Below, in pieces: positions 1 through 64,000 of a stretch of DNA of 64,000 nucleotides. The position numbers were made by a program, and so were the translations under genes. This DNA comes from Pseudomonadota bacterium (lineage in GTDB: Bacteria; Pseudomonadota; Alphaproteobacteria; SP197): the NCBI GenBank assembly GCA_039028155.1, contig JBCCIS010000017.1, positions 1 to 64,000 on the forward strand. The letters run 5' to 3'. The notes under the pieces were generated by a model. It saw only the letters and a list, made by a program, of their open reading frames with translations. It was not told where the DNA came from and did not search any database. Each line of letters starts with the position of its first letter. Within the stretch, counting starts at the first letter, position 1.

Positions 1-947
1 AACCACTTGTCGCACGGCGTGAACGTGTTGCCGTAGTTGCAGTTGTAGTAGCGGTGATGCAGCTGGTGATGGAACGCGCCCAACATGAACATCGGCTTGT
101 CTTTCAGCAGAATGCTGTCGTAGCCGGTGTGCGATGTCGCCGCGCCTAACGTGTTCCACTGGTTATGGAACAGGATGTGGATGGGGTGCGACATCAAGAC
201 GACGTGGATGAGAACGCTGCTGAGATAGAGCACATGCTCAATCGGATGCATCGAGAGCCCTGACCACGGACCGGGGTTATCGTTCCGGTGGTGCAGCGCA
301 TGGGCGAGCTTAAAGAGCGGCGGCCAGTGCAGCAGGCGATGAACGCAATAGAAATGGAACGAGGCCCAGAACGGGATCGCCACGAACATCAAAACGAACC
401 ACACGGGATGGCGCGTCCACTCCAGATAATAGGGCAGATAGTCGTTGGCATAGGCCCACAGGAAGAAACACTCATAGGCCGTCCAGATCGTGACACCGCT
501 GGCGCAGGTCCAGAAGATGTTGTCCCAGATCTGGTTGCGCGCGAAGAACTTCGGATTGTCGCGGTCCTGGTCGCGCGGGTCGAACTTGCGCGTCATGCCC
601 TGGCGCTGGAACGTATAGAAATAGAGGTGCAGGCCACCCGCAACGACGATCATCAGCCCGAGATTGCGGGCAAAAACCCATAGAACCCAGTCAACCTGCC
701 ACGTGACGCTCATGGCGAGCGGCGGTTGCAAGTACGTCCAGGTGAGCGTCGCCAGCGCGCCGAACGGCAGGATCAGCGACCACAAAAAGAACGGCGATAC
801 CAAGTACCTGGCCAACGCTGCAGGTTGCGGTGGCCAGGCAAAGAGCGGCGCGCTTTTGATCGGCAGAGGCGGCTGCCACAGCCAAGCCGCCTTAGCCGCG
901 CCGGCCTTTACCGCGCCGTCGTCAGCGCCAACCGTCGTTTCCGCCAT
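1..947 (-). CDS. Sterol desaturase / fatty acid hydroxylase family protein (3' end outside window)
   Basis: This is a membrane di-iron oxygenase of the FA_hydroxylase superfamily, which hydroxylates or desaturates lipids or sterols. The reading frame runs from an ATG at 945-947 without a stop to base 1, so at least 315 N-terminal residues are visible and the C-terminus is missing. Hydrophobic stretches begin near residue 45 and recur near residues 85 and 185. The histidine clusters that bind iron are visible: HRLLH near residue 200, HALHH near 215 and HHQLHHR near 291. The substrate cannot be told from sequence. It reads leftward, in the same direction as the agmatine-deiminase-like gene on its right, with about 115 bases between them. 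Confidence 0.85.
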   Translation of the reverse strand, partial: MAETTVGADDGAVKAGAAKAAWLWQPPLPIKSAPLFAWPPQPAALARYLVSPFFLWSLILPFGALATLTWTYLQPPLAMSVTWQVDWVLWVFARNLGLMIVVAGGLHLYFYTFQRQGMTRKFDPRDQDRDNPKFFARNQIWDNIFWTCASGVTIWTAYECFFLWAYANDYLPYYLEWTRHPVWFVLMFVAIPFWASFHFYCVHRLLHWPPLFKLAHALHHRNDNPGPWSGLSMHPIEHVLYLSSVLIHVVLMSHPIHILFHNQWNTLGAATSHTGYDSILLKDKPMFMLGAFHHQLHHRYYNCNYGNTFTPCDKW

Positions 948-1062
948 GACCGCGCCTCCTGCCTCACCTCGGCTGCCGTCAGCTCAATAAAAGCCGTAGC
1001 ACAGGAAACAGGCGAGTGCGATCCCCTCCGTGTTGCCTCTGACGAGAGGCTGTTGGCGAACC

Positions 1063-2220
1063 TCAACTGTCTGTGAGATCGGCGGGGGTCGCGTTGATGG
1101 TCGAGGCGGCCGGCTGGTCGTTGGTGTGGCAGTGGGCGCCGCCGCCGGCGAGCCAGGAGCCCAGCATTTCGATCACGTAGACGTTGCGGCCCGGGAAGAA
1201 GGCTTCCAGCCGCGCCTTCGCCGCAGCGTCCGTCTCCGGGTTGTCGAAACCGACGGCGATGACGAAGCCATTGCCGACGATCCAGTTCATGTAGTTGGTG
1301 TCGAAGGTGTAACCGCCGGCGCTGGCCGTGCCCTCGATGGGCATGCGGACGACATCGAAGCCCGCCGCGGCGATCGTGGCGGCCGCGTTGTCGTAGACCG
1401 CGGCGTCACCCCCCTCGCCTGGCTGGCACAGGGAATTCGCCGTGCACTCGGCCACGACCACGGTGGTCGGGTTGATGAAACGGGCGATGCCGTCGATGTG
1501 ACCGTTGGTCAGATCGCCTTCGACAACGCCTTCGATGAACACCACCTTGCTGACGCCGAAATGTTCCTTCAGATCCGCCTTCGCCTGCTCCTTCGAATAG
1601 TTGGGATTGCGGCGGGGATCGCCCAGCGTGCTCCAGTTCAAGATGACCGTGTCGACGCCGTTGAACTCCAGGTTTCCACGCTCGTGAACGATGTCGATGT
1701 GGTCGACCGGCATGTTGAGATAAGCGCCCACTTCCGCCGGCACACGGTTATCCTTGCCATAGGGGATGTCGGCGCCGAAGGCTCCGCCCCAGGCGTCGAA
1801 CTCCCAGTTCTGGACGCGCATCTCGCCATCCTCGACGACGTAGACCGGCCCGTTGTCGCGCATCCACGCGCTGTCGTTGGCGATCTCGTGCCAGACGATG
1901 TTGGCATGATCGGGATCGCCGCCGGCGTCCGCGATCGCCGCGCGGGCATCATCACGAACTGTGTCGTCGTCGACCAGGATATGCAGCGTCTGATAACCCG
2001 CGATCACCGTCGACATCTTGGCGAAGGCCTCCTCATAGGCCTTCTCCCACCGTCCCGGCCATTGCAGCCAGACGGCCTCCTGGGGTTCCCACTCGGCGGG
2101 AACGCGCTTTGTCGTGCTGCTGACCGCCGGCGACACACCGCTACCCGCCAGCATAAGCGAGAGCAAAGCGGCGAAGGCCGGCATAGCGAACCGATGTCTT
2201 AGGCCTGGCATGGCAAACAC
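1063..2220 (-). CDS. Agmatine deiminase / bacterial peptidyl-arginine deiminase family protein, exported
   Basis: The 385-residue product belongs to the Porphyromonas-type PAD/agmatine deiminase family, which hydrolyses guanidino groups of agmatine or arginine to ureido groups plus ammonia. Visible active-site landmarks are MRDNGP (residues 120-125), NGHIDG (239-244, catalytic His) and GGGAHCHTN near 359-367 with the nucleophilic Cys. The loop that usually reads EGGN is ERGN at 180-183. Unlike typical cytoplasmic agmatine deiminases it begins with a hydrophobic segment at about residues 11-35 that looks like a signal peptide, so a periplasmic location is inferred. The choice between agmatine and peptidyl-arginine as substrate is open. 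Confidence 0.85.
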   Translation of the reverse strand: MFAMPGLRHRFAMPAFAALLSLMLAGSGVSPAVSSTTKRVPAEWEPQEAVWLQWPGRWEKAYEEAFAKMSTVIAGYQTLHILVDDDTVRDDARAAIADAGGDPDHANIVWHEIANDSAWMRDNGPVYVVEDGEMRVQNWEFDAWGGAFGADIPYGKDNRVPAEVGAYLNMPVDHIDIVHERGNLEFNGVDTVILNWSTLGDPRRNPNYSKEQAKADLKEHFGVSKVVFIEGVVEGDLTNGHIDGIARFINPTTVVVAECTANSLCQPGEGGDAAVYDNAAATIAAAGFDVVRMPIEGTASAGGYTFDTNYMNWIVGNGFVIAVGFDNPETDAAAKARLEAFFPGRNVYVIEMLGSWLAGGGAHCHTNDQPAASTINATPADLTDS

Positions 2221-2535
2221 GGCGATCTCCTTTTCCCTTCATCGCAACCTGCACGGGCCGTGTACAGATCACCACATTCAATTAAATCAACTCATCCTTC
2301 GCAGATGCCGCGGCGGTGCGACGGCCCTTTTACAAATGCTGACAAATGAGCCCCATAGGGCATTATCTGATGGGTTCTGGCGTCGGAGGCAACATCTGAT
2401 TTCTCATCGGATAAATCGATTTCTCTCATGTTATTGGCTCTCGGAGGCCATTTAGCGAGGCGCTGCCTTCGCCTCACTTGACGGTCGCGGCGGCACGGTC
2501 GATGGGCGAGACTGCTGGGGCACAAGGGAGATGAC
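2221..2535. other. Intergenic region between divergent genes
   Basis: About 315 bases without a convincing gene separate the leftward deiminase gene from the rightward Sel1 gene, so both promoters should lie here. The region is AT-richer than its surroundings around 2275-2450 and contains a short palindrome reading GCCCCATAGGGC near 2348-2359. I could not assign promoter elements with confidence. Confidence 0.4.
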
Positions 2536-3006
2536 ATGCACCGAGTCATGCTGTTTTTGGTCGTGATGCTCATGGCCATCCCGGCCGCGCACGCGTGCTT
2601 TGACGCCGGTCTCGCGGCCTTTGAGGAGGGCGACCAGGCGGCCGCGCTTGCCATCTGGCAGCCGCTGGCGGAGGCCGGCGATGCGGACGCGCAGAATGCG
2701 CTTGGCGACATGTACCTTTATGGCCGTGGCGTGCCGCGCGACGCTGAAGCGGCGATCGGCTGGTACGAACAGGCCGCGGCCCAGGGCCATGCCGACGCCC
2801 AGAACCACCTGGGTGTCATCTACGCCAACGGTTTTGGTGTCGACGTTGACCGCGTTACCGCCTTCATGTGGTGGAAGCTGGCCGCTGAACGCGGCCACGA
2901 GGACGCACCGCATGCGCTGAGCGTTCTGGCGAACCGCATGACGGCCGCTGAGATCGACGAAGCAAACACCCGTGCCGAGGCTTGGTCAACGAACCAGCAG
3001 CCCTGA
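2536..3006 (+). CDS. Exported Sel1-repeat protein
   Basis: The 156-residue product has an N-terminal signal peptide (hydrophobic residues 4-19 ending AHAC) followed by Sel1-like tetratricopeptide repeats. Two clear units carry the DAQNALGDMYLYGRGV and DAQNHLGVIYANGFGV signatures near residues 53-68 and 89-104, followed by a third, degenerate unit with FMWWKLAAERGHEDA. Sel1 repeats form alpha-solenoids that mediate protein-protein contacts; the partner is unknown. A ribosome-binding site reading AAGGGAGA lies just upstream. No neighbour clearly points to a pathway. Confidence 0.85.
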   Translation: MHRVMLFLVVMLMAIPAAHACFDAGLAAFEEGDQAAALAIWQPLAEAGDADAQNALGDMYLYGRGVPRDAEAAIGWYEQAAAQGHADAQNHLGVIYANGFGVDVDRVTAFMWWKLAAERGHEDAPHALSVLANRMTAAEIDEANTRAEAWSTNQQP

Positions 3007-3240
3007 CGCGCGCGACGGCGTTCGCGTCCCTTCCAGGGCAATTGCCCATGGCCATCATGGTGGTGCTCGTAAGAAGTGGCCAAGGGCCGGCCCATGGTTT
3101 TGACTGCCGTATAAACTGAAGGAATACTGCGAAATCACGCCTGGATGGTTCCATGCGCGAGCATGGCATCGTCTGCTCTTGCATAAACGATAGCGACCAC
3201 AAGCAAGACGCATGCACGTCACTGAGGTCTGGAGACTGTT

Positions 3241-4896
3241 GTGAGCAACCGGCAAACTGTGGACTACATCATCATCGGCGCGGGTTCGGCGGGGTGCGTC
3301 CTTGCCAACCGCCTGTCGGAGGACGGCAAGTATTCGGTCCTGGTGCTTGAGGCCGGGCCCTGGGACCGCAACCTGATGATCCACGTGCCGGCCGGGGTCT
3401 ACAAAGTCTTCACCGATCCTAAGCTCAATTGGGGTTACGAGACCCAGGACGAGACCGACATCGACGACCGTAACATCGACATCCCGCGCGGTAAGGTCGT
3501 TGGCGGTTCGTCGTCCATCAACGCCATGGTCTACATGCGCGGCCATCCCCTGGACTACGACCGCTGGGGCGCGGACTTCAACCTGCCGAAGTGGGACTAT
3601 GCCCAGTGCCTGCCTTACTTCAAGGCGGGCGAGACGTCAGACCGGGGTGCCAGCGACTGGCGCGGCGGCACAGGTCCGCTCAACACGACGAAGGGTTCGC
3701 TCGACAACCCGCTGTTCGACGCCTTCGAGGCCGCCGGCGAACCGTCCGGCCAAGGCCATTCCGAGGACCTCAACGCTTACAAGCCGGAAGGTCTTGCCCG
3801 CTATGACAGCACGAAGCGCAACGGCCGGCGTTGCAGCGCCGCGGTGGCACACCTGCGCCCCGCCCTGCAGCGCAGCAACGTGACGCTCTACACCAGCGCC
3901 ATGGTCCGCAAGATCGAGGTCGACGGCAACCGCGCCACCGGCGTTACCTTCACGCACCGGGGTGAGAGCCACACGATCGAGGCCGAACGCGAGATCATCC
4001 TCTCAGGCGGCGCCATCAACTCGCCGCAGACCCTGATGCTGTCCGGTATCGGTCCGGCGGATCACCTACGCGAACACGGCATAGAGGTAAAGCTCGACCT
4101 GCCGGGCGTCGGACGCAACCTGCAGGACCACCCGACCGTCATCGTCAAGTACGCGTGCACCCAACCGGTAACGTATGACGACGCCCTCAATCCCGTGAAG
4201 ATGCTGATGGCCGGCGCGCGCTGGGCGATCAGCCGCAAGGGCCTCGCCACCTCGAACTTCTGGGAGGCCGGCGGAATGGTAAGAAGCACGACCGACGCTG
4301 ACTACCCGGACACCGAGTACCACTTCGGCGCAGCGGGCATCAACTACGACCCCGACGGCAAGATCCGGCTGGACCAGGCGTTTTCGCTGCACGTCGATCA
4401 GTCGCGACCGACCAGCGTCGGGCACATCGATCTTGCGTCAGCGAATCCGACGGACAAACCGCTGCTTCACTTCAACTACCTTTCAACAGAAGAAGATCGC
4501 CGCCGGATGGTCGAAGGCGTCCGTCGGGCCCGCGACGTCATTGCGCAAAGATCTTTCGATCCGTATCGGGGTGCGGAAATCTACCCTGGCCCGGATGCGA
4601 CGACGGATGGAGACATCCTGGCGTTCATCAAGAGCATGATGGAAACCGACTATCACCCGAGCTGCACGTGCCGCATGGGCAACGACCGGGACGCCGTGGT
4701 CGATGGTGAGCTCCGCGTGCACGGTATCGAGGGCCTGCGTGTCGTCGACGCTTCCGTCATGCCGCGCATCACCTGCGCCAACCTCAACGCACCCACCCAG
4801 ATGATTGCGGCCCGCGCCGCCGACTTCATCCGGGGTAAGGAACAGCTCGCGCCATTCCACGCGACGTACCATTTCCAGGAGAACGCGGCAGCGTAG
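3241..4896 (+). CDS. GMC family oxidoreductase, choline dehydrogenase-like
   Basis: The 551-residue flavoprotein starts at GTG. It has the FAD dinucleotide-binding motif IIGAGSAG near residues 11-18, the GMC signature GKVVGGSSSINAMVYMRG near residues 83-100, the second signature with LSGGAINSPQTLMLSGIGP near 258-276, and a C-terminal catalytic region with YHPSCTCRMG. The match to choline dehydrogenases (BetA type, choline to betaine aldehyde) is good over the full length, but no betB, betI or transporter gene is adjacent, and the same fold includes other alcohol dehydrogenases. The substrate is therefore an inference and I leave the gene symbol blank. Confidence 0.85.
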   Translation: MSNRQTVDYIIIGAGSAGCVLANRLSEDGKYSVLVLEAGPWDRNLMIHVPAGVYKVFTDPKLNWGYETQDETDIDDRNIDIPRGKVVGGSSSINAMVYMRGHPLDYDRWGADFNLPKWDYAQCLPYFKAGETSDRGASDWRGGTGPLNTTKGSLDNPLFDAFEAAGEPSGQGHSEDLNAYKPEGLARYDSTKRNGRRCSAAVAHLRPALQRSNVTLYTSAMVRKIEVDGNRATGVTFTHRGESHTIEAEREIILSGGAINSPQTLMLSGIGPADHLREHGIEVKLDLPGVGRNLQDHPTVIVKYACTQPVTYDDALNPVKMLMAGARWAISRKGLATSNFWEAGGMVRSTTDADYPDTEYHFGAAGINYDPDGKIRLDQAFSLHVDQSRPTSVGHIDLASANPTDKPLLHFNYLSTEEDRRRMVEGVRRARDVIAQRSFDPYRGAEIYPGPDATTDGDILAFIKSMMETDYHPSCTCRMGNDRDAVVDGELRVHGIEGLRVVDASVMPRITCANLNAPTQMIAARAADFIRGKEQLAPFHATYHFQENAAA

Positions 4897-5080
4897 CACG
4901 TCGTCGCCTTGGCATGCCGCGATTGACGGCGCCTTGGCCACAGTGATTGTTCGTGACGATGTGGCCTCGCCGGCTCTGGGTCGCCGCGCCACGCGCCACA
5001 AGCAGGCCCGCGTTGCAGCTACACGCGCTTCAATCTCTTCGACACCACGAACTACCGAACGCTACCGCGCCAGCGGTCGA

Positions 5081-5434
5081 TCACACGCCGCCTTGGACGA
5101 TTGTCATGGCAATGATCAACAGCAGGCACGCCAGCGCCTGGGGCGCCAGCACCATCGCCGCCAAGACGACCTTCGGCCAACTGCCGTCGGAGGTGAAGGC
5201 CCCGAACAGGTCGGCGAAGTAGTCGCGCACATCGATGGCGTGATCCAGACTGCTGCCGCGCGGACGCCCGGGACCGCGCAAGCGGAAGTAACCGGGCGTC
5301 GTTGTCGAGCGCGCTGTCTGGCGCAGCAACTCGGCTTCCTCGTGGCGTTGTCGTGGTGTCCGTCTTTTGTCCACCGCAAGCCTCGCTTCAGCTTCGAGGC
5401 TTTGAGGATACGCCTTTGTCTGTGAGGCGTCCAA
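5081..5434 (-). CDS. Small hypothetical protein with C-terminal membrane segment
   Basis: A 117-residue reading frame starts at TTG (5432-5434), with a GGAG sequence about 10 bases upstream. The first 60 residues are charged and proline/arginine-rich. A hydrophobic helix of about 25 residues begins near residue 87 (VVLAAMVLAP onwards) and almost reaches the C-terminus, as in a tail-anchored protein. I do not recognise a family. The gene occupies the gap between the GMC oxidoreductase and the OmpA-family gene and is oriented against both. The lack of an ATG leaves real doubt that it is expressed. Confidence 0.4.
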   Translation of the reverse strand: MDASQTKAYPQSLEAEARLAVDKRRTPRQRHEEAELLRQTARSTTTPGYFRLRGPGRPRGSSLDHAIDVRDYFADLFGAFTSDGSWPKVVLAAMVLAPQALACLLLIIAMTIVQGGV

Positions 5435-5525
5435 TCAGGGCATAGCTCCGGCGCAAACGTTGTCATGCCGGCGCGTTTGATTGACAGTATGCGGGAGCGC
5501 TCTTGCGAAACGCATGGGTACTGTC

Positions 5526-6419
5526 ATGAGATTTCTCCTTCTAGCGCTATGCCTCTTGATCCTGGCGCCCGCACCGGCGCTCGCCCAGGATGTCGAGGGC
5601 AGCGCCGACCATCCCCTGGTCGGCCGTTTCGACGGCAGCTGGATCCGCGCCTACGAAACCCGCGAATTCGACGAAGTCGCGGTGGCGACGGCGCCGGGAA
5701 CCGTCGAGACCGTCGAGGGTGCCGTCACCCGCCTCTCCTACGGCTACCCGCCGGATACGTCGCTGGTCCATATCGCCCGCAACTTCACCCAGGCGCTGGA
5801 AGACAAGGGTTTCACTATCAAGCTCGACTGCGACCAGGACGATTGCGGACGCATCAACTACGACGTCGAGCAGTTCGGCAATTCGCCGGCCTGGGCGACG
5901 TCGTTCGACTATCGCTATGTCATGGGCACCCGCTCGGACGCCGACGGCACCGTGCACGCGACACTCTTCCTGTCGATCAACAACAGCAAGGCCATGTCGG
6001 TCGTCACGGTCACCGAAGAAGAGGCCATGAGTTTCCGCATGGTCGACGCGGCGGAAATGCAGTCGGAGCTGACGGACACAGGCCGCGTCGCGCTCTACGG
6101 CATCCAGTTTGATACGGATGAAGCGACCATCAAACCGGAAAGCGAACCGACCCTGTCGGAGATGGCCGCCTTCCTGACCGCCAACCCGGACCTGCAGATC
6201 GTCATTGTCGGTCACACCGATAACCAGGGTTCGATGGAATACAACCTCGGCCTCTCGGCGCGGCGCGCCGAGGCGGTGCGTGACGCGCTCGTCTCGACCT
6301 ATGGCATTTCAGCCGACCGCATGGCACATGCCGGCGCCGGTTTCCTGGCGCCACTGGCACCCAACACCACCGAGGAAGGACGCGCGCTGAACCGCCGGGT
6401 CGAGATCATCGCGCGCTGA
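5526..6419 (+). CDS. OmpA-family outer membrane protein
   Basis: The 297-residue product starts with a signal peptide (MRFLLLALCLLILAPAPALA). The middle region of about 150 residues has no family I recognise. The C-terminal 110 residues form an OmpA-like peptidoglycan-binding domain: IQFDTDEATIKPES, then VGHTDNQGS and NLGLSARRAEAVRDAL, ending with NRRVEIIAR. Such proteins tether the outer membrane to peptidoglycan. I chose the internal ATG at 5526 because the signal peptide begins there; an upstream in-frame start at 5481 would add 15 residues of unlikely sequence. It converges on the gluzincin-like gene with only six bases between the stops. Confidence 0.85.
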   Translation: MRFLLLALCLLILAPAPALAQDVEGSADHPLVGRFDGSWIRAYETREFDEVAVATAPGTVETVEGAVTRLSYGYPPDTSLVHIARNFTQALEDKGFTIKLDCDQDDCGRINYDVEQFGNSPAWATSFDYRYVMGTRSDADGTVHATLFLSINNSKAMSVVTVTEEEAMSFRMVDAAEMQSELTDTGRVALYGIQFDTDEATIKPESEPTLSEMAAFLTANPDLQIVIVGHTDNQGSMEYNLGLSARRAEAVRDALVSTYGISADRMAHAGAGFLAPLAPNTTEEGRALNRRVEIIAR

Positions 6420-6425
6420 CAAAGG

Positions 6426-8174
6426 TCATTCTGTCGACGGAGAGGTTTCCTCTTCGGCGATCTTCGAGAACGTCGTCGTCATCGGACCCAACCCGGGGAA
6501 GTCGAGGGTTGTCGTCATGGTGCCGCCGCTGCACGTGTAGCTCTGCTCCAGCATGCCCGCGCCCGGCTGGCTGACCGGTCCGGTCATCGTGGCGTCCGGC
6601 GTCGTTACCGTGACCTCCCCGCTCAGACCGCCGGTCTCCTGGCAGGTGTAGAGCATGCCATCCTCTGCCGACCACGTGCCGGTCGCAGCGGTGACGTCGC
6701 CGACGCCCTGGCCAACGGCATCGTCCTCCTCGATCGTCAGGCTGCCGCCGAAAGGTTCGGTGATGAAGATCCCGTCGCTGCGCAACGTCATATCGCCGGG
6801 CGTAATGTTGGCCGCGGTGATGTTGATGCCCTGCGACTTCATCCATTCGACCGCGCCGCCACTGGCATAGGACCACGTGCCGACCAGGCAGGCGTCGATT
6901 TCTTTGGTGCCGCCGCAGGGATCGCATGACGCCGTGCGCTCCACTTCGATCTCCACGCGCACGTCGTCGTCGCCGGTGTTGAGGCCGGCCATGCGGTAAC
7001 TCGCGTTGCTGCCGGCCCGCGCGTCGATGGTCTCGGGCCACGGCCTGATCCAGTCGCTGGTATCGAGCTTCCGGCTCGAGATATTGGCCGTGCCGGGCGA
7101 AAGCGTCGCGCGCCATTCCCCGCACAGGTGATCGGCGTAACCCTGCATCACGACAAAGGGGCTCAGCGTGACGGTCTCCGTTTCGTTGCCGTCAAACGTG
7201 ATTTCGGTGCCGTCGACCTCTCTGAACCCGAGCGGGTTGCCGCTGGGGTCGGTGATGGCCTGGTCCGCATAGGCCTCGACAAAGTCCAACCACATATCCT
7301 CGCTCATGGCATCACGCATGGCCACACGCTGGGCGGCGGCATCGTTCGACGGCGCCATGAGGCTCAGGAATGGCATCAGATAGGACGGACCGCCCGCGCT
7401 GTTGTGGCGCCAGTAGAAGAAGACGGCCATGCCATAGGCGATGTCATGAAGCGGCATCCCGGCGGCGACGCCATCATCGAACTCGGAAGCGCGGCCCATC
7501 AGGTCGCCGGCTTCGGGCACTGCCAGCGTCGCGAAGTATTCGGCCGATCCCTCACCCCACCAGATGCCGCCGCCCGTGACGGTGTCGTATTGCTCGGGCG
7601 AGAGTGACTCCGACTGAACGCAGTGAAAGATCTCGTGGGCAATTGTCTGCGCGATATCATCGGGGTCGCCGCCCGGTCCGAACATGTAGGCGGTGATCAC
7701 GCATTCATTCTCCAGAGTCGGACCATTGGCGACTCCCAAAACGGATCGTTCGCTCTCGCCATCGGCCATCACCGATTCCTGGTCATCCAGCATCAGGATC
7801 GTGATGTCGTCGACCCGGTAGTTGCCCACGGTGCCCAGGGCCGCGATCGCGGCACGCGCGCCGCGTTCGACCTCCGGCATCGCCCCGGGCAGGAAAGCCC
7901 AGTCGGCGTTGATGTCACGGATGCCCCGGATGTTGCGCGTGCCCCCGGGTGTTTCATAAGCAATGTCGAACTCGACAATGCACACCAGACCGGAGATGGG
8001 ATCGTAGATCTCCAGCGGCTCACCTGATGTCCCGAAGTTGCTGAGATAGTCGGCGTCCATGCAGTCGCCGAAATCCGCGCGGGCCGGCTGGGTGACAACA
8101 TTCGCGGCCACGATCACGAGGCCTGCCAGGAACAGCCACGCCCACCGGGGCGCCGTCGCGGTTACCTTCCTCAC
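6426..8174 (-). CDS. Exported gluzincin-like metallopeptidase-family protein of unknown function
   Basis: The 582-residue product has a signal peptide (about residues 12-34, ending ARA) and a zinc-peptidase signature: HEIFH near residue 182, followed about 25 residues later by WWGEGSAEYFA, which would supply the third (Glu) zinc ligand of a gluzincin. The C-terminal 170 residues, after a cysteine-rich CDPCGG segment, look like a separate beta-rich domain with repeated GTWS/Cys patterns reminiscent of lipocalin-like folds. I do not recognise the whole protein as a named family. Proteolytic activity is inferred from the motif only. A weak compositional resemblance exists to the small exported protein at 9556-9900 (GTW and paired Cys). 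Confidence 0.7.
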   Translation of the reverse strand: MRKVTATAPRWAWLFLAGLVIVAANVVTQPARADFGDCMDADYLSNFGTSGEPLEIYDPISGLVCIVEFDIAYETPGGTRNIRGIRDINADWAFLPGAMPEVERGARAAIAALGTVGNYRVDDITILMLDDQESVMADGESERSVLGVANGPTLENECVITAYMFGPGGDPDDIAQTIAHEIFHCVQSESLSPEQYDTVTGGGIWWGEGSAEYFATLAVPEAGDLMGRASEFDDGVAAGMPLHDIAYGMAVFFYWRHNSAGGPSYLMPFLSLMAPSNDAAAQRVAMRDAMSEDMWLDFVEAYADQAITDPSGNPLGFREVDGTEITFDGNETETVTLSPFVVMQGYADHLCGEWRATLSPGTANISSRKLDTSDWIRPWPETIDARAGSNASYRMAGLNTGDDDVRVEIEVERTASCDPCGGTKEIDACLVGTWSYASGGAVEWMKSQGINITAANITPGDMTLRSDGIFITEPFGGSLTIEEDDAVGQGVGDVTAATGTWSAEDGMLYTCQETGGLSGEVTVTTPDATMTGPVSQPGAGMLEQSYTCSGGTMTTTLDFPGLGPMTTTFSKIAEEETSPSTE

Positions 8175-8396
8175 CTCGGACCTCTCTATCCGCGCTCGGT
8201 GGGTTGGTGCTATCGCAAGCGAATTAGAGGTGAATCTACACCAGAACGCTGCGCACTGTCATAGGACGGCCGTCACGTTCCAATCCGCCTCAGGTCTCGA
8301 ATGCGCCGATCGGGCGGCACAGGTGATTCTTCTCGTTAATGACTGAAAGGGTTGGTGGTAGCAAAGGTGGGTTTCGCCCGCCATCGTCCGCTGGTA

Positions 8397-8438
8397 CGAC
8401 CGGTCGGCGGGCATCAGCACCAGGCCCGACCAGGTCGG
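8397..8438. promoter_or_regulatory. Two related dyads upstream of the PLP enzyme gene
   Basis: A 10-base palindrome CGACCGGTCG lies at 8397-8406, and CCGACC-A-GGTCGG lies at 8426-8438. The half-sites are alike and the centres are about 30 bases (three helical turns) apart, just before the ribosome-binding site of the downstream gene. This is what a paired operator could look like, but no regulator gene is adjacent and such short GC-rich dyads can arise by chance. Confidence 0.3.
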
Positions 8439-8456
8439 CTCTTGAGGATAGGGAGA

Positions 8457-9524
8457 ATGGACATGTCCGATACAGTCTCGGCGGCGGAACTCGTTTCGCG
8501 GTTGGACACGTTGCCAAGGTTCTCACTCGCTCAACTGCCGACGCCTCTTCACGCCTTGAAGAACTTCGGTGCTTCGTTGGAAGGACCGGACATCTGGATG
8601 AAGCGGGATGATCTGACCGGACTGGAAGGCGGCGGGAACAAGACACGGAAACTGGAGTTTCTGGTTGGCGATGCGATTGAACGCGCGTGCGACATGCTCG
8701 TGACCGTTGGCGCCATCCAATCGAACCACACGCGACAAACCGCTGCGGCCGCGGCAAAGGCAAGATTGAAGTGTGCCCTCCTGCACTGCGCGTGGACAAA
8801 AGATGCAGGACCCAACTATCGCCATGTCGGGAACATTCTGTTGAGCAGCCTGATGGGGGCGGAGCTTTACCTAGACGAGACAGAGCGACCGATCGAGGAT
8901 CAAGGTCCACTCGATGAGTTCATGGACCAACTTCGCAATCACGGCCACAGACCCTATCTGATCCCGGGCGGAGCATCGGAGCATCCGCTTGGCAGTTTCG
9001 GCTATCTGAACTGTGCGGCTGAGCTGGCCTCTCAGGCGAGCCAGCTGGGTATGACGTTCGACTACCTCATTCACACGACGGGATCGAGCAGCACGCAGGC
9101 CGGACTGGTCGCCGGGTTCAAGGCTCTGGGCATCGACACCAGGGTTATCGGCGTCGCTGATGACGGCGAAACACAGATCAAGAGTCGGCGCGTGTTGGAA
9201 CTGGCCAACGCCGCCCTCGGTGTTCTGGAGCTTCCGCCTTTGGTGAAGGCCGAAGACGTCGAGGTCTATGCGTCAAACGAGGCCGCCTACGGGTACGCTG
9301 ATGAGGCGATCAAGGACGGCATCCGCCAGTTGGCGACAACGGAAGGGTTGATCGCTGATCCCGTCTACGAGGGGCGCGCCATTCGCGGGCTGCTTGATCT
9401 CAATGCTTCCGGACGGTTCACGCCGGATGACAACGTACTGCTCATGCACCTCGGCGGTTCACCCGCCATACATGCCTACGCAAACCAGTTCGGCAGGATT
9501 GAGCTACAGCCCTTGGCGGGCTAA
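8457..9524 (+). CDS. PLP-dependent ACC deaminase / D-cysteine desulfhydrase family protein
   Basis: The 355-residue product is a fold-type II PLP enzyme of the ACC deaminase/D-cysteine desulfhydrase family, which releases ammonia and 2-oxobutanoate from ACC or H2S, ammonia and pyruvate from D-cysteine. The PLP lysine lies in GGGNKTRKLEF near residues 57-67, and the substrate and phosphate loops are visible in GAIQSNHTRQTAAAAA and TTGSSSTQAGL. The motif set fits D-cysteine desulfhydrase (DcyD) at least as well as ACC deaminase. Two ATGs six bases apart (8457 and 8463) both have purine-rich Shine-Dalgarno candidates (GAGG and GGGAG); I use the first. A long leader with two dyads precedes it. 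Confidence 0.82.
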   Translation: MDMSDTVSAAELVSRLDTLPRFSLAQLPTPLHALKNFGASLEGPDIWMKRDDLTGLEGGGNKTRKLEFLVGDAIERACDMLVTVGAIQSNHTRQTAAAAAKARLKCALLHCAWTKDAGPNYRHVGNILLSSLMGAELYLDETERPIEDQGPLDEFMDQLRNHGHRPYLIPGGASEHPLGSFGYLNCAAELASQASQLGMTFDYLIHTTGSSSTQAGLVAGFKALGIDTRVIGVADDGETQIKSRRVLELANAALGVLELPPLVKAEDVEVYASNEAAYGYADEAIKDGIRQLATTEGLIADPVYEGRAIRGLLDLNASGRFTPDDNVLLMHLGGSPAIHAYANQFGRIELQPLAG

Positions 9525-9555
9525 CGGATTCCCGAGTTTGGCACGTCAAGCAGGA

Positions 9556-9900
9556 TCAGGGGATGACCTGCCATGTGTAGCCGGATGTCGCGCTGAACGA
9601 TCCGTCAGCCTCCATGACATAGGCTTCGCAGGCTTCGCCGGCTTCCTTTGACCACCTGACGCAAACTTCGCCGTCTCGATACTCCCAGGTCCCGCTGTCG
9701 TTCCCGTAGGTCTGGTCGGTGTAAGTCGTTTTCCCATCCGCGGTGTAACACTGTTCGCCGGTGCTTGGACCGGTGTACGCCACGCAGTTACCGACATGCG
9801 TATCGAGAAAGACCTGTTCCGTCATAGGTTCGGCAAATGCCAAGCTGCTTGAAGCGAAGAACAACAGGCCAGCGATTCCCACTCGTCGGATGCTTTGCAT
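9556..9900 (-). CDS. Small exported hypothetical protein
   Basis: The 114-residue product starts at ATG 9898-9900, directly after a strong GGGAGGAAAAAG ribosome-binding site. It has a signal peptide (about residues 1-24, ending AFA). The mature part contains paired cysteines (NCVAY, EQCY, EVCVRW, EACEAY) and a DSGTWEYRDGEVCVRW segment typical of small beta-barrel, lipocalin-like periplasmic proteins. I do not recognise a named family. It converges on the PLP-enzyme gene with about 30 bases between stops and diverges from the ArsR gene. Confidence 0.7.
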   Translation of the reverse strand: MQSIRRVGIAGLLFFASSSLAFAEPMTEQVFLDTHVGNCVAYTGPSTGEQCYTADGKTTYTDQTYGNDSGTWEYRDGEVCVRWSKEAGEACEAYVMEADGSFSATSGYTWQVIP

Positions 9901-10225
9901 CTTTTTCCTCCCTATCCGATCGTTTTGCCAAAGGGTCGGCATGGTGATCGTTATCTGCAGCTATATCGAGACCTGATTCCAGGTGGATCGGCGTCATCGT
10001 CGAGCGGAATGGCCGAGACGAAGGCCACAACCCCAAAGAATCTCCCACCCATACGTTCAACGCGATGGCGGCGACGCTGCCTTCTCATGTTGGCGGCGTT
10101 CCTATGCCGGCCGCCCCAGCCTTGCGTGCAGACGTCCCTTCGTTACCCGCGAGCAACAAACAGCTGTTTTAGGGCTTGCAGCCTACAACACAATCTGTTA
10201 TTCAATGAATCTATTGATTGATTGG
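9901..10225. other. Intergenic region between divergent genes, holding the arsR-family promoter
   Basis: This stretch of about 325 bases separates a leftward small exported protein from the rightward metal-sensor operon. Its right end has a palindrome AAACAGCTGTTT (10158-10169) and the promoter/operator described separately. The left part has no gene I can support; open frames across it look like chance. Confidence 0.5.
10176..10217 (+). promoter_or_regulatory. Predicted promoter and overlapping ArsR/SmtB operator
   Basis: TTGCAG (10176-10181) and TATTCA (10199-10204) are spaced by 17 bases and would make a reasonable sigma-70 promoter. The -10 element overlaps an inverted repeat TCAAT-N6-ATTGA (10202-10206 and 10213-10217), which also contains TTCA-A-TGAA at 10201-10209. 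An AT-rich dyad over the core promoter just before the regulator's own start is the expected place for autorepression by an ArsR/SmtB protein. The site is inferred from position and symmetry only. Confidence 0.45.
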
Positions 10226-10591
10226 ATGACGATGTCGCAATCTCTTGACGATCCGGCATGTGGGCATGGCGCCCATCCCGAGCGCGCCCCTTTCGCGGCT
10301 CCTTCGGACCAGGCTCTGGAGAGTGCGGCGGCCATGCTCAGCGCCGCGGGCGACCCGGCCCGTCTGCGCCTTTTGCTGCGCCTTGCCGAAGGCGAGCGAT
10401 GCGTCAGCGAACTGGCAGAAGCCGAGGGCGACAAGCTTGCGACAATCTCGGCGCGACTCAAGCTGCTGCACACCGCCCGGCTGGTGAAGCGCCGGCGGGA
10501 AGCCAAACACGTTCACTACGCACTGAACGACGACCACGTTCTCCGGCTGGTCCAGAACATCCTCGACTACGCCGCCGAAGACACGCTCTAA
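10226..10591 (+). CDS. ArsR/SmtB-family metal-sensing repressor
   Basis: The 121-residue product is a winged-helix ArsR/SmtB regulator: GDPARLRLLLRLAEGERCVSEL leads into the recognition helix (TISARLKLLHTARLV) and wing (KRRREAKHVHYAL). Compared with SmtB, the DDHVLRLVQNILDYAAE helix keeps Asp, His and Glu of the alpha-5 zinc site, but the second His is Tyr. An N-terminal ACGHGAH segment and the Cys of ERCVSEL could form an alpha-3N-type site. Zinc or a similar divalent metal is the likely signal. Starts at 10205, 10226 and 10232 are possible; 10226 or 10232 leaves the operator outside the coding region. A His-rich protein gene follows 25 bases later. Confidence 0.85.
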   Translation: MTMSQSLDDPACGHGAHPERAPFAAPSDQALESAAAMLSAAGDPARLRLLLRLAEGERCVSELAEAEGDKLATISARLKLLHTARLVKRRREAKHVHYALNDDHVLRLVQNILDYAAEDTL

Positions 10592-10616
10592 TCCCCACAA
10601 CTCAAGGAAAACACCG

Positions 10617-10973
10617 ATGACTTGCACGAACCCGAAGCACGAGAACCACCCGCATGTCCATGGCCCTGGTTGCGGCCACACGGCGGTGCGCCACGGCGAT
10701 CACGTGGACTATCTTCACGATGGCCACCTTCACCATCCCCATGAGGATCACGTGGACGAGCATGTCATCGAGGTATCCGTCACAAACCCCGACCCCTGTG
10801 CGCCCGTTGCAAACGACGGCCTGGGTCATGACCACGACCATGTCCACGGCCCCGGATGCGGACACGAAGCCGTCCCCCATGGCGACCACGTCTGCTATCT
10901 GGTGGACGGCCGCTTGCACCATCCTCATGACGGCCATTGCGACGACCATGGGTCGCTGGAGGTCGTTGGCTAA
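10617..10973 (+). CDS. Histidine-rich metal-binding protein with internal duplication
   Basis: The 118-residue product contains 26 histidines and 6 cysteines and has no signal peptide or membrane segment. It is an internal duplication: HVHGPGCGHTAVRHGDHVDY near residues 13-32 recurs as HVHGPGCGHEAVPHGDHVCY near 75-94, each followed by an LHHPH-rich tail. This must bind transition metals such as zinc, nickel or copper, probably in the cytoplasm. It follows the ArsR/SmtB gene by 25 bases with its own ribosome-binding site (AAGGAAAA), so the two probably form one operon in which metal excess relieves repression. Storage, buffering or a chaperone role are all possible; I do not know a named function. 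Confidence 0.8.
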   Translation: MTCTNPKHENHPHVHGPGCGHTAVRHGDHVDYLHDGHLHHPHEDHVDEHVIEVSVTNPDPCAPVANDGLGHDHDHVHGPGCGHEAVPHGDHVCYLVDGRLHHPHDGHCDDHGSLEVVG

Positions 10974-10997
10974 GCGTGTTGGCGCTCACCCACGGTT

Positions 10998-11059
10998 TGT
11001 CCTTCGGGCGATCAAAGATATTGGTCGCCCCGAAGGACAGAGCCCATTCGATCATGGGC
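10998..11059. terminator. Terminator-like hairpins between convergent genes
   Basis: A long inverted repeat pairs TGTCCTTCGGGCGA (10998-11011) with TCGCCCCGAAGGACA (11025-11039), with one bulged C. A second, smaller hairpin pairs GCCCAT (11042-11047) with ATGGGC (11054-11059). They lie between the convergent His-rich and VOC genes and could stop transcription from both sides, although no T-run follows either one. Confidence 0.5.
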
Positions 11060-11133
11060 GCGCTTGATTGACGTAACCGACGGAAAAGAGCGCCCGCTGC
11101 AACGATACTTTGAGGTTTGCCGCCGGACGCTGG

Positions 11134-11505
11134 TCAGTCCTTACCTTGCGTGAGGGCAACCCGATTGCCCTCGCTGTCCTCGAACTCGGCGACATAACCG
11201 GCGTCACCGATGTCCTTTTTCTCGTAAAGGACGCGCGAACCCAGGGCGGTTGCGCGAGCAAGGACCGCGTCGATATCGGCAACATCAAAGTAGATGAGCG
11301 AGCCGTCCTGCGTCGGCTTGTAGACTTCGCCTTTCGCCAGCGCGCCACTGCAGCCGGGTTGGCTGTCATCGCGTGGAAAGAAAGCCATGTCGTAACCGTC
11401 AACGCTCTGGCGATCCAATTCAGTCTCCAGAACGCTTTGATAAAACGCGACGGCACGATCCATGTCGGTCACAGGGATCTCAAAATGAAAGACCGGGTTA
11501 CTCAT
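11134..11505 (-). CDS. VOC (glyoxalase/bleomycin-resistance fold) protein
   Basis: The 123-residue product has the vicinal-oxygen-chelate fold: FHFEIPVTDMDRAVAFYQSVL at the N-terminus, a central GSLIYFDVADIDAVLARA strand-helix and the final GYVAEFEDSEGNRVAL strand. Metal-site positions His (in FHFEIP) and Glu (in VAEFEDSEGN) are present. Members include glyoxalases, dioxygenases and antibiotic-binding proteins, and nothing here fixes the substrate. I start it at ATG 11503-11505, which has GGAG seven bases upstream; the open frame extends 14 codons further. It converges on the His-rich gene. Confidence 0.82.
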   Translation of the reverse strand: MSNPVFHFEIPVTDMDRAVAFYQSVLETELDRQSVDGYDMAFFPRDDSQPGCSGALAKGEVYKPTQDGSLIYFDVADIDAVLARATALGSRVLYEKKDIGDAGYVAEFEDSEGNRVALTQGKD

Positions 11506-11989
11506 GACGTGCTCCAACAGGTTCGCAGAGAATGAAACAAAGCCCACCTAAGCGTCTGACTTAGATGGGTTTCCGATGGCGGCGAAATAGGCACTAGAAC
11601 CTCAAACACGGGGATTGCGGCTCACCGCCAAAGCGGATCACCAATAACAACACCGCGCGAGCATGACAGCTTCTTGCAAGTCGTGACCGGTTCTTCACCA
11701 AAATCTTCGCGCGTTGTCGACACCCACCTAACCGACGCTTGCTTGTTTGGCATCAGGGGACTGCCGGGGCTCTGTTGTCCAGTGTTTCGATTCACACTCG
11801 CCATACAATGCAACACCACTGCCCATGTAGATCTACTGGCTTAGGCTATGACTAAATTGCTCTTCTTGCCTACCAGTCTAGTTTCTGCTCACGGGCAACA
11901 AGCAGCTCTGGACTAACTCAATCAGAGCCAGGAATTCTCAGAACAGTGTCGTAGTTCAAGCGACCGCTCAGACTCGCCAACTACCTCAC
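11506..11989. other. Gene-poor stretch at the left edge of a lower-GC islet
   Basis: These 480 bases hold no reading frame I can support. Base composition falls here relative to the flanks and stays lower to about 14.2 kb. A 65-codon frame at 11622-11819 on the minus strand has no motif or ribosome-binding site. I see no tRNA, transposon end or CRISPR-like repeat. Confidence 0.4.
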
Positions 11990-12490
11990 CTACTTCGGCC
12001 AAATGCCGATGTGCAGCCAGCTACCTTCGTCGACGATCTCTGGTTTCCGACCGATCGCCTCTATAGCGTTCGCACAGCGCTCACTCATGTTCTTGAGAAC
12101 GTCTGGGGCACTGGTTTTCATCGCCGCGATATCCAGGAAATTGTCAGTATCATCGGTTTGAACGATACCTTTGAAGTCCACTGCTTCACCAAAGGCGTGG
12201 TTGCTCCAGCGCTCCGGCGATATCGGAGTGCCATCCCTGCGCCGCGCTTTGCGCGGATTGTAGAAGCCAAGGTGAACAAGTCCGAGTTCAGCAACTTTCA
12301 TGATGTCGTTCATCTCGGTCAGCACAGTATCTGCGAAGGCTCTCCCACAGAACACCTTGTGCTCCCACGTTACTGGTCCGCGCTCAGTCATGTAGAACAG
12401 TGGCACATCCATCCCGACCAGCACCGGGCTCTCCACCAACGGCTTATCGGATGGCGGCGATGTCGACTGCGTTGTCGGTTCAACTATCAT
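11990..12490 (-). CDS. M15/LAS-superfamily peptidase-like protein (extensin-like core)
   Basis: The 166-residue product has the zinc-site pattern of LAS/M15 or extensin-like peptidases: RWSNHAFGEAVDFKGI near residues 114-129 (His and Asp ligands of S-x-H-x-x-G-x-A-x-D) and a C-terminal SWLHIGIWP segment with the last His. LAS enzymes cleave peptide crosslinks or stems of peptidoglycan; phage endolysins also use this fold. No signal peptide is evident, which fits a phage-derived or secreted-by-other-means protein. The ATG at 12488-12490 has GGAG eight bases upstream. The start overlaps the stop of an open frame on the same strand by ATGA. Confidence 0.6.
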   Translation of the reverse strand: MIVEPTTQSTSPPSDKPLVESPVLVGMDVPLFYMTERGPVTWEHKVFCGRAFADTVLTEMNDIMKVAELGLVHLGFYNPRKARRRDGTPISPERWSNHAFGEAVDFKGIVQTDDTDNFLDIAAMKTSAPDVLKNMSERCANAIEAIGRKPEIVDEGSWLHIGIWPK

Positions 12491-12825
12491 GTTCGCTTCT
12501 CCACCATGGAACAATTGCCTCCCATCAATCCGATGAGTCTCTCGTTGAACTTCCTATTGGGCGGTTCTCCCCCACTCATGACAGGGCCTTCGACAACAGT
12601 ACTGCGACGTCGACCGGGACGGACCTGGTTGGTGGGTTCCGCAAGGTTTCCAGAATCAGGATAGCGCACTCCCGATTCAGCCTTACCTCGCAGCTTGCCC
12701 CGAAACTCTTGGGTAAGGTCGCCAAAACACTCGCTCTGATTGAAGTATCGGTCAACCGCGGCATCCTTAATTACCGAACCATCACAATTTCGTGTTGATC
12801 GGAAGTGCCGTGTGCTAGCCTGACA
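12487..12825 (-). pseudogene. Open frame without start codon, possible gene remnant
   Basis: A frame of 112 sense codons is open from a TAA at 12826-12828 down to a TGA at 12487-12489 that overlaps the next gene's ATG as ATGA, an arrangement typical of real translationally coupled genes. Its only standard start is a GTG at 12667-12669, halfway in. The translation (for example EFRGKLRGKAES, GLMGGNCSM) matches nothing I recognise. Another frame (12576-12764) over the same bases has a higher GC at third positions and an ATG, so the true coding frame, if any, is uncertain. Confidence 0.25.
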
Positions 12826-12945
12826 TTATAGTATTGTGCTAAGAGCACGAATTAGGTCAGTAGATCTGATACATACAGTTTATTATTGATTATTGCTGAT
12901 TACCGTCAATCTTAGGTTGCTTACGAGCGTTCTCGGATTTGAACG
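12826..12945. promoter_or_regulatory. AT-rich upstream region of the HEAT-like gene
   Basis: The bases from about 12826 to 12905 are strikingly AT-rich for this chromosome (runs such as TTTATTATTGATTATTG near 12880) and precede the rightward gene at 12946. This is a plausible promoter region, and such AT-rich patches also mark acquired DNA. No -35/-10 pair stands out clearly. Confidence 0.3.
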
Positions 12946-14193
12946 ATGGCAGACTCCGGCGATGAAACGGCTGTAGACGACGCGCCGAACCAGGCACCGG
13001 TCTGGTCTGACGGTGTCTTTCGAGCCGGCGTTGCTGTAGGCCTGTTCTTGCTCCTCCTTGGCCTCACTTGCATGGCCTTTCTTGCCGTCGCTCAAACTAT
13101 CTCGTTGCTCATAACCTGTAGTGGGCTGGGCATTATCTTCGGTGCTTTCGGCTCAACCGCAGTCATTAGATACAAGGGTGTTGTGGTTGCCGGTGTCGCG
13201 GCGATCGCCATTGCATTGCTCTATTTTGTCGATTTGTTGATGCGTGATGACCTGGTCCGGTTGCGCATAGATGGGGATGTCAGGGAGGCGGATCTAACGC
13301 TCTTTGGCGACGAGACATATCCCGGTGCCGAAGGTGAAAATCGGCATGAGTTTGTGATCATCGGACGGGAGGTGAAAAGTGAGTGGCTAACTTTGGTGGT
13401 GGAGTTGTCTCCAGAGGATGCCGAGAAGGCGGGAAAGCCAGACGTAGAGTTTTCGTGCCTCCCAGGTCGATCAATTGGACAGTTCTTGGGTAGTGGAAAA
13501 ATCATTCAGTGGCGTTTCAACGCAAGCACCGAAGAACTCACCGGTGTCGATGGCGCAGAGAACAAGACGGTGCGGAGCGGTCCTTGCCCAATTCCTGGTG
13601 GGCTGGAACTGGTTAAAGATGGGGAACTAACAATTTTTTCCAGCGCATTGGCGCAGACTTCTGCGGACGTCGATGCCCTAATAGACGATCTGACTTCTGA
13701 CTCAGCGCTGGTACGCCGCAACGCAAGAGAGGAACTCTCAATGCAAGGTGCGGACGCTGTTGCGCTAATGATGGCAGCGCTGGAGGAAGACTTTCACATT
13801 TACCGGGTTCGGCTTGGTGTTTCGGTCGCGCTTGCAGAGTATCTACGCGAGAACAAGGATCAGAGATTCATGGTCTCTGAGATGCTGACTGATGAACAGC
13901 TTGCATTGATAACGTCAGCCGCCGGTGAGGACGATCGAACCGTCCGCGTGTATGCGTCAGAGTTTCTCTATGATCTGGGCGACAAGCGAGTTGTATCGAT
14001 CGCTGAAGATCTCTTTCCATCAGCATCCGCTGACGGCAAATACAATTTGATTGTCGTGCTTGAAGGAACCGTCCCCAATCTAACGCCGGCCGAAAGTCAG
14101 GACCTTGCGTCCGCGTTGACTGAGTGGCGTGGTACAGTTGGTCCCAACACACAGGCTCGCATTGACACGGTGCTAGATCATATTCAGCAATAG
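12946..14193 (+). CDS. Membrane protein with C-terminal HEAT-like helical repeats, unknown function
   Basis: The 415-residue product has three hydrophobic segments near residues 28-49, 51-70 and 78-97, then a soluble region. Residues 105-230 look beta-rich, and residues 235-415 are helical repeats resembling HEAT/PBS-lyase repeats (LIDDLTSDSALVRRNAREEL; ITSAAGEDDRTVRVYASEFL). I do not recognise a named family. Codon use is less GC-biased than in neighbouring housekeeping genes, suggesting transfer. It lies between a LAS-like peptidase gene and tRNA-Met, within a small low-GC islet. Confidence 0.65.
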   Translation: MADSGDETAVDDAPNQAPVWSDGVFRAGVAVGLFLLLLGLTCMAFLAVAQTISLLITCSGLGIIFGAFGSTAVIRYKGVVVAGVAAIAIALLYFVDLLMRDDLVRLRIDGDVREADLTLFGDETYPGAEGENRHEFVIIGREVKSEWLTLVVELSPEDAEKAGKPDVEFSCLPGRSIGQFLGSGKIIQWRFNASTEELTGVDGAENKTVRSGPCPIPGGLELVKDGELTIFSSALAQTSADVDALIDDLTSDSALVRRNAREELSMQGADAVALMMAALEEDFHIYRVRLGVSVALAEYLRENKDQRFMVSEMLTDEQLALITSAAGEDDRTVRVYASEFLYDLGDKRVVSIAEDLFPSASADGKYNLIVVLEGTVPNLTPAESQDLASALTEWRGTVGPNTQARIDTVLDHIQQ

Positions 14194-14261
14194 ATCTCAT
14201 GCTCTTTTGGCGACCTGGTAGTGTGCCCAACCGCAAAAAGGGATTCACAAGCCGGGGAAAC

Positions 14262-14337
14262 TGGTAGCGGAGGAGGGACTCGAACCCCCGACACAGGGAT
14301 TATGATTCCCCTGCTCTACCGACTGAGCTACTCCGCC
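14262..14337 (-). tRNA. tRNA-Met (anticodon CAT), elongator
   Basis: The reverse strand folds as a full 76-nt cloverleaf: acceptor GGCGGAG pairs with CTCCGCT (G1-T72 wobble), D-arm GCTCAGTCGGTAGAGC, anticodon stem GGGGA/TCCCT with loop ATCATAA, T-arm GGGGG-TTCGAGT-CCCTC, discriminator A and an encoded CCA. The anticodon is CAT. The first acceptor pair is formed and the anticodon stem lacks three consecutive G-C pairs next to the loop, so this is elongator rather than initiator tRNA-Met (tRNA-Ile2 with modified CAT cannot be strictly excluded). Its 3' end faces the low-GC islet. Confidence 0.95.
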
Positions 14338-14419
14338 CCAGAAAGGTCCGCCGCATATAGAGTTGCCCTCCGGCCAAGTCAAGCCGGTGGCGCGCTTGGC
14401 CGTGTGCAGGCGGCGGGAT

Positions 14420-15538
14420 CTAGGCTGCGAGCGACTCGCGGCGATCGATCCAGCCGCCGCCGATGACGCGGTCGCCGTCGTAGAGGACGCAGGCCTGGCC
14501 GGGTGCGACCGCCTCAGCGGGCTCGTCGAGAACGACGCGGGCGCGTGCGCCTTCAAGCGGTGTCACCGTCGCTGGCTTGGGCGCCTGCATGGAGCGCAGC
14601 TTGACCGCGCCAGTCAGGCCCTCGTCCGGCAGGGCGCGGCCGTCGATCCAGTTGACGTTGCTGATGGTGAGGCTCGCCTCCTGCAGCGCCTCGCGCGGGC
14701 CGACGACGACGCGGTGCTGGTCGGGCTCCAGGCGCAGCACGAAGAGCGGCTCGGCGGCGGCAATGCCGATGCCACGGCGCTGGCCGACCGTGAAGTGGAT
14801 GATGCCGTCGTGACGGCCGAGCACGTTACCCGCTTGATCGACGATGTCGCCGGGCTCTATCGCGCCGGGCCGAAGCTTGGCGACGATGCCGGCGTAATCG
14901 CCGTTGGGCACGAAGCAGATGTCCTGGCTGTCGGGCTTGTCGGCGATGGCGAGGCCGAAGCGGGCGGCATGCGCCCTCACCTCCGCCTTTGTCATGGCGC
15001 CGATTGGGAAACGCAGCATGGCGAGTTGATCGGCCGTGGTCGCGAACAGGAAGTAGCTCTGGTCGCGCGCCTGTTCGGCGCCGCGGTGAAGCTCCGGCCC
15101 GTTCGAGCCATCGATACGCTGCACGTAGTGGCCGGTCGCCAGACAATCCGCGCCGAGGTCCTTCGCCGTCGACATGAGGTCGGCGAACTTGACCCGCTGG
15201 TTGCAGCGCACGCACGGGATCGGCGTCGCGCCGGCCAGATACGTGTCGGCAAAGTCGTCCATGACCGCCTGGCGGAAGCGGGACTCATAGTCCAGCACAT
15301 AGTGCGGCATATCGAGCATCTGGGCGACGCGGCGGGCATCGTGCACGTCGGTGCCGGCACAGCAGCTTCCCGGGCGCTGGATCGCCTGGCCGTGGTCATA
15401 GAGCTGCAGCGTGATGCCGACCACGTCATAGCCGAATTCTCTGAGGAGCGCGGCCGTGACCGAGCTGTCGACCCCGCCCGACATGGCGACGACGACCCGG
15501 GTGGCCGTTTCCGGCTTATCGAATCCAAGCGTGTTCAT
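14420..15538 (-). CDS. mnmA: tRNA-uridine 2-sulfurtransferase MnmA
   Basis: The 372-residue product installs sulfur at position 2 of the wobble uridine of tRNA-Lys, -Glu and -Gln, using persulfide sulfur that ultimately comes from a cysteine desulfurase. The PP-loop ATP site reads SGGVDSS near residues 20-26. The two catalytic cysteines are in TPIPCVRCN and [19 protein letters not shown] and TVGQRRGIG motifs also match the family. I start it at ATG 15536-15538; an in-frame ATG four codons upstream (15550) is equally possible. IscS-type desulfurases are encoded 2-4 kb away on the same strand. Confidence 0.95.
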
Positions 15539-15569
15539 GGGCCGCAACATAGGGCGGCGGGCGCCGGGT

Positions 15570-16832
15570 TCAAGTGTTGAGGATCTCGACCAGGCGGGCC
15601 ACCGGGCTGGCGTCGCGGGTCAGGCCCAGCGGCACGGAGAAATGGCCCTGGCGGCGGATGAAGAGGTTCTTCTCGGGAATCCCCCAGCGTTGGGCGAAGG
15701 CCAGGCCGCCGGGGAACGGCGTGATCGTGTCGTGGCTGCCCTGCATCATGATGATGCGATCGGGGTCGATGCCGGGCTCGCCGATGGGTGCGGTCAACGG
15801 CATCCAGTCGTGGATCTGCTCGCGCGACCAGCCGGCCTCGGCAAAGGCTTCGGCGGTGTGGAAGCCGGTCGCGAAGCTGCCGTCCCAGGCGACCTCGTCG
15901 AGCCGGTCGGTCGTGGTGACCAGAAGCGCGGCGTCCGGGCGCATGGCCTCGGGCCAGGCGCCGGCATGGGCGATCGCCAGCTGGCTGTTCAGCGCACCCA
16001 TGCTGATGCCGCCGACCGCCACCCTGCCCGGCCCGGTCGCCCGCGCCCAACCGATCAGGCACGCGATCTCCGCGACGTGGGCCTGGAACTCCTCGACCGC
16101 GCCGATCGGGCCGTGAGCGACGAATGGTTCGCCACCGTGCACGCCCGGCGGACGGCGGCGACCATGCCAGGGCGCTTCCGGTTCGATCACGCGAATGCGT
16201 CGACCGGCGAACTGCGGCGCGAAGTGCAGCGAGCTGTCCCACATGTCGGCCTCGATCCCGATGCCGTGACAGATGATCACCGTGTGATCGTAACCGTCGG
16301 GCGGCTCGAAGACATGGGCCCAGACCGTGTCGCCCATGGCGGCGGTCGGACTAGCGAAGCGCAGCCAGCTTTGAACAAAACCCTCGCCGTTGATGGAACG
16401 CGACTGTTCAACCGCCGGCGGGTTCGACGGCGCAGCGAAGAACGCCGCAGGATCGGCGCACGATGCGCCGTACCGCCTTTGCGCCTCGTCCGGTGTGATC
16501 GTCGCGAAACGTATCGCCGGCGCGCGCCGGCGCAGGAAGCGAAACCGCATGCGCGCCATCATGTAGGTGCCGACCGACTGCCGCCGCCGCACCGTCAGGT
16601 CGTCCAGGCGCGCGCCGCTGGTGTTGGTGAACATCGCGTCCTGCCAATCCGCTTCCGCCTGCTCGGCGCTGACGCGCGCCAGCATGGTGTGCCCCAAGAC
16701 GTTCTGTAGGCGCGCGCGCCGGCTGCCGTTCGGCAGCTCTATCGGCACGTTCTCCGCGTAGCCCGAGAGGTCGTCGCCAGCAGTTTCACTGGCCGCCCAC
16801 AGACGCGAGATTGGGAAATAGGTGCCGACCAT
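15570..16832 (-). CDS. Alpha/beta hydrolase family protein
   Basis: The 420-residue product has a C-terminal alpha/beta hydrolase domain: oxyanion region [13 protein letters not shown] near residue 185, nucleophile elbow [11 protein letters not shown] near residue 275 with Ser, acid residue in [10 protein letters not shown] and catalytic His in [10 protein letters not shown]. The first 150 residues are basic and helical with no family I recognise. The substrate is unknown; esterase or peptidase-like activity is only inferred. A TTG three codons upstream of the ATG at 16830-16832 could also start it. It lies just upstream of mnmA, with about 30 bases between the coding regions, so the two may be co-transcribed. 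Confidence 0.75.
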
Positions 16833-16945
16833 GAAGCGCAAGGCCAGACGGTCGAACCAGGGTCTGAGAATCAGACCGCCTAGCGGGCCTTTGAAGAGTC
16901 GGAGTTGTCGGCTGATGGTTACGTCCGCCTAAAGTGGGCCCGGAA

Positions 16946-17278
16946 CTAGTCCGCCATCATGTTGCGGGTTTCCGGCGGCAGCGAGATGGTCAGGCCGTCG
17001 AGTTCCTCTGTCACGATGATCTGACAGCCAAGCCGGGACGTTTTGGTCAGGCCAAAGGCGAGGTCGAGCATATCCTCCTCGTCCTCAGTCGGCTCCTCAA
17101 GCCGGTCGAAATCGTCGTCGTCGACAATCACATGACAGGTCGAACACGCCAGAGAACCCTCACACGCCCCTTCAATGTCGATGTTGTTGCGGTGCGCGAG
17201 TTCCAGAAGCGAAAGGCCCACCGGGGCATCGACCTCGATCCGGGTGCCGTCCCGGTCAATAAACGTCACTTTGGGCAT
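16946..17278 (-). CDS. fdx: Isc-type [2Fe-2S] ferredoxin
   Basis: The 110-residue product is an adrenodoxin-like ferredoxin. The cluster ligands appear as [10 protein letters not shown] near residues 39-48 and the fourth Cys in SRLGCQIIV near residue 86. Family members (Fdx) pass electrons during iron-sulfur cluster assembly. It follows iscS by about 70 bases on the same strand and is the last gene of the cysE-iscR-desulfurase cluster, which supports that role. Confidence 0.9.
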
Positions 17279-17335
17279 GTACTCTCCGTCTTTGCGGCGC
17301 GCTTTTAATCCGAAGCGGCTGTTCGCGTCCAGCTT

Positions 17336-17349
17336 TAGAGCGGATCGCG
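17336..17349. repeat. Short dispersed repeat, copy at iscS 3' end
   Basis: TAGAGCGGATCGCG lies immediately downstream of the iscS stop (on the opposite strand to the gene). The same 14-base motif, with one difference, begins hairpin elements at 36270 (minus strand) and 57288. Only the half-element is visible here. Confidence 0.5.
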
Positions 17350-17350
17350 G

Positions 17351-18538
17351 TCACGCCGCCGAGGAGTGCTGACGCAGCCTTAAGACCGCCTCGGCGAGGT
17401 GGTCGAGGGCGAATTCAACCTCGGCCTCGGTGGTGAAACGACCCAGGCCGATGCGGATGGAACTGCCGGCTCGATCATCATCCAGGCCCAGCGCGCGCAG
17501 AACATAGGAGGGCTCGACAACGGCCGAGGTACAGGCCGAACCCGTCGAAACCGCCAGATCCGGCATACCTTCGATGAGGTCGAGCGCCTTGATGCCGTCG
17601 AAGGCGATGTTGAGGTTGGCCGCCAAGCGCGCATCCGGGTCGCCGTTCAAGGCGACGTCGGGAATGCGCTTCTGAATGCCCTGCCAAAGGTGGTCGCGCA
17701 GCGCGCCTAGACGCACGCCCTCCTCGCCCATCTCCCGCTTGGCGATCGCGGCGGCCTCGCCCAGACCGACGACGAGCGGGGTCGGCACCGTCCCGGATCG
17801 GATCGTGCGCTCCTGCCCGCCACCAGAAAACAGCGGCTCAAGACGGGCCCGCGGCCGCCGTCGCATATAGAGCACGCCAATGCCCTTGGGACCGTAAACC
17901 TTGTGACCGGAGATGCTCATCAGGTCGATCGTCATCGCCTCGACATCTATCGGCGTCTTGCCTATCGCCTGGGCAGCATCGGTGTGGAACAGCGCGCCGC
18001 GTTCGCGGGCCAGCGCACCGATCTCCGCGACAGGCTGCAGCACGCCGATCTCGTTGTTCGCGGCCATGATAGAAACCAGCACCGTGCGGTCGTCGACGGC
18101 GGCGTCCAGCGCCGCGCGATCGACCAGTCCGTTCGCGCCGACCGGCAGGAAGACGGTCTCGAACCCTTCGGCCTCCATCGCCTTGACGCTCTCGATGACA
18201 CACTTGTGCTCGGTAACGACGGAGACAATCTTGTCGCGCTTGTTGCGGTGGGCGCGTTCAAAGCGCGCAGCGCCCTTGATCGCCAGGTTGTTCGATTCCG
18301 TCGCACCGGACGTAAAGACGATCTCACGCGGGTCCGCGTTGACCAAGTCGGCGATCTTGCCGCGCGCCTCCTCCACAGCTTCGGCGGACTCGCGGCCCAG
18401 CTCATGGCTGGTCGAATGGGGGTTGCCGAATTTTTCGGTGAACCACGGCAACATGGCTTCCAGCGCGCGCGGGTCGACCGGCGTCGTCGACTGATAGTCC
18501 AGATAGACCGGGGTCTTGATGTTGCGCTCTGTCGTCAT
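17351..18538 (-). CDS. iscS: Cysteine desulfurase, IscS type
   Basis: The 395-residue PLP enzyme converts cysteine to alanine and delivers persulfide sulfur for Fe-S clusters and tRNA thiolation. Motifs: TSGATESNN near residue 76, TEHKCV, SGHKVYGPKG with the PLP lysine near residue 210, and the active-site loop VSTGSACTSAVVEPSYVL near 335 with the catalytic Cys. It is the second desulfurase in tandem, with 10 bases to the preceding one, between iscR and fdx. The usual neighbour iscU is absent. Confidence 0.92.
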   Translation of the reverse strand: MTTERNIKTPVYLDYQSTTPVDPRALEAMLPWFTEKFGNPHSTSHELGRESAEAVEEARGKIADLVNADPREIVFTSGATESNNLAIKGAARFERAHRNKRDKIVSVVTEHKCVIESVKAMEAEGFETVFLPVGANGLVDRAALDAAVDDRTVLVSIMAANNEIGVLQPVAEIGALARERGALFHTDAAQAIGKTPIDVEAMTIDLMSISGHKVYGPKGIGVLYMRRRPRARLEPLFSGGGQERTIRSGTVPTPLVVGLGEAAAIAKREMGEEGVRLGALRDHLWQGIQKRIPDVALNGDPDARLAANLNIAFDGIKALDLIEGMPDLAVSTGSACTSAVVEPSYVLRALGLDDDRAGSSIRIGLGRFTTEAEVEFALDHLAEAVLRLRQHSSAA

Positions 18539-18548
18539 GCCCTACCTA

Positions 18549-19652
18549 TTACGCCGCATGCTGGCCGCCGCCAAGTCGGCGTGCGATATCCGTCCACGCG
18601 GCCAGGAAAACGTCGATGTCGTGGTCGGTGGTCGCCCAGCCATGGCTTATACGCACGGTGTTGGCGGCAATATCGTCGCGTCCCATGGCGGTCAAGACAT
18701 GTGATGGTCCGACCTTGCCCGATGAACAGGCGGAACCGGCACTCACCGCCACACCGGCCAGGTCGAAGGCCATGACCAGGGTCTCCGCGCCGACGCCGGG
18801 CATGGCGAGCGCGCTGGTGTTGGCCAGACGATCAACATCGCCAGCAACGACGGCAGCCGATGTCGTCGAAGCCATCACATTAGCTTCCAGGCGGTCGCGA
18901 CGGGAACGCCACGACGTCACGTCGTCATCGAGACAGGCGCGCGCGGCGGCACCGAAACCGGCGATCGCCGACAGCGGTTCGGTTCCCGCGCGAAGCCCGA
19001 GCTCCTGACCGCCGCCACGCATCAGCGGGCGAAGTTGCAACTCGCGCTTGCGTACCAGCGCGCCGGCGCCGGCTGGTCCACCGAGCTTGTGACCGGACAG
19101 GGTCATGAGATCCGCGTCGATGGCGTCGAGATCAAGTTTGCCCGCCGCCTGGACCGTATCGACATGGAGCACGGCATCGTGGCGATGGGCGACGTTGGCG
19201 ATATCGGCGAGCGGCTGAATGACACCGGTCTCGTTGTTGGCGGCCATGACGGAGAGAAGGGCACGCCCCTGCCCCGCTGCCAGAAGCGTATCCAATGCAT
19301 CGGGATCGACGCGGCCCGCGTCATCGACCGGTATGATCGTCGGGTTGTCGCACGCCTTCAGGACCGACGGGTGTTCGACCGCCGAGATCAGAACACGCTC
19401 GACCGCCAGACCATTCAGCGCCATCTGGTTGGCTTCCGTACCGCCAGACGTGAACGTCACCAGGCGCGGCGCCACACCGGCCAGCGCCGCGACCTCTTCG
19501 CGCGCGGTTTCCAAGATCGAGCGGGCTGCCCGACCGAAACCGTGCACCGACGACGGATTGCCGGTGACCTCGAGCGAGGCCAACACAGCATCGCGTGCCT
19601 CATGCCGCAATGGCGCGGTGGCGTTGTAATCGAGGTAAACGCTGGGAGTCAT
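18549..19652 (-). CDS. Cysteine desulfurase, NifS/IscS-like (second copy)
   Basis: The 367-residue product is a second aminotransferase-V cysteine desulfurase, clearly divergent from the neighbouring IscS. It has TSGGTEANQ near residue 68, VEHPSV, SGHKLGGPAGAGAL with the PLP lysine near residue 195, and the catalytic loop VSAGSACSSGKVGPSHVL. Alphaproteobacterial suf loci often carry such an extra desulfurase gene after iscR. It starts 18 bases after the iscR stop and ends 10 bases before iscS, so all three are probably one transcript. The division of labour between the two enzymes is unknown. Confidence 0.88.
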   Translation of the reverse strand: MTPSVYLDYNATAPLRHEARDAVLASLEVTGNPSSVHGFGRAARSILETAREEVAALAGVAPRLVTFTSGGTEANQMALNGLAVERVLISAVEHPSVLKACDNPTIIPVDDAGRVDPDALDTLLAAGQGRALLSVMAANNETGVIQPLADIANVAHRHDAVLHVDTVQAAGKLDLDAIDADLMTLSGHKLGGPAGAGALVRKRELQLRPLMRGGGQELGLRAGTEPLSAIAGFGAAARACLDDDVTSWRSRRDRLEANVMASTTSAAVVAGDVDRLANTSALAMPGVGAETLVMAFDLAGVAVSAGSACSSGKVGPSHVLTAMGRDDIAANTVRISHGWATTDHDIDVFLAAWTDIARRLGGGQHAA

Positions 19653-19670
19653 GGAACCGGCAGCTGCACC

Positions 19671-20135
19671 CTATTCGGCTGCGACAATATCCTCGTCGAA
19701 CTCGGGCACGGCGCGGCACACCCGGCGCTCGCAGATATCCTCCAGCGTCACCGACGACATGAAGTCGCGGATGTGATTGCCGAGCTCTTCCCACAGGTCA
19801 TGGGTCAGGCAACGGCTCTTGTCTTTCATGCAGCCTTGTCCCGGCTCCGCATCACCCTTGCACCGGGTCACCCTGATCGGCTCGTCGACCGCGTCGATGA
19901 TCGAGGCGACGCAGATCTCGCTCTTCGGATTGGCCAACAGGTAACCGCCGCCCGGGCCGCGCACGCTAGCGACCAGTTCGGCGCGGCGCAGTTTGCCGAA
20001 AAGCTGTTCGAGATAGCTCAGCGAGATCTCCTGGCGCGCTGCGATCTCGGCAAGCGACACCGGGCGTCCATCACTGTTGAAGGCCAAGTCGACCATGGCC
20101 ATCACCGCATAACGACCTTTGCTGCTGAGTTTCAT
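19671..20135 (-). CDS. iscR: Rrf2-family Fe-S-sensing regulator IscR
   Basis: The 154-residue product begins MKLSSKGRYAVMAMVDLA, the standard IscR start, with a winged helix (EISLSYLEQLFGKLRRAELV) and GPGGGY turn. The presumed [2Fe-2S] ligands are three cysteines and a histidine in CKGDAEPGQGC and SRCLTHDLW, near residues 93-113. IscR represses Fe-S genes when its cluster is intact. I set the start at ATG 20133-20135; the open frame runs 43 codons further into the cysE tail and shows no conserved sequence there. It is preceded by cysE and followed by two desulfurases. Confidence 0.92.
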   Translation of the reverse strand: MKLSSKGRYAVMAMVDLAFNSDGRPVSLAEIAARQEISLSYLEQLFGKLRRAELVASVRGPGGGYLLANPKSEICVASIIDAVDEPIRVTRCKGDAEPGQGCMKDKSRCLTHDLWEELGNHIRDFMSSVTLEDICERRVCRAVPEFDEDIVAAE

Positions 20136-20157
20136 GGCGGCGTCACGCTCCCTTGCG

Positions 20158-20877
20158 TTAGATGTCTCGACGTTCCTCGTCGATCTCCAGATCGTTCGGT
20201 TCAACAACGTCGATACCGTCGACGCGGTTGGTTTCCAGTTCCTTGATACGCGCTTCAAGAACACTGACGTGATTGAGCAGTCCGTTGATCGCCTTGCTGA
20301 CCGGGTCCGGCATGTCTTGCGCCGAAGCGCCGTAGGCTGCGAAGTGCGGCTCGGACTCCTTGTTGGCCTGATCGACCGCGCGACCAGGTATGCCGACGAT
20401 CGTCACGCCCGGCGGCACATCGCGCACGACGACCGCATTGGAACCGACAAGCGCGCCGTCACCGACCGTGATCGGGCCAAGGATTTTTGCGCCGGCACCA
20501 ACAACGACATCATTGCCCAACGTCGGATGCCGCTTTCCCTTTTGCCAAGTGGTTCCACCAAGGGTCACACCGTGGTAGAGCGTCACGTCGTCACCGACTT
20601 CGGCCGTCTCGCCAATAACAACGCCCATGCCATGATCGATAAAGAAACGTTTACCGATCTTCGCGCCGGGGTGAATCTCGATTCCAGTCAAGACGCGACC
20701 GACATGAGACATAAGTCGTCCGATCAGCTTCAGATGCTTAAGCCAAAGCCAATGAGAAAAACGATAAAAGAGAATGGCGTGAAAGCCGGGGTAGCACAGG
20801 ACGACTTCAAGCCGGGTCCTGACAGCCGGGTCGCGGCCGAATACGGAGTCGATTTCCTCGCGAAGCGCCTTCAGCAT
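20158..20877 (-). CDS. cysE: Serine O-acetyltransferase
   Basis: The 239-residue product makes O-acetyl-L-serine from serine and acetyl-CoA, the first step of cysteine synthesis. It has an N-terminal helical domain and a left-handed beta-helix of hexapeptide repeats: [40 protein letters not shown] and [15 protein letters not shown], with the catalytic Asp-His in FIDHG. The C-terminus (residues 190-239) extends as a coiled-coil-like tail ([15 protein letters not shown]). It is the first gene of the cysE-iscR-desulfurase-fdx series, coupling cysteine supply to its use as a sulfur donor. Confidence 0.95.
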
Positions 20878-21031
20878 GGGGGGTGTCCTTGTTCAACTCA
20901 TCGACACGCCCGAACCGCGGGCGGCGAACCGCGCGTATCATCGGACCCCATACAGATAGAAAGCCCGACTGCTCCGGTCAAGTATTCTCGGCTCTCCGGC
21001 CGCACACAATTTCGCCAGAACCATCCCCCAA

Positions 21032-21053
21032 AAAGTGCTGAAATCAGCGCTTT
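21032..21053. promoter_or_regulatory. 22-base dyad between divergent hydrolase and cysE genes
   Basis: AAAGTGCTGA (21032-21041) and TCAGCGCTTT (21044-21053) form an inverted repeat with a two-base centre and one imperfect pair. It lies 19 bases upstream of the rightward hydrolase start and about 155 bases upstream of cysE. The tiny centre argues for a protein operator rather than an RNA hairpin. IscR or another Rrf2/iron regulator is a natural candidate, but the sequence does not match an IscR box I can recite with confidence. Confidence 0.4.
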
Positions 21054-21072
21054 CTGCCCCGTTTAGGAACTC

Positions 21073-21738
21073 ATGCCCGATATCATATTTAATGGTCCCG
21101 ACGGCCGCCTGGAGGGTCGCTACACCCACGGCAAGGCCCGCAACGCGCCGATCGCCGTGGTGCTGCACCCTCACCCGCAGTTCGGCGGCACCATGAACAA
21201 CAAGATCACCTACACGCTGTTCCGCGCCTATGCGCAGGCCGGGTTTTCGGTCATGCGTTTCAACTTTCGAGGCGTCGGACGCAGCGAAGGTTACTACGAC
21301 GAAGGTGTCGGCGAGTTGGCCGATGCGGCCGCGGCGATGGACTGGCTGCAGCTTCACAATCCCGATCGCGTCGGCTGCTGGATCGCTGGCTTTTCGTTTG
21401 GCGCTTGGATCGGCGCGCAAGCCTTGATGCGCCGGCCCGAAGTAGACGGTTTTATCTTTGTCGCCCCCGGGGCCGATCACTACGACTTCGCGTTTCTGGA
21501 ACCCTGTCCGTGCGATGGCCTGATCATTCAGGGCGACCAGGACGATGTCGTCGACCCTAACGCCGTCGGCAAGCTGGCCGAGCGGCTGGACCGCAAGAAG
21601 CATGACGTGACCTACAAGATCATCAAAGGCGCGGGTCATTTCTTTGAGCGCGAGCTGGACGAACTGCAAGGCATCGTCGACAGCTACATCGCCGACCACA
21701 CCAAACACTACAACCTGGTCATCGAGGAAGACGACTGA
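21073..21738 (+). CDS. Alpha/beta hydrolase (COG2945-like)
   Basis: The 221-residue product is a compact alpha/beta hydrolase: LHPHPQFGGTMNN near residues 36-48 (oxyanion), nucleophile elbow AGFSFGAWIG near residue 109, acid in QGDQDDVVDP near residue 158 and catalytic His in KGAGHFF near residue 190. Such proteins are often found beside Fe-S genes in alphaproteobacteria, divergent from cysE/iscR as here, but their substrate is unknown to me. Its stop and the stop of anmK abut on opposite strands (TGATCA at 21736-21741). Confidence 0.85.
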   Translation: MPDIIFNGPDGRLEGRYTHGKARNAPIAVVLHPHPQFGGTMNNKITYTLFRAYAQAGFSVMRFNFRGVGRSEGYYDEGVGELADAAAAMDWLQLHNPDRVGCWIAGFSFGAWIGAQALMRRPEVDGFIFVAPGADHYDFAFLEPCPCDGLIIQGDQDDVVDPNAVGKLAERLDRKKHDVTYKIIKGAGHFFERELDELQGIVDSYIADHTKHYNLVIEEDD

Positions 21739-22830
21739 TCAGCCGGTAAAGGTTCGCGCCTTGTAGAGGGCGCCTCCGGTCGTCGGCGCTTCGACGCCGG
21801 TGGTCGTGGGTAGGCTGAGCGGCAATCCCTTCAGCGATCGGATGGCCAAATAGGCGAATGCCTCGGCCTCGATGGCGTCGCCATTCCAACCGACGTCCTC
21901 GGCGGTCACCACCTCGCCCGTCACGCGATCGGCAATGGCACCACGAATGGTCGGGTTGAGGCGGTTGCCGCCACACGCGATCCAGAGCTTCGGCGCTTGC
22001 GGGACCACGTCCGACCCCATCGCGACAGTGCGCGCCGTCAGCGCGACCAACGTCGCCGCACCGTCGGCGGGCGACAAACCTTCCAAATCGATCGAGAAGC
22101 TGTTGCGGTCGAGCGACTTCGGCGCGGGCCGGGCGAAGTAAGGGTTGCGCAACACCACATCGACCCGTTCGTCATGGACCTGCCCACTGGCGGCCAGCAG
22201 ACCATCGCGATCAAACGGCTGGTCCGTATGCCGGCGCACCCAATCGTCGAGCAAGGCGCCGCTGGGACCGGTGTCGAATGCGATGATCCGATCGTCGCCG
22301 ATCCACGTGATGTTGGCGACACCGCCCAGGTTCAGCACGGCGACCGGCACTTCGGTCTTCAGATCCGCGACAAGGGCGGCGTGATAAAGTGGCGCAAAGG
22401 GCGCGCCTTGACCGCCCCGGGCCATATCGCTGCGGCGTAGATCGGCAACGACGTCGATCCCGCAGCGCTGGGCCAACAAGGCGCCATCGCCAATTTGCCA
22501 TGTCAGCTCCTCGTCAGGACGGTGAATGATGGTCTGGCCATGAAATCCAATAACATTTATATTTTCTACAGTTAGGTCGTTTTCCTTAAGTAACGATCGA
22601 ACAATGTCGACGTGCCGAAGGGTTAGCGCACGTTCGGCCGCCAGGACGTCGCCGGCGCCACCCAGGGCCGCAAGGATAAGGTCACGCTCCCCGTCGTCGT
22701 AGGTAGTCGTCACCGGCTTGCCGATGCGTTCCACACGATGGCCGTCGCTCTTCAGCAATGCGGCGTCGACGCCATCGACCGACGTGCCACTCATCAGACC
22801 TATCGCGGTCAACCAACCGTTCTCAGCCAA
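21739..22830 (-). CDS. anmK: Anhydro-N-acetylmuramic acid kinase
   Basis: The 363-residue product phosphorylates and opens 1,6-anhydro-MurNAc, recycling peptidoglycan fragments. Family motifs are GLMSGTSVDGVDAAL near residues 11-25, VIGFHGQTIIHRP near 93, ADLRRSDMARGGQGAPFAPLYHAAL near 130, NLGGVANITW near 167 and FDTGPSG near 184. The C-terminal CGGNRLNP motif is also typical. It is divergent from tyrS across about 105 bases, an arrangement common in proteobacteria. Confidence 0.95.
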   Translation of the reverse strand: MAENGWLTAIGLMSGTSVDGVDAALLKSDGHRVERIGKPVTTTYDDGERDLILAALGGAGDVLAAERALTLRHVDIVRSLLKENDLTVENINVIGFHGQTIIHRPDEELTWQIGDGALLAQRCGIDVVADLRRSDMARGGQGAPFAPLYHAALVADLKTEVPVAVLNLGGVANITWIGDDRIIAFDTGPSGALLDDWVRRHTDQPFDRDGLLAASGQVHDERVDVVLRNPYFARPAPKSLDRNSFSIDLEGLSPADGAATLVALTARTVAMGSDVVPQAPKLWIACGGNRLNPTIRGAIADRVTGEVVTAEDVGWNGDAIEAEAFAYLAIRSLKGLPLSLPTTTGVEAPTTGGALYKARTFTG

Positions 22831-22935
22831 CTGGATCTCCTGCTGTGACGCCTGCGTTTGAGGGGCGATGGCGATTATGTTACACGACGCGCCCCGTCAC
22901 GAAGGACGGTTTCGCCGGTTATCCAGAAACGCGCC

Positions 22936-24189
22936 ATGTCCAAGACCCAATCCGACTTCATCCGCGAAATTCTCTGGCGTGGCTTCATGCACCAGTGCAC
23001 CGACATCGATGCGCTGGACGAGGCCGCGAGCAAGGGCATCATCACCGGCTATATCGGCTTCGACTGCACCGCACCCAGCCTGCATGTCGGCAGCATGGTG
23101 CAGATCATGCAGCTCAGGCGCCTGCAGCAGGCCGGTCACCGGCCCATTGTTCTGATAGGCGGCGGCACCACCAAGATCGGCGACCCGTCGTTTCGCGACG
23201 AGGCGCGCCCGCTTCTGGACGATGCCATGATCGCCGAGAACAAGGCAGGCATCCGCAAGATCTTCGAACGCTTTCTGACCTTTGGCGATGGTCCGAGCGA
23301 CGCAATCATGGTCGACAACGACGAATGGCTCAGCGAACTGGAGCTGGTGCCGTTCCTGCGTGATGCCGGCCGCCACTTCTCGGTCAATCGCATGCTGACG
23401 ATGGATTCGGTCAAGCTCAGGCTCGACCGCGAGCAGCCGCTGAGCTTTCTCGAGTTCAACTACATGATCTTGCAGTCCTATGACTTCGTCGAACTTTACA
23501 GGCGCTTCGATTGCGTGCTGCAGATGGGCGGCTCGGACCAGTGGGGCAACATCGTGAACGGCGTCGACCTTGGCCGTCGCATGGCCGATGCCCAGCTTTG
23601 GGGCCTGACCACGCCACTGATCACAACCGCGTCCGGCGCCAAGATGGGCAAGACCGCCGAGGGCGCGGTCTGGCTCAACGCCGAGATGCGCTCGCCCTAT
23701 GACTACTGGCAGTTTTGGCGCAACACCGAAGACGCCGATGTCGGGCGTTTCCTGCGGTTGTTCACGGATCTGCCGCAAGACGAGATCGAACGGCTCGAGA
23801 CGCTAGACGGCTCGGAGATCAATGAAGCGAAGAAGGTCCTGGCGAACGAGGCCACGCGCCTGTGCCACGGCAAGGCCGCGGCCGCCGACGCGGCGGAGAC
23901 CGCGCGCCGCACCTTCGAGGAAGGCGCCAGCGGCGATGCCCTTCCCGTCGCCGACATTTCCCGCGACCAGTTGGACGAGGGTTTCCCGTTCTATGAAGGG
24001 CTGAAGGAGACCGGTCTCGCCGCCTCAAACGGCGAGGCCCGACGTTTGATCAAAGGTGGTGGCGCACGGGTAAACGACAAGGTCGTCAACGACGAGTTTC
24101 ACAAACTCGGACCCGACGATCTGGATGGCGACGGCACCATCAAACTCTCCGCCGGCAAGAAACGTCACGCGCTGCTGCGTCTCGCCTAG
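22936..24189 (+). CDS. tyrS: Tyrosyl-tRNA synthetase
   Basis: The 417-residue class I synthetase charges tRNA-Tyr. The HIGH-like motif is HVGSM (in [15 protein letters not shown]), tyrosine-site residues lie in YMILQSYDF and [13 protein letters not shown], and the KMSKS-like loop is [13 protein letters not shown] near residue 237. The C-terminal S4-like RNA-binding domain ([17 protein letters not shown]) is present. I start at ATG 22936 (MSKTQSDF), the usual family start; the longer frame from 22858 covers the divergent promoter region. Confidence 0.96.
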
Positions 24190-24195
24190 CTCGCT

Positions 24196-27100
24196 TTAGC
24201 GATCGTGGGTCGTGCCGTCGACGTTGAACGGTCCGATCTCGTCGTTGGTCGGCGCCGTGAAAATACTGCGCAGGTATCCGGGCGCCAGGACCGACAGCGG
24301 GTCGACGCCGACTTCCGGGTCGGCATAAGGCCCTTCGACCTGATAGGTCACGGCAAAGATGCCGCCACCCTCGTCGCCGCCGGTCAGAATGTCGCCGACA
24401 ATCGGCAAGTCACCCAGGATGCTATTGACGACATAGGCCGGCACCAGCGTACCGTTCAGGCCGAGTGTGTTGTCGGTCAAATCGATATCGCCCTCGACCG
24501 TGATCCCGATACCCGGCCCATAGGCTCGTGCGTCATTGATCGTGACTTTATCGTCATGCTTCTCGAAGGGCACTGAGGCACTGTTGAAGACGAGCCCCTC
24601 GCCAGACACCGCGTTGGCGATGCTGGTGAAGGACGCCAAGGACAGAATACGCGCCAGAATCGGCGTCTCGGTCATGGTCACGTCATCGATCTGCATGACA
24701 CCGGTTACCGGCCGACCTGGCGCCGAGTCATCGATGCGCGCGCGGATGTCGATGGTGCCGCCGCGCGCATCGTCGAACAGGTCGAACAACCGCATGGCAT
24801 CGCCGGCGTCGCCGGCGGTATGGGCGAAACGCCGCTCGTTTTCGTCGTGACGCCAAATGCGCATCGTCATCGGCGCGCCGCCGGCGAGCTGACCGGTCAG
24901 ATGTAATTCCTCCCACCGGTCGACCTCGTAGTCGGCCTTGATGACGACCGAATCCAAACTGTCATTGTCGCTTAACCACACGCGGTCGATCCGGCCCTCC
25001 AGATGAAAGGGCGGGAGCTCCGGCCCGCTCGCCGAGCTCAGATCGTTCATGTAAGGCACCAGGTCGACATCGCCTCCATCGACGGCGATGTTGTATCCGC
25101 CGTCGTCGCGGGCCGCGAGAGAGGCGGCAAAATCGTTGCGGCCGAAGGAGACACGTTCGAAACGCAAATGCTGGAGCGCGAGGTCTTCGGGCGACAGCGC
25201 GCCGTTTCCTGCGACCGTGACGTCCTCGGTCGCCAGGTTGAGCAATTCAATCAGCACCCCGCCGGTTCCGCGGTCCAACAGGCGCAGCGCGAAGCGTCCG
25301 CGCTCGCCTGGCGGTTTGTCCAGGCCGATGGCGGGGAACGCGACATCGGCCGGGGTCAGGTCAACACCGATGTCCCAGGCTATCTCGCCACTCCACGCCT
25401 CCACCATGTCGACATCAAGCGGCATCGCGCCGTCGACGTCGACCAGGGACGACACACCCAGCGGATCAAGGGCCTCACGATCGATCGTGCCACTCAGCGA
25501 CAAGATGCGGCGCGCCTGCCCGTCGGCGACGAAGGCCTGGCTCATGTCCGCCCTGAACGGCACACCGCCCAAGGTCATGTCGACGGCAACGTCCATGCTT
25601 GCGTTGTCGGCGCGCAATGTGCCAGTGGCACCTTGAACGCGGATGTCTCGGAAACCTGACGGCAGACCGACACCGCTCAGATCCGCCGACAGTTCGAACG
25701 CGATGTCGCTGCTTGAGAGACCGGTCAAGTGCGGCAGAGTAATGTCCAGACGGCCAGTCGCGGTTCCGCTCAACGGTTCGGTGCCCAGATCAAGCTCGTC
25801 GCCGACACCAAGGCTTGGATGGGTCCCGATCATGGCTAGATCGTTTGCCGGGCCGTCGAATGCAAAACCGATCGCGGTTTCAGTGTTGGCGCTGAGCGGC
25901 GCGATGACGATCTCGCCCGCGCCAACCGTAAGATCGAGCAGTTTGCCACCCTGGGTTTCGGCTACCATACGGTCGTCGGCGATGGTGATGCGGCCGTCGA
26001 CGCCGCTGATGGGCGGCATGTCACCGTAATAGGTGATCGTCGTGTTCGACACGTCGCCGACAAACCTGAAGTCTTCCAACGGCAAATTCCCGCGGGCGAG
26101 ATCCTCAAGCCGCCAGTCGAAGTTCAAGACCACGCTGTTGGCCGTGCCGCCGGACAAGTGCTCGACCACCCATTGCCGCGACGACGCGGAGGCCGTAAGC
26201 GGCCAATAACCCGGCAACGCGTCGACCGGCAGATTTTCGATCGTCACGTTCAGGTCAAAGACGCTGTCGGAATCCAGTCCATCAAGGAAGGCATCACCCG
26301 AAACCAGAGCCTCGTCAGTCACCAAATGGAAGGCGTGCAGCTCGATGTCGCTGAGGCCGCGGCCGACCTCGCCCCGTGCCTCCCCGGTCGAAAAGAGAAT
26401 GGTGTCGGCAAAGAAACCGGGAAAACTGAGCGACCCGCCACCAGCTTCGACCGCGAACCGGCCGTCCAGAAGGGCCAGATCGCGGTCCAGAGATAGCTGA
26501 ACGCGCCCTGAGACCGGCGCTTGGATGCCGGCCAGCGGTTCAAGCGACGGCACCGCCTGGGCGAGTTTCTCGATCGGCACCTGCTGCAGGCCCAAATGCG
26601 CCATAAGGCGACCGTCATCGCGCCGGTAGACGGCGGAGACGTCGACAGGCACATCGACTTCATCGAGACGCACCATGAGGTCACCGACCAGGCGCAGGTC
26701 GTCGCCCTCGTGGCGCATGACGATGTCGGCCTGCGGCGCGTTCCACACGACACCGAGATAAAGGTCATCGACCCACAGATCGGCATCGACGACGCTGACC
26801 TGATGAAGATCTTGAAGCGCCGGCAACGCGTTGCCGGCGTCAAGCAGCGCATCCATGATCGCCTCGCCACCCAGCAGGCCTTGGCGATGGTCGATCAGCG
26901 CCGCCTCGCTCTCGGCGGTCCGGTCGGCGCTGATATCAAGGGAAACCGCGCCATCGGCGTCGCGCACGACACGAATCCACGGTCGAATGACAGTGGCGTC
27001 GATGGGCCGGAACTCGCCGCGCAGCAGCGGCCCCAGGGCCAGGTCGATCGCCACCTCGCGGGCCGCGAACGCGGTCTGGCCGTCAATGCCGACGCCGCGC

Positions 27101-27342
27101 AAGCCGTAACCTCTGACCTCCAGCGTGCCTTCCCAGTCGCCCCAGGTCAGGACGGCCTGGTCGATGCCCAGGCGGAACGCGCCGTCGTCGCGGTTAAGCG
27201 CGGCCTCAAGATAGGGCGTCACGTTGCCGAGCACGATCGGACCCTGAGTCAGCCGCCAAGCCAGCGCGGCCAGCAAGATCACGGCGATGCCGACCAGCGT
27301 GCCGAGCAAATGGACGACAAATCGTGTTGAACGGCGGGTCAC
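24196..27342 (-). CDS. Giant AsmA-like/YhdP-like envelope protein (DUF3971/AsmA_2)
   Basis: The 1048-residue product has one N-terminal membrane helix (residues 10-30) and a long, repetitive beta-rich body of the AsmA/YhdP type. Recognisable parts are the DUF3971-like region near residues 250-600 (SFPGFFADTILFSTGEARGE; WRLEDLARGNLPLEDF) and the C-terminal AsmA_2-like region (DSAPGRPVTGVMQIDDVTM; SGEGLVFNSASVPFEKHDD; YVVNSILGDLPIVGDIL; FAVTYQVEGPYADPEV). Relatives such as YhdP and TamB are thought to form bridges that carry phospholipid to the outer membrane. It reads away from glnE and its stop is just seven bases from that of tyrS. Confidence 0.85.
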   Translation of the reverse strand: MTRRSTRFVVHLLGTLVGIAVILLAALAWRLTQGPIVLGNVTPYLEAALNRDDGAFRLGIDQAVLTWGDWEGTLEVRGYGLRGVGIDGQTAFAAREVAIDLALGPLLRGEFRPIDATVIRPWIRVVRDADGAVSLDISADRTAESEAALIDHRQGLLGGEAIMDALLDAGNALPALQDLHQVSVVDADLWVDDLYLGVVWNAPQADIVMRHEGDDLRLVGDLMVRLDEVDVPVDVSAVYRRDDGRLMAHLGLQQVPIEKLAQAVPSLEPLAGIQAPVSGRVQLSLDRDLALLDGRFAVEAGGGSLSFPGFFADTILFSTGEARGEVGRGLSDIELHAFHLVTDEALVSGDAFLDGLDSDSVFDLNVTIENLPVDALPGYWPLTASASSRQWVVEHLSGGTANSVVLNFDWRLEDLARGNLPLEDFRFVGDVSNTTITYYGDMPPISGVDGRITIADDRMVAETQGGKLLDLTVGAGEIVIAPLSANTETAIGFAFDGPANDLAMIGTHPSLGVGDELDLGTEPLSGTATGRLDITLPHLTGLSSSDIAFELSADLSGVGLPSGFRDIRVQGATGTLRADNASMDVAVDMTLGGVPFRADMSQAFVADGQARRILSLSGTIDREALDPLGVSSLVDVDGAMPLDVDMVEAWSGEIAWDIGVDLTPADVAFPAIGLDKPPGERGRFALRLLDRGTGGVLIELLNLATEDVTVAGNGALSPEDLALQHLRFERVSFGRNDFAASLAARDDGGYNIAVDGGDVDLVPYMNDLSSASGPELPPFHLEGRIDRVWLSDNDSLDSVVIKADYEVDRWEELHLTGQLAGGAPMTMRIWRHDENERRFAHTAGDAGDAMRLFDLFDDARGGTIDIRARIDDSAPGRPVTGVMQIDDVTMTETPILARILSLASFTSIANAVSGEGLVFNSASVPFEKHDDKVTINDARAYGPGIGITVEGDIDLTDNTLGLNGTLVPAYVVNSILGDLPIVGDILTGGDEGGGIFAVTYQVEGPYADPEVGVDPLSVLAPGYLRSIFTAPTNDEIGPFNVDGTTHDR

Positions 27343-27408
27343 GATAATTCAGATACCGATTGAATTTTCATCAACTTAGCCGGTTTCCTCTCTTCACGGC
27401 GAGTCTCT

Positions 27409-30390
27409 ATGATGGGCGCCATGCACCTGCCCTACCTTGGCGGACTAACCGACCTGCCGAAGCCCGCCGATATGGAGCGTGCTGAACGCGGCCGTCTAGC
27501 ATGGCATGACGCCGCTGTCGCGGCAGGTCTTGCCGATCACGCCGATGCGTTCGACGCCGATCCGAACGGCCAAGCTCTGATGGCCGCTGTGTTCGGCAAT
27601 AGTCCCTATCTCTCACGCAGCCTCGAGCGACAACCAGTCCTGCTGACCGAATGGGCCGAAAAGGGCCCCGATCACATCGTGGACGTGGCCCTTGCGAGCC
27701 TCTATGACAACCGTCAAGAGCGTCCGGAAGGCATGATGAGCGCGCTTCGTGATGCAAGGCGTAATGTCGCGGTCGCGGTGGCGCTCTCCGATATCACGGG
27801 ATTGTGGCCACTTGAGCGCATCACGGGCGCGCTCTCTGACTTTGCCGCGGCGGCGATTGACGGCGCCCTGGCGAGCCTGCTGGCCCAGGCCGCGGCGGCA
27901 GGCAAGATCGGCTTGACGCACCCCGACGACCCGACGCGCGACAGCGGCTTCATCGTCCTTGGCATGGGCAAGCTGGGCGGTGGCGAGCTGAATTACTCCA
28001 GTGATGTCGACCTGATTGTCCTGTGGGACGATGAGCGGCTGCAGGTGGCCGAAAACGAAGCGCCCCAGGCGATCTGCGTCCGCCTGACCCGCAATCTGGT
28101 CAAGATGCTGGAGGAACGGACCGCCGACGGTTACGTGCTGCGCACGGACTTGCGGCTCAGGCCTGACCCCGGCGCCACGCCGCTGGCACTGTCGGTCGAT
28201 GCCGCCGAGCTCTACTACGAGAGCCTGGGCCAGAACTGGGAACGCGCGGCCCTGATCAAGGCGCGGCCGGTAGCCGGCGACGCAACCGCCGGCAACGCGT
28301 TTCTCGACCGCTTGACGCCCTTCATCTGGCGCCGTCATTTGGATTTCGCGGCGATCCAGGACATCCATTCAATCAAACGGCAGATCCACGCGCATAAGGG
28401 CGGCGGCCAGATTGCCGTCGCCGGGCACAACGTCAAACTGGGCCGCGGCGGCATCCGGGAGATCGAGTTCTTTGCCCAAACCCAGCAGTTGATCTTCGGC
28501 GGCCGGGACCGCCGCCTGCGGCCGCGCGCGACCTGCGAGGCGCTCAACGCCCTGGCCCGGGCGACACGCATCGACCGGCAGACCGCCGACGATCTGATCG
28601 ATGCTTATGGCAAACTGCGTCGCATCGAACATCGTCTGCAGATGATCGAGGACGCGCAAACCCATTCGTTACCCGAGAGCGCGGATGCCCTGGCGGGTTT
28701 CGCGACGTTTCTCGGCTATGGCAGTGTCGATGCTTTCGCCGACGATCTGACCGGTATCCTGCGGCGTGTCGAGTCCCACTACGCCGACCTGTTCGAGGAG
28801 GCTGAGCCGCTTTCGGGCGGCGGCGATGGTGACGAGGCCGGCAACCTGGTCTTCACCGGCAACGAGGACGACCCGGACACGCTGGCGACGTTGACCCGGA
28901 TGGGCTTTGCCGACGCCGCCGCCATCGCGGCCGTGGTACGCGGCTGGCACCACGGCAGGGTGCGCGCGACACGCAGCCGCCGGGCCCGTGAGATCCTGAC
29001 CGAGCTGGTCCCCGATCTGCTGAACGCCTTTGCCGGCGGCGTCAATCCCGATGCCGCGCTCATGCGGTTCAACGAGTTTCTCGACCACCTGCCGGCGGGC
29101 GTACAACTATTTTCGCTGTTTCAGAGCAACGCCGGCCTGCTCGCGCTGGTCGCCAACATCATGGGCACCGCGCCGCGCTTGGCCGAGCACTTGGCCCGCA
29201 CGCCGACCCTGCTGGACCATGTGCTGTCGCCCGACTTTTTCGAGGCGCTACCGGATGCGAGAACCCTGGAGGCCGACGCCACCGCCGAACTTGCCTTGGC
29301 GCAAGACGAGGAAGACCTGCTCGACCGGATCCGCCGGTGGACCCACGATCGCGAGTTTCAGCTTGGCGTCCAGCTGCTGCTGGGCAAGGTCACGCCAGGG
29401 GACGCCGCGCGTAGCCTTTCTGATTTGACCGATGCGTCGTTGCGCGCCCTGATACCCCATGTCGCCGAGCAGTTCGCCGGTCAACACGGCATGGTACCCG
29501 ACGGCGGCATGGCGGTTCTGGCGCTCGGCAAGTACGGCAGCCGGGAGCTGAACTTCGGATCCGATCTGGACCTGGTGTTCATCTATGGCACGCGCGGCGA
29601 CGCCGATGCCTCCGACGGCCCCAAGCCGCTTGCCGCCAGCCAGTACTTTATCCGCCTGTGCCAACGCATGCTGAACGCGCTGACCACCATGACCAATGCC
29701 GGGCGTCTGTTCGAGATCGACATGCGGCTGCGCCCCTCAGGCAGCGCCGGGCCTCTGGCGTCGGAGGTCTCCGGTTTCCTGCGCTATCACCGCGACGACG
29801 CCTGGACATGGGAGCACCTTGCCCTCACCCGCTCGCGCATCGTGCTGGCGCCCGAATGGCTGGCCCGGGAAATCAATGAAGGCATCCGCGCCAAACTGAT
29901 GAGCCCGCGCGACGCACCAAGACTTGCCCACCACATTGTCGACATGCGCGCGCGTATTGCCGGCCGTCATCCGCCGCGCGACAGTTTCGACATCAAGTTT
30001 TCCGATGGCGGGCTGATCGATCTGGACTTCATCGCGCAGTTTCTGGTGCTGCGTTACGCCGACGCGCATCCCTCCATCATCGCGAACAACTCCGTCGACG
30101 TGCTTGAGCGAGCCGTCGAGGCGGGCCTGGTCGACGAAGGCCTGGCGCGCGATCTGATCGCCGCGCGCCAGCGTATGCATGAGGTCCAGGGCATCTTGCG
30201 GCTGGCGATGGCGCAGCCTACCGATGAAGCGGAATTCCCGCAGGCGCTGTGCGATATGCTGGTGCGCATGACGGGCGAGGCATCATTCGACGCCCTGCGA
30301 CAAGAGCTTGAAAACGATCAGGCCCGTGTCAAAGAAACGTTCGAAGATTTGATCACCAACATCGCAGCAACGGAGGACAGCGAATCATGA
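27409..30390 (+). CDS. glnE: Bifunctional glutamine synthetase adenylyltransferase/adenylyl-removing enzyme
   Basis: The 993-residue product adenylylates and deadenylylates glutamine synthetase in response to PII proteins. It has the expected tandem nucleotidyltransferase domains: GMGKLGGGELNYSSDVDLI near residue 185 (adenylyl-removing half) and ALGKYGSRELNFGSDLDL near residue 705 (adenylyltransferase half), each followed by the helical regulatory modules (LKMLEERTADGYVLRTDLRL; MRLRPSGSAGPL). Full length fits the family. The stop overlaps the bcp start as ATGA, suggesting co-translation. Confidence 0.96.
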   Translation: MMGAMHLPYLGGLTDLPKPADMERAERGRLAWHDAAVAAGLADHADAFDADPNGQALMAAVFGNSPYLSRSLERQPVLLTEWAEKGPDHIVDVALASLYDNRQERPEGMMSALRDARRNVAVAVALSDITGLWPLERITGALSDFAAAAIDGALASLLAQAAAAGKIGLTHPDDPTRDSGFIVLGMGKLGGGELNYSSDVDLIVLWDDERLQVAENEAPQAICVRLTRNLVKMLEERTADGYVLRTDLRLRPDPGATPLALSVDAAELYYESLGQNWERAALIKARPVAGDATAGNAFLDRLTPFIWRRHLDFAAIQDIHSIKRQIHAHKGGGQIAVAGHNVKLGRGGIREIEFFAQTQQLIFGGRDRRLRPRATCEALNALARATRIDRQTADDLIDAYGKLRRIEHRLQMIEDAQTHSLPESADALAGFATFLGYGSVDAFADDLTGILRRVESHYADLFEEAEPLSGGGDGDEAGNLVFTGNEDDPDTLATLTRMGFADAAAIAAVVRGWHHGRVRATRSRRAREILTELVPDLLNAFAGGVNPDAALMRFNEFLDHLPAGVQLFSLFQSNAGLLALVANIMGTAPRLAEHLARTPTLLDHVLSPDFFEALPDARTLEADATAELALAQDEEDLLDRIRRWTHDREFQLGVQLLLGKVTPGDAARSLSDLTDASLRALIPHVAEQFAGQHGMVPDGGMAVLALGKYGSRELNFGSDLDLVFIYGTRGDADASDGPKPLAASQYFIRLCQRMLNALTTMTNAGRLFEIDMRLRPSGSAGPLASEVSGFLRYHRDDAWTWEHLALTRSRIVLAPEWLAREINEGIRAKLMSPRDAPRLAHHIVDMRARIAGRHPPRDSFDIKFSDGGLIDLDFIAQFLVLRYADAHPSIIANNSVDVLERAVEAGLVDEGLARDLIAARQRMHEVQGILRLAMAQPTDEAEFPQALCDMLVRMTGEASFDALRQELENDQARVKETFEDLITNIAATEDSES

Positions 30391-30857
30391 GCGGCCCCCA
30401 ACCCGGCGACAAGGCACCCGCCTTCAAGGCACCCACCGACGGTGACGGCACCGTCGACCTGGCCAAACTGAAGGGCCAGAACGTCATCCTTTACTTCTAT
30501 CCCAAAGATGACACGCCCGGATGCACGAAAGAGGCATGCGCGTTCCGCGATCAACTGCCGGATTTCACCAAGGCCGATGCGGTGATCCTGGGCGTGTCGC
30601 GCGACACCGTCAAAAAGCACGACAAATTCAAGGCCAAGTACGACCTGCCCTTCACGCTCATCTCCGACGAAGACGGCGCGATCACCGAGGCCTATGGAAC
30701 CTGGGTCGAAAAGAGCATGTATGGCCGCACCTACATGGGCATCGAACGCGCGACCTTCCTTATCGACAAGAAGGGCGTCGTGCGCGAGGTCTGGCGTAAG
30801 GTGAAGGTCAAGGGTCACTCCGACGCCGTGCTCGAGGCGGTCAAGGAGCTCGCCTGA
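30387..30857 (+). CDS. bcp: Thioredoxin-dependent thiol peroxidase (Bcp/PrxQ)
   Basis: The 156-residue peroxiredoxin reduces hydroperoxides with thioredoxin as electron donor. The peroxidatic Cys lies in PKDDTPGCTKEACAFRD near residue 45, with a second Cys five residues later (CTKEAC) as in PrxQ-type enzymes that form an intramolecular disulfide. The conserved GVSRDTVKKHDKF and TFLIDKKGVVREVW segments follow. It overlaps glnE by four bases and is followed two bases later by the DUF455 gene. Confidence 0.95.
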   Translation: MSGPQPGDKAPAFKAPTDGDGTVDLAKLKGQNVILYFYPKDDTPGCTKEACAFRDQLPDFTKADAVILGVSRDTVKKHDKFKAKYDLPFTLISDEDGAITEAYGTWVEKSMYGRTYMGIERATFLIDKKGVVREVWRKVKVKGHSDAVLEAVKELA

Positions 30858-30859
30858 CG

Positions 30860-31660
30860 GTGTCGACAGGCTACCGTGGCGCCGCGATTGCCGCGCTGCG
30901 GACAGGTGAACCGGAGGCGAAGGCGACGGCGGTTCGCGCCATGGCAAAGGACTGGCGCGATGGGAGACGCGAGCCGGGACAGGGAACCCTGCCGGACCGT
31001 CCGGCACGCCCCGATCGGCCCGAGTTGACACGGCCCGGCGACATGCCGAAACGCCGCGCGCTCACCACGCGCGCCGGTCAGGTCGCGCTGTTGCACGCCC
31101 TCGCCCACATCGAATTCAACGCCATCGATCTTGCCTGCGACCTCGTAGCACGCTTCGACGACATGCCGCCGACTTTCTATGGCGATTGGATCGGCGTTGC
31201 CGATGACGAAGCGCGCCACTTTCAGATGCTCAGGCGCCGGCTCCAGGAGCTCGACGCCGATTATGGCGATCTGCCTGCCCATGACGGGCTGTGGCAGGCC
31301 GCCGACGACACCCGTGACGACATCCTCGCGCGTCTCGCCGTCGTACCCCTGGTGCTCGAGGCGCGAGGGCTCGACGTGACGCCGGCCATGATCACGCGCC
31401 TGAAGCGCGCCGGTGACCACGACAGCGTCGCCATCCTGGAGGTCATCTATCGCGAAGAGATCGACCACGTGGCGGCAGGCAGCCGCTGGTTCACTCATGT
31501 CTGCGAACAACGTGGTCTGGACCCCGCGCCGACATGGCGCATGGTCGTCAGAGAGCGTTTCAAGGGTGATCTGAAGCCGCCGTTCAACGATACGGCGCGC
31601 CAGGCGGCCGGTCTGCCCAGTGCCTTTTATGAGGCGCTCAGTTCTTCGCCTTCGGTGTGA
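30860..31660 (+). CDS. DUF455 family ferritin-like protein
   Basis: The 266-residue product starts at GTG just two bases after bcp. It belongs to the DUF455 family, a ferritin-like four-helix protein with probable metal ligands: ALAHIEFNAIDLACD near residue 80, ADDEARHFQML near residue 114, LVLEARGLDVTP near residue 162 and YREEIDHVAAG near residue 195. The E/H pattern suggests a di-iron or di-manganese centre, but no reaction is established that I know of. Its 3' end overlaps the convergent SufR-like gene by 23 bases. Confidence 0.85.
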   Translation: MSTGYRGAAIAALRTGEPEAKATAVRAMAKDWRDGRREPGQGTLPDRPARPDRPELTRPGDMPKRRALTTRAGQVALLHALAHIEFNAIDLACDLVARFDDMPPTFYGDWIGVADDEARHFQMLRRRLQELDADYGDLPAHDGLWQAADDTRDDILARLAVVPLVLEARGLDVTPAMITRLKRAGDHDSVAILEVIYREEIDHVAAGSRWFTHVCEQRGLDPAPTWRMVVRERFKGDLKPPFNDTARQAAGLPSAFYEALSSSPSV

Positions 31661-32291
31661 TGCGATAGGCGCAACGTCTGGCACCGGCCAATATGTGGCT
31701 GGTACGCTCGACCGTAACCTGGTCGCCAAGGGCGCTCTGAAAAACTTCCAGCTCCGAGCGACACAATCCTTGGCAGACTTTCGCTGCCGCGCAGATAGGA
31801 CAATGGTTCTCAGCCAGCAGGTAGCTGCCGTCGTCCTCCTTGCGCCACTCCGCCATGTAGCCTTCCTTGCTGCGCAGTTCGACAAGGCCGGCAATGCGCT
31901 GCTCGATCGAGCGGCAGCCGTTCAGGCTTTGGCCGTAGGCGTCCTGCATCTCACTCGTGCGCGCGGTGATCAAGCGATCAAGGCCATCGGCGCCGAACAG
32001 GTCCTCGATGCTCTTCAGCATGGCGACGGCCAGTTCGCTATGTCCGTCGGGAAAGCGGCCGTTGCCGGTTTCCGTCAGATGCCAGTGACGGGACGGGCGG
32101 CCGACACCCGCACGCTCGTCGCGGAACGTGACGAGATCGTCTTCCTGAAGGCGGTAGAGGTGCTGGCGCACGCCCATGGCGGTAATGCCAAGTCGCTCGC
32201 CCAGCGCCTGAGCGGTCAATTCGCCCTTGGTCTTCAGCAGGAAAAGGATGCGATCCTGCGTCGGTCGTTGATCACCAGCCATGGCGCTCAT
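31638..32291 (-). CDS. SufR-like Fe-S-binding helix-turn-helix regulator
   Basis: The 217-residue product has an N-terminal winged helix (GELTAQALGERLGITAMGVRQHLYRL) and a C-terminal region with a cysteine cluster, HCPICAAAKVCQGLCRSELEVFQ, and a distal CAYRI, the arrangement seen in SufR-type regulators that bind a [4Fe-4S] cluster and repress suf genes. No suf genes are in this window, so its targets lie elsewhere or are its neighbours. ATGs at 32291 and 32282 are both possible starts. It lies upstream of nothing on its strand except the convergent DUF455 gene. Confidence 0.75.
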   Translation of the reverse strand: MSAMAGDQRPTQDRILFLLKTKGELTAQALGERLGITAMGVRQHLYRLQEDDLVTFRDERAGVGRPSRHWHLTETGNGRFPDGHSELAVAMLKSIEDLFGADGLDRLITARTSEMQDAYGQSLNGCRSIEQRIAGLVELRSKEGYMAEWRKEDDGSYLLAENHCPICAAAKVCQGLCRSELEVFQSALGDQVTVERTSHILAGARRCAYRITPKAKN

Positions 32292-32370
32292 GCGATTCGG
32301 TCCACAGTAAACCTAGCATTTTCTTTCTAAAGTGTCGAAAACAGCCTGCCAACAACGGATCTAGCGCGTC

Positions 32371-33505
<1,135 letters not shown>

Positions 33506-33608
33506 GACGTTCTCCAAAGGCGTTTCGGGCGGCAACCTGACGATGCGCCGCCCTCGCGTCAAGCCTGCTTGTGGGAACACCCTGTGGTTCGCTATGGCGA
33601 AGCTCGGT

Positions 33609-36023
33609 CTAGTAGAGACCGGATGCGTCCAGACTGTCGGCGTGTTCACTGCTGGTCGGGCTGGTGCCATACTTGAATGCCTCGACCAGGACGCGGCTGG
33701 TGCCGGCGCCAGGCAAGAGGCCGTTGTCGGCGTCGATGCGGACGAGCTCAAGGCCCGGCGGGATACGGAACGGGATGCCGGGCGTCTCGGCCAAGGCCGC
33801 TTCCATGAACGCCTTGAAGATCGGCCCGGCGACCGCGGAGCCAGCCTCGCGCGGGCCGAGCGATTCCGGCTGATCGAACCCGACATAGACGCCGACGACG
33901 AGGTCCGGTGAAAAGCCGACGAACCAGGCGTCACGATATTCGTTCGTGGTGCCGGTCTTGCCGCCGAGCGGCTTGCCGATGGTCGAGATGCGCGCACCGG
34001 TGCCGCGCAACACGACGCCCTCCAGCAAGGACACCATCTGATAGGCCGTGGTCGCCTCGACCACCTGCTCACGCAGGTCCGGCAGGCGCGGTATCTCGGC
34101 ACCTTCGTGCCAGACGTCGGCCTGGCACACCAGACAGGTCCGCTCATCGCGCTGCCAGATGGTCAAGCCGTTGCGGTCCTGGATACGTTCGATCAACGAG
34201 GGCTCGATGCGCATGCCGCCGTTGACGATCATGCCGTAGGCCGTTGTCATCTGCAGCAGTGTCGTCTCGCCGGCGCCCAACGCCATCGGCAGATAAGGCG
34301 GCAGGTCCTCGATCACGCCGAAGCGCGAGGCGTAGTCGGCGATGACATCCATGCCCAACTGGTTGGCCAGGCGCACGGTCATAAGGTTGCGCGACTTCTC
34401 AAGCCCCAGGCGCAGGGTCGAGAGCCCATAAAACTCCTGTGTGTAGTTCGCCGGCCGCCAATCGGGCAACCCCTCGCCCTGGGCGAACACGATCGGCGCG
34501 TCCTCGACCAGGCTCGCCGGCGTAAAACCGTTGTCGAGGGCCGCCATGTAGACGAATGGCTTGAACGCGGAACCCGGCTGGCGCAACGCCTGGGTCGCAC
34601 GATTGAACTCACTGTCGGCATAACTGAAGCCGCCTTCCATCGCCAGGATGCGGCCGGTATGCGGATCAAGCGCGATGATCGCGCCGCCGACTTCGGGGAT
34701 CTGACGCATGGCGAGAAAACGCACGTCATCGCCGCCGTTCCAATCATCCGGCGCGTCGTAGTCGCGCACGCCGATAATGTCGCCGGTGTTCAGCACATCC
34801 GAGGCCCGGCTGACGGCGGGGCCCAGGCTGCCGTCTTCCTGCACCCGGCGCGCCCAGGTCAGATAGCTCGACGGAATATAGCCGGTCGTGCCGTCGGCAA
34901 GCCCTATGGTCGCGCCGGCGCTGTCGGCTTCCAGAACGACGCCCTTGAACCACGGCGCCAACGCTTCCGGCTCCTCATAGGCGGCAAGCCGCTCGGCCCA
35001 ATCGTCGCCTAGTTCCATGGTGTCGAAGGGACCGCGCCAACCGTGCCGGCGGTCATACTCGGCAAGGCCGTCGCGCAATACCGTGCGCGCGATATCCTGC
35101 AGCCAGGGATCGATGGTGGAGCGCACATAGAGCCCGCCTTCATAGAGCGCGTCGGTACCATAGAGCTCGACAATCTGGCGGCGGATGTCCTCGGTCGCGT
35201 AATCGGCGACAGCGATGTCGGCGGCCTCGCGTGGATGGACTTCGAGCGGTTCGCTCTGGGCCGCGGCAGCCTCGGCGCGGGTGATCAAGCCGTCGGCGAA
35301 CATGCGCGCGATGACCCAGTCGCGTCGGGTCTTGGCTTCTGCCGTGCGGTTAATCGGATGGTAGTTGTTGGGCGCTTTCGGCAACGCCGCCAGGTAGGCC
35401 GCTTCGGCGATGGTCAATTCGTCGAGCGGTTTGTCGAAATAGGCAAGTGCTGCCGCGGCGACGCCATAGGCGCCGTAACCCAGATAAATCTCGTTGAGAT
35501 AGAGCTCGAGAATGCGTTCCTTGCTCAACGCCTCCTCGATGCGGAACGCCAGGATGGCTTCCTTGATCTTGCGTTCGATCGAGACCTCGTTGGTCAACAG
35601 GAAGTTCTTGGCAACCTGCTGGGTGATGGTCGATGCGCCCTGCATGCGCCGGTCTTCGCCGAGGTTGCGCAGGTTGACGATGGCCGCGCGAACGACGCCC
35701 AGAGGATCGACACCGCGATGCTCGTAGAAGTGCTGGTCCTCGGCCGCAAGGAACGCGTCGATGACCCGCTGAGGAATCGCTTCGATCGGAACGAACACGC
35801 GTTGCTGAATGGCGTACTCCGCCATCAGGCGCCCGTCGCCGGCATAGACGCGCGTGGCGACCGGCGGTTCGTAGTCCGCGAGCTGCCGGTATTCCGGCAG
35901 GTCGCGTCCGTATTCATAGAAAATGTACGCAACAACGGCGACCGCCGCCACAACGCCAAGCGTTAGCAGCCCGAACAGCCAAACAAGGGCACGTAGCACG
36001 CGAGATCGGCGTTGTTTTGCCAA
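33609..36023 (-). CDS. mrcA: Penicillin-binding protein 1A (class A)
   Basis: The 804-residue bifunctional enzyme polymerises and crosslinks peptidoglycan in the periplasm. It starts at TTG with GGAG seven bases upstream. An N-terminal membrane anchor spans residues 11-33. The glycosyltransferase domain has AAEDQHFYEHRGVD near residue 92 (catalytic Glu) and QGASTITQQVAKN near 130. The transpeptidase has PGSAFKPFVY near residue 485 (Ser of SxxK), SRN near 530 and KTGTTNEYRDAWFVG near 688. Gene order amiC-mrcA-prfB is the standard alphaproteobacterial one. Confidence 0.95.
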   Translation of the reverse strand: MAKQRRSRVLRALVWLFGLLTLGVVAAVAVVAYIFYEYGRDLPEYRQLADYEPPVATRVYAGDGRLMAEYAIQQRVFVPIEAIPQRVIDAFLAAEDQHFYEHRGVDPLGVVRAAIVNLRNLGEDRRMQGASTITQQVAKNFLLTNEVSIERKIKEAILAFRIEEALSKERILELYLNEIYLGYGAYGVAAAALAYFDKPLDELTIAEAAYLAALPKAPNNYHPINRTAEAKTRRDWVIARMFADGLITRAEAAAAQSEPLEVHPREAADIAVADYATEDIRRQIVELYGTDALYEGGLYVRSTIDPWLQDIARTVLRDGLAEYDRRHGWRGPFDTMELGDDWAERLAAYEEPEALAPWFKGVVLEADSAGATIGLADGTTGYIPSSYLTWARRVQEDGSLGPAVSRASDVLNTGDIIGVRDYDAPDDWNGGDDVRFLAMRQIPEVGGAIIALDPHTGRILAMEGGFSYADSEFNRATQALRQPGSAFKPFVYMAALDNGFTPASLVEDAPIVFAQGEGLPDWRPANYTQEFYGLSTLRLGLEKSRNLMTVRLANQLGMDVIADYASRFGVIEDLPPYLPMALGAGETTLLQMTTAYGMIVNGGMRIEPSLIERIQDRNGLTIWQRDERTCLVCQADVWHEGAEIPRLPDLREQVVEATTAYQMVSLLEGVVLRGTGARISTIGKPLGGKTGTTNEYRDAWFVGFSPDLVVGVYVGFDQPESLGPREAGSAVAGPIFKAFMEAALAETPGIPFRIPPGLELVRIDADNGLLPGAGTSRVLVEAFKYGTSPTSSEHADSLDASGLY

Positions 36024-36208
36024 ATATCGTCTCCAGGGCCGCCCGACTATGGCTCCGAATTATGGCGCGGATGGGACACCCAGCTTAAGTCCCGCCGTCA
36101 CACATTCATGCAATATGCGACACCGTTAACCTTCTCTTAGCGTGAAGTCGAGCAAGATTCACGCTGTTGATTCAGCTGGAAGCGCGGTCTGCTCTACCCA
36201 TAGATGGC

Positions 36209-36270
36209 GAGCGGATTCACACGTTTAGGTGGAACCTTCAGCCGGTTCCGCCCAAACACGATCCGCTCTA
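36209..36270 (-). terminator. Repeat-derived hairpin at the amiC stop
   Basis: Read on the minus strand, TAGAGCGGATCGTG begins with the amiC stop codon itself (36268-36270) and opens an imperfect hairpin of about 60 nt: GAGCGGAT arms (36261-36268 and 36209-36216) and inner GGAACC/GGTTCC arms (36244-36249 and 36231-36236). There is no T-run, so it may stabilise the 3' end or weakly terminate. The outer sequence belongs to a dispersed repeat family also found at 57288 and 17336. Confidence 0.55.
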
Positions 36271-37575
36271 GTAGCCGCCGTCTTGGAAGTGGACGTCGAT
36301 CGCCGCGGTGATGGCCGACATGAAATCACGACGATAGGACTCGGTTTTCAGTTTCGATTCCTCGTCGGCGTTCGACATGTAGCCCAGCTCGACCAACACA
36401 GACGGAACATCCGGCGCCTTCAAGACACGGAACCCGGCGAAGCGGTGCGCGTTCGAACGCAGCTTCACAAAACTCTGTAACTGCGCGGTCAGAAGGCGCG
36501 CGAATTGCGCAGACGCGTTGGTCGTCTCGCGCTGGGCAAGATCGATCAGGATATCTGTCGTCAACGGGTCATAGGCGACGTTGACAAAGTCGACGCCGGC
36601 AATCAGGTCGGCCTTGTTTTCCTTAGCCGCAAGGGCGGCGGCCTCATCGTCGGATGCCGTTTCCGAAAGCGTGTAGACGCCGGCGCCGCGCATGCTTGAG
36701 TCATCCATGCTGTCGGCGTGGACCGAGATGAACAGATCGGCACCGGAGGCGCGCGCTATCTCGACGCGTTCGGCAAGCCGCAGGAAGATATCGCTGTCGC
36801 GCGTCAGGACCACGGTGTAACGGCCTGTCGCCTCGAGCTGGCGTTTCAGTTCGCGCGCGGCGTCCAGAACAATGTCCTTCTCGTAGATCCCGCTGTGACC
36901 GATTGCGCCGGGGTCAACACCGCCATGACCAGGATCGACAACGATGACAAACCTGTCAGGATTCGGTTTGACGCCAGGCAACGGCGGACCGTCATAGACC
37001 GGCACATCGAATGTGCTTTCCGGAACCTGGACGCTCGTCTGCTGAATGTCGACGACCGGCTCGGGCACCACGCCCGGCTCCTCTTGGGCGGCGACAAGGT
37101 CGAGGACGAAGCGGTAGCTGAAGCTGGCCGAGGGCTCCAGGATGAAAACGCGTTGCACGCTGACCGGCCCGCTGACGTCGAGCACGATGCGGGATCGACC
37201 GGGCTCGAACGGACCGAAGCGGAAACCGTCAATCAGGCCGGTCGAGACCTGCTGCGACTGTTCGGGGATCTGCCACGCCACCTCAGGCAGGTCGATGACC
37301 ACCCGATAGGGATTTTCAAGAGTCGAAATCTGGTAGTCGACCGCGGTGCTGACATCCAGCACGAACCGCGTCGCTTCGGCGTTCACGCCGGTCCTGACCC
37401 CGATCACCTGGGTCTCGGCCGCGCGCGCCACGTCGACCGCCAGGAAGGCCGTCACCGCCAAAGCCAGCGCCGCCAAGCCGCACCGTGTGGGCCATTGACG
37501 CCAAGAACTAACGGTTGTCCGCCGGGCTTGCCGCATACTAGAATGTCTCTGTCGCTGAACCGTCGCTTTTATCAT
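36268..37575 (-). CDS. amiC: N-acetylmuramoyl-L-alanine amidase (AMIN + Amidase_3)
   Basis: The 435-residue periplasmic amidase cuts the bond between MurNAc and the stem peptide during cell separation. A signal peptide lies near residues 32-52 (ending ARA). An AMIN domain (residues 55-165, binding the septal envelope) is followed by the Amidase_3 domain: IVVDPGHGGVDPGAIGHSGIYEKDIVL near residue 210 (His and Glu zinc ligands) and ISVHADSMDD near residue 278 (His), ending VPSVLVELGYMSN with Glu. ATGs at 37575 and 37536 are both possible starts. A hairpin follows the stop directly. Confidence 0.92.
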   Translation of the reverse strand: MIKATVQRQRHSSMRQARRTTVSSWRQWPTRCGLAALALAVTAFLAVDVARAAETQVIGVRTGVNAEATRFVLDVSTAVDYQISTLENPYRVVIDLPEVAWQIPEQSQQVSTGLIDGFRFGPFEPGRSRIVLDVSGPVSVQRVFILEPSASFSYRFVLDLVAAQEEPGVVPEPVVDIQQTSVQVPESTFDVPVYDGPPLPGVKPNPDRFVIVVDPGHGGVDPGAIGHSGIYEKDIVLDAARELKRQLEATGRYTVVLTRDSDIFLRLAERVEIARASGADLFISVHADSMDDSSMRGAGVYTLSETASDDEAAALAAKENKADLIAGVDFVNVAYDPLTTDILIDLAQRETTNASAQFARLLTAQLQSFVKLRSNAHRFAGFRVLKAPDVPSVLVELGYMSNADEESKLKTESYRRDFMSAITAAIDVHFQDGGY

Positions 37576-37613
37576 TGCCTCTATGGCATTGATAGAAATG
37601 GGTAAAAAGCGAC
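37562..37613. repeat. Nested inverted repeats around the amiC start
   Basis: GTCGCTTTT (37562-37570) pairs with AAAAGCGAC (37605-37613), enclosing a second near-perfect dyad TATCATTGCC/GGCATTGATA (37570-37579 and 37585-37594). The inner dyad includes the first possible amiC ATG (37573-37575). It could occlude translation initiation of amiC or serve as an operator between amiC and rne. Confidence 0.4.
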
Positions 37614-37873
37614 CCTATAGAATCACGATCTGCGCGCCACGGCAAGTCTTGGCGTGCACCCTGACTAAAGGATTCAGGTGGAACCCCGAATTTTGACACC
37701 GAAATCGACATCCGGAACCAGCCATCCACCCACCGGTCATGCCGGCTGTGGACAAGGCCGGCCGGCCCTCGGTTTTGCGGCCATTTCTGGGGTTTCGCAC
37801 GCAACCGCGACGGCCCCAAGACGGCGCGACTTGATCGCCGCCGTCCCGGTCGTCCCCGACCACAGGACCTTAC
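37576..37873. promoter_or_regulatory. Intergenic region between amiC and rne (RNase E leader)
   Basis: These 298 bases must hold divergent promoters for amiC and rne and the rne 5' untranslated region. RNase E leaders are often long and structured for autoregulation. A second palindromic patch, GGCCGGCCGGCC, lies near 37763-37774. AGGA lies seven bases before the rne ATG. Confidence 0.4.
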
Positions 37874-40606
37874 ATGACACGACGTATGTTGATCGACGCC
37901 GGCCACCGGGAAGAGACCCGGGTCGTCGTCGCAGATGGACAGGAGCTCCAAGAATTTGACGTTGAATCGTCAAGCAAATCGCAGCTTAAAGGGAACATCT
38001 ATCTCGCCAAGGTAACCCGTGTCGAACCGTCGCTTCAGGCGGCGTTCGTCGACTATGGCGGCAACCGCCACGGCTTTCTGGCGTTCAGCGAGATCCATCC
38101 CGACTACTTCCAGATCCCGGTTTCCGATCGCGAAGCGCTGGCCGCCGAACAGGCGCGCCTTGTTGATGAAGCGCGCGACGCCGACGAAAACGAAGCCGAC
38201 GAAGAGGCCGCCGCCGATGAGGCAGCCGACAATAACGACGATGCCGAAGATTTGAACGACGATGACAGCGCCGACGCAGCCGCCGGCGATGCCGATGACG
38301 ACAGTGACGACGCCGATGATGAACCGGCCGCCGAAGCCGAAGGTGGCGACACCGGCGACGACACGGACGACACGGACGACACCGACGACACGGGCGACAA
38401 ACAGGACGACGACGAAACCGGCGCTGAACAAACCGACGGCGACGAAGCCGAGACATCAAAGGACGACGAGAAGCCGGTCGAAGCCCGAAGCGAAAAACCG
38501 AAACGGCGGCCGCGCCGTCGCCGCCGCCAGACCAACGACGACGATCACGGCGATGATCGCGAGCAGGTGGCGCGTCGCGAAGCAATTCTGAAGCGCGGCT
38601 ACAAGATCCAGGAAGTCATCAAGCGTCGCCAGATCCTGCTGGTTCAGGTCGTCAAGGAAGAGCGCGGCAACAAAGGCGCGGCGCTTACGACCTATATGTC
38701 GATCGCCGGACGTTATTGCGTCTTGATGCCGAACACACCGCGCGGCGGTGGCATCTCGCGCAAGATTGCCGACCCGCAGCAGCGCCGACGCCTCAAAGCC
38801 ATCGCCCAGGACCTGAACGTGCCAGAGGGCACCGGCCTTATCATCCGCACCGCCGGCATGGGCCGCACTAAAGCCGAGATCAAGCGCGACTTCACCGGCC
38901 TCCTCAAGCAGTGGGAGAGCATCCGCGAAGAGACGCTGAAATCGTCAGCGCCGATGCTGATCTATGAAGAGGCCAACATCATCAAGCGCGCCATCCGCGA
39001 CCTCTACACCAAGGATGTCGACGAGGTGCTGGTCGAGGGCGACGAAGGCTACAAAATGGCCAAGTCCTATATGCGCCTGTTGATGCCGAGCCACGCCAAG
39101 CGCGTGCAGCAGTACACCGAAGCGGTGCCGCTGTTCCACAAGTTCAACGTCGAACACAAGCTCGACGCCATGCATAGCCCGATCGTGCAGTTGAAGTCCG
39201 GCGGCTACATCGTCATCAACCCGACCGAGGCGCTCGTCGCCATCGACATCAACTCCGGGCGCTCGACCAAGGAGCGCAATATCGAGGAGACCGCGCTGAA
39301 GACGAACAGCGAGGCGGCCGTCGAGATCGCCCGCCAGCTGCGCCTGCGCGACCTCGCCGGTTTGATCGTGATCGACTTCATCGACATGGATGAAGGCCGT
39401 AACGAACGCGCCGTCGAACGCAAACTGAAAGAGGCGCTGAAGAGCGACCGCGCCCGCATCCAGGTCGGGCGCATCAGTTCGTTCGGTCTGCTGGAACTGT
39501 CACGTCAGCGCTTGCGGCCCAGCCTGCATGAGGCGCTGAGCGATATCTGCCCCCATTGCGGCGGAAGCGGTTTCGTACGCTCGATCGGATCGACCGCGTT
39601 GCACGTCCTGCGCGGCATCGAACAGGAAGGCATGCAACAGCGTTCCCAGTCGATCCGCGTTCAGGTGCCGACGGAAGTCGCGCTCTATCTGCTGAACGAC
39701 AAACGCCCGTCCCTGATCGAGATCGAACAGCGCTACGACATGACGGTGCTGGTCGAGCGCGACGAGGATCTGGTGCCGCCCGACTTCCGGGTCGAAACGG
39801 TGGTGCCGCGCACGGACGGACAACCGATCGAATTGCTGGCCGGCTCAGAAGCGGGCGCGCAGGAGAGCGATGACCGAGCCGATGCCGATGACGCCGACGG
39901 TGAGGACGGCGGCAGGCGCCGCAAACGCCGGCGCAAGTCCAGACGGCGGCGCGGCGGCGACAACGAGCGTGACGGTGCGAACGCGGCTGGTGACGATAAC
40001 GCCGCCAGTGACGAGGACGGCTCAAAGGCCAAGTCCGAGCGTGACGACGAGGAAGGCGGCGAAGGCCGCAAACGACGCCGGCGCGGCAAACGCGGCGGCC
40101 GCCGTCGACGCGGACGTGGCGAGGCCGCCGCGGCCGAGCCAGGCGAAGCCGGTGCCGAAGACGCCGTCCAGGGGGACAGCAACGCGTCTGCTGCCAGCGA
40201 GAGCACCGACGCTGGCGAAGCGACTGCCTCACCCGACGGTGCTTCTGGCGACGACGAGGCGAAGCCGGAGAAGAAAAAACGCCGCTCCCGCGCCAAGTCG
40301 AAGGCCAAGAAAGCGAGCGAGGCCGAGGGCGGCGATGATGATGCGCCGACGCCCCCCGAAGACACCGGCGAACCGGCCGACGACAAGGGCAAAGTGGAGC
40401 CGACACCAGCTGCCGAAACGCCGGCCCATGATGACGAGACCGTTCCGGTCGCGGCGTCTGGTGGCGACGACACCGTGACCACTGCGCCCGGCGGCAACAA
40501 TGGCGGCGGACCGGTGCGCGAGCCCGACCCGACACCGGACGAAGCCGCCGAGACAACGCGCTCCGGCCCGCCGCGGCGCGGTTGGTGGCAAAAGATCGTT
40601 CGTTAG
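37874..40606 (+). CDS. rne: Ribonuclease E
   Basis: The 910-residue endonuclease processes rRNA and tRNA and initiates mRNA decay. The S1 domain starts at GNIYLAKVTRVEPSLQAAFVDYGGNRHGFLAF near residue 36 and is interrupted by an acidic insertion of about 120 residues (near 95-215, with four DDT repeats) before resuming at KRRQILLVQVVKEERGNKGA. The catalytic domain follows: VAIDINSGRSTKERN and VIDFIDMDEGRNERAVE with the metal-binding aspartates, then the zinc link CPHCGGSGFVRS. The C-terminal 300 residues are disordered, with RRRKRRRKSRRRRGG-type basic blocks and acidic stretches expected to bind RNA and degradosome partners. Confidence 0.95.
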   Translation: MTRRMLIDAGHREETRVVVADGQELQEFDVESSSKSQLKGNIYLAKVTRVEPSLQAAFVDYGGNRHGFLAFSEIHPDYFQIPVSDREALAAEQARLVDEARDADENEADEEAAADEAADNNDDAEDLNDDDSADAAAGDADDDSDDADDEPAAEAEGGDTGDDTDDTDDTDDTGDKQDDDETGAEQTDGDEAETSKDDEKPVEARSEKPKRRPRRRRRQTNDDDHGDDREQVARREAILKRGYKIQEVIKRRQILLVQVVKEERGNKGAALTTYMSIAGRYCVLMPNTPRGGGISRKIADPQQRRRLKAIAQDLNVPEGTGLIIRTAGMGRTKAEIKRDFTGLLKQWESIREETLKSSAPMLIYEEANIIKRAIRDLYTKDVDEVLVEGDEGYKMAKSYMRLLMPSHAKRVQQYTEAVPLFHKFNVEHKLDAMHSPIVQLKSGGYIVINPTEALVAIDINSGRSTKERNIEETALKTNSEAAVEIARQLRLRDLAGLIVIDFIDMDEGRNERAVERKLKEALKSDRARIQVGRISSFGLLELSRQRLRPSLHEALSDICPHCGGSGFVRSIGSTALHVLRGIEQEGMQQRSQSIRVQVPTEVALYLLNDKRPSLIEIEQRYDMTVLVERDEDLVPPDFRVETVVPRTDGQPIELLAGSEAGAQESDDRADADDADGEDGGRRRKRRRKSRRRRGGDNERDGANAAGDDNAASDEDGSKAKSERDDEEGGEGRKRRRRGKRGGRRRRGRGEAAAAEPGEAGAEDAVQGDSNASAASESTDAGEATASPDGASGDDEAKPEKKKRRSRAKSKAKKASEAEGGDDDAPTPPEDTGEPADDKGKVEPTPAAETPAHDDETVPVAASGGDDTVTTAPGGNNGGGPVREPDPTPDEAAETTRSGPPRRGWWQKIVR
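38357..38392 (+). repeat. Tandem 9-base repeats inside rne
   Basis: Four copies of GACGACACS (S = C or G) in a row encode Asp-Asp-Thr repeats in the acidic insertion of RNase E. Such in-frame repeats vary in number easily between strains. Confidence 0.8.
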
Positions 40607-40828
40607 AGCTCTGCCGCTTACACGCCAACACGTCCCCCTCTCCCCAACGAGGGAGAGGGCCGGGGTGAGAGCGCAGCGCGCGATAGCGCGCGTGGACAAC
40701 CGGCGCCGGCGTATCCCGAGCACGTGCCCCGCACCCTGCTTCGGCTAGGACGCTCGCGCGCCCAAGCCTGCGTATCCCTCTCCCTCAAGGAGCGAGGGAA
40801 ACCAGGATGACTCGGCTGGACTGAGATG
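40607..40828. repeat. Intergenic repeats (CCCTCTCCC-type) after rne
   Basis: The 220-base gap between rne and the aminotransferase gene contains an inverted repeat CCCTCTCCC/GGGAGAGGG (40636-40644, 40651-40659) and a second CCCTC...GAGGG motif at about 40776-40798. CT/GA-rich dyads of this kind are dispersed repeats in many high-GC proteobacteria. They sit between convergent genes and may also end transcription. Confidence 0.55.
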
Positions 40829-41992
40829 TTACCGCCGAAGTTGACTGGGCAGCCACGCCACGAGGCGATTGGCTGCCTCGTCAATGTCCGCCGTCGGACC
40901 GGAGAACGAGATCCGGATCGACTGGCGGCCGCGCAGCGGGTCGAAGTCGATACCGGGCGTCATCGCGACGCCCGTCGCGTCCAGGATCTGCTCGCACAGG
41001 ACTTCGCTGTCATCGGCCAAATGGGCGGTATCGGCGTAGATGTAAAAGGCGCCGTCAGCCTGGCTCAAGCGGTCGAGACCGGCCTTGGGCAACCGGTCGA
41101 GCAGCAGTTCCCGGTTCTCGCGGTAGACGGCGACGTTGCCACGCAGCTCGTCATGGCAGTCGAAGGCGGCGACGGCCGCGAACTGCGAGAGCGTCGGTGG
41201 CGAGATGAAGAAGTTCTGCGCCAGACGCTCGATCGGTTTCTGCAGGTCTTCGGGCACGACCATCCAACCGACACGCCAGCCCGTCATGGAGAAATACTTC
41301 GAGAAGCTGTTGATGACGACAGCGTCGGCGTTCAAGCCAACCGCCGTCGTCGCATCAAAGTCGAACGCTATCCCGTGATAGATCTCGTCGGATATCAGCC
41401 GGATCCCGTGGGCCGCGCAATAGTCGCACAGCGCCACCATGCCGGCACGGTCGATCATGGTGCCGGTGGGGTTGGAGGGGCTGGCGATGATCAGGCCGTC
41501 CAGCTTTCCCTGATACGCCTCCAGCATGGCGACCGTCGGCTGATAGCGTGTCTCGTGGTCGACTGGCAAACCGACGGCTTCAATGCCCAGTGCACTCAGG
41601 ATGTTCCGGTAGCAGGGGTAACCCGGCTCGGCGATGGCAACGCGGTCGCCGACATCGAAGGCGGCGAGAAAAGCCAACACGAACCCGCCTGACGACCCCG
41701 TGGTGACAACGATGTGTTCGCTCGGCACATGGACACCGTAGTTGTCCTGATAGTGACGCGCGATCGCCGCACGCAGCGGCTCGATGCCGAGGGCGACCGT
41801 GTAGCCCAGCCGCTCATCGTCAATAACCCGTTGCGCGGCCTGCCGTACACCGCGCGGCGCCGGCGTACCGGGCTGGCCGACTTCCAGGTGCAAGACGTCC
41901 CTGCCCGACGCCAGCCGCTCGGCGGCGGCGCGCATCACCTCCATGACATAGAACGGCGGTACGCTGCCGCGCTTGGAGACCTTGATCGCCAT
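40829..41992 (-). CDS. Pyridoxal phosphate-dependent aminotransferase (class I/II)
   Basis: The 387-residue fold-type I aminotransferase has the substrate-clamp region at MAIKVSKRGSVPPFYVMEV, PLP-phosphate residues in VVTTGSSGGFVLAFL, the N-P-T-G segment SPSNPTGTMIDR near residue 170, DEIYHGIAFD near 204 and the PLP-lysine site NSFSKYFSMTGWRVGW near residue 230. The closest relatives are aspartate/alanine/aromatic-type aminotransferases; the amino acid used cannot be fixed. The ATG at 41990-41992 is preferred over an upstream TTG at 42004. Confidence 0.85.
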   Translation of the reverse strand: MAIKVSKRGSVPPFYVMEVMRAAAERLASGRDVLHLEVGQPGTPAPRGVRQAAQRVIDDERLGYTVALGIEPLRAAIARHYQDNYGVHVPSEHIVVTTGSSGGFVLAFLAAFDVGDRVAIAEPGYPCYRNILSALGIEAVGLPVDHETRYQPTVAMLEAYQGKLDGLIIASPSNPTGTMIDRAGMVALCDYCAAHGIRLISDEIYHGIAFDFDATTAVGLNADAVVINSFSKYFSMTGWRVGWMVVPEDLQKPIERLAQNFFISPPTLSQFAAVAAFDCHDELRGNVAVYRENRELLLDRLPKAGLDRLSQADGAFYIYADTAHLADDSEVLCEQILDATGVAMTPGIDFDPLRGRQSIRISFSGPTADIDEAANRLVAWLPSQLRR

Positions 41993-42045
41993 GGTCAGTC
42001 CCAATCAGCCCAAAAGCTGCCAATATCAGACAGGCTCAGGCAGCG

Positions 42046-43689
42046 TCAGCCGCCAACCGCAAGACCGAAGCCGCGGGGATCGTTCACGAAGCTGCAGCTG
42101 CCTGGGTTACTGCGCACGCCGCCTGGACAATAAATCGCGTTGACCCGCCCAAGCTCCGGGAACGAGCGCAATTCGTACCCCCGGGCAATGAGGGTATCGA
42201 GCGTGCTCTGCGGTATCGCTTCCTCGACGATGGCGACGTCGGGCAAGCCGGGGTCGAAGACCCTGGGCGCATCGATGGCTTCGGCCAATGACATATCTGC
42301 CTGCATGATGCCGGCGGTAACGGTCGCCATGACCGGGCCTGCGACAATGCCGCCCGATGTCGCACCGACAAAAATCACATCTTGCGTGTTCTCGTTCACC
42401 ATCAGGGCCGGCATCAACGACATGCCGTTACCCCATCCCTCGCCGGGTCTGGCCGCCAGAACGATACCGGTGCCCGGTGCCACGCGCCCGTTGCCGAACA
42501 GGCTGTTCATGGTGAAGACGCAGGACGCCGCGTTGCCGAACGCATCGACGGCGGAAACACTGGTCGATGCCGGGTTTTCCTGCAGCGGCGTCGGCGCTGC
42601 CGGCAGTTCGCCGATCGGCGTGGCCGCGCCAGGGCTGTAGCTCGACATCAACAGGTCGACGATCGCCGGGTCGGGCGGCGCGTCCGGCGCCATCGTCCGC
42701 GCGACGGCGGCACGCAGCGAGGTCGCCGCTTGAAGGTGCGCCCGGGCAGCCGGATCCGACTGGGCGAAAAGATCGCCCTCGTCATACATCGACCAGACCC
42801 ACAGGCTCGTCGCGCCTGCATCGAAGCCGGGTCCGGGCACGCGCAGCGGCGCTTCCGCGCCGAAAATCGCCTGCGGCACGGCGACGCTATAGGTCTCGCG
42901 CCACTGTGGCCGATAGTTGCGCATGTCCTCGAGCGTGATGCGGTTGCCGACTGACTGCACGGCTTCCACGAACTGTGCGGCGCCCAGGCTGGTGTAGAAA
43001 TCGCCAGCGCCGCGGGTGCGGATATAGGTCAGCATGGCGCTCAAATCGAGCTGGATCAGGTCGTCGCCCTCACGCAGCAGCCTGCCATCAGGCCCGGTAA
43101 AGACAGCATAGGCGCCGGGATCCTCGATCAGCGCGTCGCCGACCAAGGAGAGATCGCGCGCCAGAGCCCGCGAGACCGGGTGGCCGAACCGCGCCATGCG
43201 CTCGGCCGGCGTGATCAGATCGGTCCATGCCAGGACGCCCATTTCCGCGTGCAATACAGCCATCCCGCGCACGGCGCCGGGGATCATCGTGGGCCGCAAC
43301 TCGCCTTCCGGCGAGGCGGCCGGCATAGCGTCACGGAAATCAATCAATCGTGCCTGATTTTCGCCTTGTGTGTAGGCGATACACGCACCACCTGCGGCCA
43401 GAGAGGAGGCCGCCGGATAGGTCACGGCGCTGGCAAAGAAGTAGGCCACAACCGCATCCGCGGCGCTGCCGCCAGCCGCCAGGGTCGAGCGTGCAACGAG
43501 AACGGCGCGCGGCTCATCGCCGGCGACGCCACCGAAGAAACCCTCGACGATGGGCACGCCCTCGGTAACGTCATCGTCAAAGCCGTCCAAGGAGTCGCAA
43601 CCGATGAGCGTTGCCGAGACCAGCAAAACCGCCGCACAATGGCGGATCATGCGTGGTATTGTCACAGCATCTGCGAGCGCTTTCCGCAT
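42046..43689 (-). CDS. Gamma-glutamyltransferase-like lipoprotein
   Basis: The 547-residue product belongs to the gamma-glutamyltransferase (Ntn-hydrolase) family, which normally self-cleaves and transfers or hydrolyses gamma-glutamyl groups such as those of glutathione. It carries a lipobox, VSATLIGC, so it should be a lipoprotein. Aligning its NPASTSVSAVDAFGN with the family cleavage site (TTHYSVVDKDGN in E. coli) places Ser where the nucleophilic Thr normally is, with Thr next to it; GTGIVLAARPGEGWGNGM and GATSGG loops are present. Activity is thus uncertain. I choose ATG 43689, which follows AAGGAG closely, although the signal sequence core begins at 43650. Its 5' end overlaps the divergent M48 gene. 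Confidence 0.78.
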   Translation of the reverse strand: MRKALADAVTIPRMIRHCAAVLLVSATLIGCDSLDGFDDDVTEGVPIVEGFFGGVAGDEPRAVLVARSTLAAGGSAADAVVAYFFASAVTYPAASSLAAGGACIAYTQGENQARLIDFRDAMPAASPEGELRPTMIPGAVRGMAVLHAEMGVLAWTDLITPAERMARFGHPVSRALARDLSLVGDALIEDPGAYAVFTGPDGRLLREGDDLIQLDLSAMLTYIRTRGAGDFYTSLGAAQFVEAVQSVGNRITLEDMRNYRPQWRETYSVAVPQAIFGAEAPLRVPGPGFDAGATSLWVWSMYDEGDLFAQSDPAARAHLQAATSLRAAVARTMAPDAPPDPAIVDLLMSSYSPGAATPIGELPAAPTPLQENPASTSVSAVDAFGNAASCVFTMNSLFGNGRVAPGTGIVLAARPGEGWGNGMSLMPALMVNENTQDVIFVGATSGGIVAGPVMATVTAGIMQADMSLAEAIDAPRVFDPGLPDVAIVEEAIPQSTLDTLIARGYELRSFPELGRVNAIYCPGGVRSNPGSCSFVNDPRGFGLAVGG

Positions 43690-45031
43690 TTCTCTCCTTG
43701 CGGTTTTGTCGACCGTGTTGGTTTTAGGTGCTCTGCCGTGGGATCCTGCTTACGCTCAGTCCAGGCAGATCTCGATCCTGCGTGACGCAGAGATCGAAGA
43801 TACCATCCGCGTTTACGCCGATCCACTGTTCGTGGCGGCCGGCCTTGATCCTCAGTCGATCAATATTCATCTGGTCAACGACAGATCGCTGAACGCGTTC
43901 GTCTCCAACGGGCGCAACATGTTCATGTTCAGCGGGCTTTTGATGAGTACGGATGACCCCAACCAGATCATCGGGGTGATCGCGCATGAGACCGGCCATA
44001 TTGCCGGCGGGCATCTGGTCAGCGTGCGTGGCGAAGTAGAAAAGGCGACGGCCGCGGCCATTCTGTCAACCATCCTGGGCATTGCCGTCGCCGCCGCGAC
44101 GGGTGAAGGCGCGGCAGCCGCGGCCGGCAGCACGATCGGCTCTGGCATCGCACAACGCGAGTTCTTCCGCTACACCCGCACCCAGGAATCGGCTGCCGAC
44201 CAGGCCGCCCTGTCCTATCTCGACGCCACCGGCCAGTCGTCGGAGGGGCTCTACGACCTCCTGCGCACCTTCGAAAACCAGGAACTGCTTTCGGCGACCA
44301 ACCAGGACCCTTACATGCGGACCCATCCGCTGACGAGCGACCGGTTGCAGGCGGTCAAACATCACATCGAGGTTTCACCCCATAGCAACGCGCCCGCCGA
44401 TCCGGACCTGATGATGCGCCAGGCGCGCATGGTCGCCAAGCTGGTCGGCTTCCTGGAGAGCCTGCGGGTGACTTTGCAGCGCTATCCCGAAAGCGATCAG
44501 AGCATACCGGCCCGCTATGCCCGCTCGATTGCCTATTTCCAGGACCGCCAGATGGATAAGGCGGTGCCGCTGATCGACGGCCTGATCGCCGAGGAGCCGG
44601 ACAACCCCTATTTCCACGAATTGAAGGGGCAAATGCTGTTCGAGACCGGGTCTGGCGACCTGGCGCTCGCGAGTTATGCACAGTCAGTTGAGCTGGCGCC
44701 TGATCAGCCGCTGCTGGCAATCGGCTATGCCCAGGCCCTGATCGAATCCGGTGAGGAGACCAATCTGGAGATTGCCGCCAGTTCCCTCGAGCAGGCATTG
44801 CGTATCGAGCCACGCAACGCCACTGCCTGGCGTCTTCTGGGTATGGCCTATGGCCGGCTCGGCCTTGAAGCACGCGCGTCGGTGGCGTCCGCCGAGTTCT
44901 CCTACCTGACCGGCGACCACCAGCAGGCCGAGTTTTTGGCCCGGCGTGCGGTCCAGGGTCTTGAGTACGGCACGCCCGACTGGCAGCGAGCCAACGACAT
45001 CCTGAACGCCCTCAACGCCGGCGACGGTTAG
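43604..45031 (+). CDS. M48-family metallopeptidase with TPR repeats (BepA/YfgC-like)
   Basis: The 475-residue product is a periplasmic M48 zinc protease of the BepA type, which handles misfolded outer-membrane proteins. The zinc motif is IAHETGHIAGGH near residue 128 (HExxH), with the third ligand in SAADQAALSYLDATG near residue 190. TPR-like repeats fill the C-terminal half (YFHELKGQMLFETGSGDLALASY; TAWRLLGMAYGRLGLEARA). A signal peptide core lies near residues 25-51 (ending AYA). ATG 43604 has AAGGAG nine bases upstream; ATG 43649 would give a more compact signal peptide. Either choice overlaps the divergent gene. Confidence 0.88.
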   Translation: MSVAETSKTAAQWRIMRGIVTASASAFRISLLAVLSTVLVLGALPWDPAYAQSRQISILRDAEIEDTIRVYADPLFVAAGLDPQSINIHLVNDRSLNAFVSNGRNMFMFSGLLMSTDDPNQIIGVIAHETGHIAGGHLVSVRGEVEKATAAAILSTILGIAVAAATGEGAAAAAGSTIGSGIAQREFFRYTRTQESAADQAALSYLDATGQSSEGLYDLLRTFENQELLSATNQDPYMRTHPLTSDRLQAVKHHIEVSPHSNAPADPDLMMRQARMVAKLVGFLESLRVTLQRYPESDQSIPARYARSIAYFQDRQMDKAVPLIDGLIAEEPDNPYFHELKGQMLFETGSGDLALASYAQSVELAPDQPLLAIGYAQALIESGEETNLEIAASSLEQALRIEPRNATAWRLLGMAYGRLGLEARASVASAEFSYLTGDHQQAEFLARRAVQGLEYGTPDWQRANDILNALNAGDG

Positions 45032-45049
45032 AGTATTCTCCCTTCAAGC

Positions 45050-45130
45050 GGCATCACCAGCCCACTGCCCCTCCCCGGCCACCCATGGCGGGGTCCTCGG
45101 GGTGGCCGAAAGGCGGGGTGGGCCAGCACC
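45050..45130. repeat. Dispersed intergenic repeat, copy 1
   Basis: GGCATCACCAGCCCACT (45050-45066), followed by a CCCC/CCGGCCACCC segment, matches the start of a second copy at 54158. An inverted repeat CGGCCACCC (45076-45084)/GGGTGGCCG (45100-45108) lies within it. The remaining gap up to aroQ (259 bases in all) shows no gene. Confidence 0.6.
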
Positions 45131-45290
45131 GATTCCATGTACACAAAGAATACTCTGGCATTCTATCCACCGCCTCGCAGGCGGCATGGCGGCCGTCCGC
45201 CAATTGCGCGGTCCCTGCCCCATGCTATAAAACTCGCCATCACGGCATCCGCCCGGATGCCTGCCGACCGCGACTGAAACGGAACGGACC

Positions 45291-45740
45291 ATGGCCTCAA
45301 AGGTGCTCATCCTGAATGGCCCGAACCTCAACCTGCTGGGTGACCGCGAGCCGGAGATTTACGGTTCCGAGACCCTGGCGGATATCGAGGCAACGGCGCG
45401 CGAGCACGGCAAAGGGGTCGGGCTTGATGTCGACTTCCGCCAATCCAACCATGAAGGCCAGCTAATCGACTGGCTTCACGAGGTACGCGGCAAGGCGAGC
45501 GGCGTGATCGTCAATGCCGGTGGACTGACCCATACGTCCGTTGCCTTGCTTGATGCGTTGAACGCGATGGACATGCCGGTCGTCGAGGTCCATCTGTCGA
45601 ACATTCACCGGCGCGACGCATTCCGCCGCCACTCCTATGTCGCGCAGGCCGCGACCGGCTCGGTTTGCGGTTTCGGGTCCCACGGTTATGTTCTCGCGCT
45701 GGATGCCATCGCGCGTTTGATCGAACGGAAGGGTGCATGA
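45291..45740 (+). CDS. aroQ: 3-dehydroquinate dehydratase, type II
   Basis: The 149-residue product removes water from 3-dehydroquinate in the shikimate pathway. Family motifs are [20 protein letters not shown] near residues 6-25 (active-site Tyr in the lid), [14 protein letters not shown] near 51, [17 protein letters not shown]-type segment [17 protein letters not shown] near 74 and [18 protein letters not shown] near 100. The stop overlaps the accB start as ATGA. The aroQ-accB-accC order is widespread in proteobacteria. Confidence 0.95.
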
Positions 45741-46195
45741 GCAGTAACTTCAAGGTCGATGCCGAAGCCATCCGCGAATTGGCGCATCTGCTCGACGAAA
45801 CCGGGTTGAGTGAAATCGAGATCGAGGACACCGGACGTCGGCTGCGCGTCGCGCGTGGCATGACGAGCGTGCCGGTTGCCGCCGCACCAGCGTCAGCGCC
45901 GGCCGCGCAATCGTCGGAAGCCGCCGCGCCGGCGGCGCCGGCCGCGGGCGATGCGGAGCTTGCTGGCGCCGTTGCCTCGCCCATGGTCGGTACCGCCTAT
46001 CTGGCGCCGGAACCGGGCGCGGCGCCGTTCGTCAAGGCGGGCGACAGCGTTGCCGAGGGCGACACGCTGCTCATCATCGAAGCCATGAAGGTGATGAACC
46101 CGATCCGCGCGCCCCATAGCGGTACCGTCGAGCGTGTGCTGATCGAGAACGGCAGCCCGATCGAGTACGGCCAACCCTTGATCGTTCTCGCCTGA
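45737..46195 (+). CDS. accB: Biotin carboxyl carrier protein of acetyl-CoA carboxylase
   Basis: The 152-residue product carries the biotin that shuttles CO2 in acetyl-CoA carboxylase. The N-terminal domain ([26 protein letters not shown]) is followed by an Ala/Pro-rich linker (residues 45-75) and a biotinyl domain with the biotinylated lysine in [13 protein letters not shown] near residue 118. The start at 45737 overlaps aroQ by four bases and accC begins five bases after the stop, so the three are almost certainly co-transcribed. Confidence 0.95.
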
Positions 46196-46200
46196 CGGCG

Positions 46201-47544
46201 ATGTTTGACAAAGTCCTGATCGCCAACCGCGGAGAGATCGCGCTGCGCATCCATCGCGCATGCCGCGAAATGGGCATCCGCACCGTCGCCGTTCATTCCG
46301 AGATCGATGCCGGCGCCATGCACGTGCGCCTGGCCGACGAGAGCGTGTGCATCGGGCCCGCCCCGGCGTCGGAGAGTTATCTCAACATTCCGGCCATCGT
46401 ATCGGCGGCCGAGATCAGCGGCGCCGAGGCGATCCATCCGGGCTACGGCTTCTTGTCGGAGAACGCCCGTTTCGCCGAAATCGTCGAGGAACACGGCATC
46501 ACGTTCATCGGCCCGAGCAGCGAGCATATTCGCCTGATGGGCGACAAACTCGTGGCGCGCGAGAAAGCCGCGGAGCTCGGCCTACCCCTGGTGCCGGGCT
46601 CGCCAGACGCCGTCGAGTCCCCTGAACAGGCCGCCGCCATCGCCGACGAGATCGGCTATCCCGTCTTGCTAAAGGCGGCCGCAGGCGGTGGCGGGCGCGG
46701 CATGACACTGGTCCACAACGCCGACGACCTGGCGGGCGCCTTCTCGCGCACCCAGCACGAGGCAGAGGCCGCGTTCGGCAACGGCGCGCTCTATGTCGAA
46801 AAGTACCTGGTCAAACCACGTCATATCGAGGTTCAGATCTGCGGCGACAGCTTCGGTAACGTCGTGCATCTAGGCGAACGCGATTGTTCGGTGCAGCGGC
46901 GCCACCAAAAGGTCGTCGAAGAAGCGCTGAGCCCCGCCTTGAACGACGCGGCGCGCGCGCGGCTGGGCGACATGGCGGTCAACGCCATGAAGAAACTGGG
47001 CTATACGAACCTTGGGACGGTCGAGTTCCTGTATACCGGCGACGAGTTCTACTTCATCGAGATGAACACCCGCCTGCAGGTCGAGCATCCGGTTACTGAA
47101 CTTGTCACCGGCATCGACCTGGTGCGCGAACAGATCCGCCTCGCCACCGGCGCGCCGCTTAGCTTCGGTCAGAAAGACGTCCGCTTCGAAGGCCACGCGA
47201 TCGAATGCCGCATCACCGCGGAAGACCCCGAGACGTTCATGCCGGCACCGGGCAAGGTGACCAGCTTCCATCCGCCAGGCGGCATGAGCGTGCGCGTCGA
47301 CTCCGCTCTCTATGCCGGCTACGCCGTGCCGCCGAACTACGACAGCCTGATCGCCAAGCTGATCGTCCACGGCCGCAACCGTATCGAATGCATGATGCGG
47401 CTGAGGCGAGCGCTTGAGGAATTTGTCATCGACGGGATCGCGACGACCATTCCTCTCCACCAGCGCTTGATGGCCAACCAGGACTTCGCCAACGGCGACT
47501 ATGACGTCGCGTGGCTGGAACGCCTGCTGGCCGAAGACGAGTAG
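46201..47544 (+). CDS. accC: Biotin carboxylase subunit of acetyl-CoA carboxylase
   Basis: The 447-residue ATP-grasp enzyme carboxylates the biotin on AccB. Motifs: KVLIANRGEIALRIHRACREMGI at the start, GYGFLSENARFAEI near residue 82, the glycine-rich ATP loop AAAGGGGRGMTLV near 158, and EMNTRLQVEHPVTELVTGIDLV near 288. It lies immediately after accB. The carboxyltransferase subunits (accA, accD) are not in the window. Confidence 0.96.
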   Translation: MFDKVLIANRGEIALRIHRACREMGIRTVAVHSEIDAGAMHVRLADESVCIGPAPASESYLNIPAIVSAAEISGAEAIHPGYGFLSENARFAEIVEEHGITFIGPSSEHIRLMGDKLVAREKAAELGLPLVPGSPDAVESPEQAAAIADEIGYPVLLKAAAGGGGRGMTLVHNADDLAGAFSRTQHEAEAAFGNGALYVEKYLVKPRHIEVQICGDSFGNVVHLGERDCSVQRRHQKVVEEALSPALNDAARARLGDMAVNAMKKLGYTNLGTVEFLYTGDEFYFIEMNTRLQVEHPVTELVTGIDLVREQIRLATGAPLSFGQKDVRFEGHAIECRITAEDPETFMPAPGKVTSFHPPGGMSVRVDSALYAGYAVPPNYDSLIAKLIVHGRNRIECMMRLRRALEEFVIDGIATTIPLHQRLMANQDFANGDYDVAWLERLLAEDE

Positions 47545-47621
47545 ATCGATAACCGGGCGGGGACGCCTTGATTTCGCCGCCCGGCGGTGCCATCAAATCA
47601 GGCTATGAGCGAGGAAGCAGC

Positions 47622-48278
47622 GTGACGGGACTGACGCCGGGCCTGTTGTTGCGCGCCTACGCCGCCGGTGTTTTTCCGATGGCCGAACACCAGGACGACG
47701 CCGAGTTGTTCTGGGTCGACCCCGAACGGCGCGGCGTCATTCCGCTCGATGCCTTTCACGTACCGAGAAAACTGAGACGCACGCTCAAGCGCGAGGTCTT
47801 CGAGATCCGTGTCGATACCGTGTTCGACGACATCGTCGAAGCTTGCGCCGAACCCTCCCCGGGACGCGAGACGACATGGATCAACAACGCGATTCGCCAA
47901 GCCTACGGCATGCTGCATCAGTTGGGGCATGCCCACAGCGTCGAAACCTGGCGCGACGGCGAACTTGTCGGCGGTCTCTATGGCGTCAGTCTGGCTGGCG
48001 CGTTCTTTGGCGAGAGCATGTTCTCGCGCACGACGGACGCCAGCAAGGTCGCGCTGGTCCACTTGGTGGAGCGCCTAAGGGCCGGCGGATTTCAACTCTT
48101 GGACGCCCAGTTCATGACCGATCATCTCGCGCGGTTTGGCGCGGTCGAGGTGTCGCGCGCCGCCTATCACCGGCTCTTGAAGGAAGCGCTGAAGATCGAG
48201 GCCGACTTCTATTCGCTGGATTCGGCGTCGGGCTCGGCCTCAGAGCCACCTTCCCCGTCTTCTGAGACCTCATCGTAA
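47622..48278 (+). CDS. aat: Leucyl/phenylalanyl-tRNA-protein transferase
   Basis: The 218-residue product adds Leu or Phe to the N-terminus of proteins starting with Lys or Arg, marking them for ClpAP. Typical segments: [83 protein letters not shown] and [24 protein letters not shown] 47622 has GAGGA six bases upstream. The last 20 residues are a Ser/Glu-rich tail beyond the conserved domain, encoded in DNA that also encodes the tail of the convergent DUF2155 gene. Confidence 0.94.
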
Positions 48279-48652
48279 GCGGTGAGCGAACAGTCCATCA
48301 CCCAGACGTCGTAGACCGGGTGTTCCAGGGCGGACACGCCGGGACTCGACGCGAACATCCAGCCGTTGAAGATGCGCTGTCGCTCCTCGTCCTTTACCTC
48401 GTCGATTTCAAGGAAGGCCGTGCTTTCCGGCGTTTCCTCCGGTGGCGTCTTCTGGCAACTGCGCGGCGTTACCTCGAGCGTGCCAAATTGGGCGGGACTG
48501 CCGACCGGCACCGTGAAGGACGTAAAGCGCGCGGTGACCTTGTCCATGCCGCCGAGCACGACATAAGGATAGGGTTCATAGGTCTGGGCCGCCGCGCCAT
48601 GCGCCGCCATCCAACCAAGAACCGCAAGAGACAATGTAAGGGCGAGCCTCAC
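48209..48652 (-). CDS. DUF2155 exported protein
   Basis: The 147-residue product has a signal peptide (residues 1-22, ending AAA) and the DUF2155 core: [42 protein letters not shown] near residues 31-72 and [29 protein letters not shown] near 93-121, with two conserved cysteines. The last 22 residues are acidic. The family is nearly confined to alphaproteobacteria and lies near aat and complex I accessory genes; its function is not known to me. The coding end overlaps aat by 70 bases. Confidence 0.88.
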
Positions 48653-48873
48653 GCGAACGGTTTCTCCAGCGCCGCGATCAGGTCGGTCAGTACCTGCCTG
48701 ACCTGCTTTTCGTCACATCCCATGACGACCGCGTCCTCAAGCGCTTCCTGGGCCATCTCGTGAAGCTCGTCCAGGTTCTCGTTCAACAAAGCGAGCTTGT
48801 CGACGCACGACACCGGCTCGCCGTCCGGGCCGAGCCAGGTTTCTGGCAGGTATTTGTGATCGTTTGAGGACAT
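48649..48873 (-). CDS. Small hypothetical protein upstream of DUF2155 gene
   Basis: The 74-residue product, starting MSSNDHKYLPETWLG, is helical and acidic (LNENLDELHEMAQEALEDAVVMGCDEKQVRQVL) with no signal peptide or membrane segment. I do not recognise a family, but the four-base ATGA overlap with the DUF2155 start supports a real, translationally coupled gene. An alternative start at 48906 would add 11 residues. Confidence 0.65.
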   Translation of the reverse strand: MSSNDHKYLPETWLGPDGEPVSCVDKLALLNENLDELHEMAQEALEDAVVMGCDEKQVRQVLTDLIAALEKPFA

Positions 48874-48963
48874 GGTGTTGTCAGCGCTGGGCCGTTTCGA
48901 TGGCAAAAGTCCGACGTGACATGACGGACACCGTCGCGGATATCGGAGCGACCGGTGCCGCCA

Positions 48964-49428
48964 TCAACCCCCGGTGTCGCCTGACTGGCTGACGCCGCCG
49001 AACAGGGCGCGCGAGATCAGGTCCATGATATCGACCGCACCTTGGGTGATGGTGATTTCACCGCCATCGGCCAGATCCACATCGGAAAAGCCTGGCTGCA
49101 GCGAGATATAGCTGCCGCCCAAGAGGCCGTCGGCGGAAATGCTGGCAGACGTGTCTTCAGGCAGCTTGACGTCGTCATCGATGCTCATCGAGACGATCGC
49201 CTGGAAGTACTGGGGATCCAGGTGCATGCCCTGCACCGAGCCGATCTTGATGCCGCTCAGGCGCACATCGGCGCCGGGTTTGAGCGATCCGACAGATGAA
49301 AACGAGCCGGTGACCGTGTAGCCGGTGACCCGCGCCACGTCCGACTTATTGTAGGCGAAGATGAAAAAGCCGATGGCGACGACGACCACCACCGCCCCGA
49401 CCAGTGTCTCAATCGCTTTTCCGCCCAT
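48964..49428 (-). CDS. mlaD: MlaD-like MCE-domain lipid transport protein
   Basis: The 154-residue product has one N-terminal membrane helix (residues 7-26) and a single MCE domain: YTVTGSFSSVGSLKPGADVRLSGIKIGSV near residues 37-65, with DGLLGGSYISLQPG near 105. MlaD forms hexameric rings in the inner membrane that pass phospholipid between membranes. The other mla genes (mlaE, mlaF) are not adjacent, so the symbol is given by similarity. Stand-alone mlaD next to the NDUFA12-like gene is common in alphaproteobacteria. Confidence 0.88.
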   Translation of the reverse strand: MGGKAIETLVGAVVVVVAIGFFIFAYNKSDVARVTGYTVTGSFSSVGSLKPGADVRLSGIKIGSVQGMHLDPQYFQAIVSMSIDDDVKLPEDTSASISADGLLGGSYISLQPGFSDVDLADGGEITITQGAVDIMDLISRALFGGVSQSGDTGG

Positions 49429-49446
49429 GATCGTCCCTACCCCCGC

Positions 49447-49806
49447 TTATTCCGGACGCCAGGCTTCATAATCGCCGGTTGCGGCGGCACGATGGCCGCC
49501 CTTCAGGATGTGGCCCGGCGGCAGATAGCGTTCCTTTGTCCCCGTCAGGTTCGGCAGGTGCTCTTTTTCCCAGGGTTTTTCGGGAAGCGGTGCCTCGCTG
49601 GGCGGCTCTGCGGTGGTGCGATGCAGCCAGGCATGCCAGTCCGGCGGCACCTTCGACGCCTCGGGCTTACCCTTGTAGAGCACCCAACGCCGACGCCAGC
49701 GACCCTCTTTCACGCCCCGTTCCTGATAGTACCGGTTGCCGAACTCGTCGCTGCCGACCAGTTCGCCCTTCATCCAGGTATAGAGTCGTGTCCCAATTGT
49801 CGCCAT
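49447..49806 (-). CDS. NADH:ubiquinone oxidoreductase 17.2-kDa accessory subunit (NDUFA12-like)
   Basis: The 119-residue product begins MATIGTRLYTWMKGELVGSDEFGNRYYQER and has GRWRRRWVLYKGKPEASKVPPDWHAWLH, the signature of the B17.2/NDUFA12 family, followed by LPNLTGTKERYLPPGHIL. It is a supernumerary subunit of respiratory complex I shared by alphaproteobacteria and mitochondria. I start at ATG 49804-49806 with GGAGAGG just upstream; the open frame extends 36 codons further without similarity. Confidence 0.92.
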   Translation of the reverse strand: MATIGTRLYTWMKGELVGSDEFGNRYYQERGVKEGRWRRRWVLYKGKPEASKVPPDWHAWLHRTTAEPPSEAPLPEKPWEKEHLPNLTGTKERYLPPGHILKGGHRAAATGDYEAWRPE

Positions 49807-50008
49807 GCACCTCTCCAGATCCCGCGACATTCCCATCAAGCGCGGCGCATATTGATCACGTCCGCCGCGCGCCGTAAACCCCATCCGGAGTCGAGTCGCG
49901 CCAGTTTGTCTCAAGACGACGATTTCGGCGCTCTCCTCCGGCTGAATGAGGCGATGGATGAAGTCTTTTTCGTAACGACCTGCCTATCCACGAAAAACCC
50001 GCTCGCGC

Positions 50009-50024
50009 GTACTATATGTTGTAT
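50009..50024. promoter_or_regulatory. NrdR-box-like site 1
   Basis: GTACTATATGTTGTAT matches the NrdR box core C-W-A-T-A-T-a-T-W-G (C50012 to G50021) with one difference. NrdR is an ATP/dATP-sensing repressor of ribonucleotide reductase genes; pairs of boxes on one face of the helix are normally required. Confidence 0.6.
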
Positions 50025-50060
50025 AGCCACGATTCCAGACCACATATTTTTGTCACATTC

Positions 50061-50076
50061 CACCAAATATAGTAGC
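50061..50076. promoter_or_regulatory. NrdR-box-like site 2
   Basis: Read on the minus strand, GCTACTATATTTGGTG matches the NrdR core at nine of ten positions. Its centre is 52 bases (about five helical turns) from the centre of site 1, so both face the same side of the DNA, as expected for a functional pair. Confidence 0.55.
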
Positions 50077-50159
50077 TCGTCGGAACCTGCCCACAAAATC
50101 AGCTTGACAGCACCGGCCTCCAGACTCACCATCACCGCCCGTTGAGGGTTAGGGGATCG

Positions 50160-50241
50160 CCACCCACAAGATCTTGGGTGGTCAGGGGTGCCGGGGCATA
50201 CGCTCCCAAAACCCGTAGACGGGATCTGATTTCAGTCTACG
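50160..50241 (+). ncRNA. Structured nrdJ 5' leader (two stem-loops)
   Basis: CCACCCA (50160-50166) pairs with TGGGTGG (50175-50181), and CGTAGAC (50214-50220) pairs with GTCTACG (50235-50241), with GC-rich sequence between. The second stem ends 10 bases before the GGAGG ribosome-binding site. A cis-regulatory RNA is possible; no known riboswitch class is recognisable to me. Confidence 0.4.
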
Positions 50242-50266
50242 AACGGCCTTGGAGGTGGGGGCAAGT

Positions 50267-53200
50267 ATGCGTGTTTCGCGCCATTACACACAAGACGGGA
50301 ACGACGCCTATGACGGCATCACGTTCCGCAAAGCGACCAGCGAAATTCGTAATCCGGATGGTTCTGTCGTTTTCCAACAACACGATATCAACGTGCCGGC
50401 GTCGTGGTCCCAGGTGGCCTGCGACATCATCGCGCAGAAATATTTCCGCAAAGCAGGCATAGCCGAGGAACTGGTCGCCGTTGAAGAGGCGGACGTCCCC
50501 AGTTGGCTGTGGAAGAAGCAGCCGGCGGAGCGTTCCGCCATGACCGGCGAAACCGATGCATGCCAGGTCTTTGACCGGCTCGCCGGCACCTGGACCTATT
50601 GGGGCTGGAAGGGCGGCTACTTCGACGCCGAGGCGGACGCGCGCGCCTATTTCGACGAGATGCGCTACATGCTGGCGACGCAGATGGCGGCGCCGAACTC
50701 GCCCCAGTGGTTCAATACCGGCCTGAACTGGGCCTATGGCATCGAGGGGCCGGCGCAGGGTCACCACTATGTCGACCACGAGAGCGGCGAACTCACCCGC
50801 TCCAAGAGCGCTTACGAGCATCCGCAACCCCATGCCTGCTTTATTCAGGGCGTCGAAGACGATCTGGTGAACGACAACGGCATCATGGACCTGTGGGTGC
50901 GCGAAGCCCGCCTGTTCAAGTATGGTTCGGGCACCGGGTCGAACTTCTCCAAGCTCAGGGGCGAAGGCGAAAACCTGTCGGGCGGCGGCAAGTCGTCGGG
51001 CCTGATGAGTTTCCTGAAAGTCGGCGACCGGGCCGCGGGCTCGATCAAGTCCGGCGGCACGACACGGCGCGCTGCCAAGATGGTCGTCGTCGACATCGAC
51101 CATCCCGACGTCGAGAACTTCATCAGCTGGAAGATGGTTGAGGAGCAGAAGGTCGCGGCGCTAGTCGCCGGCTCGAAGCTCTGCGAACGCCATCTCAACG
51201 AGGTGATGAGCGCGTGCCATGAGACCGAGCGCCACGACGACGAACGATTCGACCCGCGCAAGAACAGCTCGCTGAAGAAGGCGGTGCTGGAAGCGCGGCG
51301 CGCGATGGTGTCGGAAAACTACATCCAGCGCGTCATGCAACTGGCGCGCCAGGGTTTCACCGGCATCGAGTTCCAGTCCTACGACACCGACTGGGATTCC
51401 GAAGCCTACCGCACGGTCAGCGGCCAGAACGCCAACAACAGCGTGCGCGTCAACAACGATTTCCTGGAAGCCGTCGGCAAAGACGATGACTGGGAACTGG
51501 TACGCCGCACGGACGGCAAGACCCACAAGATCGTCAAGGCGCGTTACCTGTGGGATCAGATCGCCTATGCCGCATGGTCATCGGCCGATCCTGGCGTGCA
51601 ATACGACACGACGATCAACGAGTGGCATACCTGCCCTGCCTCGGGCCGGATCAATGCGTCAAACCCGTGCTCTGAGTACATGTTCCTGGACGACACGGCG
51701 TGCAATCTGGCGTCGCTGAATCTGCTGCGCTTCCGCGAGGACGACGGCAGTTTCGATGTGGCGGCGTTCGAGCACGCCGTGCGTCTGTGGACCATCACGC
51801 TTGAGATCTCGGTGATGATGGCGCAGTTCCCGTCCAAGGAAATCGCGCAGCGTTCCTATGACTTCCGCACACTGGGCCTCGGCTTCGCCAACCTTGGCGG
51901 CCTCTTGATGGCCGGCGGCTTCAGTTATGACTCGCAAGAGGGTCGAGCGATATGCGGCGCCATCTCTGCACTGATGACCGGCGTTTCCTACGCCACGAGT
52001 GCAGAGATGGCCCGCGAACTCGGCGCCTTCCCACGGTACCGCGAAAACGCCGATGACATGTTGCGCGTGATGCGCAACCACCGTCAGGCGGCACGCGGCG
52101 GCCAGGATAACTATGAGGCCCTGTCGGTGACGCCGGTCGCGCTCGACCATGACAGCCTGCCCGACCGCGATCTCGGCGAAGCCGCGATCCGCGCGTGGGA
52201 ATCGGCGGTGCGTCTTGGCGAATACCACGGCTATCGCAACGCCCAGGCCACCGTCGTCGCGCCGACCGGCACGATCGGCCTGGTGATGGACTGCGACACC
52301 ACGGGCATCGAGCCGGACTTCGCACTGGTCAAGTTCAAGAAGCTCGCCGGCGGCGGTTACTTCAAGATCATCAACCGCACGGTGCCGATCGCGCTTGCGC
52401 ATCTGGGCTACAACGAAGACCAGATCGACGACATCGCAGACTACGCGGTCGGTCACGGCTCGCTGAAGGACGCCCCCGGCATCAACCACGAGACGCTTGC
52501 CGCCAAGGGCTTCACGCCGGAGATCCTCGACACGGTCGAGGCTGCGCTGGGCAACGCGTTCGACATCAAGTTCGTGTTCAACAAGTGGACGTTGGGTGCG
52601 GAGTTCTGCACCGATGTGCTGAAGCTCGACGCGGCGTCGCTTGACAGCGCCAGCTTTGATTTGTTGAAGGCGATCGGCTTCAGTCAGGACGAAATCGACG
52701 CGGCCAACCTGCACTGCTGTGGCGCCATGACACTTGAAGGCGCGCCGCACCTGAAGGACAAGCACCTGGCCGTTTTCGACTGCGCCAACCCGTGCGGCAA
52801 GTTGGGCAAGCGTTTCCTGTCGACCAACAGCCACATCAATATGATGGCGGCGGCGCAGCCATTCATTTCCGGCGCCATCTCCAAGACCATCAACATGCCG
52901 AACTCGGCGTCGGTCGAGGAATGCCAGGAAGCCTATCTGCTGTCATGGCGGCTGGGTCTGAAAGCCAACGCTCTCTACCGCGATGGCTCGAAACTGTCGC
53001 AGCCTTTGTCGGCGATCAATCTGGGCGACGATGTCGACGATCTGATGGAAAGCGCCAACCAGAACGAGAAGGTGCATCACGTCGTCGAGCGGATCGTCAC
53101 CAAGATCGTGCATCAAGGCGATCGTGGTCAGCGTCTGCGTCTCGACAACCGCCGCCGCGGCTACACGCAAAAGGCGGTCGTCGGCGGTCACAAGGTGTAC

Positions 53201-53941
53201 CTGAAGACCGGCGAGTATGCCGACGGCAGCCTGGGCGAGATCTTCATCGACATGCACAAGGAAGGTGCGGCCTTCCGCAGCTTGATGAACAACTTCGCCA
53301 TCGCCGTCTCGATCGGCCTACAGTACGGCGTGCCGCTGGAAGAGTTCGTTGAGTCCTTCACCTTCACCCGGTTCGAGCCGTCGGGCATGGTCGAGGGCAA
53401 CGAAACGATAAAGATGTCGACCTCGATCCTGGACTACATCTTCCGCGAACTCGCTATCAGCTATCTGGCGCGCGACGATCTGGCCCATGTCGAGCCGACC
53501 GATCTGACGCCCGACACGGTTGGCCGTGGCGACGCCGCCGAAGAGTTTACCGGCGAAGAAGACAACGGCATGAATGAAGTCGCCGAACTGCTCCGCCGTA
53601 TCACCAGCAACGGCTATACACGCGGCCGTCTGCAGGTGCTCGACGGCGGTCTGAAGGAACAGACCAAGGTTACGACATCCGAGGTCGAGGTCGTCGAGAC
53701 CGAGATGGTCGAAACGGAAGCGGCTTTCGGCAACGTATCGGTATCGGGAACATCCGGTGCCGCCGTCGCGGCGGTCGAGGTTGTCGATGCGGTTATCGGC
53801 GACCAGGCCGAGAAAGTCCGCGCCGCGCGTATGCAAGGTTATGAAGGTGATCCGTGCTCAGAATGCGGAAACCTTACCCTGGTCCGCAACGGGACGTGCC
53901 TCAAGTGTGTCACTTGTGGCGCAACGAGCGGTTGCTCGTGA
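50267..53941 (+). CDS. nrdJ: Adenosylcobalamin-dependent ribonucleotide reductase
   Basis: The 1224-residue class II reductase makes deoxyribonucleotides using vitamin B12, with or without oxygen. Conserved parts: [35 protein letters not shown], the active-site segment [23 protein letters not shown] near residue 465, [20 protein letters not shown] near 666, and a cysteine-rich C-terminal tail ([15 protein letters not shown], then [11 protein letters not shown]) that re-reduces the active site. The ATG at 50267 has GGAGGTGGGG upstream. It is a single-gene transcript with a strong terminator. Confidence 0.95.
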
Positions 53942-54025
53942 AGAAGCGTCCTGTTGCAGGCACGGGTGGCCGACGTCCCTGAGGGGTTTCGCCGGCCACC
54001 GCTCATGGTGTGTCCTCCCTGACTT

Positions 54026-54054
54026 GGGGCGCGTTTCGGCGCGCCCCTTTTTTT
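54026..54054 (+). terminator. Rho-independent terminator of nrdJ
   Basis: GGGGCGCG (54026-54033) and CGCGCCCC (54040-54047) form a perfect eight-pair stem with loop TTTCGG, followed directly by seven T's. It lies 85 bases after the nrdJ stop. Confidence 0.93.
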
Positions 54055-54157
54055 CATGGCGCCAGGGAGGAAACCAATCCTGGCACGCCCGACCGGCCGC
54101 GCCAAATCAATCCGAAAGCTGTTTGATTTCCGAGTGTTAGTCACACTCGGTTTAGTT

Positions 54158-54270
54158 GGCATCACCAGCCCACTCCCCCACCCGGCCACCCCGAGTATGC
54201 TGCCATGGCTGGCCTCGGCGAAAACGCCTCTCGGCGTTTTGCCGCGGAGCCTGGGGAGTGGACCGGCGGC
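54158..54270. repeat. Dispersed intergenic repeat, copy 2, with hairpin
   Basis: GGCATCACCAGCCCACT (54158-54174) and the following CCCGGCCACCC repeat the start of the element at 45050. Here the element continues into a stable hairpin: CGGC plus AAAACGCC (54216-54228, one bulged G) pairs with GGCGTTTT plus GCCG (54233-54244). The hairpin lies downstream of the leftward LLM gene and could end its transcript. Confidence 0.6.
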
Positions 54271-54294
54271 GATGCCGCGTGAGTGGAGAAAAAC

Positions 54295-55431
54295 CTAGTT
54301 CGTGAAGCGCGGGGCGACCTGGGTCGCGAACAGCCGCAGGCTGGACTTCACCTGATCGAATGTCAGGCCTGGCACGTTGAGAAACAGCGCCAGATGCTGG
54401 CAGCCGGTCTCGTCACGCAGACGCTCGATTTGGCGCGCGACCGTTTCCGGCGTGCCGATCAGGACGAGATCGTGCTTAAGCTGGAAGTCGAGAGCGCCTA
54501 GTTCCAGGTCCCCGTCGTCCAGTTCCGCTTCCGATACCGTCGCCTTGCGCATCCGATAGAGATTGCCGCTGGCCCACTGTGCCAGGCGGTCCAGGCCGGG
54601 CGCCGCCGCGGCGAGCGCCTCATCGTAATCCTCGGCAATGTAAGCGACACGCATGACAGCAAGGCCATCGCCATAGGCGACGTCCCTGCCCTGTGTCTGC
54701 GACGCGACCTCCTGGTAGCGTGTCCAGTTCTCACGGATACGGCCGAGCGACAGGAACTGGCACATGGTGCCAATCCCCAGCCGCGCGCAGTATTCATGGG
54801 ACGGCACCGACTCAGCCATCGCCCAGATCGGCGGACGGGGCTTCTGGTAAGGGCCGGGAAAGATGCCGATATTCTGCAGCTCGCCATCTTCGGCATGATA
54901 GTCGGGGTCGTGGGCCAAGGGGTTGGCTTCCTTCCAGCCCGGCGCCGGAAAGGTATGGAAGCGCCCTTCGTGGCGGAATGCCTTTTGGGTCAGCGCCTTC
55001 AATAGAACCTCGACGTTCTCCTCGTAGAGCGCGCGATTGAGATCACGGTCGCGGCGGTCGCCGGCGGGGTGAAAGTTCTTACACGCTCGGCTGTTGATGC
55101 CCGGCGCGATGCCAATATCGACGCGTCCCTTAGTCATCTGATCAAGGAACGCGATGTCCTCCGCAAGCCTGATGGGATGCCAGTCCGGCACCACGTTGCC
55201 GCACTGGCCAAACCGCAGCCGGTCGCTGTAGCGCGCGAGATCGGCGCCCAATAGCAGCGCGTTGGAGCCGGACCGGTACCAGCCGTCCCAGGCAAAGTGA
55301 TGCTCGGCGAGCCAGACGCCCGTGAAGCCGAGCTCGTCGAGCAGCTCTGTCGTCTCATGCATTTCGTCGAACAACAGCTCCCAGTCATAGGGATCGCCGA
55401 CGTGATAGAAGAGCGTGCTGTCGAACCGCAT
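54295..55431 (-). CDS. LLM-class flavin-dependent oxidoreductase
   Basis: The 378-residue product is a bacterial-luciferase-like (alpha/beta barrel) monooxygenase that uses reduced FMN or F420. Typical segments are LGFTGVWLAEHHFAWDGW near residue 36, LRFGQCGNVVPDWHPIRLAEDIAFLDQMTKGRVDIGIAPG near 72-111 and VLIGTPETVARQIERL near 328. The substrate is unknown; alkanal, alkanesulfonate and similar compounds are used by relatives. It is divergent from the panC-panB pair. Confidence 0.85.
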   Translation of the reverse strand: MRFDSTLFYHVGDPYDWELLFDEMHETTELLDELGFTGVWLAEHHFAWDGWYRSGSNALLLGADLARYSDRLRFGQCGNVVPDWHPIRLAEDIAFLDQMTKGRVDIGIAPGINSRACKNFHPAGDRRDRDLNRALYEENVEVLLKALTQKAFRHEGRFHTFPAPGWKEANPLAHDPDYHAEDGELQNIGIFPGPYQKPRPPIWAMAESVPSHEYCARLGIGTMCQFLSLGRIRENWTRYQEVASQTQGRDVAYGDGLAVMRVAYIAEDYDEALAAAAPGLDRLAQWASGNLYRMRKATVSEAELDDGDLELGALDFQLKHDLVLIGTPETVARQIERLRDETGCQHLALFLNVPGLTFDQVKSSLRLFATQVAPRFTN

Positions 55432-55570
55432 GGCGGTCTCTTATCCACCTGTGGAAAACCGTGCGCAGCCTAGAACCGATTATGAACTGGTGGAACCGCT
55501 CAGCGCTGAATGTTGCATGCGCGAAGGGTTTGTGCTGCACTGCACAATATTGGGAGGCCGGAGACACGGC

Positions 55571-56419
55571 TTGGAAACGGCAACGACCCTCGATCAGATC
55601 AGGGCGCGCCTCAAAGACTGGCGCGCCGCGGGAGAGCGCATCGGCCTGGTGCCAACCATGGGCGCGCTGCATCCCGGCCACATGTCGCTGGTGGACGGAT
55701 GCCGAGCCGCCGCTGGTAAGGTCGTGGTCAGCCTGTTCATCAACCCGCGTCAGTTCGGCCCGAATGAGGATCTTGATGCCTATCCGCGCGATGTCGAAAG
55801 CGACGCGGCGCAACTCGATGCCGCAGGCGTCGACCTGCTTTATGCGCCGACGCTCGACCAGGTCTATCCGGAGGGATTTGCGACAACCATCTCGCCTAAA
55901 GGTCCCGCAGAAGGCCTGGAAGATGACCATCGGCCGGGCTTTTTCGACGGCGTCGCGACGGTCGTGACCAAACTTTTTCTGCAGACCGGCGCGGACGTCG
56001 CGACGTTTGGTGAGAAGGACTACCAACAGCTCATCGTCGTCAAACGTTTCGTCAGGGATCTTGATGTGCCAATCGAGATCGTCGCCATGCCGACCATTCG
56101 CGAGGAAGACGGCCTCGCCTGCTCCTCACGCAACGCCTATCTCGACACGGCACAGCGCCGGATCGCGCCGCGTCTGTGGCAGACTTTGTCCACAGCGGCA
56201 CAAACGATCCGGACGACCGACACGCCGGACGCCATCGTGGCCGACGCAAAGCGTGACCTTGAAGCATGCTTTGATGAGGTGGAGTATGTCGCGTGGCGTG
56301 ACGGGGAAACGCTGATGCCCAATCCGGCGAACGATCGGCCAAGCCGCCTGTTGGCGGCGGTCAGGCTGGGTACGACTCGGCTCATCGACAATGTCGCCGT
56401 TGCCCCAGGCAAGGTGTGA
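55571..56419 (+). CDS. panC: Pantothenate synthetase
   Basis: The 282-residue product joins pantoate and beta-alanine with ATP. Family motifs: LVPTMGALHPGHMSLVDGCR near residue 29 (HIGH-like, PGH), VVSLFINPRQFGPNEDLDAYPR near 56, VVTKLFLQTGADVATFGEKDYQQL near 137 and GLACSSRNAYL near 182 (KMSKS-equivalent SSRN). I start at TTG 55571 (LETATTLDQIR), which has GGAG eight bases upstream and gives the usual family length; no ATG lies near that point, and an ATG at 55517 would add 18 residues. Confidence 0.94.
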   Translation: METATTLDQIRARLKDWRAAGERIGLVPTMGALHPGHMSLVDGCRAAAGKVVVSLFINPRQFGPNEDLDAYPRDVESDAAQLDAAGVDLLYAPTLDQVYPEGFATTISPKGPAEGLEDDHRPGFFDGVATVVTKLFLQTGADVATFGEKDYQQLIVVKRFVRDLDVPIEIVAMPTIREEDGLACSSRNAYLDTAQRRIAPRLWQTLSTAAQTIRTTDTPDAIVADAKRDLEACFDEVEYVAWRDGETLMPNPANDRPSRLLAAVRLGTTRLIDNVAVAPGKV

Positions 56420-56426
56420 GGTCGCC

Positions 56427-57290
56427 ATGACAGCGAAGAGATCATGCAGCAAGTCTCAGCTTCCGGTTAATGAAGTGCTTGGGCCGAAGGGCGGCGAACC
56501 GATCGTCGGCCTGACCGCCTATACCGCACCGGTGGCCAAACGGCTGGATCGCCATGTCGACTTCATGTTGGTCGGCGATTCCCTGGCCATGGTGCTTTAC
56601 GGCATGGTGACGACGCGCGGGATTGATCTCGACACCATGATTCGGCATGGCCGCGCCGTTGCCGAACATGCGCACCAGGCAGTCGTTGTCGTCGACATGC
56701 CGTTCGGCACCTATGAGGACGACCGCGACACCGCCATGGCGAACGTCAAACGTGTCATGGAGGAAACCGGCTGCGATGCCGTCAAGATGGAGGGCGGTGC
56801 CGATCTGGCGCCGACGGTCGCGGCGGTGACGGCAAGCGGCATTCCGGTCATGGGCCATATCGGACTGATGCCGCAGCGGGCGAAGGACCGCTCGGGCTTC
56901 CGCACAAAGGGCAAGAGCGACACCGAAGCCCGGCGCATCGTCAAAGACGCCAGGGCCATTGCGGATGCCGGCGCCTTTGCCATGGTCGTTGAAGGCGTGG
57001 TCGATTCGGTCGCACAGGATGTCACCGACGCCGTCCATGTGCCGACCATCGGCATCGGCGCGTCGGCGACATGCGATGGCCAGATCCTGGTGACCGAGGA
57101 TATGTCGGGCTTGTTCACCGACTTCAAACCGCGCTTCGTCAAACGCTACGCCGAACTCGGCGACGCCCTGGAAGCAGCCGTCGTCGCCTATGCGACCGAG
57201 GTGCGCGAACGCACCTTCCCCGGCGACGAACACGTGGTCCAATCGCCCAATCCTTCGAAGCGCAAAGAAGTCGATCGCGCGCGCGGCTAG
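56427..57290 (+). CDS. panB: Ketopantoate hydroxymethyltransferase
   Basis: The 287-residue product makes ketopantoate from 2-oxoisovalerate and methylene-tetrahydrofolate. Motifs: IVGLTAYTAPVAKRLD near residue 29, DFMLVGDSLAMVLYGM near 46 (Asp metal ligand), VVVDMPFGTYE near 88, AVKMEGG near 119 and GHIGLMPQ near 142. The terminal stretch VPTIGIGASATCDGQILV is also typical. It follows panC by seven bases with GAGG upstream. Its TAG stop is the first triplet of a repeat-type hairpin. Confidence 0.95.
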   Translation: MTAKRSCSKSQLPVNEVLGPKGGEPIVGLTAYTAPVAKRLDRHVDFMLVGDSLAMVLYGMVTTRGIDLDTMIRHGRAVAEHAHQAVVVVDMPFGTYEDDRDTAMANVKRVMEETGCDAVKMEGGADLAPTVAAVTASGIPVMGHIGLMPQRAKDRSGFRTKGKSDTEARRIVKDARAIADAGAFAMVVEGVVDSVAQDVTDAVHVPTIGIGASATCDGQILVTEDMSGLFTDFKPRFVKRYAELGDALEAAVVAYATEVRERTFPGDEHVVQSPNPSKRKEVDRARG

Positions 57291-57351
57291 AGCCGATCGC
57301 GATTAATCAGAGCCATTCGGCGGCTCTGGCTGATCGCGTAAAACTGCTCTA
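57288..57351 (+). terminator. Repeat-derived hairpin at the panB stop
   Basis: Starting with the panB stop itself, TAGAGC (57288-57293) pairs with GCTCTA (57346-57351), CGCGAT (57298-57303) with ATCGCG (57333-57338), and CAGAGCC (57308-57314) with GGCTCTG (57322-57328). The long cruciform-like hairpin lies between convergent genes and probably limits read-through, although no T-run follows. The opening 14 bases match elements at 36270 and 17336. Confidence 0.6.
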
Positions 57352-57363
57352 AGGCGGCGCCGT

Positions 57364-58155
57364 CTACTGCAGGTGCTGCGACAAGAATGCGCGCATGCGC
57401 ATATAGGCGATCGCCGTGACGTCGGGGTCGTAGCGGATCTGATGACCCTGATAGGTGCTGGGCGCGCCCTCCCAGTCGAAAGCGTGGGTGGCGCCGGGGA
57501 AGACGATAAGGTCAAAACCGTGGTCGGCGCGGATCTCTTGCTTCATGGCTTCGCACAGGACAGGCGCCGTCGCCGTGTCCTCGCTGCCAACCAGAATCAG
57601 CAGCGGCGCATCCAACTCAGGCGCGTGTGACTGGCAACGCGGATAGAACGCGACCGCCACCTCGAACGTATCGCTTGGCGCGACCTGATCGATGAGGTCA
57701 CCGGCAATCGACTTCAGCGCCGTCGTGCCTCCGTCGGACCAGCCGACAACGCCAATGTGCGCGGCATCGACAAAGTGTTGCGTGGAGAGAAATGCGTGGC
57801 CGGCAAGCGCATCCATAACGCGCACGTCCGACGTCACCGCGGCGTCCGCGCTGCCACATACCGTTTCGATGCCGCGCGGGCCCAAGCTGTCGATACGCAG
57901 CGAGACGTAGCCCCATTGTTCCAGGAAACCCTCTTCCCATTCCCACGAGAGGTCGGTTCCGTTGCAGCCGTGCAGCATGACGACCGCGGGAAACGGGCCA
58001 TCGCCGTCGGGAATGTTCAGCTTCGCATCAAGTGTAACCGTGGAACCATCAGCACCGGTGACGGGAAAGCTGATTATGCTGCTTTCCGCGCGCGCCGGCA
58101 CAGCCGACAAGAGTACGGCCAATCCGAACAAGAAACTGACGACAGCGGATCTCAT
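57364..58155 (-). CDS. Exported dienelactone hydrolase-family protein
   Basis: The 263-residue product has a signal peptide (residues 1-23, ending ARA) and an alpha/beta hydrolase domain: VVMLHGCNGTDLSWEW near residue 57 (oxyanion), nucleophile region VVGWSDGGTTALKSIAG near residue 139 (Ser), acid in ILVGSEDTATAPV and catalytic His in FPGATHAFDWEGAPS near residue 220. The fold matches dienelactone hydrolases, but a periplasmic version with Ser nucleophile more likely acts as an esterase. Substrate unknown. Confidence 0.82.
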   Translation of the reverse strand: MRSAVVSFLFGLAVLLSAVPARAESSIISFPVTGADGSTVTLDAKLNIPDGDGPFPAVVMLHGCNGTDLSWEWEEGFLEQWGYVSLRIDSLGPRGIETVCGSADAAVTSDVRVMDALAGHAFLSTQHFVDAAHIGVVGWSDGGTTALKSIAGDLIDQVAPSDTFEVAVAFYPRCQSHAPELDAPLLILVGSEDTATAPVLCEAMKQEIRADHGFDLIVFPGATHAFDWEGAPSTYQGHQIRYDPDVTAIAYMRMRAFLSQHLQ

Positions 58156-58261
58156 GGCATCTCAGTCTAACCCGAGACACCGCGCCGACAACGACGTTTC
58201 CATTAAATCCGACGGCAACCCGATCGATAGGATAGCGACGGTGGCGTTTGAGAGGCTGGCC

Positions 58262-60067
58262 CTACTCCTGCGCCAGGGTCGCTTCCCGTGCCTTCTTGTC
58301 AACATCGGGTGCCAGGCGGATGTGCAGCTCGCGCAGTTGATGCATCGACGCTTCCGACGGTGCGCCCATCATCAGATCCTGGGCCTGCTGGTTCATTGGG
58401 AACAGGGTGACTTCGCGGATGTTCGGCTCGTCGGCCAGCAGCATGACGATACGATCGATGCCAGGCGCGATGCCGCCATGGGGCGGACAGCCGTATTGGA
58501 AGGCGTGATAAAGCGACCCGAAACGCTCCTCCACATCGGCCGCGGTGTACCCTGCAATCTCAAACGCACGCACCATGGTCGCCGGTTCGTGGTTACGGAT
58601 CGCGCCGCTGGCCAGCTCGATGCCGTTGCAGACGATGTCGTATTGGTGCGCCAACACCTCCAGCGGGTCCTGGTCGGCGAGCGCCGCCGCGCCGCCCTGC
58701 GGCATCGAAAACGGGTTGTGGCTAAAGTCGACCTTCTTGAGCTGCTCGTCGTATTCGAACATCGGATAGTCGACTATCCAGCAAAAGCGAAATGCGTTTT
58801 CCTCGACCAGGCCGAGCTCTGTGCCCGTGCGCGTGCGCACCAGACCGGCAATGCGCTCGGCCTCGGCCAGTTTGGCGCATGAAAAGAAGACGGCGTCGCC
58901 GTCGCCGACACCGGTTGCCTGACGGATGCCATCCAGTTCCGCATCGCTCAGCAGCTTCGCGATCGGTCCCTTGCCGGCACCGTCCTGGAAGATCACATAG
59001 GCCAGCCCCTTGGCGCCGTTTTCCTGGGCAAAGCCGATCATCTTGTCGAAGAAACTGCGTGGTTGCGCTGCCGCGCCGGGTGCCGGAATGGCGCGCGCGA
59101 CGGCGCCCTTATGGATCTGCTCGCGGAAGATCTTGAACTCGCTGTCGCGGAAGATCTCGGTCGCGTCCGCGTTTTCGATGGGGTTGCGCAGGTCGGGCTT
59201 GTCGGTGCCGAAGCGCAACATGGCGTCGCGATAGGCGATGCGCGGGAACGGCGAGTCCGTCACCGGCCGATCGCCGAACTCTTCGAACACACCGCGCATG
59301 ACGGGCTCGATCGCGTCGAACACGTCTTCCTGCGTCACGAAGCTCATTTCCATGTCGAGCTGATAGAACTCACCGGCCGCGCGGTCGGCGCGCGCGTCTT
59401 CGTCGCGGAAGCACGGCGCGATCTGGAAGTAACGGTCGAAGCCCGACGCCATGACCAGCTGTTTGAAGATCTGCGGCGCCTGAGGCAGCGCGTAGAACTG
59501 TCCGGGGTGCAGGCGGCTGGGGACAAGAAAATCACGCGCGCCTTCCGGGCTGGACGCAGTCAGGATCGGCGTCTGAAACTCGTTGAAACCCTGGTCGACC
59601 ATGCGCCGCCGGATCGACGAGACGACGTTGGCGCGCAGCATGATGTTGCGTTGCATGACCTCGCGCCTGAGATCAAGGAAGCGGTAGCGCAGCCGGATGT
59701 CCTCGGGATAGTCGGCATCGCCGAACACTGGCATGGGCAACGGCTCGGCTTCCGAAATCACGTCGAAGGCCCTGATCCGCACTTCGACATCACCGGTGCC
59801 CAGTTCCGTGTTGACCGTCTCGGCGCTGCGCTCGACGACCGGGCCCTCTATCGTGACCACGCTTTCCGAACGGACCGCCTCGACTGCGGGGAAATGCTCG
59901 CCATCGGTCTCGATCACGCACTGGGTCAGGCCATAGTGGTCGCGCAGATCGACGAACAGCAGATTGCCGTGGTCGCGCTTCCTGTGGACCCAGCCCGACA
60001 GGCGGACGGTCTCGCCGACGTTGTCGCGGCGCAATTGGCCGCAGGTATGCGTGCGATAGCGGTGCAT
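58262..60067 (-). CDS. aspS: Aspartyl-tRNA synthetase (class II)
   Basis: The 601-residue product charges tRNA-Asp (in many alphaproteobacteria also tRNA-Asn). The N-terminal OB fold binds the anticodon ([28 protein letters not shown]), and class II motifs are visible: motif 1 in [21 protein letters not shown], motif 2 in [18 protein letters not shown] near residue 215 and motif 3 in [13 protein letters not shown] near residue 545, with the bacterial GAD-type insertion between. The start at 60065-60067 ([10 protein letters not shown]) is the family start. It is divergent from rnd. Confidence 0.96.
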
Positions 60068-60233
60068 GAAACGTGTCCGGAAATCTAAAGTGAGGCCGGC
60101 CCGGCCGGCAGGGCGCGTAAACCACACGCTGGCCCCCGGTTTGTCAAGAACCCTGGCCTAGCTCGTCCTTTCGGGGGCCTGTCCGGCGGCTTTCCGGTGT
60201 TTCCGCCCCCTACCAGTGCTATAGAAGGGGTCC

Positions 60234-61394
60234 ATGACAGTCCTTACCGATCCCGTAGAGGTCGCGGCGCTGTGCGAGCGCCTCGGCCAGCAGAAAATCG
60301 TCACCGTCGACACCGAGTTCATGCGCGAGCGGACCTATTGGCCGATTCTGTGCCTGATTCAGGTAGCCGGGCCCGACGAGGCCGTCGCCATCGACCCACG
60401 GGCCGACGGCATGGATCTCAGCCCCCTGTTCGACCTGCTGCGCAACCCCGACGTCCTGAAGGTCTTTCACGCCGCGCGGCAGGATCTCGAGATCTTCTTT
60501 CACCTGATGGGCGAGGTGCCGCACCCGATCTTCGACAGCCAGGTGGCCGCGATGGTGTGCGGCTTCGGCGAACAGGTGAGCTATGAGCAGCTCGCCAAGC
60601 GCCTGGCCGACGCCAGGATCGACAAGGCGTCGCGGTTCACCGACTGGTGCCGGCGCCCCCTGACCGAGAAACAAGTCGACTACGCGCTGGCCGACGTCAC
60701 CCATTTGAGGACTGTCTACGACAAGCTGTCGCGGCAGTTGAACAAGAACAAACGCACGGACTGGCTGAGCGAGGAAATGGACCTTCTGACCAGCCCGCAG
60801 ACCTATCAGACCGATGCGCGCGAGGCCTGGCGGCGCATCAAGATGCGCGGCGCCAAACCGCAGCAGCTTGCCATCCTTCGCGAACTCGCGGCCTGGCGCG
60901 AGGAGACGGCGCAGGATCGCGACGTCCCACGCAACCGCATCATGAAGGACGACGCGCTGGCGCAAATCGCCACCCAACATCCGACCAGCCGCGAAGAGCT
61001 CGGCCGCGTCCGCTTGTTGCCCGGTGGCCTGGCCAACAGCGCCGACGGCAAGGCGATCCTGGAAGCCGTCACCCGCGGTCTCGCCGTGCCCAGGGACGAG
61101 GCACCGCGCAAGGACAGCAACGGCCGGCCCGATAAGGAGCCGCCCGCCGGTCTTGTCGATCTCCTAAAGACCCTCATGAAAGCGAAGTGCGAACAGGCTG
61201 GCGTCGCGCCGAAGCTTGTCGCCAACATGGCCGATGTCGAGAAGCTCGCAGCCGAGGACAACCCGGACTCGCCCTTGATGAAGGGCTGGCGTTACGAGAT
61301 CTTCGGTGCCGACGCCATGAAGCTCAAACGCGGCGAGCTCGCCTTGAGCGCCGATGAGAAGGGCCTGAAGGTCATCGACCTCGGCGAGACCTAG
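60234..61394 (+). CDS. rnd: Ribonuclease D
   Basis: The 386-residue 3' exonuclease trims tRNA precursors. The DEDD catalytic residues are visible in VTVDTEFMRERTYWP (Asp, Glu), FHAARQDLEIFF (Asp) and VDYALADVTHL (Asp). An HRDC domain follows (REEEL-type helices around residues 200-290). The gene starts 13 bases after AGAAGGGG. Divergent aspS/rnd is a common alphaproteobacterial arrangement. Confidence 0.94.
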   Translation: MTVLTDPVEVAALCERLGQQKIVTVDTEFMRERTYWPILCLIQVAGPDEAVAIDPRADGMDLSPLFDLLRNPDVLKVFHAARQDLEIFFHLMGEVPHPIFDSQVAAMVCGFGEQVSYEQLAKRLADARIDKASRFTDWCRRPLTEKQVDYALADVTHLRTVYDKLSRQLNKNKRTDWLSEEMDLLTSPQTYQTDAREAWRRIKMRGAKPQQLAILRELAAWREETAQDRDVPRNRIMKDDALAQIATQHPTSREELGRVRLLPGGLANSADGKAILEAVTRGLAVPRDEAPRKDSNGRPDKEPPAGLVDLLKTLMKAKCEQAGVAPKLVANMADVEKLAAEDNPDSPLMKGWRYEIFGADAMKLKRGELALSADEKGLKVIDLGET

Positions 61395-61414
61395 GTCGCA
61401 CCAAAGGAAGGCCG

Positions 61415-62746
61415 TTGAGCGACGACATCTTTGCGGACGACTTCCACCAGCAGCCGGTTTGGTGGGACGAGGCCGGGCGGCCAGAAGCGGCGATCGGCGA
61501 CTTGCCGGACTCCGTGGACGTCCTGGTCATCGGGTCGGGGTTTGCCGGCCTGAACGCGGCACTGATGACGGCGCGTGCCGGCATGTCGACGCTGGTGCTC
61601 GACAAGGGCGCGCTTGGCCGCGGCGCCAGCACCCGGCTGGTCGGATTCATCGGGCGCTTTTTGCACTATTCGATCGCCAAACTGATCGCCATGTTCGGTG
61701 AGGAACAGGCAATGGCCATGTACCGCGAAAGCGGTGATGCGCATTTCTACTTCCTGGACTTCATCAAACAGGAAGGTTTCGATGTCGGCCTGCTCTATCG
61801 CGGTCGCTTTTCGGCGGCCCACACGCCGGCCGCCTATGAGGCGCTCGCTGAGAACGCGCGCAACATCGAACGCCATATGCCATTCAGCTACGAGATGTGC
61901 CCCCGGTCTGACCAGCGCAATCATGTCGGCAGCGACGCGTTCCATGGCGGCATGATCCTGCACGAGCACGGCACCGTTCACCCGGCGCGGTATCATCGCT
62001 GTCTCGTCGATGCGGTGCGCAAGGCCGGCGGCCTTGTTATCGGCGACAACGCCGTCCTCAAGGTCGAGGGTCAAAGGCAGGCGTTCACGGTGGCGACGCA
62101 GCAAGGCACCATCCGCGCGCGCGAAGTCATCGCCTGCACCAACGGCTATAGCAACGAGATCCGCGATGCCGTCCCCTATCTCAGAAAGCGGGTGGTCCCG
62201 GTCGCGGGCTATCAAATCGCGACCGAGCCGATCAGCGCGGAGAGAATGAAGGCGGTGAAGCCATCGGGTATGGCCGTCTACGATACACGCGTCAGTCTGA
62301 ACTGGGATCGCCCAACGCCCGATGACCGCGCCATCGTCTACGGCGGCCGATCGGGAACCCACGAGGGCGATCCGCTGAGCAAGGCGAGTTACCTCCATCG
62401 CAAGATGGTGGCGACCTATCCCGATCTCGAGGGCGTCAAGATCCGGCGTTACTGGCAGGGTTTCATGGGCTTTGGCATCGACCGGCTGACCCATGTCGGG
62501 TGCAACGAACAGGGCATCCACTATGCCACCAGTTTCTCGGCCTCCGGCCTGCCGCTCGGCACCTACTTCGGCCAGAAGGTCGGGCGACGGGTCGCCGGGC
62601 TACAGGGCGCCGACACCTGTTTTTGGAACCTCGACTTTCCGACCCGGTTCTTCTTCGACGGCAACCCGTGGTTCGTGCCGCTGATGGCCGCACGCTACGA
62701 CCTGGAGGATCTGCTGTTCGCGCGCGGCAACAAGAAGACCGGCTAG
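61415..62746 (+). CDS. FAD-dependent amine oxidoreductase (DAO family, PuuB/OrdL-like)
   Basis: The 443-residue product starts at TTG preceded by AAGGAAGG. The Rossmann motif VLVIGSGFAGLNAALMTARAG lies near residue 36, and the D-amino-acid oxidase-like C-terminal motif FMGFGIDRLTHVG near 351, with the FAD-ring contacts in YATSFSASGLPLGTYFG. It resembles gamma-glutamylputrescine oxidase and related secondary-amine oxidases. The adjacent APH-fold kinase is read from the other strand, so no operon is implied. The true amine is unknown. Confidence 0.82.
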   Translation: MSDDIFADDFHQQPVWWDEAGRPEAAIGDLPDSVDVLVIGSGFAGLNAALMTARAGMSTLVLDKGALGRGASTRLVGFIGRFLHYSIAKLIAMFGEEQAMAMYRESGDAHFYFLDFIKQEGFDVGLLYRGRFSAAHTPAAYEALAENARNIERHMPFSYEMCPRSDQRNHVGSDAFHGGMILHEHGTVHPARYHRCLVDAVRKAGGLVIGDNAVLKVEGQRQAFTVATQQGTIRAREVIACTNGYSNEIRDAVPYLRKRVVPVAGYQIATEPISAERMKAVKPSGMAVYDTRVSLNWDRPTPDDRAIVYGGRSGTHEGDPLSKASYLHRKMVATYPDLEGVKIRRYWQGFMGFGIDRLTHVGCNEQGIHYATSFSASGLPLGTYFGQKVGRRVAGLQGADTCFWNLDFPTRFFFDGNPWFVPLMAARYDLEDLLFARGNKKTG

Positions 62747-62759
62747 CGCTCTTCCACGA

Positions 62760-63761
62760 TCAGTGGTCGGAGAGATAGATCTCGGCAAGCGTGCAGGTGT
62801 CGTTAGTGAAGGTCGGCCCGATCTCACGCGCGAAGTCGATGCGGTGATATTGGTAGCCGACCCATCCAAGCAGCTGGAGGCGGCGCAGCATGATGAGCGT
62901 CGGGATCGCCGCTTCCAGATCGGCCGGCACGTTGGCGATGCGGCGATAACCGTCAAGCCAGCTTGCGACCAGATCTGGCACGTCCGCCCGCTCCTCCAGG
63001 AAACTCAGCGCCGTCGCGAGGTCGTAGAGGAACCAGCCGTAGCCGAGGTCGTCGAAGTCGATAATCGCAGTGCGATCGCCTTCGACCAGTAGATTGGCAA
63101 GCCGCAAATCGGCATGGATCAGACCGAACCGGTCGCGGTCGGTCGAGAGCGCCGCCAAGCGTTTGCGCAGGGTCTGGTCGACCCGCGTGAGCAGGTCCAG
63201 GACATCGCCTTCGACATGGATGCCGTTCTGCCATGGGCCCCAGTTGAGCTGATCGTCAAGCATGCTCTCCGGCGTCAGCGACGGCCGATAAAAACTATCC
63301 GGCGCGCGCCAGGCCTTGGCTTCCTTGTGCATCTGAGCCGAGATGGTGCCCAATCGCTCGAAACCCGGGATCAGATCATCCTCCGGCGGTTCGCTGCCGG
63401 AGATGAAGCTGTAGATCACCGCCTGACGCGGCTTATCCAAATCGTCAGACGACAACGTGTGAACCAGCGTGCCGTCGCGCGCCGGCCTCACCTTTGGCAC
63501 GACAATGTCGGTATTGTCGTGAAGATGCATCAGCCAGCGCATCTCCGAATCGACCTGGCCGGGCTCGTGGTAGGACAGCCGCCCGGAGCTGACGCGCGCG
63601 ACATCCTTCTCGCCCGACACCGGATCATCGATCAGATAGACCTTGTTTTCCGACTCGCTCAACAGGCGGACGGTCGTCTGATCGGCGTAGTCGTAGCGAC
63701 CGATCAGGCCCGTGACTTCGCGCTCGAGCGCTGCGACCAGCTGTTCGGTGTCCTGCACCAT
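62760..63761 (-). CDS. APH-fold phosphotransferase
   Basis: The 333-residue product is a small-molecule kinase of the aminoglycoside phosphotransferase/choline kinase fold: GLIHADLRLANLLVEGDRTAIIDFDDLGYGWFLYDLA near residues 213-250 contains the catalytic HxDxxxxN and metal DFDD motifs. The N-terminal lobe has ESENKVYLIDDPVSGEK. Related proteins phosphorylate choline, homoserine, fructosamine or antibiotics. Convergent with the amine oxidoreductase; its start lies six bases from the SDR gene's stop. Confidence 0.82.
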   Translation of the reverse strand: MVQDTEQLVAALEREVTGLIGRYDYADQTTVRLLSESENKVYLIDDPVSGEKDVARVSSGRLSYHEPGQVDSEMRWLMHLHDNTDIVVPKVRPARDGTLVHTLSSDDLDKPRQAVIYSFISGSEPPEDDLIPGFERLGTISAQMHKEAKAWRAPDSFYRPSLTPESMLDDQLNWGPWQNGIHVEGDVLDLLTRVDQTLRKRLAALSTDRDRFGLIHADLRLANLLVEGDRTAIIDFDDLGYGWFLYDLATALSFLEERADVPDLVASWLDGYRRIANVPADLEAAIPTLIMLRRLQLLGWVGYQYHRIDFAREIGPTFTNDTCTLAEIYLSDH

Positions 63762-63767
63762 GGCAGC

Positions 63768-64000
63768 CTAGAGCGTGCCGTTGAAGCTGCCGCCGTCCAT
63801 GACAAGGTTCTGCCCGGTTATGTATCCGGCGTGCACGCTGCACAGGAAGGCGCAGGCCGCACCGAACTCGTCGGCCTCACCAAAGCGGCCCGCCGGGTTG
63901 CTCTGGGCCTCACGCTTCATGGTCGCCTCGAAGTCTTCGTCGCCCTGGCCGCGTTTGGTCATGGTCTGACGCAGCCGGTCCGTGTTGAACGGGCCGGGCA
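63768..64000 (-). CDS. Short-chain dehydrogenase/reductase (C-terminal part only)
   Basis: The window ends inside this gene, so only about 76 C-terminal residues are seen. They read PGPFNTDRL, then RFGEADEFGAACAFLCS and GYITGQNLVMDGGSFNGTL, which are the conserved C-terminal strand and helix of classical SDR enzymes (proximal to the substrate pocket). The catalytic Ser-Tyr-Lys and the NAD site lie outside the window. Confidence 0.85.
   Translation of the reverse strand, partial: PGPFNTDRLRQTMTKRGQGDEDFEATMKREAQSNPAGRFGEADEFGAACAFLCSVHAGYITGQNLVMDGGSFNGTL

Follow-up and report, generated by a model that had tools for sequence, protein, structure and literature searches.

In the SmtB/SmtA system of Synechococcus PCC 7942 and the BxmR/BmtA system of Oscillatoria brevis, the gene for an SmtB-type repressor stands beside that for a small metal-sequestering protein, a Cys-rich metallothionein, and the promoter contains an inverted repeat. 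SmtB-type repressors normally release DNA in metal surplus. Other zinc sensors of the SmtB/ArsR family, such as those of CzrA/CzrB, ZiaR/ZiaA and AztR/AztA, use alpha-5 and/or alpha-3N sites and control efflux pumps. In Anabaena PCC 7120, the metallothionein gene nmtA is repressed by AzuR, whose gene belongs to the znuABC locus (PMC8790569), and the alpha-5 motif D-x-H-x10-H-x2-E is the zinc signature of SmtB and AzuR (PMC8790569). How most bacteria that lack metallothioneins buffer their cytosolic zinc is poorly understood, and the His-rich protein family described here is a concrete, testable candidate for this function.

Layout of the locus

The window, that is, the whole 64-kb stretch of DNA analysed here, contains an ArsR/SmtB-family gene followed after a gap of 25 nt by a gene encoding a His-rich protein. 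The following features were identified.

10176–10181, plus strand: −35-like hexamer TTGCAG, read from the sequence
10199–10204, plus strand: −10-like hexamer TATTCA, 17-nt spacer from TTGCAG, overlapping the left operator arm
10200–10219, plus strand: putative operator ATTCAATGAATCTATTGATT, with TCAAT-N6-ATTGA at 10202–10217; scores 11/12 against the consensus ATTCnATn6ATnGAAT
10226–10591, plus strand: open reading frame for the ArsR/SmtB-family repressor, 121 aa; alternative start at 10232
10604–10611, plus strand: ribosome-binding-site-like sequence AAGGAAAA ahead of the His-rich gene
10617–10973, plus strand: open reading frame for the His-rich protein, 118 aa, 26 His, 6 Cys
10653–10778, plus strand: beta module 1 of the His-rich protein, residues 13–54 (repeat alignment and AlphaFold)
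10839–10964, plus strand: beta module 2 of the His-rich protein, residues 75–116 (repeat alignment and AlphaFold)

The promoter, dyad, repressor gene, 25-nt gap and duplicated 118-residue protein had all been listed in a first-pass annotation of this stretch, and each agrees with the sequence and its translation. The two modules of the His-rich protein align with 28 identities in 42 positions. The ATG at 10232 (MSQSLDD) may represent the better-conserved start of the repressor. A hexamer beginning with TTG and located 16–18 nt upstream of the −10 element is retained in related loci L009, L010, L011, L013–L015, L017, L018, L027, L035, L054 and L058. A 12-bp palindrome at 10158–10169 was set aside, as the sister species does not conserve it.

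On the minus strand, a small secreted-looking protein with no confident Pfam match is encoded next to the unit (9556–9942). Elsewhere on the minus strand (16946–20877), genes encoding a ferredoxin-like protein, two adjacent cysteine-desulfurase-like proteins, an Rrf2/IscR-like regulator and a CysE-like protein lie in a row; judged by their translations only, they appear to form an ISC-type locus with tandem desulfurase paralogues.

The repressor, its predicted metal sites and its putative operator

The repressor matches the ArsR winged-helix HTH model PF01022 (HTH_5) with 33.1 bits (cut-off 22) and the NCBIfam metalloregulator model NF033788 (HTH_metalloreg) with 70.8 bits (cut-off 55), and its best match in the PDB is Synechococcus SmtB (E 3.8e-17). 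Matches to the BigR and TsoR models are weaker, and the non-metal models score far below their cut-offs. The regulator can thus be assigned by sequence to the ArsR/SmtB family, with an alpha-5 site that appears incomplete in the window's species. Nearly all partner repressors keep the D-x-H-x10-H-x2-E motif. The corresponding positions in the window's repressor are D102, H104, Y115 and E118, so that, as previously noted, the site is partial and its second histidine is a tyrosine. This histidine is present in 31 of the 32 aligned partner repressors, including that of a sister species in which the His-rich protein shares 92% identity with the window's. Because only the window's repressor carries tyrosine at this position, the substitution appears to be recent and local to the window; it corresponds to a single C-to-T change from His, seen in one assembly, and was rejected as a hallmark of the system. 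The repressor also contains an alpha-3N-like feature composed of C12, H14 and C59. Cys59 is found in 17 of the 32 aligned partners, and the combination of N-terminal Cys/His residues with Cys59 is confined to one subgroup. A modified metal preference, suggested earlier on the basis of the tyrosine and an N-terminal ACGHGAH, was not supported as a general property of the system.

Most linked repressors are preceded by a copy of the dyad ATTCnATn6ATnGAAT whose left arm overlaps the −10 element; sequence comparison thus places the conserved dyad across the −10 element of the repressor's own promoter. Scores of at least 11/12 were obtained for 17 of 32 ArsR-linked upstream regions vs 3 of 1874 random windows taken from the same loci, and at p≤0.01 none of the 45 loci lacking ArsR contained the dyad. 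Approximately one-third of the ArsR-linked loci have no recognisable copy. In the window's genome, matches with at most one mismatch were limited to the unit's own site, besides its reverse reading and an overlapping match, which suggests that the repressor controls its own unit only; no further operator site indicative of a wider regulon was found at this threshold. Tracking with linked repressors, missing where these are absent and single in the genome, the dyad in all likelihood represents a real operator. Together with the PDB match to SmtB, its conservation supports the initial reading of an autoregulated unit with an SmtB-type regulator.

The His-rich family and its genomic settings

A genome scan for the His-rich family returned at least 594 pattern matches, of which at least 571 encode relatives. 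The best 80 of these, that is, the nearest relatives and not a random sample, span Alpha-, Beta- and Gammaproteobacteria, Campylobacterota, Planctomycetota, Myxococcota, Cyanobacteriota, Actinomycetota and Gemmatimonadota. In even samples, the family was present in 7 of 398 genomes of the phylum and 5 of 385 of the class (the window's own genome included in both), and in 12 of 369 genomes of a second class; the family is therefore widespread but sparse. Many isolates encode it, including members of Bradyrhizobium, Burkholderia, Pseudomonas, Acinetobacter and Aureimonas. This distribution across phyla, the recurrence of the dyad across species and the NCBIfam score above cut-off indicate that the arrangement is more than chance. 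No paralogue of the His-rich protein was found in the window's genome.

Family alignments contain 32–41 invariant columns; the 32 obtained with 76 sequences include Gly, Asp, Asn, Pro, Tyr, Leu and Val in addition to His and Cys. AlphaFold predicted the structure with a pLDDT of 80 and pTM of 0.73 from 31 sequences, and with a pLDDT of 88.4 and pTM of 0.81 from 76 sequences, in the latter case as two modules, each made up of four short strands. The conserved non-His columns and the confidently predicted fold disfavour a disordered His tail. The database search proposed for the duplicated module was carried out: Pfam and NCBIfam gave no match to the protein and nothing plausible from 31 aligned relatives, the PDB contained no sequence relative, and none of the solved structures resembled the predicted fold. 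The one significant structural match, at E 4.9e-4 and with 36% identity across 106 columns, was a giant-virus protein (BFVD A0A5K0U9W0, Yasminevirus). Its annotation as a cation efflux (CDF) protein suggests that the module may also exist in fusion with a transporter. Our literature search revealed no published name for the family, although most subscription journals lay outside it and a name may have been missed; it gave nothing specific for the motif or for ArsR- or Zur-linked His-rich proteins, and a term search of Caulobacter and Paracoccus Zur-regulon papers found no mention of the protein. The family is thus apparently unnamed and undescribed.

Several distant homologues (L093/L099 in G174, L094 in G420) have signal-peptide-like N-termini, and exported versions of the protein may therefore exist. 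Two His-rich genes lie on proviral contigs (L150, L151): one, flanked by phage-like genes and a RelA/SpoT-like gene, encodes both modules, and the other, close to phage genes where its contig ends, is a fragment with a single module. A phage-gene origin was dismissed; phage records contained no match.

The first-pass annotation had proposed tabulating ArsR adjacency. Among the best 80 of at least 571 relatives, 31 carry a same-strand ArsR gene, either immediately upstream or joined to the His-rich gene in one reading frame. The family mostly occurs without an adjacent ArsR gene (49 of the nearest 80 and 14 of 21 even-sample occurrences), formally the outcome that the first-pass annotation had named as speaking against its reading, and strict linkage was ruled out. 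However, the pairing itself stood: ArsR is linked at 7 of 21 places in the even samples, the window's genome excluded, and since the window's 5.3-Mb genome has only 5 ArsR-like matches, linkage of approximately one-third is far above chance. Single continuous ArsR-His reading frames are present in Xanthobacteraceae 501b (L025), Aureimonas ureilytica DSM 18598 (L058) and locus L131, and in Xanthobacter (L040) both genes share one frame with a single TGA between them, which illustrates how genes of this kind can become fused. Similarity matrices of repressors and His-rich proteins are correlated (r 0.63, 0 of 2000 permutations). The one-third linkage, three fusions and co-inheritance together establish the pairing as real and as one among several regulatory wirings. 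On the tree of the 80 nearest His-rich proteins, which is based on 119 columns and weakly resolved, linkage changes many times, at least four of them on well-supported branches. Two Oceanicaulis loci with close His-rich proteins (L012, L013), one with ArsR and the operator and the other with a Zur-like palindrome and no ArsR, represent an apparent regulator swap.

Other family copies adjoin znuABC, zur, COG0523 or CDF genes. Within 4 kb of the best 80 of at least 571 relatives, we identified ABC-3 permeases (13), COG0523 GTPases (12), Fur-family regulators (11), TonB receptors (11), ZnuA (9), CDF (4) and P1B ATPases (3), a count for which the background is known from the window's genome alone (4 ZnuA, 2 CDF). 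In Bradyrhizobium and Halomonadaceae the His-rich locus is divergent from znu genes. Zur-like boxes precede 10 of 45 unlinked and 7 of 31 linked loci (p≤0.01, base shuffling), and two of these 17 are perfect 18-bp palindromes (GTTATGTTATAACATAAC). The Bradyrhizobium box is located between the divergent znu genes and arsR and may therefore serve znu. Based on the zinc-gene neighbours and Zur-like boxes, zinc is the likely metal of the unit. The window's 64 kb contain no match to ABC-3, ZnuA, CDF, P1B-ATPase, COG0523, Fur or TonB-receptor families. The first-pass argument that a missing transporter favours buffering over efflux accordingly fits the window; it is weakened by the relatives adjoining znuABC and zur. 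In Acinetobacter rathckeae (L062, 15–4354), a urease gene cluster has the His-rich gene immediately after ureG, a position that makes nickel possible in that lineage.

Candidate functions and comparison with known systems

We consider it reasonably probable that the unit is a self-regulated two-gene system combining a zinc sensor with a cytosolic zinc buffer. A dimeric SmtB-type repressor would bind the ATTC-type dyad at the −10 element of the promoter that both genes share, preventing transcription. When cytosolic zinc (possibly also nickel, cobalt or cadmium) rises, metal would occupy the alpha-5 site and DNA would be released; in this subgroup, the N-terminal Cys/His residues and Cys59 would provide an extra metal site. 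Repressor and His-rich protein would then be made together, and the latter, a predicted pair of folded beta modules with many invariant His and Cys residues, would bind several zinc ions and lower free zinc, upon which the repressor would rebind; the zinc could also be passed on. The buffer reading is supported by the conservation of the operator with ArsR, the alpha-5 motif, the linkage, the fusions and the correlated matrices, as well as by the zinc-uptake neighbourhoods, Zur-like boxes, AlphaFold fold, viral CDF match and azuR precedent. Against it stand the loss of the second alpha-5 histidine in the window's own repressor, the lack of an ArsR neighbour in most family members and the position of L062 after ureG, with nickel a possible metal. 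The Zur-like boxes of several members also count against it, since they would imply expression in zinc starvation, not surplus.

These Zur-wired copies suggest that, in other lineages, the protein acts as a chaperone or scavenger. Extended to the family, this alternative holds that the His-rich protein serves import under scarcity, carrying zinc from ZnuABC to clients such as COG0523 GTPases, with the ArsR wiring secondary. The import-biased neighbours of the best 80 of at least 571 relatives (ZnuA, ZnuB, Zur, COG0523 and TonB receptor vs 4 CDF and 3 P1B), the upstream boxes and the divergent znu genes of Bradyrhizobium and Halomonadaceae are in line with it; yet an SmtB-type repressor usually leaves DNA in metal surplus, and neither a Zur box at the unit nor an import gene anywhere in the window's 64 kb was detected. 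We regard this explanation as rather unlikely. A unit for nickel, cobalt or cadmium, in which Tyr and the Cys-containing N-terminus retune the sensor and the His-rich protein handles that metal, would draw on the window-specific Y115 together with C12/H14/C59, on the urease-linked member and on the Cd/Pb preference of alpha-3N sites (PMC8790569). With Tyr limited to one assembly and one nucleotide change from His, a sister species that keeps His and most contexts pointing to zinc, we find such a unit improbable. ArsR-family members with non-metal effectors are known, among them BigR and RexT, and the window's repressor has the weaker BigR and TsoR matches described above. Even so, the conserved alpha-5 metal site, the low scores of the non-metal models and the repeated fusion to a His/Cys-rich partner make it very hard to credit that the repressor senses a signal such as reactive sulfur species or peroxide and that the pairing is incidental.

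A single protein holding labile zinc could fill either role, buffer or chaperone. We tentatively propose, with some doubt, that these undescribed, folded and duplicated His/Cys zinc proteins constitute a portable cytosolic zinc buffer-chaperone found across bacteria, which has repeatedly come under Zur for starvation or under an SmtB-type sensor for surplus, and that some lineages fuse sensor and buffer into a polypeptide that would report on and titrate its own ligand. Such ArsR-His fusions would be an unusual metal-sensor architecture.

Among known zinc-binding proteins, the histidine-triad domains of Pht proteins are small zinc folds and carry an HGDH-type motif. Pht structures 2cs7 and 6csl were among the non-significant Foldseek matches (E 3–9), and homology beyond the motif was not supported (no Pht Pfam match at E≤10, no PDB sequence match, VIA Z<2); unlike the proposed cytosolic buffer, Pht proteins are exported streptococcal proteins. 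An SmtA/BmtA-type metallothionein, short and dominated by Cys, was rejected given 26 His and 6 Cys in 118 residues. The efflux pumps targeted by CzrA, ZiaR and AztR have no counterpart in the window. AzuR/NmtA resembles the Bradyrhizobium copies in combining an alpha-5 SmtB-type repressor, a znuABC locus and a metal-binding target, whereas nmtA lies elsewhere in its genome and encodes a metallothionein, unlike the His-rich partner. The putative operator, with its consensus ATTCnATn6ATnGAAT, is unlike the 12-2-12 repeat of SmtB/SmtA, BxmR/BmtA and AzuR/NmtA (PMC8790569). The window's unit shares with SmtB/SmtA and BxmR/BmtA the adjacency of repressor and metal-sequestering candidate and the inverted repeat in the promoter; it is distinguished from both by its gene order, with the repressor first and co-directional, and by a partner that is a His-rich, mostly beta, two-module protein in place of a metallothionein.
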